Assembly (NCBI GenBank): GCA_026707585.1
Contig: JAPOWQ010000045.1
Coordinates: 1-39,189 of the forward strand
DNA: 39,189 nucleotides
Reading direction: 5' to 3'
Source: Chloroflexota bacterium
Lineage (GTDB): Bacteria; Chloroflexota; UBA11872
In this document: one piece after another, positions 1 to 39,189 of the stretch
Numbering within the stretch: the first letter of the stretch is position 1
Layout: every line of letters begins with the position of its first letter
Made by a program: the position numbers and the translations under genes
The notes under the pieces: generated by a model
Told to the model about the DNA's origin: nothing
Databases searched by the model: none
Seen by the model: the letters and a program-made list of their open reading frames with translations, nothing else

Positions 1-2
1 TG

Positions 3-1751
3 AGCCTGGCGGCGGGGGCGCTGACGCGGCCGGAAGGCTTGCTGCTGGCGGCCTGTTGCGTCGGCTGGTTCGTGGCGCATCGCTGGGTGACGGCGCAGCG
101 GCTGGACTGGCGCGAGGTACTGGCGCTGGTTGGGCCGTTTGCTCTCCTGGTCGGCGGCCACTTCCTGGCCCGGCACAGCTACTACGGCGAATGGCTGCCG
201 AACACGTACTACGCCAAGGACGTTCGACCGTGGTACGAGTCCGGCTTTCGCTACCTCTGGGCCGCCGCGATCGAGACCGGACTGTACGCATGGCTTCCGC
301 TGGCATTCGCGGCGCTGCACATGCGCGGGCGGCAGGCAGTGGACGGGACGTATGGCCTGGTGTTGCTCTGTGTTGGCGCCCACCTGGTGTATGTCCTGCG
401 GATCGGCGGCGACCACTTCGAATACCGGCCGCTGGACTTCTACTGGCCCCTGCTGGCGGTGCCCACCGCCAATGGCGTGGTGCAGCTTGGCTCCAAGGTC
501 GTCGGGGTCCTGCCGCAGCCTTCCCGACGCCCATGGTGGCCAGGAGCGCGCACGTTCGCGATTGTTCTGTTCGTACCGCTGCTGTTCTACTCCAGCGCCC
601 TCCAGGCCGTCCTGCTGTTCGAAAGCGAGGCGATGTTCGGGCCCGAGGGTGCGTACCAGCCATACGTCGCCCTGGATGAAGGCAACGCCGGCTGGCTGCT
701 GGCGGCGCCGGGCATGCCCGCGCTCGTGGCCATTTCCAATGACCTGCGCCAGCGAAGCAGACGACAGTCCGTGGGTCAACGCTCTTCGCAGCACGGGGCG
801 TATGCCGACGACCTGGTGCGCGGGTGGAAACCCTACGAGAACGCGGAACCTGGAATTGTTCCCGGCGATGCCATGATGGCTACGGGAACGCTGGGCGTCC
901 CGCCGTATTACGTGCCGGACTTGAGGATTACCGACATCTATGGATTGACGGACGCGACCGTGGCTCGCAACCCGGCCACCCCACCTAACGATCAACGACT
1001 CATCGCTCATGACCGCGTGCCGCCGGCGGGCTACCTCCAGCGGCGGGGTGTGAATGTTCGTATTTATCCGGCGGCTGGCGGTGAGACCGAAGCGCTTGCG
1101 CAGGCGAACTACGCGGTCAGGGTCGGTCCTGACTTGTGGATGCCGTTCGATGCCGCGGATCACCAGTGGGTCAACGAGCGGTTTGCCGGCCGGGACCTGC
1201 GGGCCGTGCAGCGCTTTTCGCAGACCGAGCCTGCCGGCAACCGCATTCTCGTTGACGGCATACCGTACGTCGGTGAGGAGTTCCTGGGGCGGTTCGAGAC
1301 CGATCTGGACGGCTGGCGCCAGGAAGGCAAGGCGGTCTCGAACCACGCGCAGGTGCCGTTCTCCCGCGCGCCGGGGAAGGAACCGGTGTTCGGACATGTG
1401 GGGCCCGGCTTCCTGACGACCTACTACCCGGGCAAATGGGAAACCACTGGACGGGCCGTCTCACCGGCCTTCAGCGCCCGGCCGGATCAGTACCTGGTGT
1501 TCCTGCTGGCCGGAGCGCCGGAGGGCAACGTGGAGGTGCGCCTACGGGCCGGGGGCGACGTAGTGGCGGCCTGGCGAGGGGCGAACCCGGACGCATTCGA
1601 GATGATCGTGCATCCGCTGAGAGACGTGGCCGGGCAACCGCTGGAGCTGGAGGTATTCAATGGTGAGACGGGCGGGGAAGCGCGCCTGATGCTGGACCAC
1701 GTGATGTTGATGCGACGGGAAGCAGCGAGCAGCTCCAGATCATCTGCTTGA
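3..1751 (+). CDS. GT-C fold membrane glycosyltransferase, paralogue A (5' end outside window)
   Basis: The frame is open from the first bases, and codons 3-38 match the middle of the two downstream paralogues, so the start lies left of the window. The visible 582 residues cover the last membrane segments of a polytopic GT-C enzyme followed by a soluble C-terminal part (roughly the last 200 residues) that looks beta-rich, with FLGRFE and GPGFLTTYYPGKWE motifs. Family knowledge: GT-C enzymes use polyprenyl-phosphate sugars and face the outside of the membrane. AftB-type arabinosyltransferases have a similar N-terminal acidic motif and a C-terminal carbohydrate-binding domain. The sugar and acceptor cannot be read from the sequence. 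Bases 1-218 and 1086-1601 are identical to stretches of the third paralogue, while the centre (about 230-1050) diverges. Confidence 0.75.
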   Translation, partial: SLAAGALTRPEGLLLAACCVGWFVAHRWVTAQRLDWREVLALVGPFALLVGGHFLARHSYYGEWLPNTYYAKDVRPWYESGFRYLWAAAIETGLYAWLPLAFAALHMRGRQAVDGTYGLVLLCVGAHLVYVLRIGGDHFEYRPLDFYWPLLAVPTANGVVQLGSKVVGVLPQPSRRPWWPGARTFAIVLFVPLLFYSSALQAVLLFESEAMFGPEGAYQPYVALDEGNAGWLLAAPGMPALVAISNDLRQRSRRQSVGQRSSQHGAYADDLVRGWKPYENAEPGIVPGDAMMATGTLGVPPYYVPDLRITDIYGLTDATVARNPATPPNDQRLIAHDRVPPAGYLQRRGVNVRIYPAAGGETEALAQANYAVRVGPDLWMPFDAADHQWVNERFAGRDLRAVQRFSQTEPAGNRILVDGIPYVGEEFLGRFETDLDGWRQEGKAVSNHAQVPFSRAPGKEPVFGHVGPGFLTTYYPGKWETTGRAVSPAFSARPDQYLVFLLAGAPEGNVEVRLRAGGDVVAAWRGANPDAFEMIVHPLRDVAGQPLELEVFNGETGGEARLMLDHVMLMRREAASSSRSSA

Positions 1752-1756
1752 ACTTC

Positions 1757-2068
1757 GACCGCCGCCATTTCCGCCGCTTGCCTTCAGCGGATAGCTGCCG
1801 ACCTCGCGTCCCCGTTGCCACAGAAGACGCCGAGGCCGGGTGAGCATGCCGCGCAGGCGGCTGCCAGGGCGGCGGACGAGCCATTGCGTGATGGCGCCAA
1901 CTCTTCTTCCAGCGAACAATAGTTCATGACCGCATGCCGCCGGCGGGCCACTTGCGGGGCAGGTTGTGAATAGTCGCTTATACTCCGCTGCTGACGGTGA
2001 ATCTAAGTCATATGCGCATGCGAGCTGCACGGTAGTGGTCGGCCCTGAATCATGGATGCCGTCATTTC
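1757..2068 (+). pseudogene. Chimeric relic of a fourth GT-C paralogue (5' end joined to central part)
   Basis: Around 1846 there is an ATG in the same context as the start of paralogue B, and the first codons read MPRRRLPGRR, matching the N-terminus of that family up to a TLLP motif near 1905. The sequence then jumps, without the membrane region, to DNA resembling the central linker of paralogue A (compare 1924-2055 with about 1005-1150: the same CATGACCGC, CCGCCGGCGGGC and GGTCGGTCCTGA-like words). The frame has stops (TGA near 1927, TAG near 1970) and cannot make an enzyme. It is most simply an internal-deletion product of a duplicated gene that is now decaying. Confidence 0.6.
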
Positions 2069-2205
2069 CGCGGCGTGCTTTCACCGGGTAGTCGCGGACC
2101 CCGCGTCCCCGTTTGCAACAGAAGACGCCGAGGCCGGGTGAGCATGCAACGTAGGCGGTGGCCAGGGCTGCGGACGAGGCATTTCGCAATAGCGCTGACC
2201 TTTCT
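1757..2205 (+). repeat. Imperfect direct repeat of the GT-C gene leader and first codons
   Basis: Two copies, about 1757-1900 and 2053-2205, share a leader beginning GCCG(C/T)CATTTCCGC, the words CGCGTCCCCGTT and AGAAGACGCCGAGGCC, the start context GGGTGAGCATG, and the first 15 or so codons. The first copy belongs to the relic and the second leads into the intact paralogue B. The shared leader supports placing the true start of paralogue B at 2144. Confidence 0.6.
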
Positions 2206-4411
2206 GCCGTGGTTCGCGCTGCTGGGCTGGCTGGCCAAGAGTGCCTGGTTCATCACGGACGACGCCTTTATCAGCTTTCGCTACGTGCGCAATCTGCTGG
2301 AGGGGCACGGGCTGGTGTTCAATCCCGGCGAGTACGTGGAGGGGTACACGAACTTCCTGTGGGTGCTGGAGCTGGCGGCGATCTGGGGGCTGTTGGGAAT
2401 CCGGCCGGAGCACGCGGCGCAATGGCTGTCGGTGATCTACACGGCGGGGACGCTGGCGGTGATGCTGTGGTGGGTGGCGCGGCTGCCGCTGCTGCGGCAG
2501 CGGTGGCTGGTGGCGTGGATGGCGCTGGGGCTGGTGTGCAGCAGCGCGACGTTTGCCGTGTGGACGTCAGGCGGGGGCTTGGAGACGCGGCAGTTCACGT
2601 TCTTCACCCTTACCGCCGTGGCGGTACTGAGCGTCTTCGGCGCGAACCGCTGGGGGTTGGCGGCCGTGTCGCTGAGCCTGGCGGCGGGGGCGCTGACGCG
2701 GCCGGAAGGCTTGCTGCTGGCGGCCTGCTGTGTCGGGTGGTTCGTGGCGCAAGGCTGGGTGACGGCGCAGCGGCTGGACTGGCGCGGGACGCTAACGCTG
2801 GCGGGACCGTTTGCCGTCGTGATTGGGGGCCATTTTCTGGCGCGCTACCGCTACTACGGCGAGTGGCTGCCGAACACGTACTACGCGAAGCACGTGGACT
2901 CGTGGTACGAGTCCGGCTATCGGTACTTGTCGGCAGCAGCCATCGAGACCGGGCTGTATCTGCTGCTGCCGCTGGCCTACCTCGCGCTGCGGGCGCGCTG
3001 GCGGGAGGGCCGGGACGGGACTTATGCCTTGATTCTGCTGCTGTTGGGCACGCACATGTTCTACCTGTTTGAAATCGGCGGCGACCACTTCGAATTCCGG
3101 CCCCTGGACTTTTACTGGCCCTTACTGGCGGTTCCGGCCGCCGAGGGCCTGGCGCGGCTGGGCGCCGGGCTGTCGGTGAAGCTGCACTCACTATCCGAGC
3201 GCCTGCGGTGGGTCGGAACATGGACGTTGGCAGTCCTTCTCTTCGTGCCCTGCGTCTTCTACGCCAGCGCAATGCAGGGCGCCTTGCTGTTCGAGGGCCT
3301 GACGATGCACCGACCTGGCCGTGTCTTTCAGCGATTTATTGAGCTGAATGACCAAACTGCCGGATGGCTGCTGGCCGCACCGGCCACAGCTCCGCTTGTT
3401 GCCATATCTAACAGCCTGCGGTCGCAATACGAAAGTCAGATCGTCGGTGAGAGAGTCCACGTCCATCGCGACTTTGCCGATCGACGAATTCAGCGCTGGA
3501 AGCTTTACGACACGGTAAACGGTCCGAAACTCCCGAGCGATGCTGTGGACGCTCGAGCCGCCATAGGGATCCCATCGTACTTCGTGCCAGATTTAGCTTT
3601 AGTTGATACGTTGGGACTTACCAATGCTGCTATTGCTCGCAATTCCGTCCAACCTGGCAGCAGCCAGCGACGCATGGCTCATGACCGAGATCCACCTCCG
3701 GGATACCTTCAGGGGCGCGGTGTCAATGTTCGCGTACATCCCCCCGTGGCAAGCGAAAGCGAAGCGTTGCGCACATCAAACTATACATTCAATATAGCAC
3801 CTAACGTGTGGATGCACTTTGATGCTAAGGATCATCAGTGGGTCAACAAGCGATTCGCTGGTCTTGATCTGCGTGCCGTGAATAGGTTTTCGCAGACCAG
3901 GCCAGCCGACAACCGCATCATTGCCAACGGCGTCGTCTACGTCGGCGAGCAATTCCTGGGACGATTCGAGAATGGCAGTCTGGACGGTTGGGAGGTCAAG
4001 GGTAAGGGAGTGTCAAATCATGAAGTGAATCCGTATCTCGGTACGGTCCATTGGCTGGCTTTCGGTCATGTCGGGCCGGGCTATTTGACTACCTATTATC
4101 CCGGCAAGTGGGAGCGACAGGGAAGCGCATTGTCCCCGAGATTCACGGGAAGTGCTAATCAGTCTCTGATGTTCCTAATCGCCGGTGAGGCCAGCGAGCA
4201 CGTCGGAGTGCGCTTGCTGGCTGACGGAAGCCAGATTGCCGTGTGGCGCGGGGAGAGCTTAAAGTCGTTCGATCTAGTTCTTTATGAGCTGAGTATAGTC
4301 GCAGGTAAACAGCTACAGCTGGAGGTCTTCAATAATGAGATTGGGGATCGACCTCGTCTCATGCTCGATCATGTCATGTTAGTTCGTCGAGAGGCGCCGA
4401 GCGCACAATGA
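2144..4411 (+). CDS. GT-C fold membrane glycosyltransferase, paralogue B
   Basis: This 755-residue protein is the only intact member of the tandem family. A cytoplasmic Arg-rich start and a first membrane segment (about 15-32) precede the acidic loop motif DDAFISFR at 39-46 and the YTNFLWVL motif near 68-75, which resemble the extracytoplasmic catalytic loop of GT-C enzymes such as AftB. About ten hydrophobic segments follow to residue 390, then a soluble C-terminal domain. The frame is open 69 bases further upstream, but ATG 2144 has the leader context shared with the relic and gives a normal membrane topology. The 3' half (after about 3320) is less GC-rich and less like A and C than the 5' half. 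The role is probably cell-surface glycan or lipoglycan assembly; the substrate is unknown. Confidence 0.8.
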   Translation: MQRRRWPGLRTRHFAIALTFLPWFALLGWLAKSAWFITDDAFISFRYVRNLLEGHGLVFNPGEYVEGYTNFLWVLELAAIWGLLGIRPEHAAQWLSVIYTAGTLAVMLWWVARLPLLRQRWLVAWMALGLVCSSATFAVWTSGGGLETRQFTFFTLTAVAVLSVFGANRWGLAAVSLSLAAGALTRPEGLLLAACCVGWFVAQGWVTAQRLDWRGTLTLAGPFAVVIGGHFLARYRYYGEWLPNTYYAKHVDSWYESGYRYLSAAAIETGLYLLLPLAYLALRARWREGRDGTYALILLLLGTHMFYLFEIGGDHFEFRPLDFYWPLLAVPAAEGLARLGAGLSVKLHSLSERLRWVGTWTLAVLLFVPCVFYASAMQGALLFEGLTMHRPGRVFQRFIELNDQTAGWLLAAPATAPLVAISNSLRSQYESQIVGERVHVHRDFADRRIQRWKLYDTVNGPKLPSDAVDARAAIGIPSYFVPDLALVDTLGLTNAAIARNSVQPGSSQRRMAHDRDPPPGYLQGRGVNVRVHPPVASESEALRTSNYTFNIAPNVWMHFDAKDHQWVNKRFAGLDLRAVNRFSQTRPADNRIIANGVVYVGEQFLGRFENGSLDGWEVKGKGVSNHEVNPYLGTVHWLAFGHVGPGYLTTYYPGKWERQGSALSPRFTGSANQSLMFLIAGEASEHVGVRLLADGSQIAVWRGESLKSFDLVLYELSIVAGKQLQLEVFNNEIGDRPRLMLDHVMLVRREAPSAQ

Positions 4412-4501
4412 TCGGAGATTGCGATGGATATGGCGGGGCTGAAGATGTCGATTACGGTAGGCGTTCATGATCAGCGACAGAGTTGAGACCGGTACGACAG
4501 C

Positions 4502-6082
4502 ATGGGCTTAGGGCGGAGACTGTCATCGAAGGTTAGCGGGCGCGCGATTGTCGTGGCGCTGACTCTTCTCCCGTGGTTCGCGCTGCTGGGCTGGCTGGCC
4601 AGGAACGGCTGGTTCCTTAGCGAAGACGCCTTCATCAGCTTTCGCTACGTGCGCAATCTGCTGGAAGGGCACGGGCTGGTGTTCAATCCCGGCGAGTACG
4701 TGGAGGGGTACACGAACTTTCTCTGGGTGCTGGAGCTGGCGGCGATCTGGGGGCTGGTGGGAATCCGGCCGGAGCACGCGGCGCAGTGGCTGTCGGTGAT
4801 CTACACGGCGGGGACGCTGGCGGTGATGCTGTGGTGGGTGGCGCGGCTGCCGCTGCTGCGGCAGCGGTGGCTGGTGGCGTGGATGGCGCTGGGGCTGGTG
4901 TGCAGCAGCGCGACGTTTGCCGTGTGGACGTCAGGCGGGGGCTTGGAGACGCGGCAGTTCACGTTCTTCACCCTTACCGCCGTGGCGGTACTGAGCGTCT
5001 TCGGCGCGAACCGCTGGGGGTTGGCGGCCGTGTCGCTGAGCCTGGCGGCGGGGGCGCTGACGCGGCCGGAAGGCTTGCTGCTGGCGGCCTGTTGCGTCGG
5101 CTGGTTCGTGGCGCATCGCTGGGTGACGGCGCAGCGGCTGGACTGGCGCGAGGTACTGGCGCTGGTTGGGCCGTTTGCTCTCCTGGTCGGCGGCCACTTC
5201 CTGGCCCGGCACAGCTACTACGGCGAATGGCTGCCGAACACGTACTACGCCAAGCACGTTCGACCGTGGTATGAGTCCGGCTTTCGTTACCTCTGGATTG
5301 CCGGCATTGAGACCGGGCTGTATCTGCTTATTCCATTGGCTTGCGTGGCGCTGCGGACGCGCTGGCGCGAGCAAGGCGGCGGCGTGTACGGCCTGGTGGT
5401 GCTTTGCGTGGGCGCGCACATGGCCTACCTCCTGGAGATCGGCGGCGACCGCTTCGAATACCGGCCGCTGGACTTCTACTGGCCCCTGCTGGCGGTGCCC
5501 GCCGCCGATGGCCTCGTGCAGCTTGGCGCCGGGCTTCCCGGCAGGCTGCTACGGCTGTTCCGGCAGCTGCCGAGGCCGGGAGCGCGACTGTGCGCGATCA
5601 TGCTGTTCGTGCCTGTGCTGTTCTATTCCAGTTCGATCCAGGGCTTCTTGCTGATTGAAGGAGCCGCAAAGTTCGAGCGTCACGACACCGGGCACATCGT
5701 CGTCAATGGAAAGAACGCCGGGTGGTTGCTGGCTGCGCCGGGGATGCCGGCGCTGATTGCAATCTTCAACGATCTGCGTGAGCAAACCATACGGCAGGCC
5801 GTTGGGCGACGCTTTCCGCAACACCGTGGATACGCTGACGCACAAATGGCGCTCTGGGAACCCTACGAGGGGAGGAGCAGTTCCCAGATACCCAGCGATG
5901 CCGTGAGCGCTCTGCGCGGAATCGGAATCCAACCCTACTACCTGCCAGACCTGAGAGTCATCGACCACTTTGGCCTGGCCGACGCGGTGATAGCCCGAAA
6001 TCCCTTCCCCACCCAAACCACGAGCGAACAATCGGCCACGCCCGCTATCCGCCGGCGGGCTACCTTCAGCGGCGGGGTGTGA
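4502..6082 (+). CDS. GT-C fold membrane glycosyltransferase, paralogue C, N-terminal part before a frameshift
   Basis: This part begins 90 bases after paralogue B and encodes the whole membrane region, with the same DDAF-like motif (here EDAFISFR, so the first acid is Glu) and YTNFLWVL. Up to the ARNP codons near 6002 it aligns with paralogue A. After that the frame runs into unrelated residues and stops at 6082, while the expected sequence (PNHERTIGHARYPPAGYLQ) continues in the next frame. One missing base in the C-rich stretch 6001-6013 explains it. With that base restored the gene would be about 755 residues, the same length as paralogue B. Bases 4787-5091 are identical to paralogue B and 5037-5254 to paralogue A. 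Confidence 0.75.
   Translation: MGLGRRLSSKVSGRAIVVALTLLPWFALLGWLARNGWFLSEDAFISFRYVRNLLEGHGLVFNPGEYVEGYTNFLWVLELAAIWGLVGIRPEHAAQWLSVIYTAGTLAVMLWWVARLPLLRQRWLVAWMALGLVCSSATFAVWTSGGGLETRQFTFFTLTAVAVLSVFGANRWGLAAVSLSLAAGALTRPEGLLLAACCVGWFVAHRWVTAQRLDWREVLALVGPFALLVGGHFLARHSYYGEWLPNTYYAKHVRPWYESGFRYLWIAGIETGLYLLIPLACVALRTRWREQGGGVYGLVVLCVGAHMAYLLEIGGDRFEYRPLDFYWPLLAVPAADGLVQLGAGLPGRLLRLFRQLPRPGARLCAIMLFVPVLFYSSSIQGFLLIEGAAKFERHDTGHIVVNGKNAGWLLAAPGMPALIAIFNDLREQTIRQAVGRRFPQHRGYADAQMALWEPYEGRSSSQIPSDAVSALRGIGIQPYYLPDLRVIDHFGLADAVIARNPFPTQTTSEQSATPAIRRRATFSGGV
4787..5254 (+). repeat. Recombined block shared with both neighbouring paralogues
   Basis: By eye, 4787-5091 is identical to 2423-2727 in paralogue B (305 bases), and 5037-5254 is identical to 1-218 in paralogue A. 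The matches overlap inside paralogue C, which looks like a junction between donor tracts. Identity in third codon positions next to strongly diverged sequence suggests recent gene conversion or unequal crossing-over. Confidence 0.7.
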
Positions 6083-6768
6083 ATTTTCGTGTCTATCCGG
6101 CGGCTGGCGGTGAAACCGAAGCGCTTGCGCAGGCGAACTACGCGGTCAGGGTCGGTCCTGACTTGTGGATGCCGTTCGATGCCGCGGATCACCAGTGGGT
6201 CAACGAGCGGTTTGCCGGCCGGGACCTGCGGGCCGTGCAGCGCTTTTCGCAGACCGAGCCTGCCGGCAACCGCATTCTCGTTGACGGCATACCGTACGTC
6301 GGTGAGGAGTTCCTGGGGCGGTTCGAGACCGATCTGGACGGCTGGCGCCAGGAAGGCAAGGCGGTCTCGAACCACGCGCAGGTGCCGTTCTCCCGCGCGC
6401 CGGGGAAGGAACCGGTGTTCGGACATGTGGGGCCCGGCTTCCTGACGACCTACTACCCGGGCAAATGGGAAACCACTGGACGGGCCGTCTCACCGGCCTT
6501 CAGCGCCCGGCCGGATCAGTACCTGGTGTTCCTGCTGGCCGGAGCGCCGGAGGGCAACGTGGAGGTGCGCCTACGGGCCGGGGGCGACGTAGTGGCGGCC
6601 TGGCGAGGGGCGAACCCGGACGCATTCGAGGTGATCGTGCATCCGCTGGCGGAGGTGGCCGGGCAACCGCTGGAGCTGGAGATTTTCAATGGTGAGGCGG
6701 GCGGGGAAGCGCGCCTGATGCTGGATCACGTGATGCTGATGCGACGGGATGCCGCGGGCGGCCCGTAG
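6079..6768 (+). CDS. GT-C paralogue C, C-terminal domain after the frameshift
   Basis: This frame carries the soluble C-terminal domain of paralogue C. It is open upstream to about 6001 and joins the N-terminal part there, so the GTG at 6079 is only the first possible start inside it and is not expected to be used. The domain contains FLGRFETDLDGW and GHVGPGFLTTYYPGKWE, and is identical in DNA to paralogue A over 6115-6630. Separately made, it would be a 229-residue soluble fragment with no signal peptide. The most likely reading is one gene with a one-base deletion, real or from assembly. Confidence 0.7.
   Translation: MNFRVYPAAGGETEALAQANYAVRVGPDLWMPFDAADHQWVNERFAGRDLRAVQRFSQTEPAGNRILVDGIPYVGEEFLGRFETDLDGWRQEGKAVSNHAQVPFSRAPGKEPVFGHVGPGFLTTYYPGKWETTGRAVSPAFSARPDQYLVFLLAGAPEGNVEVRLRAGGDVVAAWRGANPDAFEVIVHPLAEVAGQPLELEIFNGEAGGEARLMLDHVMLMRRDAAGGP
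6115..6630 (+). repeat. 516-base block identical to paralogue A (1086-1601)
   Basis: Read side by side at an offset of 5029, the two stretches show no difference that I can see. The flanks differ (GAG/GAA and ATG/GTG codons at the edges). The block covers most of the C-terminal domain, so that domain has been homogenised between paralogues A and C but not B. Confidence 0.7.
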
Positions 6769-6804
6769 CCGGCGCCGTGGCCTCGAGGATTGGGTGGCGT
6801 ACGG

Positions 6805-7836
6805 CTAGGCCAGCGGCTCGGGAGGCGCGACGTTGGTGAGGGCGGCGACCTCGTGGACCCGCGCCCAGGCGGCAGTGCCCAGGTCGACGTGGCCGCTGGC
6901 CAGGTTGCGGCGCAGGGCCTGGCCGGACCGCTCGCCGGGATAGCGGATCGGGCGGGTTGGATCGAGGGCGGGACCGCCGGTCAGTCGATCGAGGGCGTGG
7001 TTGACGTCGCGGAGGAACTGGTCGCGCGGTCGGAAGGTGTCCACGCGGGCGACCATGAAGAAGCCGCCGTAGCGGCCGGGCGGGGACTCCAGGGCGATGG
7101 GCATGGCGTTGAGGGTGGCGGCCAGCAGCTCGTGCACGAGGCCCAGACCGTATCCGCGATGCTGGGCAATTGGCAGAAACACGCCTTCGGCCATGGCCAG
7201 GGCCGGGTCGCTGAGCGGTCGCCCCCTGGCATCAACCGCCCAGCCATCCGGCAGGGGCTGACCGTCGGCCAGCAGTTCGCGCATCCGCCCGGTGGACGCG
7301 GAGACGCCAAAGTCCACGACGATGGGCGGGCGCGGATCGGCGGGGATCGCGTAGGACAGGGGGTTGTTGCCCAGCACCCGCGAGGCGCCGCCCACCGGGG
7401 CGAACGAGGGGTCGGTGTAGCAGGTGCAGTAGCCGATGAGGCCGGCCGCGGCCGCGCGCATGCTGTAGAAGGCCGGGATGACCCAGTGCGGCATGTCGCG
7501 CAGCGAGGCCATGGCGGCGCCCTGGGTTTGGGCCTTGGCAATGCAGGCGTCCATGGCCTGGACGGCGCCAACCGGACCCAGGGCGCCGTGCGCATCGAGC
7601 GCGGTGAAGGCCGGCAGGTCGGCCAGCACTTCCACGCGAGCGTCGGCGCGGGCGCGGCCGGCGTCCAGGTCGCGAATCCGCAGCGCCAACAGCACGATCC
7701 CGTGATGACCGTGGCCGCGCAGGTCCTGTTCCAGCATGACGTCGATGACCAGGGCGGCGTCGGCCGGGCGCACACCGCGGGTGGCCAGCGCGGCTCGGCC
7801 AAACCGGCGCAGGTCATCAAGCGCGACGGTGGTCAA
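6805..7836 (-). CDS. Ldh2-family NAD(P)-dependent malate/lactate/ureidoglycolate-type dehydrogenase
   Basis: The 343-residue protein has the marks of the Ldh2 oxidoreductase family, a fold unrelated to classical lactate dehydrogenase: an N-terminal RGHGHHGIVLL segment in place of the usual SHG motif, then GNNPLSYAIP and VVDFG in the nucleotide and substrate region, and a C-terminal GYGLGLVHELLAA helix. Members oxidise malate, sulfolactate, ureidoglycolate or other 2-hydroxy acids; the substrate cannot be chosen here. I place the start at TTG 7836, 10 bases after the tag stop codon. The frame is open further upstream, but that part only overlaps tag in another frame. Last gene of the tyrS-led minus-strand cluster. 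Confidence 0.8.
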   Translation of the reverse strand: MTTVALDDLRRFGRAALATRGVRPADAALVIDVMLEQDLRGHGHHGIVLLALRIRDLDAGRARADARVEVLADLPAFTALDAHGALGPVGAVQAMDACIAKAQTQGAAMASLRDMPHWVIPAFYSMRAAAAGLIGYCTCYTDPSFAPVGGASRVLGNNPLSYAIPADPRPPIVVDFGVSASTGRMRELLADGQPLPDGWAVDARGRPLSDPALAMAEGVFLPIAQHRGYGLGLVHELLAATLNAMPIALESPPGRYGGFFMVARVDTFRPRDQFLRDVNHALDRLTGGPALDPTRPIRYPGERSGQALRRNLASGHVDLGTAAWARVHEVAALTNVAPPEPLA

Positions 7837-7846
7837 GGCGGCGTGC

Positions 7847-8473
7847 TCAGTCGGCGGACCAGACGACGCGCCGGGCCTTGAAGCAATAGTCGTGATGCGG
7901 GGGCGCCACCAAGCCGGCGGATTCCAGGAAGGCGCGCGACGTGCCGGGCCCCATGAATTTGAACGACTTCCTGAGCGCGTTGATCTTGCCGTTGGTGCTT
8001 GTTGGCAAGTCCAGCAGGAAGTCTCGAAAGGACCCGTGGCTGTCCTGAATCTCCTGCACCGTGCGCGCATTCTCAATGGCCGCGGCGATCTTCCGCTCGC
8101 TGCGAATGACGTTGGGATCGTCGAGCAGTCGAGCGATGTCGGCGGAGCCGTAGGTGGCCACGGCGTTGACGTTGAAGCCGTGGTAGGCGTTGCGAATCCC
8201 CTGGTGTTTATTCCAGATCAGCGTCCAACTGAGCCCGGCGTGGAAAATTTCGAGCAGCATGCGCTCGAAGAACTCGGCGTCGTTGGCCGGGCGTTCGCCC
8301 CAGACGTCGTCGTGGTACTGCCGGAGTCCGTCATGCCGTTGGGCCCACTCGCAGCGGCCGGTTTCGCCCAGGGCGTCGCGGACGCGCGCGTCGGCGAGGT
8401 CCTCGGGTGTCATGGGCTTGCGCAGGGGTACCCGACGCTTGGAAAGACCGGGAGGCACGGATGGGGCAGCCAT
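7847..8473 (-). CDS. tag: DNA-3-methyladenine glycosylase I
   Basis: Tag removes 3-methyladenine from alkylated DNA as the first step of base excision repair. With the start at ATG 8473 (GAGG about 8 bases upstream) it has 208 residues. The zinc-snap ligands are all there: Cys41 and His54 in the CEW...YHDDVWG segment, and His193 and Cys197 in HHDYC near the C-terminus. The HAGLSW helix and the KFMGPGTSRAFLESAGLV segment match the E. coli enzyme. A start at 8533 would add 20 residues but would begin only 5 bases from the parS palindrome and lacks family support. An N-terminal extension of about 38 residues before Cys41 remains. Confidence 0.92.
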   Translation of the reverse strand: MAAPSVPPGLSKRRVPLRKPMTPEDLADARVRDALGETGRCEWAQRHDGLRQYHDDVWGERPANDAEFFERMLLEIFHAGLSWTLIWNKHQGIRNAYHGFNVNAVATYGSADIARLLDDPNVIRSERKIAAAIENARTVQEIQDSHGSFRDFLLDLPTSTNGKINALRKSFKFMGPGTSRAFLESAGLVAPPHHDYCFKARRVVWSAD

Positions 8474-8538
8474 CGGGGGATCCTCAATGGGGCGTAGCGG
8501 GATGAGGGTAGCGACGGGAACGAGGGCTGCCAACGAGA

Positions 8539-8554
8539 TGTTTCACGTGAAACA
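8539..8554. other. parS centromere-like site (ParB/Spo0J binding)
   Basis: The 16-base palindrome TGTTTCACGTGAAACA matches the well-known bacterial parS consensus at every position. It lies in the 131-base gap between the GNAT gene and tag. ParB loads here and spreads, and ParA and SMC act on it in origin segregation. In studied chromosomes such sites cluster around oriC, so this window may be near the origin. No second copy was seen in the window, and no parA or parB gene is present. Confidence 0.88.
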
Positions 8555-8604
8555 CTCGCGCCGGCGCTGCCGGGGGCCGCGGGATCAGGGAGTCCCGAAC
8601 TGGC

Positions 8605-9093
8605 TCAGTCGCCGTCTGGACCGAACGTCGTGGCCTCGAGGTGCACGGCGACTTCGGTGAATCCCAGATCGCGCCAGAAGTCGATGCTGGCGGCCACCGT
8701 GGCGTTCGTGGGAACGGAAACGGCCATGCGCGTCACCCCAGCCTGGCGCAGGGTGCGGCGCATCTGGCGGATCATGAAGGCGCCCAGGCCGTGACGCCGC
8801 GAATCCGGAGCGACCCAGACCTCGGCAACCTGCGCCACGCCGCCGTCGAGATGAAAGTTGGTGAGGGCCAGCGTGCGACCGTCGCGCTCATACATCCAGA
8901 GCCAGGTCGGGCGTTCTTCCAGGCGGCGACGAATCCGTTCGGTGTACAGTTCGTGCCACTCCAGGTGGCTGAGTTCGCTGGGAAAGCTCTCGTTCCAGTA
9001 GGCCACCATGGCGGTGAGAAAGCGCTCCCACAGGTCGCCTGAACTCTGGGCGTCCACGCGCCGAATCTCGCTAGCCGACCAGTTCACACGCAT
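8605..9093 (-). CDS. GNAT-family N-acetyltransferase
   Basis: The 162-residue protein has the GNAT fold pattern: a central beta strand (QVAEVWVAP, about 88-96) followed by the acetyl-CoA pyrophosphate loop RRHGLGA at 99-105, then a helix, and a C-terminal FWRDLGFTEVAVHLE segment typical of the family's last strands. The acceptor is unknown. The start at ATG 9093 is 6 bases after the tyrS stop and has an AGGGG ribosome-binding site overlapping that stop, so it is probably translationally coupled to tyrS. Confidence 0.85.
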   Translation of the reverse strand: MRVNWSASEIRRVDAQSSGDLWERFLTAMVAYWNESFPSELSHLEWHELYTERIRRRLEERPTWLWMYERDGRTLALTNFHLDGGVAQVAEVWVAPDSRRHGLGAFMIRQMRRTLRQAGVTRMAVSVPTNATVAASIDFWRDLGFTEVAVHLEATTFGPDGD

Positions 9094-9099
9094 CCACCC

Positions 9100-10341
9100 C
9101 TACTCACGGCCCAGCAGGATTCGGTGATAGCGCTTCTTGCCCGAGCGCAGCAATAACTCCCCGTTGCGAAAGGCATCCGCGTGGAAGATCGTATCGGGGC
9201 TATCGACGCGGCAGTCGTTGGCGTAGGCGCCGCCCTGGGCAATCAGCCGCCGCGCCGCCGAGCGCGATCCGGCAAGTCCGGACATCAGCAGCAGGTCGAC
9301 GATGCGGAGGCCGGCGGCGAGTTTATCCGGGGTGACGCGCGTTTGCGGCGCGGCCGCGGTGGAGCCGCCGTCGCGCCCGAAGAGGGCGCGCGCGCCGTCC
9401 CGCGCGGCGTTGGCGGCGTCGGCGCCGTGGACCCTGGCGGTGATCTCGTAGGCGAGCCGCTCCTTGGCGGAACGAATTTGGGCGCCCGGCAGCGAGGCGA
9501 GCGCGCGGACCTCGTGCAGCGGCAGCGGCGTCAGCAGGGCCAGCGTCCGTTCCACCGACGCATCCTCGATGTTGATCCAGTACTGGAAGAAGTCGTAGGG
9601 CGAGGTCAGCTCAGGATCAAGCCACAGCGCGCCGGCGGCTGTCTTGCCCATCTTCTGGCCAGTGCTGGTCGTGAGGAGGGGGGTGACCAGGCCGAAGGCT
9701 TCTTTGCCCTCGATCCGCCGAATCAGGTCGACGCCGGCCAGGATGTTGGCCCACTGGTCGCTGCCGCCGATCTGCAGGATGCAGCCGTGTTCGCGGAACA
9801 GGTGGAGGAAGTCATAGGCCTGCAACAGGCGGTAGTTGATCTCGACGAAGTTCAGGCCCTGGCCGCTGTCCAGTCGCGCCCGGTAGGTCTCGGTGGCGAG
9901 GATCTCGTTGACGCTGAAGTAGCGGCCAATATCCCGCAGGAAGTCGAGGTAGCGGAGTTGGGTCAGCCACTCGGCGTTGTCGACGATCGCGACGTCGGCC
10001 TGCTCGTTCTGGAATAGACGGTCGACCTGGCGGCGAACGGCCTGCGTATTGGCGGCGACACGCTCGGCACTGAGGAGCGCGCGGGTTTCCGACCGGTCGG
10101 TGGGGTCGCCGATCAAGCCAGTGCCGCCGCCAGCCAGCAGCACCGGGTGGTGACCGGCCTGGGCCAGGTGGGCGGCGAGGGCGAGTGGGATGAGATGCCC
10201 GGTGTGAAGGCTTGGGGCGGTCGGATCGAACCCGACGTAGAACACGCTGGGCTGGTCGAGGGCGGCACGCAAGCCGGGCGCGTTGGATACGGAATGGATA
10301 AACCCGCGGTCGGCGAGCGTCTGGTAAAGCGATGAGTTCAC
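9100..10341 (-). CDS. tyrS: Tyrosyl-tRNA synthetase
   Basis: Class I aminoacyl-tRNA synthetase that charges tRNA-Tyr. At 413 residues it has normal bacterial length. The HIGH-type motif is HTGH at 46-49, the KMSKS-type loop is KMGKT, followed by AAGALWLD as in bacterial TyrS, and the tyrosine pocket includes GGSDQW. An S4-like RNA-binding domain closes the protein (MSGLAGSRSAARRLI). The start is GTG 10341 without an obvious Shine-Dalgarno. I looked in the 196-base upstream gap for a T-box antiterminator and found none. First gene of the minus-strand cluster. Confidence 0.95.
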   Translation of the reverse strand: MNSSLYQTLADRGFIHSVSNAPGLRAALDQPSVFYVGFDPTAPSLHTGHLIPLALAAHLAQAGHHPVLLAGGGTGLIGDPTDRSETRALLSAERVAANTQAVRRQVDRLFQNEQADVAIVDNAEWLTQLRYLDFLRDIGRYFSVNEILATETYRARLDSGQGLNFVEINYRLLQAYDFLHLFREHGCILQIGGSDQWANILAGVDLIRRIEGKEAFGLVTPLLTTSTGQKMGKTAAGALWLDPELTSPYDFFQYWINIEDASVERTLALLTPLPLHEVRALASLPGAQIRSAKERLAYEITARVHGADAANAARDGARALFGRDGGSTAAAPQTRVTPDKLAAGLRIVDLLLMSGLAGSRSAARRLIAQGGAYANDCRVDSPDTIFHADAFRNGELLLRSGKKRYHRILLGRE

Positions 10342-10537
10342 GGAGACCGTTCAAGGGGCATGGCATCGACGCGGATGCCAGGCCGAGGGGCGGGCCGGCA
10401 GGCCGTGCGCCCCCGGTCCAAAGCTTAAGGAGTGAAGTGCCCCCATAGCTTACGACCAGGGGAACGCCGGCTTGCGCATCAACGCGGTCGGTGAGGGAGA
10501 CGTGCTGCTCGCGGGCCCAGGGCCGGCAGGCCGGGCG

Positions 10538-11866
10538 CTAGGCCGCGGCGACGGGGCTCGCTGGTTGCCGGCAGACCTCGTGGTAGAGGCGCTGGGCCAG
10601 AGCGACGATAGCCTCCGGACCCTCGGCGAAGACCGTGGCGCGGCTGGTTTCGACACGCACCAGCAGGGTTTCGCGGAGCGCGCGATCGTCGGCGGCCCTG
10701 AGCGCGTTCCAGGTTTCAGCCTCGCGTGCCAGCGCGCGGGCCTCGGCGTTCAGGCAATCCTGGGTATTCTGGCCGAGCCGGCCGAGCTTGAAGTCCTCGA
10801 AGTGCCGGAGCTCGTGCGCCAGGACGGCGGCAAGGGGAAGCGGGTCTTCGGTGCTCAGGCTCTCGTTGATCCGGATGCCGCGCGCCGCATGGAAGGTGGC
10901 CAGCAGCCCCTCGGCCATGGGTTCGAAGTCGATGGCGAGTCGCGCGCTTTCGGCCAGTTCCAGGGCGGTGGCGTTGACGTCGACGCTTTCCAACAAGGCC
11001 AGGGCGGTGCGCAGACGGTGACTGGCGGTGTTGTAGGCGCGCGACGCGACCGGGGCCGGGACGAGGTCGGTCTCGCCGGGCGGTTCGAGCCGCAGGTCAA
11101 GGACGGCGGCGTGGTCGGGCGCCTGGGGTGCGGCGAGCCGTTCGTGCGGCAGCGCCAGGTCGCGGTAGATGTCGCCGGCGTTGACGAGGACGACGGAGCC
11201 AACCGGCTGACCGCCGTCCACCTGCTCGACCCAGTACTGGAGCGCGGTGCGCTGGAAACGCTGCACGATGAAGGGCCCGAGGCGTACGGGACGCGACATG
11301 GGTAGGCCATGGAACTCGATGCTGGCGTCCTGGTTGCCGAGTTGCAGCGGATTGTTGGCAAACGCCTCGGCAATGGCCCGGTCGGTCATCCAGGCCAGGC
11401 GGGCCTGTTGCGCGAGTTGGGGCGGCAGCGGTGGCGGCGATTCAACCGCGGGGATGTGACGGGCGCGCAGTTCGGCAGCGAACTCTGGGCGATTGAGGAG
11501 CTCAAAGAGGTTGGCCGTACCCACGCGTCCGTCCGTGGGCGACCACTGGAGGAGCGCACGCTGGGTCAGTTGGAAGGCGAAACCGCCGTCACCAATCCAC
11601 GGCCGGGAAACCGGCGGCCCAAGGGTTTGGGCGCCGCCGAAGCGAAGGTAGGCCGAATAAAACGCCGGACCCTCCGCGTAGTTGCGGATCGCGAAGCCCA
11701 CGCCGTCGCCGTCCGACCGCTCGAAGAAGGCGCCGCCGGTGACCGGCGTGGCGTCCGGGGGCGGTGCGGCGACGGCCCGCCCGACGCTCCCCGCAAGCGC
11801 CGCGATCAGCAAGGCCGCAGCAATGACGCAGTGTGCGGCCGGGCGGCGCGGCAGGGACGGTGACAC
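10538..11866 (-). CDS. Secreted protein with two LGxPxS repeats and a HELRH zinc-protease-like motif
   Basis: The start is GTG 11866 because an AGGAG stands 7 bases before it; the frame is open to TTG 11899. The 442-residue product has an N-terminal signal peptide (hydrophobic core about 13-27, ending near AVAA). Two related modules follow (about 45-110 and 155-220), each with a LG-P-S core and a closing hydrophobic motif: FQLTQRALLQW in the first, VQRFQRTALQYW in the second. The C-terminal domain has HELRH at 351-355 with a downstream acidic NAEA segment, the layout of a zincin active site. Such duplicated modules are common in secreted Chloroflexota proteins. Protease activity is an inference. 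It is divergent from selD with a 72-base gap. Confidence 0.7.
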   Translation of the reverse strand: MSPSLPRRPAAHCVIAAALLIAALAGSVGRAVAAPPPDATPVTGGAFFERSDGDGVGFAIRNYAEGPAFYSAYLRFGGAQTLGPPVSRPWIGDGGFAFQLTQRALLQWSPTDGRVGTANLFELLNRPEFAAELRARHIPAVESPPPLPPQLAQQARLAWMTDRAIAEAFANNPLQLGNQDASIEFHGLPMSRPVRLGPFIVQRFQRTALQYWVEQVDGGQPVGSVVLVNAGDIYRDLALPHERLAAPQAPDHAAVLDLRLEPPGETDLVPAPVASRAYNTASHRLRTALALLESVDVNATALELAESARLAIDFEPMAEGLLATFHAARGIRINESLSTEDPLPLAAVLAHELRHFEDFKLGRLGQNTQDCLNAEARALAREAETWNALRAADDRALRETLLVRVETSRATVFAEGPEAIVALAQRLYHEVCRQPASPVAAA

Positions 11867-11938
11867 GACAGAACTCCTTGCAGCCTTCGAATGCCACAAC
11901 GGCGCTTGCGGGCGGCGGCGTTACGCTACGGTTCAGAG

Positions 11939-13021
11939 ATGGACCCTGAACATACGCCGCTCAAACTTACCCGGTACGCGCACGGCGCCGGCTGAGCGTG
12001 CAAGCTCAGTCCGGACGAGCTGGCGCAGGTGCTGCGCCTGATGCCGCCGATGGTCTCGCCCGACCTGCTGGTCGGGGGGGAGGGGATGGACGACGCGGCC
12101 GTCTACCGCCTGCGCGACGATCTGGCCATCGCGTTCACCACGGACGTGTTCACGCCGATCGTGGACGATGCCTACAGCTTTGGGGCCATTGCCGCCGCGA
12201 ATGCGTTGAGCGATCTGTATGCCATGGGCGCCGCACCGTTCCTGGCGCTCAACATTGCCGGCTGGCCACGCGGGACCCTGCCGTTGGACCTGCTCGCCGA
12301 GGTGCAGCGCGGCGCCGCTGACAAGGTGCGGGAAGCCGGGGCGGTGATTGGCGGCGGGCACTCCATAGACGATCCGGAACCCAAGTTCGGCCTGGCGGTG
12401 CTGGGAACCGTGGATCCGGACGCCGTCAGCACGAACGCAGGCGCACGTCCGGACGACTTGCTGGTGCTGACGAAGCCGCTGGGCACGGGGATCATTACGA
12501 CCGCCGGCAAGTTCGACGCGGCCAGCCAGACCGCGCTGGACGCCGCGGTCGAGTCGATGACGACGCTGAACGCCGTCGCGGCCAAGGCCGCGAGCGAACA
12601 CGGCGCGCACGCGGTGACCGACGTGACGGGCTACGGCCTGCTGGGCCACTTGCGCGAGATGCTGAAGGCCGGCGGGGTCTCGGCCGAGGTTTACGCCGAC
12701 GAGGTTCCGAGCCTGCCCGAGGTCTGGTCGCTGATTGCCGCCGACGAGGTGCCGGGCGGGACGGAGCGCAACCTGGCCTCGCTGGAAGGCGACGTGCAGT
12801 GGCATCCGGCGGTGGACAGGCCGGCGCGCATACTGCTGGCCGATGCGCAGACGAGCGGCGGGCTGCTGATTGCCATTCCACCGGAAGACGAAGCCGCCCT
12901 GCGGCAGGCCCTTGAGCGCGCCGGCGCCCCGGCGGCCGCCACCGTGGGGCGGATTACGGCGCGAGACCGCTGGCTGATGTACGTTCGCCCGATGGACACC
13001 GTCGACGATGTCAATGGCTGA
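11939..13021 (+). CDS. selD: Selenide, water dikinase with an in-frame UGA (selenocysteine) at the active site
   Basis: SelD makes selenophosphate from selenide and ATP. A naive reading starts at 12029 and loses the N-terminus. From ATG 11939 the frame reads LTRYAHGAG, then TGA at 11993-11995 (codon 19), then ACKLSPDEL. The family motif is YSHGAG-(C/U)-xCK-S, so the TGA sits exactly at the catalytic Cys/Sec position, followed by the conserved Cys and Lys. Downstream the family is intact: LLVGGEGMDDAAV, TTDVFTPIVDD, GGGHSIDDPEPKFG, TDVTGYGLLGHL and DAQTSGG. Read through, the product has 360 residues, the usual length. The genome should then encode SelA, SelB and tRNA-Sec, none of which is in the window. 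The Shine-Dalgarno is weak. Confidence 0.93.
12022..12038 (+). promoter_or_regulatory. Candidate bacterial SECIS hairpin in selD
   Basis: Starting 26 bases after the UGA, GGCGCA (12022-12027) pairs perfectly with TGCGCC (12033-12038) around the five-base loop GGTGC. Bacterial SECIS elements are stem-loops just inside the coding region with a G/U-bearing apical loop at roughly this distance, recognised by SelB. A competing short hairpin (CAGG/CCTG) uses overlapping bases, so folding should be computed before the assignment is trusted. Confidence 0.55.
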
Positions 13022-14231
13022 GCGTTCGCCGCGCATCTTGCTGTACACGGGCAAGGGCGGCGTAGGCAAAACGAGCGTGGCCGCCGCGGCGGCGCTGCGC
13101 TGCGCCGACGCAGGGTTAAGGACCGTGGTGCTCAGCACCGACACCGCGCACAGCCTGGGCGACTCGCTGGATACGCCGCTGGGGCCGGTTCCCAGACCCG
13201 TCGTTAACAACCTGTGGGCGCAGGAATGCGACGTCTACTACAACCTGGAGACGTACTGGGGCACGGTGCAGAACTGGGTGGAAGCCGTGCTGACGTGGCG
13301 CGGCATGGACAACGTGCTGGCCGAGGAGATTGCGGTGTTCCCCGGCATGGAAGAGCTGGCCAACCTGCTGTGGGTCAACCGGCATGCGTCCTCCGGCGAA
13401 TTCGATGTCGTCGTGGTGGATTGCGCGCCGACGGGCGAGACGCTGCGCCTGCTGGCGTTTCCGGAAGTCGGCCGCTGGTGGCTGGACAAGCTGCTGCCGA
13501 TCAACCGCCACCTGGCCCGGATGGTGCGACCAATGGCGCGCCGCGTGACCGACCTGCCGCTCCCCGAGGACGACGTGTTCGAAGCGATGACCGACCTGGT
13601 GGACGAACTGCAACAGCTGCACGACACGCTGACGGCCTCGAACACGACAACCGTGCGCCTGGTGGTGAATCCGGAGAAGATGGTGATTCGGGAGGCCCAG
13701 CGCAGCTACACGTACCTGACGCTGTACGACCACATCACTGATGCCGTGGTGGTGAACCGGGTCGTACCCGAAGAGGCGGAAGGGCGTTTCGCGGAGCAGC
13801 GGCGGGCCACGCAGGCACCCTACCTGCGTGACATCCACGCCATGTTCGACCCGATTCCGATCCTGCGAATCCACCAGTTTGCCCACGAGGTCGTCGGGCT
13901 TGACCGGCTGCGCGTGATGGGCGCCCAGATGCACGCGACCTGTGAGCCGGCGGACCGGCTGATCGACTACAAGCCGTACGAGATCGCGGAGGTGGACGGT
14001 GGGTTTGAATTCCGCATCCCCGCGCCGTTTCTGGATAAAGCCGACGCGTCCCTAATTCGTCGCGGGGACGAGTTGGTGGTCCGCATGGGCGCCGCCCGTC
14101 GCAATATCGTGCTGCCGCGCGTGCTCGCCCGGATGACCCACGGCGGCGCGCGGCTGGAGGACGGCCAACTCCGCATCCGCTTCTCACCGCGCGAACCTGC
14201 CGCGGCGGCCGCTCGGAGTCCCGGCGCCTAG
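13008..14231 (+). CDS. ArsA/Get3-family ATPase with C-terminal HSP20-like domain
   Basis: The 407-residue protein has the deviant Walker A KGGVGKT near residues 16-22, the switch I DTAHS, and the switch II DCAPTGETLRLL of the ArsA/Get3 branch of SIMIBI NTPases. A C-terminal beta domain (about 320-395) resembles the ArsA HSP20-like domain. No paired metalloid-binding cysteines of classical ArsA and no arsB are visible, so arsenite export is not supported. Bacterial single-domain members of this type have poorly known roles. The start overlaps the end of selD by 14 bases (ATG 13008, or 13014), which implies cotranscription and coupling with selenophosphate synthesis. Confidence 0.85.
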   Translation: MSMAERSPRILLYTGKGGVGKTSVAAAAALRCADAGLRTVVLSTDTAHSLGDSLDTPLGPVPRPVVNNLWAQECDVYYNLETYWGTVQNWVEAVLTWRGMDNVLAEEIAVFPGMEELANLLWVNRHASSGEFDVVVVDCAPTGETLRLLAFPEVGRWWLDKLLPINRHLARMVRPMARRVTDLPLPEDDVFEAMTDLVDELQQLHDTLTASNTTTVRLVVNPEKMVIREAQRSYTYLTLYDHITDAVVVNRVVPEEAEGRFAEQRRATQAPYLRDIHAMFDPIPILRIHQFAHEVVGLDRLRVMGAQMHATCEPADRLIDYKPYEIAEVDGGFEFRIPAPFLDKADASLIRRGDELVVRMGAARRNIVLPRVLARMTHGGARLEDGQLRIRFSPREPAAAAARSPGA

Positions 14232-14232
14232 C

Positions 14233-14868
14233 GTGTTGACGCCCCCGCGCCCGGCGCCGGCCCACGAAGCCGCGGCGACGCGTGGTCTGGCCCGGCGAGT
14301 GATGTGGGGCCTAAGGGCCATGCTGGCCCTGACGGTCGTTGGGGCCATCGGCTTCATGCTGGTGGCGGCCGCCACCCCGCTGGACGCGCTCTACATGGCG
14401 GTCGTGACGCTGAGCACCGTTGGGTACCGCGAGATCTTTCCGCTTGACCAGGGCGGCGGGGCTTTTGCGATGGTGCTGATCAGCGCCGGCATCAGCGCCA
14501 TCGGATCTACCGGCGCGGTTACGGTTGAGTATCTTGTCAGCGGTCATCTGGTGGCGCGTGTTGTCCACCGTCGCCTGGGCGCCTTCGGAGTTGCTGGACG
14601 CGAAGTCCAAGGGCATGACGATCGAGGAGGTGGCGATTGGCGCGGCCAGCGCCCACGTGGACCGGACCATCGGGGAGGTGGGGGTGCGACAACATGGGGT
14701 GGAGGTGATGGCGATTGGGCGCGACGGCGAGCAGCAATTCCTGCCGGCGCGCGAGGAGCGGACCCGCGCCCACGACGTGTTTGTCATGATCGGACGGCGG
14801 CCAAACGTGCAGCAGTTCGCGGAGCAGGCGGGCGCGTGAGCGTTTCCGCCTGGGCTAAGGTGCGATGA
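14233..14868 (+). CDS. Two-TM potassium channel, reading frame broken after the second membrane helix
   Basis: Residues 28-47 form TM1, 50-65 the pore helix and selectivity filter with TVGY at 62-65 (followed by RE instead of the common GD), and 76-98 TM2. After HRRL near 14578 the frame turns into Gly/Arg-rich nonsense to the stop at 14868, while a clear RCK_C/TrkA_C domain continues in the next frame. Removing one G from the GGG at 14578-14580 joins them as HRRLAPSELLDAKSKG. It starts at GTG 14233, one base after the ArsA stop, so it belongs to the selD operon. There is no room for an RCK_N domain. Confidence 0.7.
   Translation: MLTPPRPAPAHEAAATRGLARRVMWGLRAMLALTVVGAIGFMLVAAATPLDALYMAVVTLSTVGYREIFPLDQGGGAFAMVLISAGISAIGSTGAVTVEYLVSGHLVARVVHRRLGAFGVAGREVQGHDDRGGGDWRGQRPRGPDHRGGGGATTWGGGDGDWARRRAAIPAGARGADPRPRRVCHDRTAAKRAAVRGAGGRVSVSAWAKVR
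14525..14839 (+). pseudogene. RCK_C (TrkA C-terminal) domain of the channel, out of frame
   Basis: From about 14580 this frame encodes a regulatory domain typical of K+ channels and transporters: KSKGMTIEEVAIGAAS, a strand-rich middle, and HDVFVMIGRRPNVQQF at the end. The first 18 codons (14525-14578) are not expected to be protein. It binds ligands or nucleotides in related channels and gates the pore. It belongs to the frame starting at 14233 and is separated from it by a single inserted base, real or artefactual. Confidence 0.65.
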
Positions 14869-14875
14869 TCACGGC

Positions 14876-16216
14876 ATGAGCGCCATATGCATCGTCGGGA
14901 CCGGGTACGTGGGGCTCTCGGTGGGCGCGTGTTTTGCCGACCTGGGGCACGACGTGGCGTGCCTGGACATTGACGAGGCCAAGATCGCCGGGCTGTGCGC
15001 GGGGCGCGTGCCGATTTACGAGCCGGGGCTGGAGTCGCTGGTTGCGCGCAACGTTGCCGCCGGGCGGCTGACGTTTACCACCGACTATTCAGTCGCGGTT
15101 CCCGAGCGGGAGTTTGTGTTCATCGCGGTGGACACGCCCACGGGCGCGGCCGGCGAGGCCAGTCTGCTGGCCGTGGACAGCGCGGCGGTGGCGCTGGCGC
15201 CGGTGCTCTCGGAGGGCGCGCTGATCGTGACCAAGAGTACGGTGCCGATCGGGACCAGTGACCTGATCTCGCGCATCATTCACGAACACCGCGCGGACGG
15301 CGCACGCTTTCCGGTGGTATCCAATCCGGAGTTCCAGCGCGAAGGCTCGGCGGTGCAGGATTTTCTGCACCCGGACCGAGTGGTGATTGGCTCGGCCGAC
15401 GCCGCGGCCGCCGACCAGGTTGCGCAGTTGTATCGGTCGTTCGACTGTCCCGTGATCGTGACCGACCTGCGAACGGCGGAGATGATCAAGTACGCCTCCA
15501 ATGCCTTCCTGGCTACCCGGATTTCGTTCATCAACGAGATCGCGGCAATCTGCGAGGCGCTGGACGCCGACGTGGAGGTGGTGGCGCGCGGCATGGGACT
15601 GGACGCGCGCGTTGGGCCGGCCTATCTGAACGCCGGGCTGGGGTGGGGGGGCAGCTGTTTCCCCAAGGACGTGCGGGCGCTTGAGCACATGGGGTCGGTG
15701 CACGGGGCGCATCCGCAGTTGCTGCGCGCGGTGATTGAAATCAACCGCGACGCGCGCCGAGCGGCCGTGCGCAAGCTGCGCGAGGCCCTGGGCAGCCTGC
15801 GTGGGCGCGCGGTCGCGATCCTGGGCCTGTCGTTCAAGCCGAATACCGACGACGTGCGCGATGCACCGGCGATCGAGATTGCGCACCTGCTGGCGGGCGA
15901 GGGGGTGCAGGTTCGGGCGTACGACCCGGTCGCCACGCCCAAGGCGCGAGCGGTCCTGGGCCGTTCGGTGCGGTTTGAGGCATCGGCGGTGGAGGCCGCC
16001 AGGGGCGCGGACGCCATCGTGCTGGCGACCGAGTGGAACGAGTTTCGCGAACTCGACTGGGCCACGGTGCGGCAAGCTATGCGCGGGGACGTGCTGGTGG
16101 ACGGCCGCAATCTGTACGATCCGGTTCGTATGCAGAGACTTGGCTTCCGCTATTTCGGCATGGGCCGCCAGGCGCCGGTCGTTGAGACCCGCTCGGCGCA
16201 GCTGCTGGTCGAGTAG
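14876..16216 (+). CDS. ugd: UDP-glucose 6-dehydrogenase
   Basis: The enzyme oxidises UDP-glucose to UDP-glucuronate with two NAD+, feeding surface polysaccharide synthesis. The 446-residue protein has the N-terminal Rossmann motif GTGYVG at 8-13, the STVPIGT segment at 121-127, catalytic Lys205 in MIKYASN and the thiohemiacetal Cys261 in GGSCFPKD. The C-terminal UDP-binding domain has LGLSFKPNTDDVRDAP. One family signature, PEFLREG, is PEFQREG here. A UDP-mannuronate or UDP-N-acetyl variant cannot be excluded by motif alone, but UDP-glucose is the best guess. The start is ATG 14876, after a short gap from the channel gene. Confidence 0.92.
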   Translation: MSAICIVGTGYVGLSVGACFADLGHDVACLDIDEAKIAGLCAGRVPIYEPGLESLVARNVAAGRLTFTTDYSVAVPEREFVFIAVDTPTGAAGEASLLAVDSAAVALAPVLSEGALIVTKSTVPIGTSDLISRIIHEHRADGARFPVVSNPEFQREGSAVQDFLHPDRVVIGSADAAAADQVAQLYRSFDCPVIVTDLRTAEMIKYASNAFLATRISFINEIAAICEALDADVEVVARGMGLDARVGPAYLNAGLGWGGSCFPKDVRALEHMGSVHGAHPQLLRAVIEINRDARRAAVRKLREALGSLRGRAVAILGLSFKPNTDDVRDAPAIEIAHLLAGEGVQVRAYDPVATPKARAVLGRSVRFEASAVEAARGADAIVLATEWNEFRELDWATVRQAMRGDVLVDGRNLYDPVRMQRLGFRYFGMGRQAPVVETRSAQLLVE

Positions 16217-16233
16217 GCGCGGCGGGGGTAGCC

Positions 16234-16647
16234 ATGCAGGATTCGGAGAGCACCTTCGCCCGCGGAGGCGAACTGCTGGCCGGCCTGTTGGTCGTGGCCT
16301 TTATTGTGTTCCTGCTCTGGGTTGTGCTGTTGCGGCCGCGGGACGACGAGTCGTCCAGCGTTGCGCCGACGCCCACGCCCGCGGCGGCGATCACGCCGAC
16401 GCCGGACGATCCGAACACGGCGTTCGACCAGGTCATCGCCACGCCCACGCCGGAACCCACGCCCACGGCCACGCCGATTCCCCGGCCCACGCCGACCCCA
16501 ACCGCGACGGTTTACGTGGTGCAGCCCGGCGACACGCTCTCGGGTATCGCCGCGCGCTTCAACGTCACGGTGGACGACCTGGTGGAGGCCAATCGCATCG
16601 TGAATCCAGACGCCCTGCAGGTGGGCGATGAGATCACGATTCCCTAG
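16234..16647 (+). CDS. Membrane-anchored LysM protein
   Basis: The 137-residue protein has a short cytoplasmic head, one membrane helix (about 15-33), a Thr/Pro-rich spacer with repeated PTPTPTA-like units (about 43-90), and one complete LysM domain (93-137: VQPGDTLSGIAARFNV ... LQVGDEITIP). LysM binds N-acetylglucosamine-containing polymers, so the protein probably tethers the membrane to cell-wall glycan. No catalytic domain is present. It follows ugd by 17 bases and is likely in the same transcript. Confidence 0.85.
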   Translation: MQDSESTFARGGELLAGLLVVAFIVFLLWVVLLRPRDDESSSVAPTPTPAAAITPTPDDPNTAFDQVIATPTPEPTPTATPIPRPTPTPTATVYVVQPGDTLSGIAARFNVTVDDLVEANRIVNPDALQVGDEITIP

Positions 16648-16793
16648 CCGACGCCACGCCGGGCGTTGGGTCGCGGCTGCGGCCGACGATGGCAATGTCG
16701 CGACAATCCGGGCCACCGGCGGCGATCAATCAGGTTTGAGACGGCGAGTCGTGGGCGTTTGTTCCCAAATTGCCGGGGGAATGAGCGTGCACC

Positions 16794-17327
16794 GTGCTAG
16801 GGTCGGCGCAAGGTTCGCAGCCGGGTGATCGGACGCCAGTGGCGCGGCGCAAGCTGCAAAAACGTGCATTTAACGACATTGACCGCGGGGCGCTGGGCGG
16901 GCTGATCTTTAACGCTCGCCGCCTGCACAGCCTCACGCAGGCTGAGGTGGCCGCCGCCATTGGACGCGACCGTCCGTGGCTGAGCGATGTGGAGACCGGC
17001 AAGATCACCTTTGTGCCGGATGAAGATATCCAGGCCCTGGCACAGGCGCTCAGCCTTGACGAGCAGCAGCTGAGGACCACGCGCAACAACGCGCGGACAC
17101 CCCTGGCCGCTGGCGCGGTTGCCCTTGGGCGTCGCCTCGCCTGCCAGGTCTGTGGCCACTCGAATCCGGACGACGCGAATTTCTGCTCCAACTGCGGGAC
17201 CCAGGTAGCCGCCGACGTGGAGTGCCCGGCGTGCGGCCGGCTGAACGAAGCGCCGGCGAACTTTTGTACGCATTGCGGCCGACCGCTACGGGGCCGACTT
17301 GAAACGCGGGCCCGTGCCGACGTGTGA
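16794..17327 (+). CDS. XRE-type helix-turn-helix protein with a double zinc ribbon
   Basis: A 177-residue protein in two parts. Residues about 33-93 are an XRE/Cro helix-turn-helix (FNARRLHSLTQAEVAAAIG, then DRPWLSDVETGK). The C-terminal part has two CxxC...CxxC ribbons: C117, C120, C131, C134 and C144, C147, C158, C161. It is probably a DNA-binding regulator; ligand and targets are unknown. The start is uncertain: GTG 16794 gives the length quoted, and GTG 16839 would drop 15 poorly structured residues. A 15-codon ORF (16781-16828) with a better GGGGGA site overlaps the 5' end in another frame and could be a leader or a sign of a start-region indel. Confidence 0.75.
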   Translation: MLGSAQGSQPGDRTPVARRKLQKRAFNDIDRGALGGLIFNARRLHSLTQAEVAAAIGRDRPWLSDVETGKITFVPDEDIQALAQALSLDEQQLRTTRNNARTPLAAGAVALGRRLACQVCGHSNPDDANFCSNCGTQVAADVECPACGRLNEAPANFCTHCGRPLRGRLETRARADV

Positions 17328-17354
17328 TGCCGCCGGACGGCACGATCTCAGGGA

Positions 17355-17360
17355 TATACT
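17355..17360 (+). promoter_or_regulatory. Candidate -10 box (TATACT)
   Basis: The sequence GGATATACTGAGG lies 35 bases before the 78-aa gene. The -10 hexamer is good but no -35 match is found at normal spacing. A nearly identical GGATATACT stands on the minus strand upstream of the E1 alpha gene (26099-26107), which gives it slight extra weight. Confidence 0.3.
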
Positions 17361-17395
17361 GAGGATTCCTACTTCGCCGCAGGCAGGGATCTGGA

Positions 17396-17632
17396 ATGAC
17401 AACCGAGGAGCGGAGCGGCGCGGGCGGTCACGTCCACGCAGGTCCGATTCGTATCACGATTGAGATTGATCGACCGCGCGTTGGCGTGGGCAAGGCCGGC
17501 GGACACATGCGCGGCGCCGTTCGGGAGGCCCTGATCAGCTTGCGCGAGGTCCTGGACGCCGGCATTCAGGCTGTTGATGAACGCGAGGATGGGGCGTCAA
17601 GCAACACGTCCGAGCGGATCGCGATCGACTAG
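17396..17632 (+). CDS. Small protein of unknown function (78 aa)
   Basis: I do not recognise this protein. It has a His/Gly-rich start, a short strand-like segment (PIRITIEIDRP, about 17-27), a Gly-rich turn, then an amphipathic helix (about 38-62, MRGAVREALISLREVLDAGI) and an acidic tail. There is no signal peptide and no cysteine. An AGGGAT site stands about 8 bases before ATG 17396 and a TATACT box lies further upstream, which supports a real gene. It is flanked by the zinc-ribbon regulator and the solute-binding protein but overlaps neither. Confidence 0.6.
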   Translation: MTTEERSGAGGHVHAGPIRITIEIDRPRVGVGKAGGHMRGAVREALISLREVLDAGIQAVDEREDGASSNTSERIAID

Positions 17633-17836
17633 GTTGGCTACCGTGGGCGGGCACACCGAGTGCGGCCCAAGAATCACTTGACACGGCCGCGCCGGATATC
17701 GCACCGTACGCGAGCGAATGTCGCTGGCCACATACTGCTTTTGGGCTGTGCAATCCGCACGGATGTTCCTGAAGGCGCTATCAAGGTCAGCTAGGCCCCC
17801 AGGGGACGGAGTCTGGCGGGGGCGGAGGAGAAGGGT

Positions 17837-19369
17837 ATGCATATTCCAGCCCTGACCCGTCGGCGCTTTGTCGCCGGAATGGGGATTGGCGCAACGTCGG
17901 CGGTGATGCTGGCGGCTTGTGGTGAGGAAGAGGCGGCTCCGGCACCTGCACCTGCCCCGCAGCAGGCTGCGGCGCCGCAGGCGGCTGAGGCCCCCGCGGC
18001 GCAGGCTCCGGCGGCATCGGCTCCGGTGGCGGCGGCGACGCCGGCCATGGCGGCCCAGGAATCAATGGTGCAGCCAGAGAACGTCGAGATCCGGTTCGTC
18101 ACGGACCACACCGCCGGCCCGCGTGGCGCGGCGATGCAGTGGGGCCTGGCGCGCTTCGCCGAGAAGCGACCGGACATCTTTGTGAAGCTGGAACCGGCCG
18201 CCAACCTGATCGACAGCCTGGCGATCCAGTTCGCCGCCGGGACGGCGCCGCACGTGGCGTTGCTCTCGCAGTCGGACTTCCTGCGCTTCCACGAAGAGGG
18301 CGCCTTTACGGAAATCAGTGGCGAGTTGGCCAAGCGTGACGACTTCGTTCCCGAGGACTACTACTTCCTCCCGGACGCGTACACGTTCAACAACATCGAC
18401 CACTCGTTCCCGCAGCCGGAACTGATGACGGGCCCCCAGTTCGGGATGCCCTTCCAGTTCGCGATCAGCGGGTTTGTGGCCAACATCTCACTGGCCGAGG
18501 GCGCCGGCGTGACGCTGCCGGACAGTGACGGTGGATGGACCTGGGACGACTGGACGGAGTGGGACGCCAAGATGACGAACCCCGACACGGGGGCATACGG
18601 CACCTGGGCGCGCGACGACTACGAGTTCCAGTACATGCCGCAGATGTACTCGAACGGCATGAAGAAGCCGTTCAACGACACGCTGTCGAAGACCATGTAC
18701 GACCTGCCCGAGGCCGGCGAGGCCTGGGAATACCTGATCAACAAGATCTTCGTGCACGAGACCTCGCCGCCGGCCGACCAGGTCAAGGAGCTCGGTGGTG
18801 AGTTCGGCAACCCGTTTGCCGCCGGCAAGATCGGCATCTGGCCGTCGGGCCGGGTGTACTCGACCGGGTTCGCGGTTCCGCGCATCAAGGACCGCTTCAC
18901 CTGGACGCTGCTGCCGGAAGTGATCGCCGGGCGCGGCGGTCCGCCGGGCCACAGCACCAACGACCAGCCGGACCTGGTGACCAACAGCGCCGAGCGCGAC
19001 GGCTCGATCGAGCAGTCGACGGCGCTGGCGGTGTTCCTCGGTGGCGAGGAGTACCAGGGCCGGGTCGGGATCGACCGCGGTCACATGCCGGTGCACCGGG
19101 CCGCCATTGCCGCCCCGACCTCGGTGGCTCCGCCGCCGGAGGGGATGAAGTGGCTGAAGGTCTACGCCGACCGACCGGACAACCGCAGCTTGTACCCCTT
19201 CAACACCTGGCGTGAGTGGTGGTTCCAGCACCGCGCTCGTGGTCAGAAGGGCTGGGTGGGCGACCAGTCGCCGGCCGAGTCCCTGCAGGCCTGCCAGGAC
19301 TGGGGTGTGCAGCACCTGTCCACGTACGACGGCCCTGCCCCGTACGTGGCCGCGCCGGTATACACATAG
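17837..19369 (+). CDS. Extracellular solute-binding lipoprotein (ABC transporter, family 1 type), Tat-exported
   Basis: The 510-residue protein starts with a twin-arginine signal (TRRRFVAG, residues 7-14) ending in a lipobox LAAC with Cys28 as the lipidation site. An Ala/Pro-rich linker (about 33-75) leads to a periplasmic-binding-protein fold with WTWDDWTEWDAKM and a FAAGKIGIWPSG segment, typical of sugar-type family 1 binding proteins. No permease or ATPase genes adjoin it, so it is an orphan in this window. The ligand is probably an oligosaccharide or similar solute, inferred only from family resemblance. The start ATG 17837 has GGAGGAGAAGG just upstream. Confidence 0.87.
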   Translation: MHIPALTRRRFVAGMGIGATSAVMLAACGEEEAAPAPAPAPQQAAAPQAAEAPAAQAPAASAPVAAATPAMAAQESMVQPENVEIRFVTDHTAGPRGAAMQWGLARFAEKRPDIFVKLEPAANLIDSLAIQFAAGTAPHVALLSQSDFLRFHEEGAFTEISGELAKRDDFVPEDYYFLPDAYTFNNIDHSFPQPELMTGPQFGMPFQFAISGFVANISLAEGAGVTLPDSDGGWTWDDWTEWDAKMTNPDTGAYGTWARDDYEFQYMPQMYSNGMKKPFNDTLSKTMYDLPEAGEAWEYLINKIFVHETSPPADQVKELGGEFGNPFAAGKIGIWPSGRVYSTGFAVPRIKDRFTWTLLPEVIAGRGGPPGHSTNDQPDLVTNSAERDGSIEQSTALAVFLGGEEYQGRVGIDRGHMPVHRAAIAAPTSVAPPPEGMKWLKVYADRPDNRSLYPFNTWREWWFQHRARGQKGWVGDQSPAESLQACQDWGVQHLSTYDGPAPYVAAPVYT

Positions 19370-19384
19370 CGGCGTAACTTTCGC

Positions 19385-19455
19385 GGCGCTTGAGCGCCAC
19401 GGAAACGGCTGCGCCCGGCCGGAGTTCGCTCCGGCCGGGCGCGCCGCTTAAGCGG
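19385..19455 (+). terminator. Cluster of three hairpins after the solute-binding protein gene
   Basis: Three stem-loops follow the stop at 19369. GGCGC/GCGCC has loop TTGA (19385-19398). A perfect 14-base stem has a TTCG loop (19411-19424 with 19429-19442). CCGC/GCGG has loop TTAA (19444-19455). The middle one is very stable. None is followed by a T-run, so a Rho-independent terminator of the classical kind is uncertain; 3' end protection is an alternative. Confidence 0.55.
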
Positions 19456-20151
19456 AGGGTGACGAGCGCCGCTCAGGCTTTGGCCTCGTGAAGGGACGAA
19501 CATTACCCGCGGCTAGACCATCGACTGAATTGCGTCTGTAAGCATTTCAACGGTTTTCCATCGTGCGTGAAAATAAAGTCACGCCGAATAGAGGTCCCGG
19601 CTGCGCCTCGGGCGAACGCAACCGACTCTCAAGCGCATTGCGCGCGGAGACTGAAGGCTGTGGTCCGTTGACTGGGCGTTGCGGTGATCTAGCCGATGCG
19701 TTGCTCCAGCAGGCGGAACTGGATCCCAGCGTGAGGGTCCTCATTCACCACCGGGCGGATTGGTGTAGGCGTCTTTTGGCGTTGCACCGGCCTTTGAACG
19801 ACGTTGCGCGTTTGGAGGCAAGTTGAGGTTCGCGAAGCTGAGAGTGGTCGCGAACCCGCAAGCGCCCGGTACCGGTGGCCAACGCGGGTTTCAAGCCGCT
19901 GCTGTCCCGCGCACGGGACGAGCCGTCGTGCATATCGTCGATCCGGCTGATTCCGACCGCCAACGCCCGCACCTGGAGTGGCAACCGCAGGCCGACTGAC
20001 TTCGTTTCGCGCACCTCATCCGGGTGCAAGGCCTCCGCCCGGCTTTGCGCCCGGAAACTCTTTAAGTAGTGGCCCGTGGATAGCTGTTAGTCGTTAGTGA
20101 AGAGGTCGTAGGGCCTGGGTGGCGCTGGTTGTCGCAAGCTCGACGCTGGGA
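19456..20151. other. Gene-poor stretch with inverted repeats
   Basis: I see no convincing gene here; the open frames are short and compositionally odd. Structure is present: GGTTCGCGA (19827-19835) pairs perfectly with TCGCGAACC (19848-19856) over a 12-base loop, and GTCCCG/CGGGAC flank CGCA at about 19905-19920. The stretch may hold decayed coding sequence, a dispersed repeat or a structured RNA. Confidence 0.4.
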
Positions 20152-20565
20152 ATGATGAGCGTGGCAAAGAGGTATCAAGTCCTGGCGGTGCGGAAGAGAG
20201 TGCTTGAGTTGGCGGCAATGGTCTATCAGGCCTCGGCCCGCTTTCGGGCAGGCGAGAAGGTTGGGACGACAAGCCAAGTGCGCCGCGAGACGGTTTCGGT
20301 TGCGTCCACTATCGCGAAAGGCGCAGGACACCGCGGGTCAAAGGGGTTCCTCGACTTTCTCGGAATGGCCAGCGGCTCGCTGGCGGAGATGGAAACGATC
20401 TTGATCCCGGCGCAACGCCCGGGGAGGGCTTCGCCCGACCAGGCGACTCCACTGCATGCGTTCGCAGCCGAAGTCGGTCGGATGCTTAGCGGGCTGCAAC
20501 GCGCAATCGACTCTCCCGCCTGGCCACGACCCGCTGGCCACGACCTCTTCGCTCGCCACTCCTAA
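20152..20565 (+). CDS. Four-helix-bundle protein (S23/IVP family)
   Basis: The 137-residue protein matches the family first met in intervening sequences of 23S rRNA genes and now often found alone in genomes: a RKRVLELAAMVYQ helix, the F-GEKVGTTSQVRRETVSVASTI pattern, KGAGHRGSKGFLDFL, and ASGSLAEMETILI. The family forms pentameric four-helix bundles of unknown role. ATG 20152 (or 20155) is the better start; the frame also opens at GTG 20119. The tail after LQRAIDSPAW is variable. No rRNA sequence adjoins it. Confidence 0.8.
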   Translation: MMSVAKRYQVLAVRKRVLELAAMVYQASARFRAGEKVGTTSQVRRETVSVASTIAKGAGHRGSKGFLDFLGMASGSLAEMETILIPAQRPGRASPDQATPLHAFAAEVGRMLSGLQRAIDSPAWPRPAGHDLFARHS

Positions 20566-21383
20566 CCAATGCTCCACGCACGGATGGCGGTTCGGGCGAA
20601 GATCCATTCTCGGTCCGCGCTGGTGAGGAAGGGCAGGTTCCAGGCCGAGTCGAAGGCTTGCTTGTAGGTGGCGCCGGTCAGGCAAACGGGCCAATCGGTG
20701 CCCCACATGAGGCGCCGTGGACCGTAGGCGCGGTACACGCGCTCGATCAGGGAATGAGCTTCGGCGTAGGGATAGGCCGCTCGCGTACCGTTGGGATAGC
20801 CGGAGAGCTTCACGAACACGTTCGGCCGGTCAGCCAGCGCCAGCAGGTTGGACAGCGAGTCCGGGTCGCGGTAGTCGGGCGAGCCGAGGTGGTCGATAAC
20901 CACGGTAACGCCGGGATGCCGCGCGGCCATCGCGTCGGCCTGCGGGAGCAGTCGCCAGTTGATCAGGAGCCCAATGGTGGCGTTGGTGTCAGCGGCCGTT
21001 TCCCAAAGTGCGTCCTGGGATGCGTCATCCAGCCAGCGATTGGCCGGATCGGTGTTGGGGGCCAGACGGATGCCGCGGAGTTGCGGGTGTTGCATGAGTT
21101 CGCGCAAGGCGTCGGGTGCATCAGGCAGCAACGGATCGACGCGTCCGGCGACGACCAGTCGGTCCGGATCTGCCTCCGCCGCCTGGATGAGGTACGAGTT
21201 GTCCCATAGGTAGTAGCGCGGCTGGATCAAGACTGTCCACGCCACACCGCCAATCTCATCCTGGGCCCGGAACAGGTCCGCTGGCGCGGCTTCAAGGTCG
21301 GGCGTGAAATCGGACTCGGGGTGGCGGCCAAACCGCGGATTCCGAATCGTCCAGATGTGTACGTGCGACTCAACCAGGTCCAT
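20562..21383 (-). CDS. Amidohydrolase 2 family metal-dependent hydrolase
   Basis: A TIM-barrel hydrolase of 273 residues in the amidohydrolase 2 family, which includes 2-pyrone-4,6-dicarboxylate lactonase and other lactonases and decarboxylases. The metal motif HxH is His7 and His9 (ESHVHIW), later His165 (VVIDHLG), and the catalytic acid is Asp230 in GTDWPV. The substrate cannot be chosen. Its 3' end overlaps the 3' end of the convergent four-helix-bundle gene by 4 bases. Catabolic enzymes of this family are often numerous in Chloroflexota genomes, but nothing here fixes a pathway. Confidence 0.85.
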   Translation of the reverse strand: MDLVESHVHIWTIRNPRFGRHPESDFTPDLEAAPADLFRAQDEIGGVAWTVLIQPRYYLWDNSYLIQAAEADPDRLVVAGRVDPLLPDAPDALRELMQHPQLRGIRLAPNTDPANRWLDDASQDALWETAADTNATIGLLINWRLLPQADAMAARHPGVTVVIDHLGSPDYRDPDSLSNLLALADRPNVFVKLSGYPNGTRAAYPYAEAHSLIERVYRAYGPRRLMWGTDWPVCLTGATYKQAFDSAWNLPFLTSADREWIFARTAIRAWSIG

Positions 21384-21447
21384 GACGCACCAGCCTCAAG
21401 CTGTCCGCCGCATCATGCCAGTCTTGCCTGTGCCCCAGGCCAGGTGG

Positions 21448-21843
21448 TCACAGGGATACGGCGCGAACTCTGCTGCTTCCCTCGACTCTATAGACGTACG
21501 GCGGGTCCGTGTCGTGAAGGCGCTCGATCATCCGGGGGAGCGCCCAAAGGAACATCCGGGTTGTTTGCCAGGCCAGCGCGTTGGCGCCCCACAAGTAGAA
21601 CACGGCGGCCTTGTGCTGCCTGACCGCCTCCTGCGTGGCGGCCACACGAAGAAAACAGTAGTCCTGCGTGACCACGATCCAGCCGTCGCGTGCGACGGGC
21701 ATCATCCACTGATCATCCGGGAGCGTCGCCCGGTCCGGACCAAACACTCCCTGGCGATAGCGAATCTCGACGGGGAAGCGTTTGAAGGCATGCAAGGCCC
21801 GCGGGATCTGGACGCCCACACACCGATCGAAGAAGAAGGTCAC
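21448..21843 (-). CDS. VapC45-like PIN-type toxin
   Basis: The 131-residue protein begins MTFFFDRCVGVQIPRAL, a start typical of PIN-like (VapC45/DUF5615 type) ribonuclease domains with the first acidic residue at Asp6. A second acidic site occurs in VVTQDYCFL, and a C-terminal helix follows. It starts at GTG 21843 with a 4-base overlap (GTGA) with the preceding DUF433 gene, the standard toxin-antitoxin arrangement. The predicted activity is RNA cleavage that stops growth, held back by the antitoxin. Unlike the antitoxin, the toxin frame looks intact. Confidence 0.7.
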   Translation of the reverse strand: MTFFFDRCVGVQIPRALHAFKRFPVEIRYRQGVFGPDRATLPDDQWMMPVARDGWIVVTQDYCFLRVAATQEAVRQHKAAVFYLWGANALAWQTTRMFLWALPRMIERLHDTDPPYVYRVEGSSRVRAVSL

Positions 21844-22334
21844 GCAGCCTCGAGTCCCAGTCCCTCAAACTCCAGGCCGACGATCACCTCGGACTCGCCA
21901 AGACCAAAGTCGTCGCTGATCTCCGCAACCGATTCGCCTGCCAGCATGCGGCCGCGCATGGCCCAGGTCGGAATCCCATGCACGCTCGGGGCGCCAAACG
22001 AGATGCGGGGATCGATCTGTACTGGAGAAGTCCGACCGGCCACGTGCCAGCGGAGCGCCAGACCGCGCTCATAGTCGAATGTATGAAACTTCTCGCCAAG
22101 CAGGCGGGCCCCGGCCAGTTGCCCGTGCTCGTCGCCAATTACGACCTCGGCGAACTCCGACAGCTCCTGACGGATGCCCCATTCCCGCAAGACCCGCGTG
22201 CCTTCGGTGTAGAACCGCCGGGTGGCAAACGGATACTCAACCTGCAGCAGCGCCTGGACGTTGGCGCGCGCCTCCCGCAGATTCCGCAAGCGGACGCCAT
22301 AGCTCCGAAACGCGGCGACAAACGCCACTTCCAC
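21840..22334 (-). CDS. VapB45-like antitoxin, C-terminal part with DUF433 domain
   Basis: The open part (164 residues from GTG 22334) has a helical segment (VAFVAAFRSYGVRLRNLREA, the second half of a MerR-like DNA-binding region) and ends in a DUF433 domain (about 104-159; DPRISFGAPSVHGIPTWAMR, then GESVAEISDDFGL), found in VapB45-type antitoxins. The family normally carries a complete helix-turn-helix N-terminus, and that part is found just upstream but out of frame. The frame is open beyond the GTG back to about 22390. As annotated the protein would probably bind the toxin but not DNA. Confidence 0.65.
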   Translation of the reverse strand: MEVAFVAAFRSYGVRLRNLREARANVQALLQVEYPFATRRFYTEGTRVLREWGIRQELSEFAEVVIGDEHGQLAGARLLGEKFHTFDYERGLALRWHVAGRTSPVQIDPRISFGAPSVHGIPTWAMRGRMLAGESVAEISDDFGLGESEVIVGLEFEGLGLEAA

Positions 22335-22520
22335 CGCCTCGAAGTAATTCAGGCGTTCCCCCGCCTTGCGGCCGGGCAGCGCCGGCCAGACGTGTCGCCA
22401 CCGCGGAACCAGTAGCCAACGGTCTACGGCTTGGCCTGCGCGTAGCGCCCCGCTTCAGCAACGGTGTACGTGGGAAGCGTGAGCCGCTTGCGCCAGAGAT
22501 CGGACCCCTCTAGCGATCCG
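22335..22520 (-). pseudogene. Detached N-terminal HTH part of the DUF433 antitoxin
   Basis: Upstream on the minus strand a frame reads RLTLPTYTVAEAGRYAQAKP, then TAG (22424-22426), then TVGYWFRGGDTSG. This is the MerR-like YTVAEAARYxxxxxxT-xxWxRG segment of the family. A single missing base near 22384-22391 is needed to rejoin it to ...PALPGRKAGERLNYFEAVEVAF. The gene therefore has one nonsense codon (CAG to TAG would explain it) and one frameshift. No start codon could be fixed for the ancestral gene. Confidence 0.55.
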
Positions 22521-22639
22521 GCTGGCCGTGCAAGGGGCTCACTCAGCTGCGGCCGATCGTTTGCTATGCGGGCGGCGATTCAGCGAACTCAAGTACGCCT
22601 GCGACCCATAGACGCCGACGTGTGAAGTGTGTCAGGGCG

Positions 22640-23965
22640 CTAGAGGAGCAGGTAGGGCTGTTCGATGAGTTCGCGGATGCGGGCGAGGAAGCGGGCGGCG
22701 GGGGCGCCGTCGATGATGCGGTGATCGAAGGTGAGGCTGAGGGTCATGGAGAGTTCGGCGGTCACCTGGCCGTCGCGGGCCACGGCCTTCTCGCGCAGGG
22801 CGCCGACGCCGAGAATGGCGGATTCGGGCGGGTTGAGCACCGGGGTGAAGGCGTCGATGCCGTAGACGCCGAGGTTGGAGATGGTGAACGTTCCGCCGGT
22901 GATGTCGTCCAGGTCCAGCTTGTTCGCGTGGGCACGGTCGACAAGGCCACGCAGGTCGGAGGCGATTTCGACCAACGACTTGCGGTCGGCCTGCTTGACG
23001 TTGGCGACGACCAGGTCGCCGCCGGCCTCAATGGCCAGGCCCACGTTGACGACATCGTGGAGGCGAATGGCGTCGCCTTCCAGGCTGGAATTGGCGCGCG
23101 GGTGCTCGCGCAGGGCGTGGGCGCAGATGCGGATGAGCAGGTCGTTGTAGCTGATGCGGAACCCGAGGGCCGACTCGTGGCGGCTGGCGAGCTCGGTGCG
23201 CAGCTCGTGGAAGCGGCCGGCGTCGGCCTCGGCGACCAGGGTGACCTGGGCGCTGCCCTGCAGGCTTTGCAGCATGCGCTCGGCGATGACGCGGCGCACG
23301 CCCTCCAACGGGATGACCTGTCCGGCGGCCACGTCGGGCGCGGCCGCGGCGGGGGCCAACGGCGGGGCCGCGGCAACCGGCATGGGCGCGGCAGCGGGAG
23401 CGGCGGCCGCGGCGGTTACGTCTTTTTCGATGATGCGGCCGCCGGGGCCGGAGCCGACCACGCGCGCGAGATCGACGCCGAGTTGGCGGGCGACGCGCTT
23501 AGCGAGCGGGGAGGCCTTGATGCGGCCGTCCGCGGCTGGCGCCGCGGCAACCGGGGCGACGGCGACAGGTTGGGCTGCCACCGGCGCGGGTGCTGGCGCA
23601 ACAGGAGCCGGCGGTGGGGCGGGGGCCGCAGCGACCGGTGCGGGGGCGGGCGGGGGAGACGCGGCAGCAGGCGCCGCGGCTGCGGCGGCGGCCGGCGGGT
23701 TTGGATCCTCGGCCGGCGGGGTTTCGCCGGGTTCCAGGATCCAGGCCAGCAGGCCCTGGACTTTGACCAGGTCGCCCGGTCCGGCGGCGATGCCGCCCAG
23801 GATGCCGGCGGCCGGGGCTTCCACGCGGGCGTTGATCTTGTCGGTCTCGAACTCCAGGATTTCCTGGCCCTTCTCGACCTCCGCGCCCTCGTCAACCAGC
23901 CACTCGGTGACGGCGCCTTCTTCCATTGTCATCCCCATCAGGGGCATTCGGACGGCGGTAGCCAC
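22640..23965 (-). CDS. pdhC: Dihydrolipoamide acyltransferase, E2 of a 2-oxoacid dehydrogenase complex
   Basis: The 441-residue E2 has one N-terminal lipoyl domain with the lipoylated Lys43 in FETDK, a long Ala/Pro linker, a peripheral-subunit-binding domain (about 148-183, ASPLAKRVARQLGVDL), a second Ala-rich linker, and a catalytic domain ending in DHRIIDG with His415. It transfers the acyl group from lipoamide to CoA. It starts 3 bases after the E1 beta stop. The operon could serve pyruvate, acetoin or branched-chain oxoacids; pyruvate is the default guess. A long open frame on the opposite strand is an artefact of codon bias. Confidence 0.92.
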   Translation of the reverse strand: MATAVRMPLMGMTMEEGAVTEWLVDEGAEVEKGQEILEFETDKINARVEAPAAGILGGIAAGPGDLVKVQGLLAWILEPGETPPAEDPNPPAAAAAAAPAAASPPPAPAPVAAAPAPPPAPVAPAPAPVAAQPVAVAPVAAAPAADGRIKASPLAKRVARQLGVDLARVVGSGPGGRIIEKDVTAAAAAPAAAPMPVAAAPPLAPAAAAPDVAAGQVIPLEGVRRVIAERMLQSLQGSAQVTLVAEADAGRFHELRTELASRHESALGFRISYNDLLIRICAHALREHPRANSSLEGDAIRLHDVVNVGLAIEAGGDLVVANVKQADRKSLVEIASDLRGLVDRAHANKLDLDDITGGTFTISNLGVYGIDAFTPVLNPPESAILGVGALREKAVARDGQVTAELSMTLSLTFDHRIIDGAPAARFLARIRELIEQPYLLL

Positions 23966-23968
23966 GGT

Positions 23969-24988
23969 TTAGTAGACGCCCTGGAGGGACTGGCGGATGG
24001 CCTCGACAACCTGGGCCGTGTCGGGGAACGACGCCTGTTCGAGGGGTTCGGAGAAGGGGACGGGCGCGTGGGCGGCGCCGACGCGCAGGACCGGCGCATC
24101 CAGGTCGTCGAACGCCAGCTCCTGGATCTGCGAAGCGATCTCGGCGCCGAAGCCGCCGAAGCGGACCGCTTCGTAGAGCACCACCGCGCGGTGGGTTTTG
24201 CGGACCGAGCGCAGGACGGTGTCGGTGTCCAGCGGGTAGAGCGAGCGGATGTCGACCACTTCGACGCTGATGCCCTCGGCGGCCAGTTGCTCGGCGGCCT
24301 CGAGGGCGTGATGGGTCTGGCGGGCGTAGGTGATGACGCTGACGTCGTCGCCTTCACGCTTGACGTCGGCCACGCCGATGGGGACCAGGTATTCGCCTTC
24401 GGGCACGTGGCCGCGCATGGCGTAGATGGCCTTGTGCTCGAACATGATGACCACGTTGTCCTCGCGGATGGCGGACTTGAGCAGGCCCTTGGCGTCGTAG
24501 GGCGTGGAGGCGGTGATGACCTTGAGACCGGGGACGTGGACGAACCACGCTTCGAGGCTCTGGGTGTGCTGGGCGGCGTTGCCGGTGCCGGCGCCGAAGG
24601 GCGCGCGGTAGGTGAGGGGCAGCTTGGCCTTGCCGCCGAACATGTAGCGGTTCTTGGCGGCCTGGTTGACGATCTGGTCCATGGCGATGCCCATGAAGTC
24701 GCTGTACATGAACTCGGCGATGGGCCGGCTGCCGGTGAGGGCCGCGCCGATGCCCAAGCCGGCGATGGCGGCTTCGGCGATGGGGGTATCGACGATGCGG
24801 TCGGGGCCCCACTTCTCGAGCAGGCCCTGGGTGACGGCGTAGGCGCCGCCCCAGACGCCAACTTCCTCGCCCACCACGAACACGGTGGCGTCGCGGGTCA
24901 TTTCCTCGTCGATGGCCTCGCGCAGGGCCTCGCTCATGAAGATTTCGCGGGTGGCGGTCTCGGGCGCCTGGGGTGTGGTGACGGCCAT
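23969..24988 (-). CDS. pdhB: 2-oxoacid dehydrogenase E1 component, beta subunit
   Basis: This 339-residue transketolase-type subunit pairs with E1 alpha to form the thiamine-diphosphate enzyme that decarboxylates the oxoacid. Motifs: VFVVGEEVGVWGGAY, DTPIAEAAIAGLGIGAA, PIAEFMYSDFMGIAMDQI, and the C-terminal transketolase domain with VEVVDIRSLYPLDTDT. The segment LTYRAPFGAGTGNAAQHTQS is typical of pyruvate and acetoin E1 beta proteins. It lies 5 bases after the E1 alpha stop. Confidence 0.93.
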   Translation of the reverse strand: MAVTTPQAPETATREIFMSEALREAIDEEMTRDATVFVVGEEVGVWGGAYAVTQGLLEKWGPDRIVDTPIAEAAIAGLGIGAALTGSRPIAEFMYSDFMGIAMDQIVNQAAKNRYMFGGKAKLPLTYRAPFGAGTGNAAQHTQSLEAWFVHVPGLKVITASTPYDAKGLLKSAIREDNVVIMFEHKAIYAMRGHVPEGEYLVPIGVADVKREGDDVSVITYARQTHHALEAAEQLAAEGISVEVVDIRSLYPLDTDTVLRSVRKTHRAVVLYEAVRFGGFGAEIASQIQELAFDDLDAPVLRVGAAHAPVPFSEPLEQASFPDTAQVVEAIRQSLQGVY

Positions 24989-24993
24989 GATGG

Positions 24994-26022
24994 TTACTCC
25001 ACGTAGACGTCGCGCTCGATAACGTCGACGGTCGGCCAGGGGCTGGCCTCGGCGAACGCCACGGCGTGTTCGATGTCGAGTTCGATCTGCCCGTCGATCG
25101 CCTGGAAGTCATCCTCGTCGAGCCGCTCGGACTCGTTGACTGCCCTGACGAATCGCTCGATGGGGTCGCGGGAGACCCACTCGGCGATTTCCTCCCTGGT
25201 GCGGTAGTTCTTCTGGTCCAGCACCGTGTGGCCCTTGTGGCGGTAGGTGCGGGACTCGATGAGGGTGGGGCCTTCGCCGCGGCGGGCGCGATCAATGGCT
25301 TCCTTGGCGGTGGCGTAGACCTCGAAGATGTCGTTGCCGTCAATGGAGGCGCTGGGGATGCCGTAGGCGGGACCGCGGTTGTGAATGGGGGCGGCGTTAG
25401 CGAAGTCGGCGTGGGTGGCCATGCCGTACTGGTTGTTTTCGCAAACAAAGACGGCCGGCAGGTTCATGGTGGCGGCGACGTTGACACCCTCGTGGAAGGC
25501 GCCGGTTGGGCCGGCGCCGTCGCCGAAGAAGGCGACGGTGACCTTGCCGTCCTTGCGGAGCTTGGAGCCCAGGGCGGCGCCGGTGGCGATGGGGATGCCG
25601 GCGCCGACGATGCCGTTGGCGCCGAGGTTGCCGAGTTCGATGTCGGCAATGTGCATGGAGCCACCCTTGCCGCCGCAGTAGCCGGTGGTGCGACCGAAGA
25701 GTTCGGCCATCATCTTGTCCATGCGGGCGCCCTTGGCGATGCAATGGCCGTGGCCGCGGTGGGTGCTGGTGATGAAGTCGCCGTCGTCAAGAGCGGCGCA
25801 GACGCCGGTGGCGGTGGCTTCCTCGCCGATGTAGAAGTGCAGGGCGCCGCGCATCTTGGCGGCGCGGAAGGCTTCCTCGGCGGTTTCTTCGAAGCGGCGG
25901 ATGCGCCGCATGATCTGGTAGATCCAGCGGAGCTGGTCGTCGGTGAGTTGCTCCAGCACGCCGTTGGAAGCGTCGTCGCCTCCAGCGCGGCCGTTGGTGG
26001 AGACAGGTTGTTGCTCTGCCAA
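24994..26022 (-). CDS. pdhA: 2-oxoacid dehydrogenase E1 component, alpha subunit
   Basis: The 342-residue E1 alpha carries the thiamine diphosphate motif, GDG at 167-169 running to NN at 196-197, the GCC-like STHRGHGHCIAKG segment and GGKGGSMHIAD, all usual for pyruvate/acetoin E1 alpha. The start is TTG 26022 with GGAGG six bases upstream. First gene of the E1 alpha-E1 beta-E2 operon; no dihydrolipoamide dehydrogenase (E3) follows, so E3 must be encoded elsewhere. The length and motif set fit acetoin dehydrogenase AcoA as well as PdhA. Confidence 0.93.
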   Translation of the reverse strand: MAEQQPVSTNGRAGGDDASNGVLEQLTDDQLRWIYQIMRRIRRFEETAEEAFRAAKMRGALHFYIGEEATATGVCAALDDGDFITSTHRGHGHCIAKGARMDKMMAELFGRTTGYCGGKGGSMHIADIELGNLGANGIVGAGIPIATGAALGSKLRKDGKVTVAFFGDGAGPTGAFHEGVNVAATMNLPAVFVCENNQYGMATHADFANAAPIHNRGPAYGIPSASIDGNDIFEVYATAKEAIDRARRGEGPTLIESRTYRHKGHTVLDQKNYRTREEIAEWVSRDPIERFVRAVNESERLDEDDFQAIDGQIELDIEHAVAFAEASPWPTVDVIERDVYVE

Positions 26023-26624
26023 GGCGCGCCTCCGTTTGCGAGCGGGCGGGACGGTACCGCAGCCGCCGGGCCGAACCGGTCTGGGTAACCGGCGCCAGAG
26101 TATATCCGGGCGGCAGGGAGAGGCGGGGTTCGACCGGGCGTCGGCTCCTCAACGTCTACGCCATCCGCCTCCCCGTCTCGCGGCGCTTCGTGCTGGCGGT
26201 CGCTGCCACGTTAGAGGCACACCGGAATCCGCGACGATCTTGGATACGCGATTCCGGGGGCGGACGGGTAGCCCAGAGCGATTGGCGGCCACGCCGGCTG
26301 GCGTCAAGCGCTGTGTTGGTATGGATCGACCTGGGCATTGACGTCAGTGCACACGCGCGCGTAACGAGGCCGGCGGCGCGGTCAACCAGCATGCGTCTAT
26401 GTGGACAGGCTCAACCTCCGCCACTGCGCGCTTGCTGACACGCCACAATGGCGGTCTGCTACCTGAGTGCCAGTTCCCAGCCCGGCTCACAGACCGTGCC
26501 GGCATGATCACCAAGCCGAACATGTGGGACGGCTAGCCCGGAGCAACGGCGGGAACGGCCTATCGCGGCCACAGATCAATCCTGGTGATCAGGCTGAGCC
26601 TCCAGTCAGCGTTCGTTACCTGGC
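26023..26624. other. Non-coding stretch upstream of the E1 alpha operon and the portal-like gene
   Basis: No convincing gene is visible; the short open frames lack homology that I recognise and overlap each other. On the minus strand GGATATACT (TATACT at 26099-26104) is a possible -10 box about 77 bases before the E1 alpha start, without a clear -35. Confidence 0.4.
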
Positions 26625-26653
26625 TTGCCGGTCGTATGCGGATCGTGTACACT
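26625..26653 (+). promoter_or_regulatory. Candidate sigma70-type promoter for the portal-like gene
   Basis: TTGCCG at 26625-26630 and TACACT at 26648-26653 stand 17 bases apart, about 58 bases before ATG 26712. Both hexamers match the consensus at four of six positions. It is inferred from spacing and position. Confidence 0.4.
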
Positions 26654-26711
26654 CGCGCAGCTTGCCAGCGATGTCCCGTGGGTCCGTTTGGTCGGACCTG
26701 GAGTGGGGCGA

Positions 26712-28430
26712 ATGCCAGAGTCTGAAGCGCAGCGTCTGCCGCCGAGCGAGACGTATCTGCGCGAGCTGGAGGAGCAACTGCTGGGGGAGTTCGGCGAGCG
26801 CAACGCGCGTATCGAACGCCTGCGGCGGCTGCGGTACATGGAAACGCCGGTGGATATTCCGCCGGCCTACCGAAGCAGCGCCCGCGAGGTGCGCACGCCG
26901 GTGGCGCGCGAGCAGCTGAAGCGGGTGATCGGCAGCCTGACGGCCAACCGCCCGCTGGTGCACGTGCCACCGGCCGAACCCACGGCGGCGGCGCGGACGA
27001 GCGCGGACCTGCGGGCCCGCTGGACGAACGCGGCGCTGCGGCGCATGGACAGCGAAGCGGCGCGCGACGTGTTCGGGATGCTGATCGACGCGATGGTGGC
27101 GGACGGCGCGGGGGTGCTGAAGCTGCTGTACGCGCCGGACCGCTGGGCGGGCTATCCGCGACGCGCCGGCGAGCCCGATGAGTCGGCAGCGACGTTCTTG
27201 CAGCGCGCGGAGCGTTTTAAGAAGTCGGCGCGGTTTCCGCTGGCGTGGCGGGACGTGGACGTCACGACGTTCTATCCGCTGGAAGGCGAGGAGGGGCTGG
27301 AGGCCTGCCTGGAGATTGCCGAACGGCCGCGACACCTGGTTCAGCGGCGGTATGGGCTGATCTCGGATCGGCGGAGCGGGCGGCTGGTTCCGGCCGATGG
27401 TGCACCCCGGGCCGCGGACCGGTCGGCCGGGCCGCCGGCAGCGCCCAACGCCGCGCCGCGCGTGACCGCCCGCGTGGTGGAGTACTGGGACGACGAGTAC
27501 TTTGCCTACCTGGTGGACGGGCACCTGGTGCGCCGGGGTCGACACGGGTACGGAGCGATTCCCTACGTGCAGGCCTACGGGGACCAGACGCCCAGCCGCG
27601 ATCCGGCCAAGGCGGGGGTGTCCATGCTGGCCTCCATGGAGTACCTGGTGCCGCTGCTGGATCAGCTGCTGACCATGAAGCAGAACGCGCTGTTCCTGTA
27701 CGCCTATCCGACGCCCAAGATCACCAACTTCTCACCGGTCGATCCCAGCCTGGGCAACGACGGCCGGCCGCGGTCGCTGGACTTTCGGCCGGGCGAGCTT
27801 CTCCCGCTCTACCAGGGCGAGGACCTGAGCTTTCTGCAGTGGGAGGGCACGCCGCCGGACCTGGACGAACTGATTGCGCAGACGCGGGCGATGATCGACC
27901 AGGCCGGTGCGCCGAGTGTGCTGTTCGGCGTTCCGCCGGACGGCAACGCCAGCGGCTATCTGCTGAATCAGCTGATCAACACGGCGCGGGTCTCGTTCCA
28001 GCAGATCGCCCGGCACGCGGAGCAGGCGCTGGAGCGGATCGTGCGGCTGATGTGGCGGCTGGTGGAGTCGCGCATCGGCGAGACGGTGTTCGTGTTCGAG
28101 GCCGAGGACGAGCAGGGCTGGATTGGGCTGGGTCCGGAGGACATCGACGGCTATCGCGCCGTGCGGGTGCGAATGGATCCGCTGGGTCCCGCCGATGACG
28201 TGGCGCAAGGCACGCTGGCCGCCAGCCTGGTGAGCGCGCGGCTGGCCTCCCGTCGCTGGGCGATGCGCGAGAAGCTGGGCATCGAGGATGCCGAGGCCGT
28301 GGAGGACGAGATGCTGCTGGACGAACTGATCGACGCCCCGGAGGTGCGGGCGGCGATTGTGCGGGAGGCGCTGGGTCAAGCCGGGTTCGCGTCGCCGCCG
28401 GCGAAGGAGCCCGCCGATGTCGGCGCCTGA
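26712..28430 (+). CDS. Phage portal-like protein
   Basis: The 572-residue protein resembles tailed-phage portal proteins (P22-like group): a helical N-terminus, REQLKRVIGSLTANRPLV, a DADGAG-like core (here MVADGAGVLKLLY), a tryptophan-rich central region, and the C-terminal helical part SVLFGVPPDGNASGYLLNQL followed by long amphipathic helices. Portals form the dodecameric DNA entry ring of the capsid. ATG 26712 has GGAG 8 bases upstream and is preferred to a frame opening at 26625. No terminase, protease or capsid gene is seen nearby, so this is a solitary gene: a prophage remnant, a gene-transfer-agent piece or a domesticated protein. Confidence 0.6.
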   Translation: MPESEAQRLPPSETYLRELEEQLLGEFGERNARIERLRRLRYMETPVDIPPAYRSSAREVRTPVAREQLKRVIGSLTANRPLVHVPPAEPTAAARTSADLRARWTNAALRRMDSEAARDVFGMLIDAMVADGAGVLKLLYAPDRWAGYPRRAGEPDESAATFLQRAERFKKSARFPLAWRDVDVTTFYPLEGEEGLEACLEIAERPRHLVQRRYGLISDRRSGRLVPADGAPRAADRSAGPPAAPNAAPRVTARVVEYWDDEYFAYLVDGHLVRRGRHGYGAIPYVQAYGDQTPSRDPAKAGVSMLASMEYLVPLLDQLLTMKQNALFLYAYPTPKITNFSPVDPSLGNDGRPRSLDFRPGELLPLYQGEDLSFLQWEGTPPDLDELIAQTRAMIDQAGAPSVLFGVPPDGNASGYLLNQLINTARVSFQQIARHAEQALERIVRLMWRLVESRIGETVFVFEAEDEQGWIGLGPEDIDGYRAVRVRMDPLGPADDVAQGTLAASLVSARLASRRWAMREKLGIEDAEAVEDEMLLDELIDAPEVRAAIVREALGQAGFASPPAKEPADVGA

Positions 28431-28713
28431 GTCGATGCGTACGCGGGATGCAATGGGCGCGCGGGTTCGACGGCTGGTCGAGGCGTTGGCGCGGCGCGTT
28501 CAGGCTCGACGATTGGCGAGCGAAGCGGGAGTGTGGCCGGACGCTTGGGGGAAGGTGTTGGACAGCGCTCCGGGCGCCCCGGAGCCGCCGACGGCCTGGC
28601 GGGGTGATCGGGCCGGCCAGCGGGCGCTGCTGCGACAGCTGGTGGCCGCTGGCGACGGACGGGCGAGGACCGGGAGCCCGGAGAAGGAGACGGGAAGCCA
28701 TGGCCCAGGTTAA
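28417..28713 (+). CDS. Small Arg-rich protein of unknown function (98 aa), coupled to the portal-like gene
   Basis: The start ATG 28417 lies inside the last codons of the portal-like gene (14-base overlap), so translation is probably coupled. The product is basic in its first half (RVRRLVEALARRVQARRLASEAG, a likely helix) and Gly/Ala/Pro-rich in the second. I do not recognise the family. Its position directly after a portal gene is where many phages have scaffold, protease or head genes, but the length does not match those, so no function is claimed. Confidence 0.5.
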   Translation: MSAPESMRTRDAMGARVRRLVEALARRVQARRLASEAGVWPDAWGKVLDSAPGAPEPPTAWRGDRAGQRALLRQLVAAGDGRARTGSPEKETGSHGPG

Positions 28714-28929
28714 GCGGGAGGCAGAGAGTCCCTTGCCACGCACCTGGTTGCGGTGGCGAACGCCGAGTACAAGGCGCTGTGCCAGACGATCATGGCGAAG
28801 GCGCTGGGCGGCGAGTGTTGGGCGGTAGCGCTGGTGGTGCGGAATGTGTTTGCGCGCCAGGTGGGCGGCGAGGATGCGCAGCTCGACTTGCTGGAAGAGC
28901 TGCACGCCCGCACCGATCCGACCGCCTGA
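28700..28929 (+). pseudogene. Small ORF with a probable frameshift after about 11 codons
   Basis: ATG 28700 has AAGGAG ten bases upstream, and the frame reads MAQVKREAESPL before turning into Arg/Trp-rich nonsense and stopping at 28828. In the next frame a natural-looking peptide runs from about 28734 to the TGA at 28929: ATHLVAVANAEYKALCQTIM, then ALGGECWAVALVVRN. One added base in the CCCTT near 28730 would give ESPLATHLVAVANAEYKAL, a protein of about 76 residues. The function is unknown. A GTG at 28753 could start a 58-residue version without a visible ribosome-binding site. Confidence 0.45.
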
Positions 28930-29035
28930 CCGTCCTCTTGTCATCCTGGGGCGCCCGTGGTCCTGTGCGTCCAGGCCGGGAGGCGGGGCGTGTCGGGTCC
29001 GGCGCGGCCGGCGCGGGCGCCTCGGCGTTCAGCGG

Positions 29036-32000
29036 CTACTGCCAGTCACGGGATGGCGGCGTGCCCAGGTAGTCGGACGTGACCGGCGAGCAGGTTTCGG
29101 CCATCACCTGGACCGCCCCATGCTCGTCCTGGAGTTCGCCGTCGATCATCATTACCAGCGAGTCCAGGATCGCGCGCTGGTAGCGGGTGAAGATGTCCGG
29201 GCGAATGATCACGTTCACCAGCCCGGTTTCATCCTCCAGCGACAGGAAGGTGTAGCCGCGCGCGGTTGGCGGGTGTTGGCGGTTGAGGACGATCCCGGCC
29301 ACGGTGACCATGATTCCGGTGCGGGCCTGTTCGCGGAGCGAGTCCGGCACGCCGCTATCGCCCAGGCCCTGGAGTTGTCGGCCGCTGCCTCGGCCGTCGT
29401 AGCTGTTGCCGGCACGACGGGCCCGCTGGCCGTAGCGTCCCGCGGCGCTCTGCTGGGGCCGGCGCCATCCACCGGTTCGCTGCTTCCCTAGGGGGGAGTG
29501 TTCCTGTGGCCGGGGAACGGCCGCCGGGATCGAGACCCGACGGATCCGAGGGCGCGGCCGGGTGGCCGCCAGGGCCGGCAGGTCCGCGGCGCGCAGCACC
29601 CCCGCCTCGGCCAGCGTTGTCCGCAGAAACTCCAGGCCGCGCCAGCGGGTTGAGAGGCCGGTCGCGGCAAAGTCCATGTGCGCCTGCACCAGCGCGTCGG
29701 CCGGGGGCAGCGTGACGGGTTCCTCCAGGTCCGCCGCCAGCCCCGGCAGTTCGCCGCCCTGGGCGGCTGACGCAAAGGCCTGCACCTGCCAGAGCGCCGC
29801 GCGCCGGTTCAGCCCAAGGCTCCGAAACGCCCCCGCCGTGGCCAGCGCTTCCAACACGTTGCTGGGCAACCGCGTCCGGCGGCAAAAGGCTTCCAGCGAG
29901 CCATAGGGCCCTCGGGCAATCTCGCCGTCCAACCGCTCACGGTGGTCGTCTCCCAGGCTTTCCACGTACCGATACCCCAGCCGTACCGCGCTGTCCGACT
30001 CGACCGTGCACTCGAAGCGGCTGCGCTGAACGTCCACGGGGCGCACCGTCACTCCGTGCCGCTGGGCGTCGCCCACCAGCGTATGCGGGCTGTAGAAGCC
30101 CATCGGCTGGCTGTTCAGAATCGCGCAGGTGAACTCCGCGTGGTAATACACCTTCAGCCAGGCCGAGACGTAGACCAGGAGCGCAAACGCGCAGGAGTGC
30201 GCCTCGGGAAACCCATACCCCGCATAGCCCTCGATCTGCGCGTAAATCTGTTCCGCCGTCGACGCCGGGATGCCGTTGCGGGCCATGCCGCGCATCAGGT
30301 CGTCCTGCAACGCCTGGATGTGCGCGAGGGAACGCTTGCGGCTCATGGCGCGTCGCAGCGCGTCGGCCTTGGTCGCCGAGAACCCCGCGGCAACCATGGC
30401 GATCTGCAGGCACTGCTCCTGGAAGATCGGCAGCCCCAGCGTGCGCTGCAGCACGGAGGCCAGGCCGGGCCACACGGGATCGGCCGCTTCCTGCCCGAGG
30501 CGACGCAGGATCCAGCGCCGGTGCATCTTGGTCGTCATTGGGCCCGGCCGGATGATGGCCACCTGCACCACCAGGTCGTAGAAGCACCGCGGCCGCGTCT
30601 GCGGCAGCACGTGCATCTGGGCGCGGCTCTCCACCTGGAACAGGCCAATGGTGTCGGCCGCGCAAATCGCGTCATAGACCTTCGGGTCGTCGAAGGTGAA
30701 ATCCGCCAGCGCCAGCCGCCGCCCGTGCCGTTGCTCGATCAGCCGGAAGGCCCGCTGCACCAGCGTCAGCATCCCCAGCCCCAGCAGGTCGATCTTCAGC
30801 AGCCCGGCGTCCGCGCAGTCGTCCTTGTCCCACTGCGCCACGCTGCGCCCTTCCATCGTCGCCGGCTCGATCGGCACCGAGGCGTCCAGCGGGCGTGACG
30901 AGATGATCATCCCTCCGGTATGGATCCCCAGGTGCCGCGGAAAGTCCACGATCTCCCGGCTCAGCTCCAGCAGATCGCGCCCCACGCGGCTGGAAACCTC
31001 GGTCGGCAGGTCCCCGCCGGCCTGGTCCGGGTCGGGCATCGCAATGCTGGGATGCCACTGCAACCGCTGCGCCAACCGGTCCACCTGGGCCAGCGGCAGC
31101 CCCAGCGCCTTGCCCACGTCGCGGATGGCCGAGCGCCCGCGAAAGCAGATCACGTTCGCCACCATCGCCGCCCGCCGCCGGCCGTAGCGCTGGTACACGT
31201 ACTGGATCACCCGCTCGCGCTGCTGGTGCTCGATGTCCAGGTCGATGTCCGGCGGCTCGTCCCGATCCGGCGACATGAACCGCTCGAACATCAGCCCGGC
31301 CGCCATGGGATCCACCATCGAGATCTCCAGCACGTAACAGAGGATCGACCCCGGCGCCGAGCCGCGGGTGTTGACCAGGATGTCGTTGCGGTGACAGAAG
31401 CCCACCAGGTCCCGCACCGTCAGGAAATACCCCGCCAGCCCCTGGTCCTCGACGTACCGCAGTTCCTGCAGCACCCGATCCCGCACCGTTGCGTCCAGGT
31501 CGGGATAGCGCCGCCGCACGCCCTCCCAGACCAACCGCTCCATGTAGCGGTATTCCGACTCGCCCTCCGGCGTGGGATACGCCGGCAGGCCGTATGCCAG
31601 CTTCCGGCTCAGGTCGAAATCGCACATCTCCGCAACGCGCACGGTGTTGCTGATCGCCTCGGGCACATCGGCAAAAAGCCGTGACATCTCCGCGGCGGAC
31701 TTCAGCACGAACTCGTGGTTTGGCCGCAACCGCCGTCCCGCCGTTTCCAGCGTGACGGTGTGCCTGATGCAGACCAGCACGTCCTGCAAGCGTGCCCGCG
31801 CCCGGTCGTGGTAGTGGACGTTGTTGGTCGCCACCAGCGGCAGCCCCGTGTCCCGCGCGACCTCCAGCAACCCGGCGTTCGCCAGGTGCTCCGCCTCCAG
31901 CCTGTGATCCTGCAGTTCCAGGAAAAAGCACCCCGCCTCGAACATCTCGGCATGCGTCCCCGCCAGCTCAACGGCCTGGCGGCTGTCGCCAGCCAGCGTT

Positions 32001-32404
32001 GCGGACGCGACCGCCCCCTGCGGGCAGCCCGAGAGCCCCACCACGCCCCGCGTGTGCCGCGCCAGGGTGTCGAGATCAAGCTCCGCCATTCCCTTCGGCC
32101 GGTCGTGGTGGGCCGCGGTCGCCAGCCGGCAGATGTTGGCGTAGCCCTCCCGGTCGCGCGCCAGCAGGGTCAGGTGATGCCCCCCGGCCATGCTGGCCTC
32201 CATCCCCACGATGGGGCGCAGGCCATGCTCCCGCGCCGCCTGCGAGAACCGCACCGCGCCGTACACCCCGTCGTGATCCGTGATCGCCAGCGCCCGCAAC
32301 CCAAGCTCGGCGGCCCGCGCCGCCATTTCCTCGGGATGCGACGCCCCGTCCAGGAAGGAAAAGTTGCTGTGCGCGTGCAACTCCGCGTACGCGGGTCGGG
32401 TCAA
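29036..32404 (-). CDS. dnaE2: Error-prone DNA polymerase III alpha subunit, DnaE2/ImuC type
   Basis: The 1122-residue polymerase performs translesion synthesis with ImuA and ImuB. An N-terminal PHP domain (ELHAHSNFSFLDGA) leads into the C-family polymerase core with the metal motif PDIDLDIEHQQRERV, then the ESRAQMHVLPQTRPRCFYDL region typical of DnaE2, helix-hairpin-helix repeats, and a C-terminal OB-fold (YTFLSLEDETGLVNVIIRP). Between them, about residues 940-1000, is a Gly/Arg/Gln-rich linker without obvious homology. The beta-clamp motif could not be placed. ATG 32404 overlaps the imuB stop by 4 bases. Confidence 0.93.
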   Translation of the reverse strand: MTRPAYAELHAHSNFSFLDGASHPEEMAARAAELGLRALAITDHDGVYGAVRFSQAAREHGLRPIVGMEASMAGGHHLTLLARDREGYANICRLATAAHHDRPKGMAELDLDTLARHTRGVVGLSGCPQGAVASATLAGDSRQAVELAGTHAEMFEAGCFFLELQDHRLEAEHLANAGLLEVARDTGLPLVATNNVHYHDRARARLQDVLVCIRHTVTLETAGRRLRPNHEFVLKSAAEMSRLFADVPEAISNTVRVAEMCDFDLSRKLAYGLPAYPTPEGESEYRYMERLVWEGVRRRYPDLDATVRDRVLQELRYVEDQGLAGYFLTVRDLVGFCHRNDILVNTRGSAPGSILCYVLEISMVDPMAAGLMFERFMSPDRDEPPDIDLDIEHQQRERVIQYVYQRYGRRRAAMVANVICFRGRSAIRDVGKALGLPLAQVDRLAQRLQWHPSIAMPDPDQAGGDLPTEVSSRVGRDLLELSREIVDFPRHLGIHTGGMIISSRPLDASVPIEPATMEGRSVAQWDKDDCADAGLLKIDLLGLGMLTLVQRAFRLIEQRHGRRLALADFTFDDPKVYDAICAADTIGLFQVESRAQMHVLPQTRPRCFYDLVVQVAIIRPGPMTTKMHRRWILRRLGQEAADPVWPGLASVLQRTLGLPIFQEQCLQIAMVAAGFSATKADALRRAMSRKRSLAHIQALQDDLMRGMARNGIPASTAEQIYAQIEGYAGYGFPEAHSCAFALLVYVSAWLKVYYHAEFTCAILNSQPMGFYSPHTLVGDAQRHGVTVRPVDVQRSRFECTVESDSAVRLGYRYVESLGDDHRERLDGEIARGPYGSLEAFCRRTRLPSNVLEALATAGAFRSLGLNRRAALWQVQAFASAAQGGELPGLAADLEEPVTLPPADALVQAHMDFAATGLSTRWRGLEFLRTTLAEAGVLRAADLPALAATRPRPRIRRVSIPAAVPRPQEHSPLGKQRTGGWRRPQQSAAGRYGQRARRAGNSYDGRGSGRQLQGLGDSGVPDSLREQARTGIMVTVAGIVLNRQHPPTARGYTFLSLEDETGLVNVIIRPDIFTRYQRAILDSLVMMIDGELQDEHGAVQVMAETCSPVTSDYLGTPPSRDWQ

Positions 32405-34086
32405 TCCAGGGCCCCCTGCGCAAACCAGCCCGACTCGGCGCGCTCGCGGTAGAGCGCCAGCCCGCGCCCGTCGTCCAGCCGCACGTGCAGGTAATCACGG
32501 TCCATGGGCTTCGCCCACCACTCCGTCTGCACCCGCTGCGGCCCGTAGCGAGCGACGACCTTCCGGGTTGTCCCATCCAGCGTCACCCGGCCGGCCCCAT
32601 CGATCCTGCTGATCCGCACCGGCCGCGGCGGCGTGAAAAGGCGCGTGAGCCCCCGCGTCCCCGCCAACCCGGCCAGCCACGCCGGGGAGGTTGTTGGCGC
32701 GTCGCGCTGGGCGCCCGTCTCAACGTAGGCGTCAGTTCGTCGAGCCGCCGTCTCCAGCGTCCAGGCCTCGGGGCATAGCTCCATGCGGAACACCGCGTCG
32801 TCCCCCAGCTGCGCCCGCAGCCGGCTGATCGCGTGGTTCGCCCGCGCCGTCCGCTCCGACCGGTTGCCCAGCAGCGACCGCTGCGTGCCGGCCCCCGGAA
32901 CCAGCTGCTGCACGTCCAGGGCAATCCGCACCACCCCGGGCCGGTCCAGCGGAATCTCCGGCATGGCGGACTCACCCTGGGAAACCCCTGCATAACCCCG
33001 CCTCGACCTAGAAAGCGGGGCCGCTCTTTCTCCCTCTCCCTCTGGGAGAGGGTTGGGGTGAGGGTCTTCCTGGCAATCACCTCTCAGGGTTTCGCAAAGG
33101 TCTCTCTGGGCATCCCCGGCCCACGCCTCCAGCCGCCACCGGGCCGCGTCCCGCAAGCTGGCCGCGCTGCCGGACGCCTCAGGCAGATCCAATGAGAACC
33201 GCTGCACCGTCCCGTCCGCCCGCTCGATCCGGCTGCCTACCTGCTGCGCCATCAGCCCACGCCTCGCCAGCCGCGCGGCCAGGCGCTGCGCCAGGGCATG
33301 CAGAGCGAACGTCAGCCGGTCCACGTTGTGCTCTTCCCACTCGAAGTCGATCGCCTCATCCAGGACGATCGGCCGCGGCCGTCCCCGCGGGGGGTGCGGA
33401 TCCTCGCCGCAGGCCAGCCGCCACGCCCGCGCGCCCTCAATCCCGTACCGCGTTCGCACGGCATTAGTCGGCAGATCGGCGAACGCGCCGATCGTGGCCA
33501 CGCCCAGGATCCGCAGCTGCCGGAGCGTCCGCTCGTCCAGCGGCAGCCGGTCGACCGGTTGGCTGGCCAGGTACGCCCGGTCGTCGCCCGAAACCGCGGC
33601 CACGCCCACATTGCCCGCCGTACGCGCCGCAACCTCCGCCGCCAGGCGTCCGGTTGCCAGTCCGACCTGGGCCGTCTGACCCGTCGCCGCTTCCACGTCG
33701 CGGCGCACCCGCGCGCCCAGCGCCGCGTGCGGGCCGTACAGCGGCGCCAGGCCGGCCGCGTCGGCAAACGCCAGGCCCACCCCGGCGTCCTCCACCACCG
33801 GCGAAAACCGGTCCAGCACGTCCAGCACCGCCGCGAACGCCTGGCCGTACCGCGGCGGATCGTCAGGCACGTAAACGCCCTGCGGACAGCGCTGCGCCGC
33901 TTCCTTCACGGCCATCCCCAGGCGCAAGCCCGCGGCTTCAGCCGCTTCGGAAACCTCGATCAGCCGCCGCTGGTTAGCTTGCCTCGCGTAGATCGCCCGC
34001 GGCTGCCCCGACCACGACGGCTGCGTCTGCGCCTCCACCGTGGTCCGAAAGCGCGGAATCCACAGGCACAACGTCCTGCGGTCCAT
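32401..34086 (-). CDS. imuB: ImuB, non-catalytic Y-family polymerase-like protein
   Basis: ImuB bridges the mutasome (ImuA, DnaE2, beta clamp). The 561-residue protein has Y-family fold traces (LCLWIPRFRTTVEA, GLRLGMAVKEAAQRCP, GVATIGAFADLPTNAVRTRYG) but lacks the catalytic acids (the first strand is LWIPRF; VGLAFADAAG replaces the SxDE motif), as usual for ImuB. Near residues 346-383 is a segment foreign to the family, containing DPHPNPLPEGEGE; this is the translation of a dispersed palindromic repeat (33032-33052) inserted in frame. imuA overlaps its 5' end by 113 bases. Confidence 0.88.
   Translation of the reverse strand: MDRRTLCLWIPRFRTTVEAQTQPSWSGQPRAIYARQANQRRLIEVSEAAEAAGLRLGMAVKEAAQRCPQGVYVPDDPPRYGQAFAAVLDVLDRFSPVVEDAGVGLAFADAAGLAPLYGPHAALGARVRRDVEAATGQTAQVGLATGRLAAEVAARTAGNVGVAAVSGDDRAYLASQPVDRLPLDERTLRQLRILGVATIGAFADLPTNAVRTRYGIEGARAWRLACGEDPHPPRGRPRPIVLDEAIDFEWEEHNVDRLTFALHALAQRLAARLARRGLMAQQVGSRIERADGTVQRFSLDLPEASGSAASLRDAARWRLEAWAGDAQRDLCETLRGDCQEDPHPNPLPEGEGERAAPLSRSRRGYAGVSQGESAMPEIPLDRPGVVRIALDVQQLVPGAGTQRSLLGNRSERTARANHAISRLRAQLGDDAVFRMELCPEAWTLETAARRTDAYVETGAQRDAPTTSPAWLAGLAGTRGLTRLFTPPRPVRISRIDGAGRVTLDGTTRKVVARYGPQRVQTEWWAKPMDRDYLHVRLDDGRGLALYRERAESGWFAQGALD
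33032..33052. repeat. Palindromic dispersed repeat inside imuB
   Basis: CCCTCTCCC (33032-33040) and GGGAGAGGG (33044-33052) flank TCT: a perfect 9-base stem. With the following TTGGGGTGAGGG it is the repeat whose translations (HPNPLPEGEGE in one frame, TPTLSQRERE in another) turn up in proteins of many unrelated bacteria. The element around it includes a second hairpin, CCCCGC/GCGGGG at about 32996-33020. Here it lies in the reading frame without breaking it. Confidence 0.75.
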
Positions 34087-34870
34087 CAGACCTCCTGAGA
34101 AACGGACAGTCGATCACCAGGTGCTGCACCCCCGTGTCGCTGCGCGACTTCAACACCCGGACCTCCAGCGTCAATCCCATCGGGACCTGCGTCAGGCGGC
34201 TGCGCTGCCACCGCCAGCCCCGGCAGGCCACCCCCAGCCGCAGCGAGGCCAGGTAGGGCAACCCGGCAACGCGCTGGTTGCCGGTCGTTGTCACCGCGAT
34301 CAGGCTCGCCGCCCCGCGTCCCGCCAAATCGGCCAGCTGCGACCACCGGTTGCCGCGCGGCCGCGCCGACTCCAGGTCCAGCAGCACCGCCTCGAAGGCC
34401 TGGCTCCGCAGCAACGTCGCACTCGCGTGTAGAGCCATCTCGGCATCCGGCGGCCGCACCACCACGAGCCGCGACAAATCCAGGTCCATCGCCACACCAG
34501 CGGTGGGCGCAAACGTCCCCGGCAGGTCCACGTAAGCTGCCAACCCCCCGCCATCCAGCGCGGCGCCCAGCACCCGCCACCCCAGCGTCAGCGCCCCGCC
34601 GCCCGGCGGACCGGTCAGTTCACTCAGCCGCCCCCTGGGAATCCCCTCGAACCCGGTCGCCCGGTCCAGCGCCTCGCTGCCGGTCGAAAACCCGGCCTCT
34701 GGCGGACTGACCCCAAACAGCCGCCCCGCGGCATGCAACCCCCAGCGCCGTTCGATTTCATGCACGGCCGTCCGCAACGCGGCGGGACGCTCGGTATCGG
34801 GAAGAGCCAGCGGAACACCCTGGGCAATACGGGACCCCATGATACCAAACAAAAAGCGAACACCAGTCAC
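33974..34870 (-). CDS. imuA: ImuA, RecA-like protein of the mutasome cassette
   Basis: The 298-residue protein has a RecA-like core preceded by FSTGSEALDRATGFEGIPRG, with a degenerate Walker A (GPPGGGALTL; the Lys and Thr of a working P-loop are missing), followed by AAYVDLPGTF and LIAVTTTGNQR. ImuA and the SulA-like proteins share such a RecA fold. The stop at 33974 makes a 113-base overlap with imuB, so its last 37 or so residues may be a read-through extension of a shorter ancestor. The start is GTG 34870; ATG 34840 is an alternative. No LexA box could be recognised upstream. Confidence 0.82.
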   Translation of the reverse strand: MTGVRFLFGIMGSRIAQGVPLALPDTERPAALRTAVHEIERRWGLHAAGRLFGVSPPEAGFSTGSEALDRATGFEGIPRGRLSELTGPPGGGALTLGWRVLGAALDGGGLAAYVDLPGTFAPTAGVAMDLDLSRLVVVRPPDAEMALHASATLLRSQAFEAVLLDLESARPRGNRWSQLADLAGRGAASLIAVTTTGNQRVAGLPYLASLRLGVACRGWRWQRSRLTQVPMGLTLEVRVLKSRSDTGVQHLVIDCPFLRRSDGPQDVVPVDSALSDHGGGADAAVVVGAAAGDLREAS

Positions 34871-34907
34871 GCAACAGGTCGCACAAGCGGCCAGCCAAGG
34901 CTCAGTG

Positions 34908-34937
34908 TTGCCAAGCCGTACTCAGTTAGAGTATAAT
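34908..34937 (+). promoter_or_regulatory. Near-consensus sigma70 promoter
   Basis: TTGCCA (34908-34913) and a perfect TATAAT (34932-34937) are 18 bases apart and face the small ORFs to the right. It is the strongest promoter sequence found in the window. The same region must also hold the opposite-facing imuA promoter; a minus-strand TATACT overlaps it (34935-34930). Confidence 0.7.
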
Positions 34938-34967
34938 CGGCGGCTTGTCCAACCACCCCCTGACCCC

Positions 34968-35210
34968 ATGACTCCTCCCGCATCCCAGCGCGCCACCACC
35001 CGCACTCCCCGAACCGCACCCCCCAATCCATCCACGCCAGGCGGGCCACCACCTCGGCACGCCTGGTCACTCAGGCGCGTTGCGCCGGCAGCGCAACGCA
35101 CTCCACCCACCAGTCCCCCCAACCCGGCGCAATCCGCGCCGTCCACCCTGCGGCGTCGGCTCGTCGCCGACTGCCCCAGCCCACCGCGACATCGAAAGGT
35201 ACGCGCATGA
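34968..35210 (+). other. Hairpin-rich leader, or Pro/Thr-rich 80-aa ORF
   Basis: An ATG-started frame (34968-35210) ends in a 4-base overlap with the next gene, but its product is low-complexity Pro/Thr/Arg and it has no ribosome-binding site. The DNA instead has strong hairpins: GCGTTGCGC (35077-35085) with GCGCAACGC (35091-35099) over a 5-base loop, and GTCGGC (35155-35160) with GCCGAC (35166-35171). Transcribed from the promoter just upstream, this would be a structured 5' leader of about 260 bases. I cannot decide between RNA and protein. Confidence 0.4.
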
Positions 35211-35440
35211 CCCTCCCACAGCCCGCCTCGGCCAAAACCTTCGCCCAGCGCCTCACCACGCTGGCCGACGCCCACCTCGATCAACTCTGTCAAACCGTCC
35301 TGGACCGCGCCCTCACCGGCGAACGCTGGGCCATGGAACTCGTCATCCGCTACGCCTACGAACGCGACCAGGCCGGCCGCAACGACACCCTCCTCGACCT
35401 CCTCCAGGAACTCCGCCACCGCACCGCTCCAACGGCCTAG
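35207..35440 (+). CDS. Small protein of unknown function (77 aa)
   Basis: The protein is helical by appearance: FAQRLTTLADAHLDQLCQTV, then LDRALTGERWAMELVIRYAY, then TLLDLLQELRHR. The pattern of a helix, a Gly-Glu-Arg turn and a helix is reminiscent of small phage packaging or DUF5681-type proteins, but I cannot assign it. The start at ATG 35207 has AAAGG 7 bases upstream. It is probably transcribed from the promoter at 34908-34937 after a long leader. Repeats follow directly. Confidence 0.55.
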   Translation: MTLPQPASAKTFAQRLTTLADAHLDQLCQTVLDRALTGERWAMELVIRYAYERDQAGRNDTLLDLLQELRHRTAPTA

Positions 35441-35453
35441 GGCCTGCATTGCC

Positions 35454-35568
35454 GTTCGTGGTGAGCCGGGCTGCCGTCCTCGGCAGCCCGTGTCGAACCA
35501 CCCCCCGCCCGCCACCCCCCGTTCGTGGTGAGCCGGTGCGGAGTCCTCGGAGCACCGTGTCGAACCAC
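35454..35568 (+). repeat. Two copies of a palindromic repeat (35454-35501 and 35521-35568)
   Basis: Both copies begin GTTCGTGGTGAGCC and end CCGTGTCGAACCAC or close to it. The middle differs but remains self-complementary: GGGCTGCCG/CGGCAGCCC over TCCT in the first, CGGTGC/GCACCG in the second. A related word, CCTGAGCCTGTCGAAC, occurs at 35634-35649. Elements of this type are dispersed in many bacterial genomes. Confidence 0.65.
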
Positions 35569-35943
35569 ACCCCCGCCACCCACCCCTCCGGACCGCACCC
35601 GCCGCCTCCGCCCCCTCTTGCGTAGAGCCTGCCCTGAGCCTGTCGAACGGGGGCGACGTCCCCGACCCGCCCGTCTTCCGTGCACCCGTCAGCGGATGCC
35701 CACCCCCCCGGCACCCAAGCCCTCCCCTCGCACCTTCCTCACCTCGTCAACCCGAAGTCCGTCGAGGGCCTACTTTGAGCTACCCGAAGGGGCTCCGGCC
35801 GTAACCATTGCGGTCGGTCGCAGCCTGCCACCCTTATCACTCCGTGACCTCAAGCTCAGGCACTCCAGGCTCAGGCAGTTGATTCCCTCTATGCTGGAGG
35901 GTGGTACCTTACAGATCACGAACGCCAAGCACGGTATGAAGAC
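35569..35943. other. Repeat-rich spacer with a base-composition break
   Basis: No gene is supported. The left part is C-rich with repeat fragments (35626-35650). Around 35770 the composition changes from about 70% GC to near 50% and stays lower to the window end, marking a probable junction of acquired DNA. An open frame runs into the HD gene from 35848 but contains no accepted start before TTG 35944. Confidence 0.5.
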
Positions 35944-37284
35944 TTGCCGACCCGAGAGGTCAGAGATCCCGTGCATGGGTTCATCGAATTGGCAAAGGAG
36001 GAATGGGATCTGGTCGACACGCCGGTATTCCAGCGACTTCGAGGAATTCGGCAGCTCGCACTCGCATCTCTGGTATATCCAGGTGCTACCCATACACGCT
36101 TTGAACACTCGCTAGGTGTGACACATGTTGCAGGCAGAATGGCCAGGCAGCTCGACCTCGAGCCTGATTCCCAGAAGCTCGTGCGACATGCAGCCCTGCT
36201 TCACGACTTAGGGCATGGACCTTTCTCACATATTTCCGAAGAGGCGCTCGAAATCCTCAATACCGACGCGTCGTCAGGGTCAAGCCTGCCAATTCACGAA
36301 GCGATTGGTCACCGTATCATCTCCTCAGACGAGCAAATCGGCCGCCATGTTTCACCCAAATACGCTGAGGAGATTCTGGAAGTTTTGACTGGATCAGCTG
36401 AAACTACGGTGATGACTCAAATAATCACAGGCCCAGCCGATGCCGACAAGCAGGATTATCTCCTCCGTGACAGTGCCGCCTGCGGAGTGGAATACGGCAC
36501 TTATGATATCGATAGGCTGCACAATACTCTTTGCAGTATAGAAGACAAATTTGACACCTATATAGCCTTCACATATGGAGGTGTCGAAGCTCTAGAACAG
36601 TTTGTATTAGCCAAGTACTATATGAACTCACAGGTCTATAGCCATAGAGTTCGTCGAATCACCGATGCGATGATTCTGCGCGCATTGCAGCTCGGAACTG
36701 AAGTCGACCAAATTGGGTTTCTGAGGGATGCATTTCTGTATTCTGATGATGATGCATATTTGCAAAATTACTTATCCTGCGATGACTTGCGGATCGTATC
36801 CGAGGCGAGGGGTCCGAATTGGACTGGCACTTGGTTCGCCAAGATATTCGCAAAGCTATCTGAGCGTCGACTTCTCAAAGAAGTCTTCACGACTCGTGTC
36901 AACGATCTCTCGTCAGATTCGCTTCGGGCATTAGTGGAGGGTGTGAAGCCAGAAGCAAAGAAGGGAATTGAAGATAGAGTTGCAGATATCTTGGGCTGTG
37001 AAGCTGAGTATGTCATTCTGCATGAATACTCAATAGGCTGGTCGCCAAAGTCAAGTGAGTCTGAGATTCAGATTTATGATGGTAATAGAGGGCGGCCTTT
37101 TTCAGAATCATCGACGATTTTCAGCACTGTGGAAGAAGCCTTACAGGAACGCTGGCTGACCGTCTATGCTCCGCGAGATAGTGATGAGTCGACAGCCGGC
37201 CGGAAGTTGGCTGCGTCCAGACATGACCGCATCAAGTCCGAAATCGAGACGGAGATTCGTAGACACGCCGGAGGTGGCCCATGA
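35944..37284 (+). CDS. HD-domain dNTP triphosphohydrolase-like protein (YwfO/EF1143 type)
   Basis: The 446-residue protein starts with RDPVHGFIEL, as in the dGTPase/SAMHD1-related family. HD metal ligands are His55 (TRFEHSLG), His87-Asp88 (HAALLHDLGHGPFSH) and Asp168 (DADKQDYLLRD); VEYGTYDIDRL follows as in the family. Members such as E. faecalis EF1143 cleave dNTPs to nucleosides and triphosphate. The start is TTG 35944; no ATG is available, and the frame fits the family N-terminus. GC is clearly below that of the left part of the window, suggesting transfer. It overlaps the next gene by 4 bases, so the two work as a unit. Depletion of dNTPs is a known way to block phage growth. Confidence 0.82.
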   Translation: MPTREVRDPVHGFIELAKEEWDLVDTPVFQRLRGIRQLALASLVYPGATHTRFEHSLGVTHVAGRMARQLDLEPDSQKLVRHAALLHDLGHGPFSHISEEALEILNTDASSGSSLPIHEAIGHRIISSDEQIGRHVSPKYAEEILEVLTGSAETTVMTQIITGPADADKQDYLLRDSAACGVEYGTYDIDRLHNTLCSIEDKFDTYIAFTYGGVEALEQFVLAKYYMNSQVYSHRVRRITDAMILRALQLGTEVDQIGFLRDAFLYSDDDAYLQNYLSCDDLRIVSEARGPNWTGTWFAKIFAKLSERRLLKEVFTTRVNDLSSDSLRALVEGVKPEAKKGIEDRVADILGCEAEYVILHEYSIGWSPKSSESEIQIYDGNRGRPFSESSTIFSTVEEALQERWLTVYAPRDSDESTAGRKLAASRHDRIKSEIETEIRRHAGGGP

Positions 37285-37838
37285 CTCTGCGGACAACTCT
37301 GCTTCTCATGCTCGCGGCATGGGGCTCTGATATGCGTGGGAAAACGTTCCTCCAGAAGAATGCGTATTTTATGTCGAAGCTCCTTGGTGAAGATCTTGGG
37401 TTTCGTCCCCACTACTACGGGCCTTACTCCCCAAAGCTAGAGATGGCGTTGGGAGAATTGCGCGGAATGGGTATTGTGTCTGAGTCGGTGAGTACTTTTG
37501 GTGTTGTGGACTCGGCTGGATTCCAACGTAAACGATATGACTACAGCTTGACCGCCGACGGTCGGCATGTTGCCAATGCCATTCAAGGTGATCTGAAGGT
37601 AGAGTCTGAGGCAATAGACATGGCGGTAAAGAAGATCAAACGTGCAGGTGGAGATATGGGCTATTGGTCTTTGGCTGTTGCCGCGAAGACACACTTTGTG
37701 ATTTCGGCTAGTGGTTCTAGTCTTTCTGAGCAGGACGTTGTTGATCGTGCGGAGGGATTCGGATGGGACGTCGACGAGAAGCAAGTCTGTGAGGCGACAG
37801 AGTTCCTTGGACGGCTAGAATTGATAGCTCGGGATTAG
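37281..37838 (+). CDS. YwgA/Panacea-like winged-helix protein coupled to the HD dNTPase
   Basis: The 185-residue protein has a GKTFLQKNAYF motif (20-30) and YYGPYSPKL (45-53), the pattern of YwgA and of the SocA/Panacea (DUF4065) group, several of which are antitoxins. A linker and a second helical part (about 95-185) follow. In Bacillus subtilis ywgA lies next to ywfO, the HD protein gene, the same pairing as here. The ATGA overlap with the HD gene implies coupling. A likely role is control of the HD enzyme, or sensing; this is an inference from pairing and family. Confidence 0.68.
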   Translation: MTLRTTLLLMLAAWGSDMRGKTFLQKNAYFMSKLLGEDLGFRPHYYGPYSPKLEMALGELRGMGIVSESVSTFGVVDSAGFQRKRYDYSLTADGRHVANAIQGDLKVESEAIDMAVKKIKRAGGDMGYWSLAVAAKTHFVISASGSSLSEQDVVDRAEGFGWDVDEKQVCEATEFLGRLELIARD

Positions 37839-38217
37839 GTCATGAATTGACGTCGTGTGGAGATCTCTTCTGCGAGTAAGAATGTCATTGCAAAACTAGC
37901 ATAGTTCACCATTGCCTCTGTCCGCATCATGGCTATCGATCTCGTGATCTACGGTCGTTGTACCCGTGTCATACCGAGTGAACTTAGGGCTGGATCGCTG
38001 CTTGATCTGATCTGAATTAGCGGAGACCGTTATTCGCGTTGACTTCCCCAGTCTCAGCTTCGGGCGAGTCTGACATTCGGTGCCTAAGTCTAGCCGCGTT
38101 TAGACAAGTGCTTTGCGGACAATATTGCACAGAGGCGTTGTTTCCGTGGACTTGCGTCAAAGAGAAGGATTGACGTCATCGATGGGACATCTCGGGCACC
38201 GGCGTTTCAGACCTTGG
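37839..38217. other. AT-richer gap between convergent genes
   Basis: I see no gene, repeat or clear terminator in these 379 bases. Composition is like the HD/YwgA genes and unlike the left part of the window. Confidence 0.45.
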
Positions 38218-39189
38218 CTACGCCACTTGTGAAAAACGCTGTGGCCCACGACGTCTATCGTCGAGAGTCAGGCCGAGCTTCTGTGCTAGCTCGATTTCCA
38301 GCTTGGCGACGGCCGCATTCTCCGACTCGTCAGCTCTCATCCGCAACTCGCTCGCTTGTTCTGCCGCATCCGCTATCTCGTTTTCGACATCGCACGCGAG
38401 TCTCGGAATCGGGAGTTGCTCAATATCTTCTGGTGCCAGGTGTGGAACGGAAGTTCCAAAGGCACGACTCACAACGAGCGGCTTTCCAAGCGTTGGGTGT
38501 GAGAGGACGGTTTGCAAGTAGCCCGACCGAACGCAATTGGGTTTCGGTATGATTCGTATTATATCTTCAGTGAGCACCTTATCTCTATGCCATTGGTTGG
38601 ACAAGATAGCCTGCCCATTGATCCCGTAAGTTTGTCCGGAGCGAGCCATGAGTAGCCATCCATCTTGGACCATATAAGAGTCGAAGTCGATCTTGGTTGC
38701 TGGCGCCAGAAACTTTGTTAGCTCGGGATTGATCCTGAAGATTGGCTCACTATCAACGAATGTGGTGCCCGTTTCACCGTAGATACGCTTAAACCGGCTA
38801 GGTAGGTAGACCTGAGCAATTTCCTTCAACGCCGTGACGTCCGAGGCGTTGCGCTGATATGTGCGCGCAATGAACGTCGAACTTGGGCTATGTGCTTTCG
38901 CTTCCAGCCTGCGGCGTCCTCCGAAGAGCCGCGATGCAGGGACGGTGTAGCCGTCTTCGGATGCCATATTGGGCTGATCGTCCATTGCATTCGCAAATCG
39001 GGTCCGGGCAGCCGTATCCATGTGGTACGCCTCGTCGCGTGCCGTCAAGGCTTCGGCGATGTGGTCATGCGTCTCGCCAATGAGCTCGTCGAGCATGGGA
39101 ATTGGCAATTCTGTGAGGTGTGCAACTTCGAGGTGTTTGATCACGTTCCCGTAGTGACTCCCGCGCATCATGGCGCGTCCGAATCGTGT
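38218..39189 (-). CDS. Restriction-modification specificity subunit (HsdS-type), 5' end outside window
   Basis: The frame is open to the window edge (TRFGRAMMRGSHYGN...), so the ATG at 39171 is probably internal. The visible part holds the end of a first target-recognition domain (VAHLTELPIPML), a spacer helix, a second recognition domain (with a YGINGQAILSNQWH core and VLSHPTLGKPLVVSRAFG) closed by PEDIEQLPIPRL, and a C-terminal helix (VENEIADAAEQASELRMRADE). The ELPIP/QLPIP plus helix pattern is that of HsdS. HsdM and HsdR, or the genes of another methylase-based system, should lie to the right. Confidence 0.75.
   Translation of the reverse strand, partial: TRFGRAMMRGSHYGNVIKHLEVAHLTELPIPMLDELIGETHDHIAEALTARDEAYHMDTAARTRFANAMDDQPNMASEDGYTVPASRLFGGRRRLEAKAHSPSSTFIARTYQRNASDVTALKEIAQVYLPSRFKRIYGETGTTFVDSEPIFRINPELTKFLAPATKIDFDSYMVQDGWLLMARSGQTYGINGQAILSNQWHRDKVLTEDIIRIIPKPNCVRSGYLQTVLSHPTLGKPLVVSRAFGTSVPHLAPEDIEQLPIPRLACDVENEIADAAEQASELRMRADESENAAVAKLEIELAQKLGLTLDDRRRGPQRFSQVA

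Follow-up and report, generated by a model that had tools for sequence, protein, structure and literature searches.

The imuB gene of this Chloroflexota genome raises the question of how palindromic DNA came to lie within the reading frame of a polymerase homologue, and what has become of it there. The window, that is, the whole analysed stretch of 39,189 nt, belongs to a genome of 3.92 Mb (G000). The first-pass annotation had placed a dispersed palindromic repeat, inserted in frame in imuB, at 32980-33110, and this position was borne out almost to the base: the element occupies 32981-33104 and, with both copies of its target duplication, spans 32976-33109. We consider it very probable that an IS5-type MITE inserted in imuB, was read through in frame and was tolerated.

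Structure of the imuB element and its place in the protein

The genes and the parts of the element are as follows:
32401-34086, minus strand: imuB, encoding a Y-family polymerase homologue of 561 aa (Pfam IMS 2e-23, IMS_C 2e-6)
33974-34870, minus strand: imuA-like gene, neighbour of imuB, matching ImuA/RecA models
29036-32404, minus strand: dnaE2, neighbour of imuB, matching error-prone DnaE2 models
32981-33104, minus strand: MITE of 124 bp, approximately residues 328-369 of ImuB, with ends taken from the TIRs of 96 TIR-bounded copies and from empty sites
33087-33104, minus strand: left TIR, GAGACCTTTGCGAAACCC, with one mismatch to the consensus GAGACCTTTGCGTAACCC
32981-32998, plus strand: right TIR, a degenerate inverted copy, GAAACCCCTGCATAACCC reading from outside to inside
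33105-33109, minus strand: left copy of the target duplication, CCAGA
32976-32980, minus strand: right copy of the target duplication, CCAGG
33032-33052, no strand: core palindrome CCCTCTCCC-N3-GGGAGAGGG, with a 9-bp stem in the predicted DNA fold
32996-33020, no strand: second hairpin, CCCCGC...GCGGGG, seen in the sequence and the predicted DNA fold

The imuB segment is best described as a MITE. Its TIRs are 18 nt long, and the segment encoding DPHPNPLPEGEGE, to which the first-pass annotation had drawn attention, lies inside the 124 bp, as do the two hairpins that it had claimed. The core palindrome reads CCCTCTCCC-AGA-GGGAGAGGG in imuB; these 21 nt have a single occurrence in the window, where 0.03 are expected. 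An Rfam scan of the window gave no match, and a repeat search over a 700-bp stretch returned an unrelated inverted repeat only, the palindrome arms being below its minimum length. Alignment with the ImuB of relatives fixed the insertion ends and defined the 5-bp target duplication, whose imperfection (CCAGA/CCAGG) counts against the preferred explanation. The interval between the conserved codons on either side measures 225 nt here and 96 nt in unoccupied genes, a gain of 129 nt (43 codons) from the element and its duplication, and the frame is kept, as had been claimed. Because element and duplication together make 129 nt and no stop interrupts the frame entered, translation would run through the insert and add approximately 43 residues.

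Two other stretches of the window were also noted. The motif TTCGACAGGCTCAGG, which we take to be another widespread dispersed repeat, has one site at 35633-35647, no excess over chance in the window alone. In dnaE2, 29294-29620 encodes approximately 80 extra basic residues between the HhH and OB regions; on inspection its sequence differs from that of the imuB repeat, and it was rejected as a copy.

An AlphaFold model of ImuB, built from 15 sequences and weak (mean pLDDT 61.5, pTM 0.37), shows a Y-family fold with DinB/Dpo4-type polymerases as top PDB matches. Residues 323-375 form a low-confidence coil in the little-finger region, between the last helix (308-336) and the last strand (385-397). 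The first-pass annotation had the repeat becoming protein sequence in a linker where it is tolerated; conversion and tolerance are supported, but the model, at low confidence, puts the insert in a loop within the little-finger domain rather than in a linker between domains. The order in ImuB of M. smegmatis is clamp-binding motif, RecA-NT motif, linker and ImuB-C (PMC11791113). Candidate counterparts here are QRSLLG near residue 402 and ANHAISRLRAQLGDDAVF near 416, both assigned by eye. In the model, the region that would bind the clamp and ImuA begins shortly after the added residues.

Dispersed copies and the putative transposase source

The core palindrome occurs at 71 places in G000 at up to three mismatches, compared with 3 for a reversed control pattern, and a 132-nt query spanning the copy in imuB gives 53 blastn matches in the same genome, so the repeat is dispersed as first claimed. 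The element is present in 12 of the 13 genomes of the genus. From the fetched genus loci we collected 96 units with GAGACCTTTGCGTAACCC-type inverted repeats; 90 of these TIR-bounded units have a clear core, and their length is 119-124 bp, most commonly 121. Of the 96, 14 have an exact target duplication of 6 bp and another 10 have one of 5 bp, while random pairing of left and right flanks gives approximately 0.7 per duplication length and never more than 4 in 200 shuffles. Taken together, 24 of the 96 carry an exact 5-6 bp duplication where about 1.4 are expected, and 36 do so with one mismatch allowed (5.9 expected). MITEs are dispersed elements of 70-300 bp with TIRs of 15-30 bp; the present family has the length and TIRs given above, together with target duplications, empty sites in relatives (imuB, ispD) and an IS with the same ends.

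That IS, of 1193 bp, lies at G000:C68:1335-2527. Its transposase matches the IS5-family model NF033581 (4e-86; 288.8 bits against a cut-off of 140) as well as Pfam DDE_Tnp_1 and DUF772. A related copy in G006 has CTCAAG on both flanks, a 6-bp duplication like that of the MITE. The shared ends and similar duplications make the 1193-bp IS the likely source of the MITE's transposase. Some observations count against this: the usual target duplications of IS5 subgroups are 2-4 or 9 bp, compared with 5-6 bp for the MITE and 6 bp for the one IS copy; the flanks of the 1193-bp IS show no clear duplication; and the majority of the genus's IS copies are broken. Most likely, an IS5-family transposase recognised the GAGACCTTTGCGTAACCC-type ends and moved a copy of the element into imuB, where approximately 5 bp of target were duplicated. 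The first reading would accordingly be refined: the repeat is a MITE with TIRs at its ends, its copies have target duplications of 5-6 bp, and an IS5-family element is its apparent partner.

Many other Chloroflexota families (L106-L134) have the core too, as CACCCCNACCCTCTCCC-N3-GGGAGAGGG but lacking these TIRs, and one genome holds it at as many as 65 places per strand; the interior of the MITE may therefore belong to an older and wider palindrome family. Beyond Chloroflexota the TIR has few exact matches, and in 257 Gb chance may account for some of them. At L176 and other IS loci, resident palindromes have copies of the IS and the MITE in their loops, which suggests that insertion may prefer such targets. 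Where the element, or in at least one case the IS, has entered the loop of an older palindrome, nested arrays result.

A palindromic core found apart from these TIRs could also point to a REP-type repeat that owes its mobility to a RAYT (Y1) transposase, and REPs of the GTAG/CGTC families do lie inside DNA-repair genes of other bacteria, dnaE2 included (PMC3733652). The imuB element resembles these in being a palindrome inside a repair gene, but neither a GTAG nor a CGTC tag is present in its sequence, and the copies are bounded by TIRs with 5-6 bp target duplications, the same ends as a DDE-type IS5-family IS. A REP origin is therefore very unlikely, and an IS5-type MITE remains the preferred reading.

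Filled and empty sites, in-frame copies and selection

The segment had been described as lacking from the ImuB family otherwise, and it is indeed missing from the imuB of three genomes of the same genus (G005, G007 and G011) and of five of the sister genus (G014-G018). Between the conserved codons there are 96 nt in G007, G011 and the sister-genus ImuBs, and 93 nt in G005; the empty site reads GTGCAGG in G007 and G011 and CCCAGG in G005. Filled sites measure 222 nt in G001, G004 and G006, 225 nt in G000, 288 nt in G008 and 477 nt in G009, and all of these lengths are divisible by three. The first-pass annotation had named two findings that would speak against it, the same segment in ImuB of distant relatives and a lack of other copies in the genome, and neither was encountered. 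Growth of this linker within one lineage by slippage or point change, with no mobile DNA, would suit a site that is low-confidence coil in the model and easily variable in length, but it is refuted by the dispersed copies of the insert, by its fixed ends and by the empty sites, and we regard it as hardly tenable. The relatives include metagenome-assembled genomes, which might raise the suspicion of an assembly or binning artefact. However, six genomes assembled independently of one another have an insert at this site, their sequences diverged and their frames open, and the probability of an artefact is negligible.

The MITE insert in imuB is not unique. At the same site, G008 and G009 carry longer, nested inserts (L020, L022), and both have a further element in frame at a second, downstream site, after the RecA-NT-like segment; since the segments were assigned by eye, this site lies only putatively in the linker between RecA-NT and ImuB-C. 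With its nested growth, ImuB of G009 reaches 736 aa. The subtypes at the first site differ: G000 and G008 share one, and G001, G004 and G006 have another that is read in a different middle frame. On a tree of the imuB flanks the insert-bearing rows do not appear as one clade, and the best tree needs two changes, so that a single origin of the insertion is neither shown nor ruled out by these sequences. Both the two changes and the different subtypes at one site count against the preferred explanation, to which replacement by conversion or repeated insertion must be added. In another family of the class, imuB of G040 (L035) has palindrome-like, in-frame sequence in the same loop and near the C terminus, which looks independent of the inserts in the genus.

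Other conserved genes also carry in-frame copies. The ispD gene of G009 reads TTGATA-element-TTGATA, a perfect duplication around 120 bp, so that 120+6=126 nt are gained; the insert is common to G000 (G000:C23:115270-116094), G009 and G012 (L376-L378), the site is empty in G010, G005 and others, and the element is oriented opposite to the imuB copy. In G012, this copy contains an extra in-frame insert of 24 nt. In-frame inserts with the core palindrome occur in gatB of G001, G010, G005 and G006 (gatB loci L396-L400 and L402), with TIRs partly preserved and a recognisable element end read in G005 only; gatB of G008 and G009 has longer in-frame inserts of related make-up. In cobT of G004 (L153/L416), approximately 84 extra residues are missing from other members of the genus, and a GSDH-domain protein contains palindrome-encoded residues. 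In-frame insertion was thus found in imuB, ispD and cobT, and gatB holds related repeat sequence. Many long ORFs spanning repeats in the G+C-rich DNA were set aside, their third-position G+C pattern being unlike that of genes.

Pairwise Nei-Gojobori dN/dS values, calculated with a custom script and approximate, were compared on either side of the inserts. Insert-bearing pairs give imuB values of 0.22-0.26 before the insert and 0.20-0.30 after it, similar to the 0.21-0.32 and 0.24-0.36 of pairs without it, and the IspD values are 0.11-0.29 before and 0.06-0.09 after. In imuB and ispD alike, purifying selection thus acts to the left and right of the insert, and the genes appear functional. Within the ispD insert, the comparison of G000 with G009 and G012 gives no sign of protein-level constraint (dN 0.17-0.18, dS 0.03).

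The element has on average 3.46 open frames of six, compared with 2.83 (sd 0.10) for shuffled copies. A test for frame bias in the element itself was negative, length plus duplication modulo 3 being distributed 11/7/6 among the 24 copies with exact duplications; frame keeping therefore reflects selection on the host gene. By our estimate, multiplying the one-third chance of a suitable length by the 3.46/6 open frames, approximately 1 in 5 random intragenic insertions keeps the frame. No more than selection on the host gene is needed to account for the in-frame inserts observed. Under the preferred reading, the imuB insertion would have been tolerated and nearly neutral, with frame-breaking changes later purged by selection, and the inserted residues would have drifted or given way to other copies of the element.

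The MITE could have been recruited later, a longer loop before the clamp-binding motif altering mutasome assembly. ImuB inserts do recur, at the second site in G008 and G009, as the nested growth in G009 and in the same loop in G040, yet recurrence may mean only tolerance; different frames are read in different species, leaving no conserved peptide, and the unconstrained ispD insert also speaks against recruitment, which we judge quite unlikely. The broader proposal that an IS5-driven MITE serves as a recurrent translatable length module, nestedly extending loops of housekeeping and repair proteins, with some ImuB extensions kept for changed mutasome assembly, is a speculation we consider unlikely. 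For the imuB insert, read-through and tolerance of a MITE remains our preferred account.

Relation to known in-frame repeats

Rickettsia is the best-known source of in-frame palindromic inserts. The Rickettsia palindromic elements (RPE) are palindromic repeats of ~150 bp, in frame in housekeeping genes and with predicted translation (PMC10969869). By analogy of behaviour rather than sequence, they appear to be the nearest known phenomenon, both being palindromic repeats in frame in conserved genes. However, the host phylum differs, and the imuB family occurs in both orientations with different frames read; for this family the TIRs, target duplications and empty sites have been defined, and G000 also contains an IS that shares its ends. 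IS5-family MITEs share with it a short, non-coding make-up, TIRs matching those of a resident IS5-family IS, target duplications and tens of copies, but the imuB family differs from them in its 5-6 bp duplications, in a palindromic interior found without the TIRs in other Chloroflexota families, and in having several copies in frame in conserved genes. The QMITEs of Coxiella burnetii, a separate family, are sometimes inserted in frame (PMC5896051); the in-frame examples considered from that report affect hypothetical proteins or the 3' end of a gene, whereas inserts of the imuB family lie mid-way in conserved enzymes. In the literature searched we found no description of this Chloroflexota MITE family, which in its behaviour looks like known in-frame repeats.

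The imuB case supplies the parts needed to explain in-frame palindromic inserts as ordinary transposition. With approximately 1 in 5 intragenic insertions keeping the frame, protein-coding inserts would be an expected by-product of such MITE families. Because several genes carry inserts, and one site has empty, single and nested states, the fate of an insert can be compared across relatives and is hence testable.

What the first reader, a model, noticed from the sequence alone, without database searches (positions are those of the whole stretch)
35944..39189. HD dNTPase plus YwgA/Panacea-like partner beside an HsdS gene: candidate defence or toxin-antitoxin module
Two 4-base-overlapping genes encode a dNTP-hydrolase-like HD protein and a small protein of a group that includes antitoxins. 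They lie in an AT-richer island next to a restriction specificity subunit. The pair ywfO-ywgA in Bacillus has no accepted joint function. dNTP depletion is a known antiviral strategy, so the partner may restrain the enzyme until infection.
Basis: partly seen in the sequence, partly recalled or inferred. Interest (0 to 1): 0.72.

Follow-up and report, generated by a model that had tools for sequence, protein, structure and literature searches.

The report
dNTPase gene paired with antitoxin-like partner
A bacterial enzyme predicted to destroy DNA building blocks is encoded together with a small protein related to known antitoxin domains, as a mobile two-gene unit that in this lineage sits beside virus-defence genes; it is probably a restrained emergency weapon, but neither toxicity nor protection has been tested.

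Summary
At 35944-37284 a 446-aa HD protein of the EF1143/SAMHD1 dNTPase class carries a complete catalytic set. It overlaps by 4 bases (ATGA) a 185-aa partner at 37281-37838. Both lie in a 50% GC stretch of a 68% GC Chloroflexota contig, near a MAD5-like HsdS gene cut off by the contig end.

The partner family matches the DarG C-terminal antitoxin domain (PDB 7yk3, E 2.4e-9), Bacillus-type YwgA and, weakly through one relative, Panacea.

In related genomes the two genes form one cassette: in G205 about 2.1 kb holding only the pair is conserved between unrelated flanks. Both genes are under purifying selection. On an HD tree pairing is strongly clustered, and partner and HD trees agree.

The defence link is real but moderate. 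Restriction/methyltransferase genes lie beside 5 of 15 paired loci and 0 of 18 unpaired HD loci; most deeper relatives, and the Bacillus pair, sit in housekeeping surroundings.

Best reading: an ancient dNTPase plus protein regulator pair, recruited here as a TA-like, conditionally released dNTP-depleting effector beside methyltransferase systems. It resembles Clover in logic but has an unrelated regulator. Direction of control and any anti-phage effect are untested.

The parts
35944..37284 (+). HD-domain dNTPase-class gene (446 aa, TTG start): HD domain plus HD_assoc_2; a YwfO/EF1143/SAMHD1-class protein
   Evidence: start pinned by an in-frame stop just upstream in G205; dN/dS 0.14-0.16
36106..36108 (+). 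codon of H55, first metal ligand (equivalent of SAMHD1 H167)
   Evidence: alignment; residue roles from PMC7045340
36202..36207 (+). codons of H87-D88, the HD motif (SAMHD1 H206-D207), followed by H91, H96 and E99 (H210, H215, D218)
   Evidence: alignment
36445..36447 (+). codon of D168, last metal ligand (SAMHD1 D311)
   Evidence: alignment
37270..37274 (+). GGAGG, probable ribosome-binding site of the partner inside the end of the HD gene; identical in all three congeneric loci
   Evidence: function inferred
37281..37838 (+). partner gene (185 aa), YwgA/DarG-C-terminal-domain family, motif G-T-LQK-YF-HYYGPYS; overlaps the HD gene by ATGA
   Evidence: dN/dS 0.13-0.19
35829..37838 (+). extent of the two-gene cassette conserved with G205 although the flanks differ
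   Evidence: blastn
38218..39189 (-). MAD5-like type I/II specificity subunit (HsdS), 5' end lost at the contig end; a neighbour, probably a separate system
   Evidence: complete orthologue with adjacent MAD2-like methyltransferase in G101

Best explanation
A two-gene, TA-like effector cassette. The HD protein is a SAMHD1/EF1143-class enzyme that splits dNTPs. The partner is a dedicated protein regulator of the YwgA/DarG-C-terminal-domain family, made by translational coupling from the same mRNA, that most likely binds the HD enzyme directly and keeps it inactive. Phage infection, or failure of the neighbouring restriction/methyltransferase system, would relieve the restraint and let the enzyme drain dNTPs, stopping phage DNA synthesis and probably host growth. 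Shown by sequence: intact catalytic residues, one transcription/translation unit, co-inheritance as a cassette, partner homology to an antitoxin domain, defence neighbours in this clade. Inferred: dNTP as substrate, direct binding, inhibition rather than activation, the trigger, and the anti-phage outcome.
For: Catalytic set H55, H87-D88, H91, H96, E99, H118, D168 aligns with SAMHD1/EF1143. Partner profile finds the DarG C-terminal domain at E 2.4e-9 and DarG-sized proteins in genomes and plasmids; one paired relative weakly matches SocA_Panacea. The DarG domain neutralises its toxin by occluding the active site (PMC11481870). The cassette is conserved alone between unrelated flanks. Pairing is clustered on the HD tree, 3 changes against 13.4 shuffled, 0 of 500; the window's clade has 100/99 support in both trees and distances correlate, r 0.66 among 11 non-redundant pairs, p 0.0006. 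Restriction or anti-phage methyltransferase genes adjoin G000, G101, G205, G337 and G162: 5/15 paired versus 0/18 unpaired, p 0.013, or 0.028 with the syntenic window/G101 counted once. Patchy distribution, 3 of 13 congeneric genomes, in low-GC DNA. Purifying selection on both genes.
Against: 10 of 15 Chloroflexota pairs and the Priestia ywfO-ywgA pair lie among housekeeping genes. Counting any defence gene the enrichment is only 5/15 versus 1/18, p 0.053. The partner is not notably acidic (pI 5.7), so it is not an obvious nucleic-acid mimic. No relatives of the partner in plasmid, phage or viral collections. Structure models were too poor to use. No data on toxicity or protection.
Confidence: 0.42

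Rival explanations
1. A housekeeping dNTP-pool regulator. The pair keeps its ancestral ywfO-ywgA role of balancing dNTPs, with the partner as an ordinary regulatory subunit, and it lies near restriction genes only because accessory islands collect mobile genes.
For: Most deeper pairs lie among ribosomal, gyrB, nuo, ppx or metabolic genes, and the Priestia pair is at the usual chromosomal-type ywf-ywh gene order. Housekeeping dNTPases exist, for example EF1143 (PMC8177086).
Against: In the window's genus it is patchy (3 of 13 genomes), low-GC and moved as a bare cassette next to different restriction systems, unlike a core housekeeping gene. The association is with methyltransferase systems in particular.
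Confidence: 0.3
2. The partner activates or targets the HD enzyme: it is a sensor of phage DNA or protein that switches on an otherwise idle dNTPase, so the HD protein alone would be harmless.
For: The regulator is encoded second, EF1143 and SAMHD1 need activation by nucleotides (PMC8177086, PMC7045340), and tandem partner copies occur in G432.
Against: The only functionally known homologous domains, the DarG C-terminal domain and Panacea, are inhibitors.
Confidence: 0.15
3. The HD enzyme acts on another substrate, such as a signal nucleotide, and the partner is a toxin or effector it controls.
For: HD-domain proteins act on many phosphorylated substrates (PMC8177086); substrate was not tested here.
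Against: Full conservation of the SAMHD1/EF1143 active site and of the guanine-site residues D25, Q30, R33 equivalent to SAMHD1 D137, Q142, R145. The partner resembles no enzyme.
Confidence: 0.08
4. The pair is an integral part of a MADS-like or type I restriction system formed with the adjacent HsdS.
For: MAD5-like HsdS beside it in the window and MAD2 plus MAD5 homologues in G101.
Against: In G205 and G162 the neighbours are type IIG enzymes, in G337 a DUF499-centred BREX-related system; the genes are convergent with the HsdS, not in one operon; the homologues score below the curated MADS cut-offs.
Confidence: 0.05

Closest known systems
Bacillus ywfO-ywgA type pair (seen here in Priestia megaterium)
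   Same: HD dNTPase-class protein followed directly by a YwgA-family protein; partner profile matches Priestia YwgA at E 5e-18
   Different: Bacillus-type pair sits among housekeeping genes with a gap between the genes; no published joint function was found
Clover (CloA dGTPase + CloB nucleotidyltransferase)
   Same: Two-gene dNTP-depleting module with a partner dedicated to restraining the hydrolase (PMC12265719)
   Different: CloB is a Pol-beta nucleotidyltransferase making p3diT; the partner here is a DarG-C-terminal-domain relative, so restraint would be by protein contact, not by a nucleotide signal
DarTG, DarG C-terminal domain
   Same: Partner is homologous to this antitoxin domain
   Different: DarT is a DNA ADP-ribosyltransferase and DarG also carries a macrodomain; here the domain stands alone and the presumed target is an HD dNTPase; the partner is not strongly acidic
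Panacea (PanAT / SocAB) antitoxins
   Same: Distant superfamily relation; one paired relative weakly matches SocA_Panacea
   Different: Window partner does not match it; Panacea swaps partners freely whereas this partner tracks its HD protein
Anti-phage dGTPase defence (Tal et al. type)
   Same: dNTP depletion by an HD enzyme
   Different: HD protein scores 28 bits against a cut-off of 400 for antiphage_dGTPase and matches PADLOC dGTPase only over residues 25-106
PrrC, an anticodon nuclease silenced by a linked type I restriction enzyme
   Same: Possible logic of a back-up effector linked to a restriction system (PMC2610378)
   Different: PrrC cuts tRNA and is held by the restriction enzyme itself; here the HD has its own partner

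Membership tests
EF1143/SAMHD1-class (COG1078-type) dNTPases | HD metal site and catalytic residues H167, H206/D207, H210, H215, D218, H233, D311 (SAMHD1 numbers) | tested here: met
   H55, H87/D88, H91, H96, E99 (acidic instead of D), H118, D168 by the alignment; the H118 assignment is by eye outside the aligned block
EF1143/SAMHD1-class (COG1078-type) dNTPases | dNTP triphosphohydrolase activity | not testable with these tools
   needs purified protein
YwgA / DarG C-terminal-domain superfamily | Significant profile match to known members | tested here: met
   7yk3_B E 2.4e-9; Priestia YwgA E 5e-18
Panacea (PF13274) | Match to the SocA_Panacea model above cut-off | tested here: not met
   No match for the window partner; best relative 19.1 bits against 25.7
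Clover | CloB-type Pol-beta nucleotidyltransferase partner | tested here: not met
   Partner has no nucleotidyltransferase match and is homologous to DarG C-terminal domain
Anti-phage dGTPase (NF041026, PADLOC dGTPase) | Full-length match over the curated cut-off | tested here: not met
   28.2 bits against 400; only residues 25-106 in PADLOC
Type II toxin-antitoxin system | Toxicity of one gene relieved by the other through direct binding | not testable with these tools
   bench test required
Type II toxin-antitoxin system | Two small adjacent, coupled genes that travel as a unit | tested here: met
   4-base overlap and a cassette conserved alone; HD at 446 aa is large for a toxin
MADS | Full set of mad genes including MAD2 and MAD5 over cut-off | tested here: not met
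   MAD5-like 177.7/400 in the window; MAD2 654.7/720 and MAD5 266.9/400 in G101, no further mad genes on that contig; the window contig ends, so absence there is not informative

The most novel reading that the evidence does not exclude
A new kind of conditional dNTP-depletion immunity: a SAMHD1-like bacterial dNTPase held inactive by a stand-alone DarG-C-terminal-domain/YwgA antitoxin, acting as a second-line guard beside methyltransferase-based defence systems, and explaining the ywfO-ywgA pair as a domesticated relative.
Probability: 0.27. Interest if true: 0.78.

Novelty: new variant of a known kind. Interest (0 to 1): 0.5.

Why it matters
It would link SAMHD1-type dNTP depletion to an antitoxin domain so far tied to DNA ADP-ribosylation, and give a second, nucleotide-signal-free way to restrain a defence dNTPase besides Clover. 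It would also make the old ywfO-ywgA gene pair testable. A 2026 survey of auxiliary effectors around BREX-related systems describes nucleases, and searching its main text for HD, dNTP, SAMHD1 or YwgA terms gave nothing.

Tried and rejected
9mr6, first suspected to be CloA, aligns like a SAMHD1-type protein and was not pursued. Viral, plasmid and phage collections gave no partner relatives; HD-only relatives occur there. A DNA-mimic mechanism by gross negative charge was checked and not supported. Membership in MADS, Clover and dGTPase defence was tested and rejected. An alignment of all partners was too divergent for a viral pattern scan.

Full report
WHAT IS THERE. The window is a complete contig of a Chloroflexota genome and ends at 39189. 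The HD gene (35944-37284) and partner gene (37281-37838) overlap by ATGA, with GGAGG just upstream of the partner start. The TTG start is supported because in G205 an in-frame stop lies just before the same codon. The pair is 51% GC against 68% for the rest of the contig. About 380 bp further on, in the opposite direction, is an HsdS gene related to MAD5; its 5' end is lost at the contig end.

THE HD PROTEIN. Pfam HD and HD_assoc_2 are over cut-off. Best solved relatives are 2hek, EF1143 (2o6i), 2q14 and SAMHD1. Metal ligands and catalytic residues of SAMHD1 (PMC7045340) are all present: H55, H87-D88, H91, H96, E99 for D218, D168, and by eye H118 for H233. Residues D25, Q30 and R33 match the SAMHD1 guanine-site residues D137, Q142 and R145. 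EF1143 is a proven dNTPase of this class (PMC8177086). A dNTPase is therefore likely, but substrate was not tested.

THE PARTNER. Alone it has no Pfam match and only weak DarG matches. A profile of nine paired homologues finds the DarG C-terminal domain 7yk3 at E 2.4e-9 and proteins of DarG length in many genomes. Relatives also hit macro-domain proteins, presumably DarG, on plasmids, and one weakly matches SocA_Panacea. A profile of ten such sequences finds Priestia YwgA at E 5e-18, directly downstream of an HD gene at a ywfO-ywgA-type locus. The DarG domain blocks its toxin by occupying the active site (PMC11481870). The conserved motif is G-T-LQK-YF-HYYGPYS.

IS IT A UNIT. In the window's genus the pair occurs in 3 of 13 genomes. 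Between G205 and G101 the shared DNA (about 2.1 kb, 89% identical) begins about 155 bp before the HD start and ends about 75 bp after the partner; beyond that the flanks are unrelated. Window and G205 share 35829-37838 only. Window and G101 are syntenic, sharing also an upstream 572-601-aa gene and the HsdS. Both genes show dN/dS of 0.13-0.19. Among 45 HD proteins pairing needs 3 changes against 13.4 in shuffles (0 of 500); the window clade (window, G101, G205, G432, G425, G337, G458) has 100/99 support. The partner tree gives the same clade with 100/99, and distances correlate (r 0.95 for 16 pairs; r 0.66, p 0.0006 for 11 non-redundant ones). So the partner tracks its HD protein, unlike the free partner exchange reported for Panacea. 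Correlated distances fit co-inheritance and do not prove contact.

IS IT DEFENCE. Neighbours within about 6 kb were scanned against PADLOC at E 1e-15. Restriction or anti-phage methyltransferase genes adjoin five of 15 paired loci: window (MAD5-like); G101 (MAD2-like and MAD5-like, plus a NotI-like enzyme and a D12 methyltransferase on the other side); G205 (type IIG enzyme); G337 (DUF1156-DUF3780-DUF499 system, DUF1156 over cut-off, called a Type-2 BREX-related system in PMC12839542); and G162 (type IIG enzyme). Among 18 unpaired HD loci none of the 25 best families was a restriction or methyltransferase family; one locus lies beside CRISPR I-C. Fisher p is 0.013 for restriction genes (0.028 with the window and G101 counted once) and 0.053 for any defence gene. 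Caveats: the sample is small, 11 weaker families in the unpaired set were not displayed, generic mad3 and MzaA hits there were not inspected, and my simple gene caller misread some high-GC unpaired loci. The other ten pairs lie among ribosomal, gyrB, nuo, ppx, metabolic or transposase genes.

INTERPRETATION. The pair is an old regulator-enzyme unit. In this clade it behaves like an accessory, mobile, restriction-associated cassette. The partner's homology makes direct inhibition the likeliest role. Release on infection, dNTP drain and growth arrest are inferences by analogy with Clover (PMC12265719) and with restriction-linked PrrC (PMC2610378). A housekeeping dNTP-balance role carried along in an island remains a serious rival.

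NOVELTY. Searches of the open literature found no paper on a ywfO-ywgA or HD-YwgA joint function; subscription papers were not searchable. Defence by dNTP depletion is known; this regulator for it is not, as far as found. Hence a new variant of a known kind, not a new category.

Noticed in passing
window 29036-34870: imuA-imuB-dnaE2-type mutagenesis cassette (ImuB confirmed by the IMS match) lies between the 601-aa gene at 26625 and the pair; G101 has the two flanks adjacent without this cassette.
   Followed up: partly
window 33001-33104: A dispersed repeat reading PHPNPLPEGEGE lies in frame inside the ImuB gene; similar copies occur in L008 at 5202, 17263 and 18409.
   Followed up: no
window 26625-28430: 601-aa gene that looks phage-portal-like by eye but has no Pfam match; conserved next to the island in G101.
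   Followed up: partly
L117 2003-5065 (G432): HD gene followed by two tandem partner genes and flanked by transposase-like genes.
   Followed up: partly
L009 934-3491 and 8539-9027 (G101): D12 methyltransferase, NotI-like endonuclease and NYN protein upstream of the pair, and a HEPN protein between partner and HsdS.
   Followed up: yes
L043 5631-9416 and L046 3812-7431: Radical SAM, 3'-5' exonuclease, AAA ATPase and an unpaired HD protein form a conserved cassette on rhizobial and Labrenzia plasmids, near a Shedu-domain protein in one and an N-6 DNA methylase in the other: another candidate defence unit.
   Followed up: no
L134 (G042): An unpaired HD protein of the same class lies beside a CRISPR type I-C Cas3 gene.
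   Followed up: no
Klebsiella prophage MK416019 and plasmid L044 7980-9512: A single, highly diverged HD protein of this class is carried by Klebsiella prophages and plasmids without a partner.
   Followed up: no
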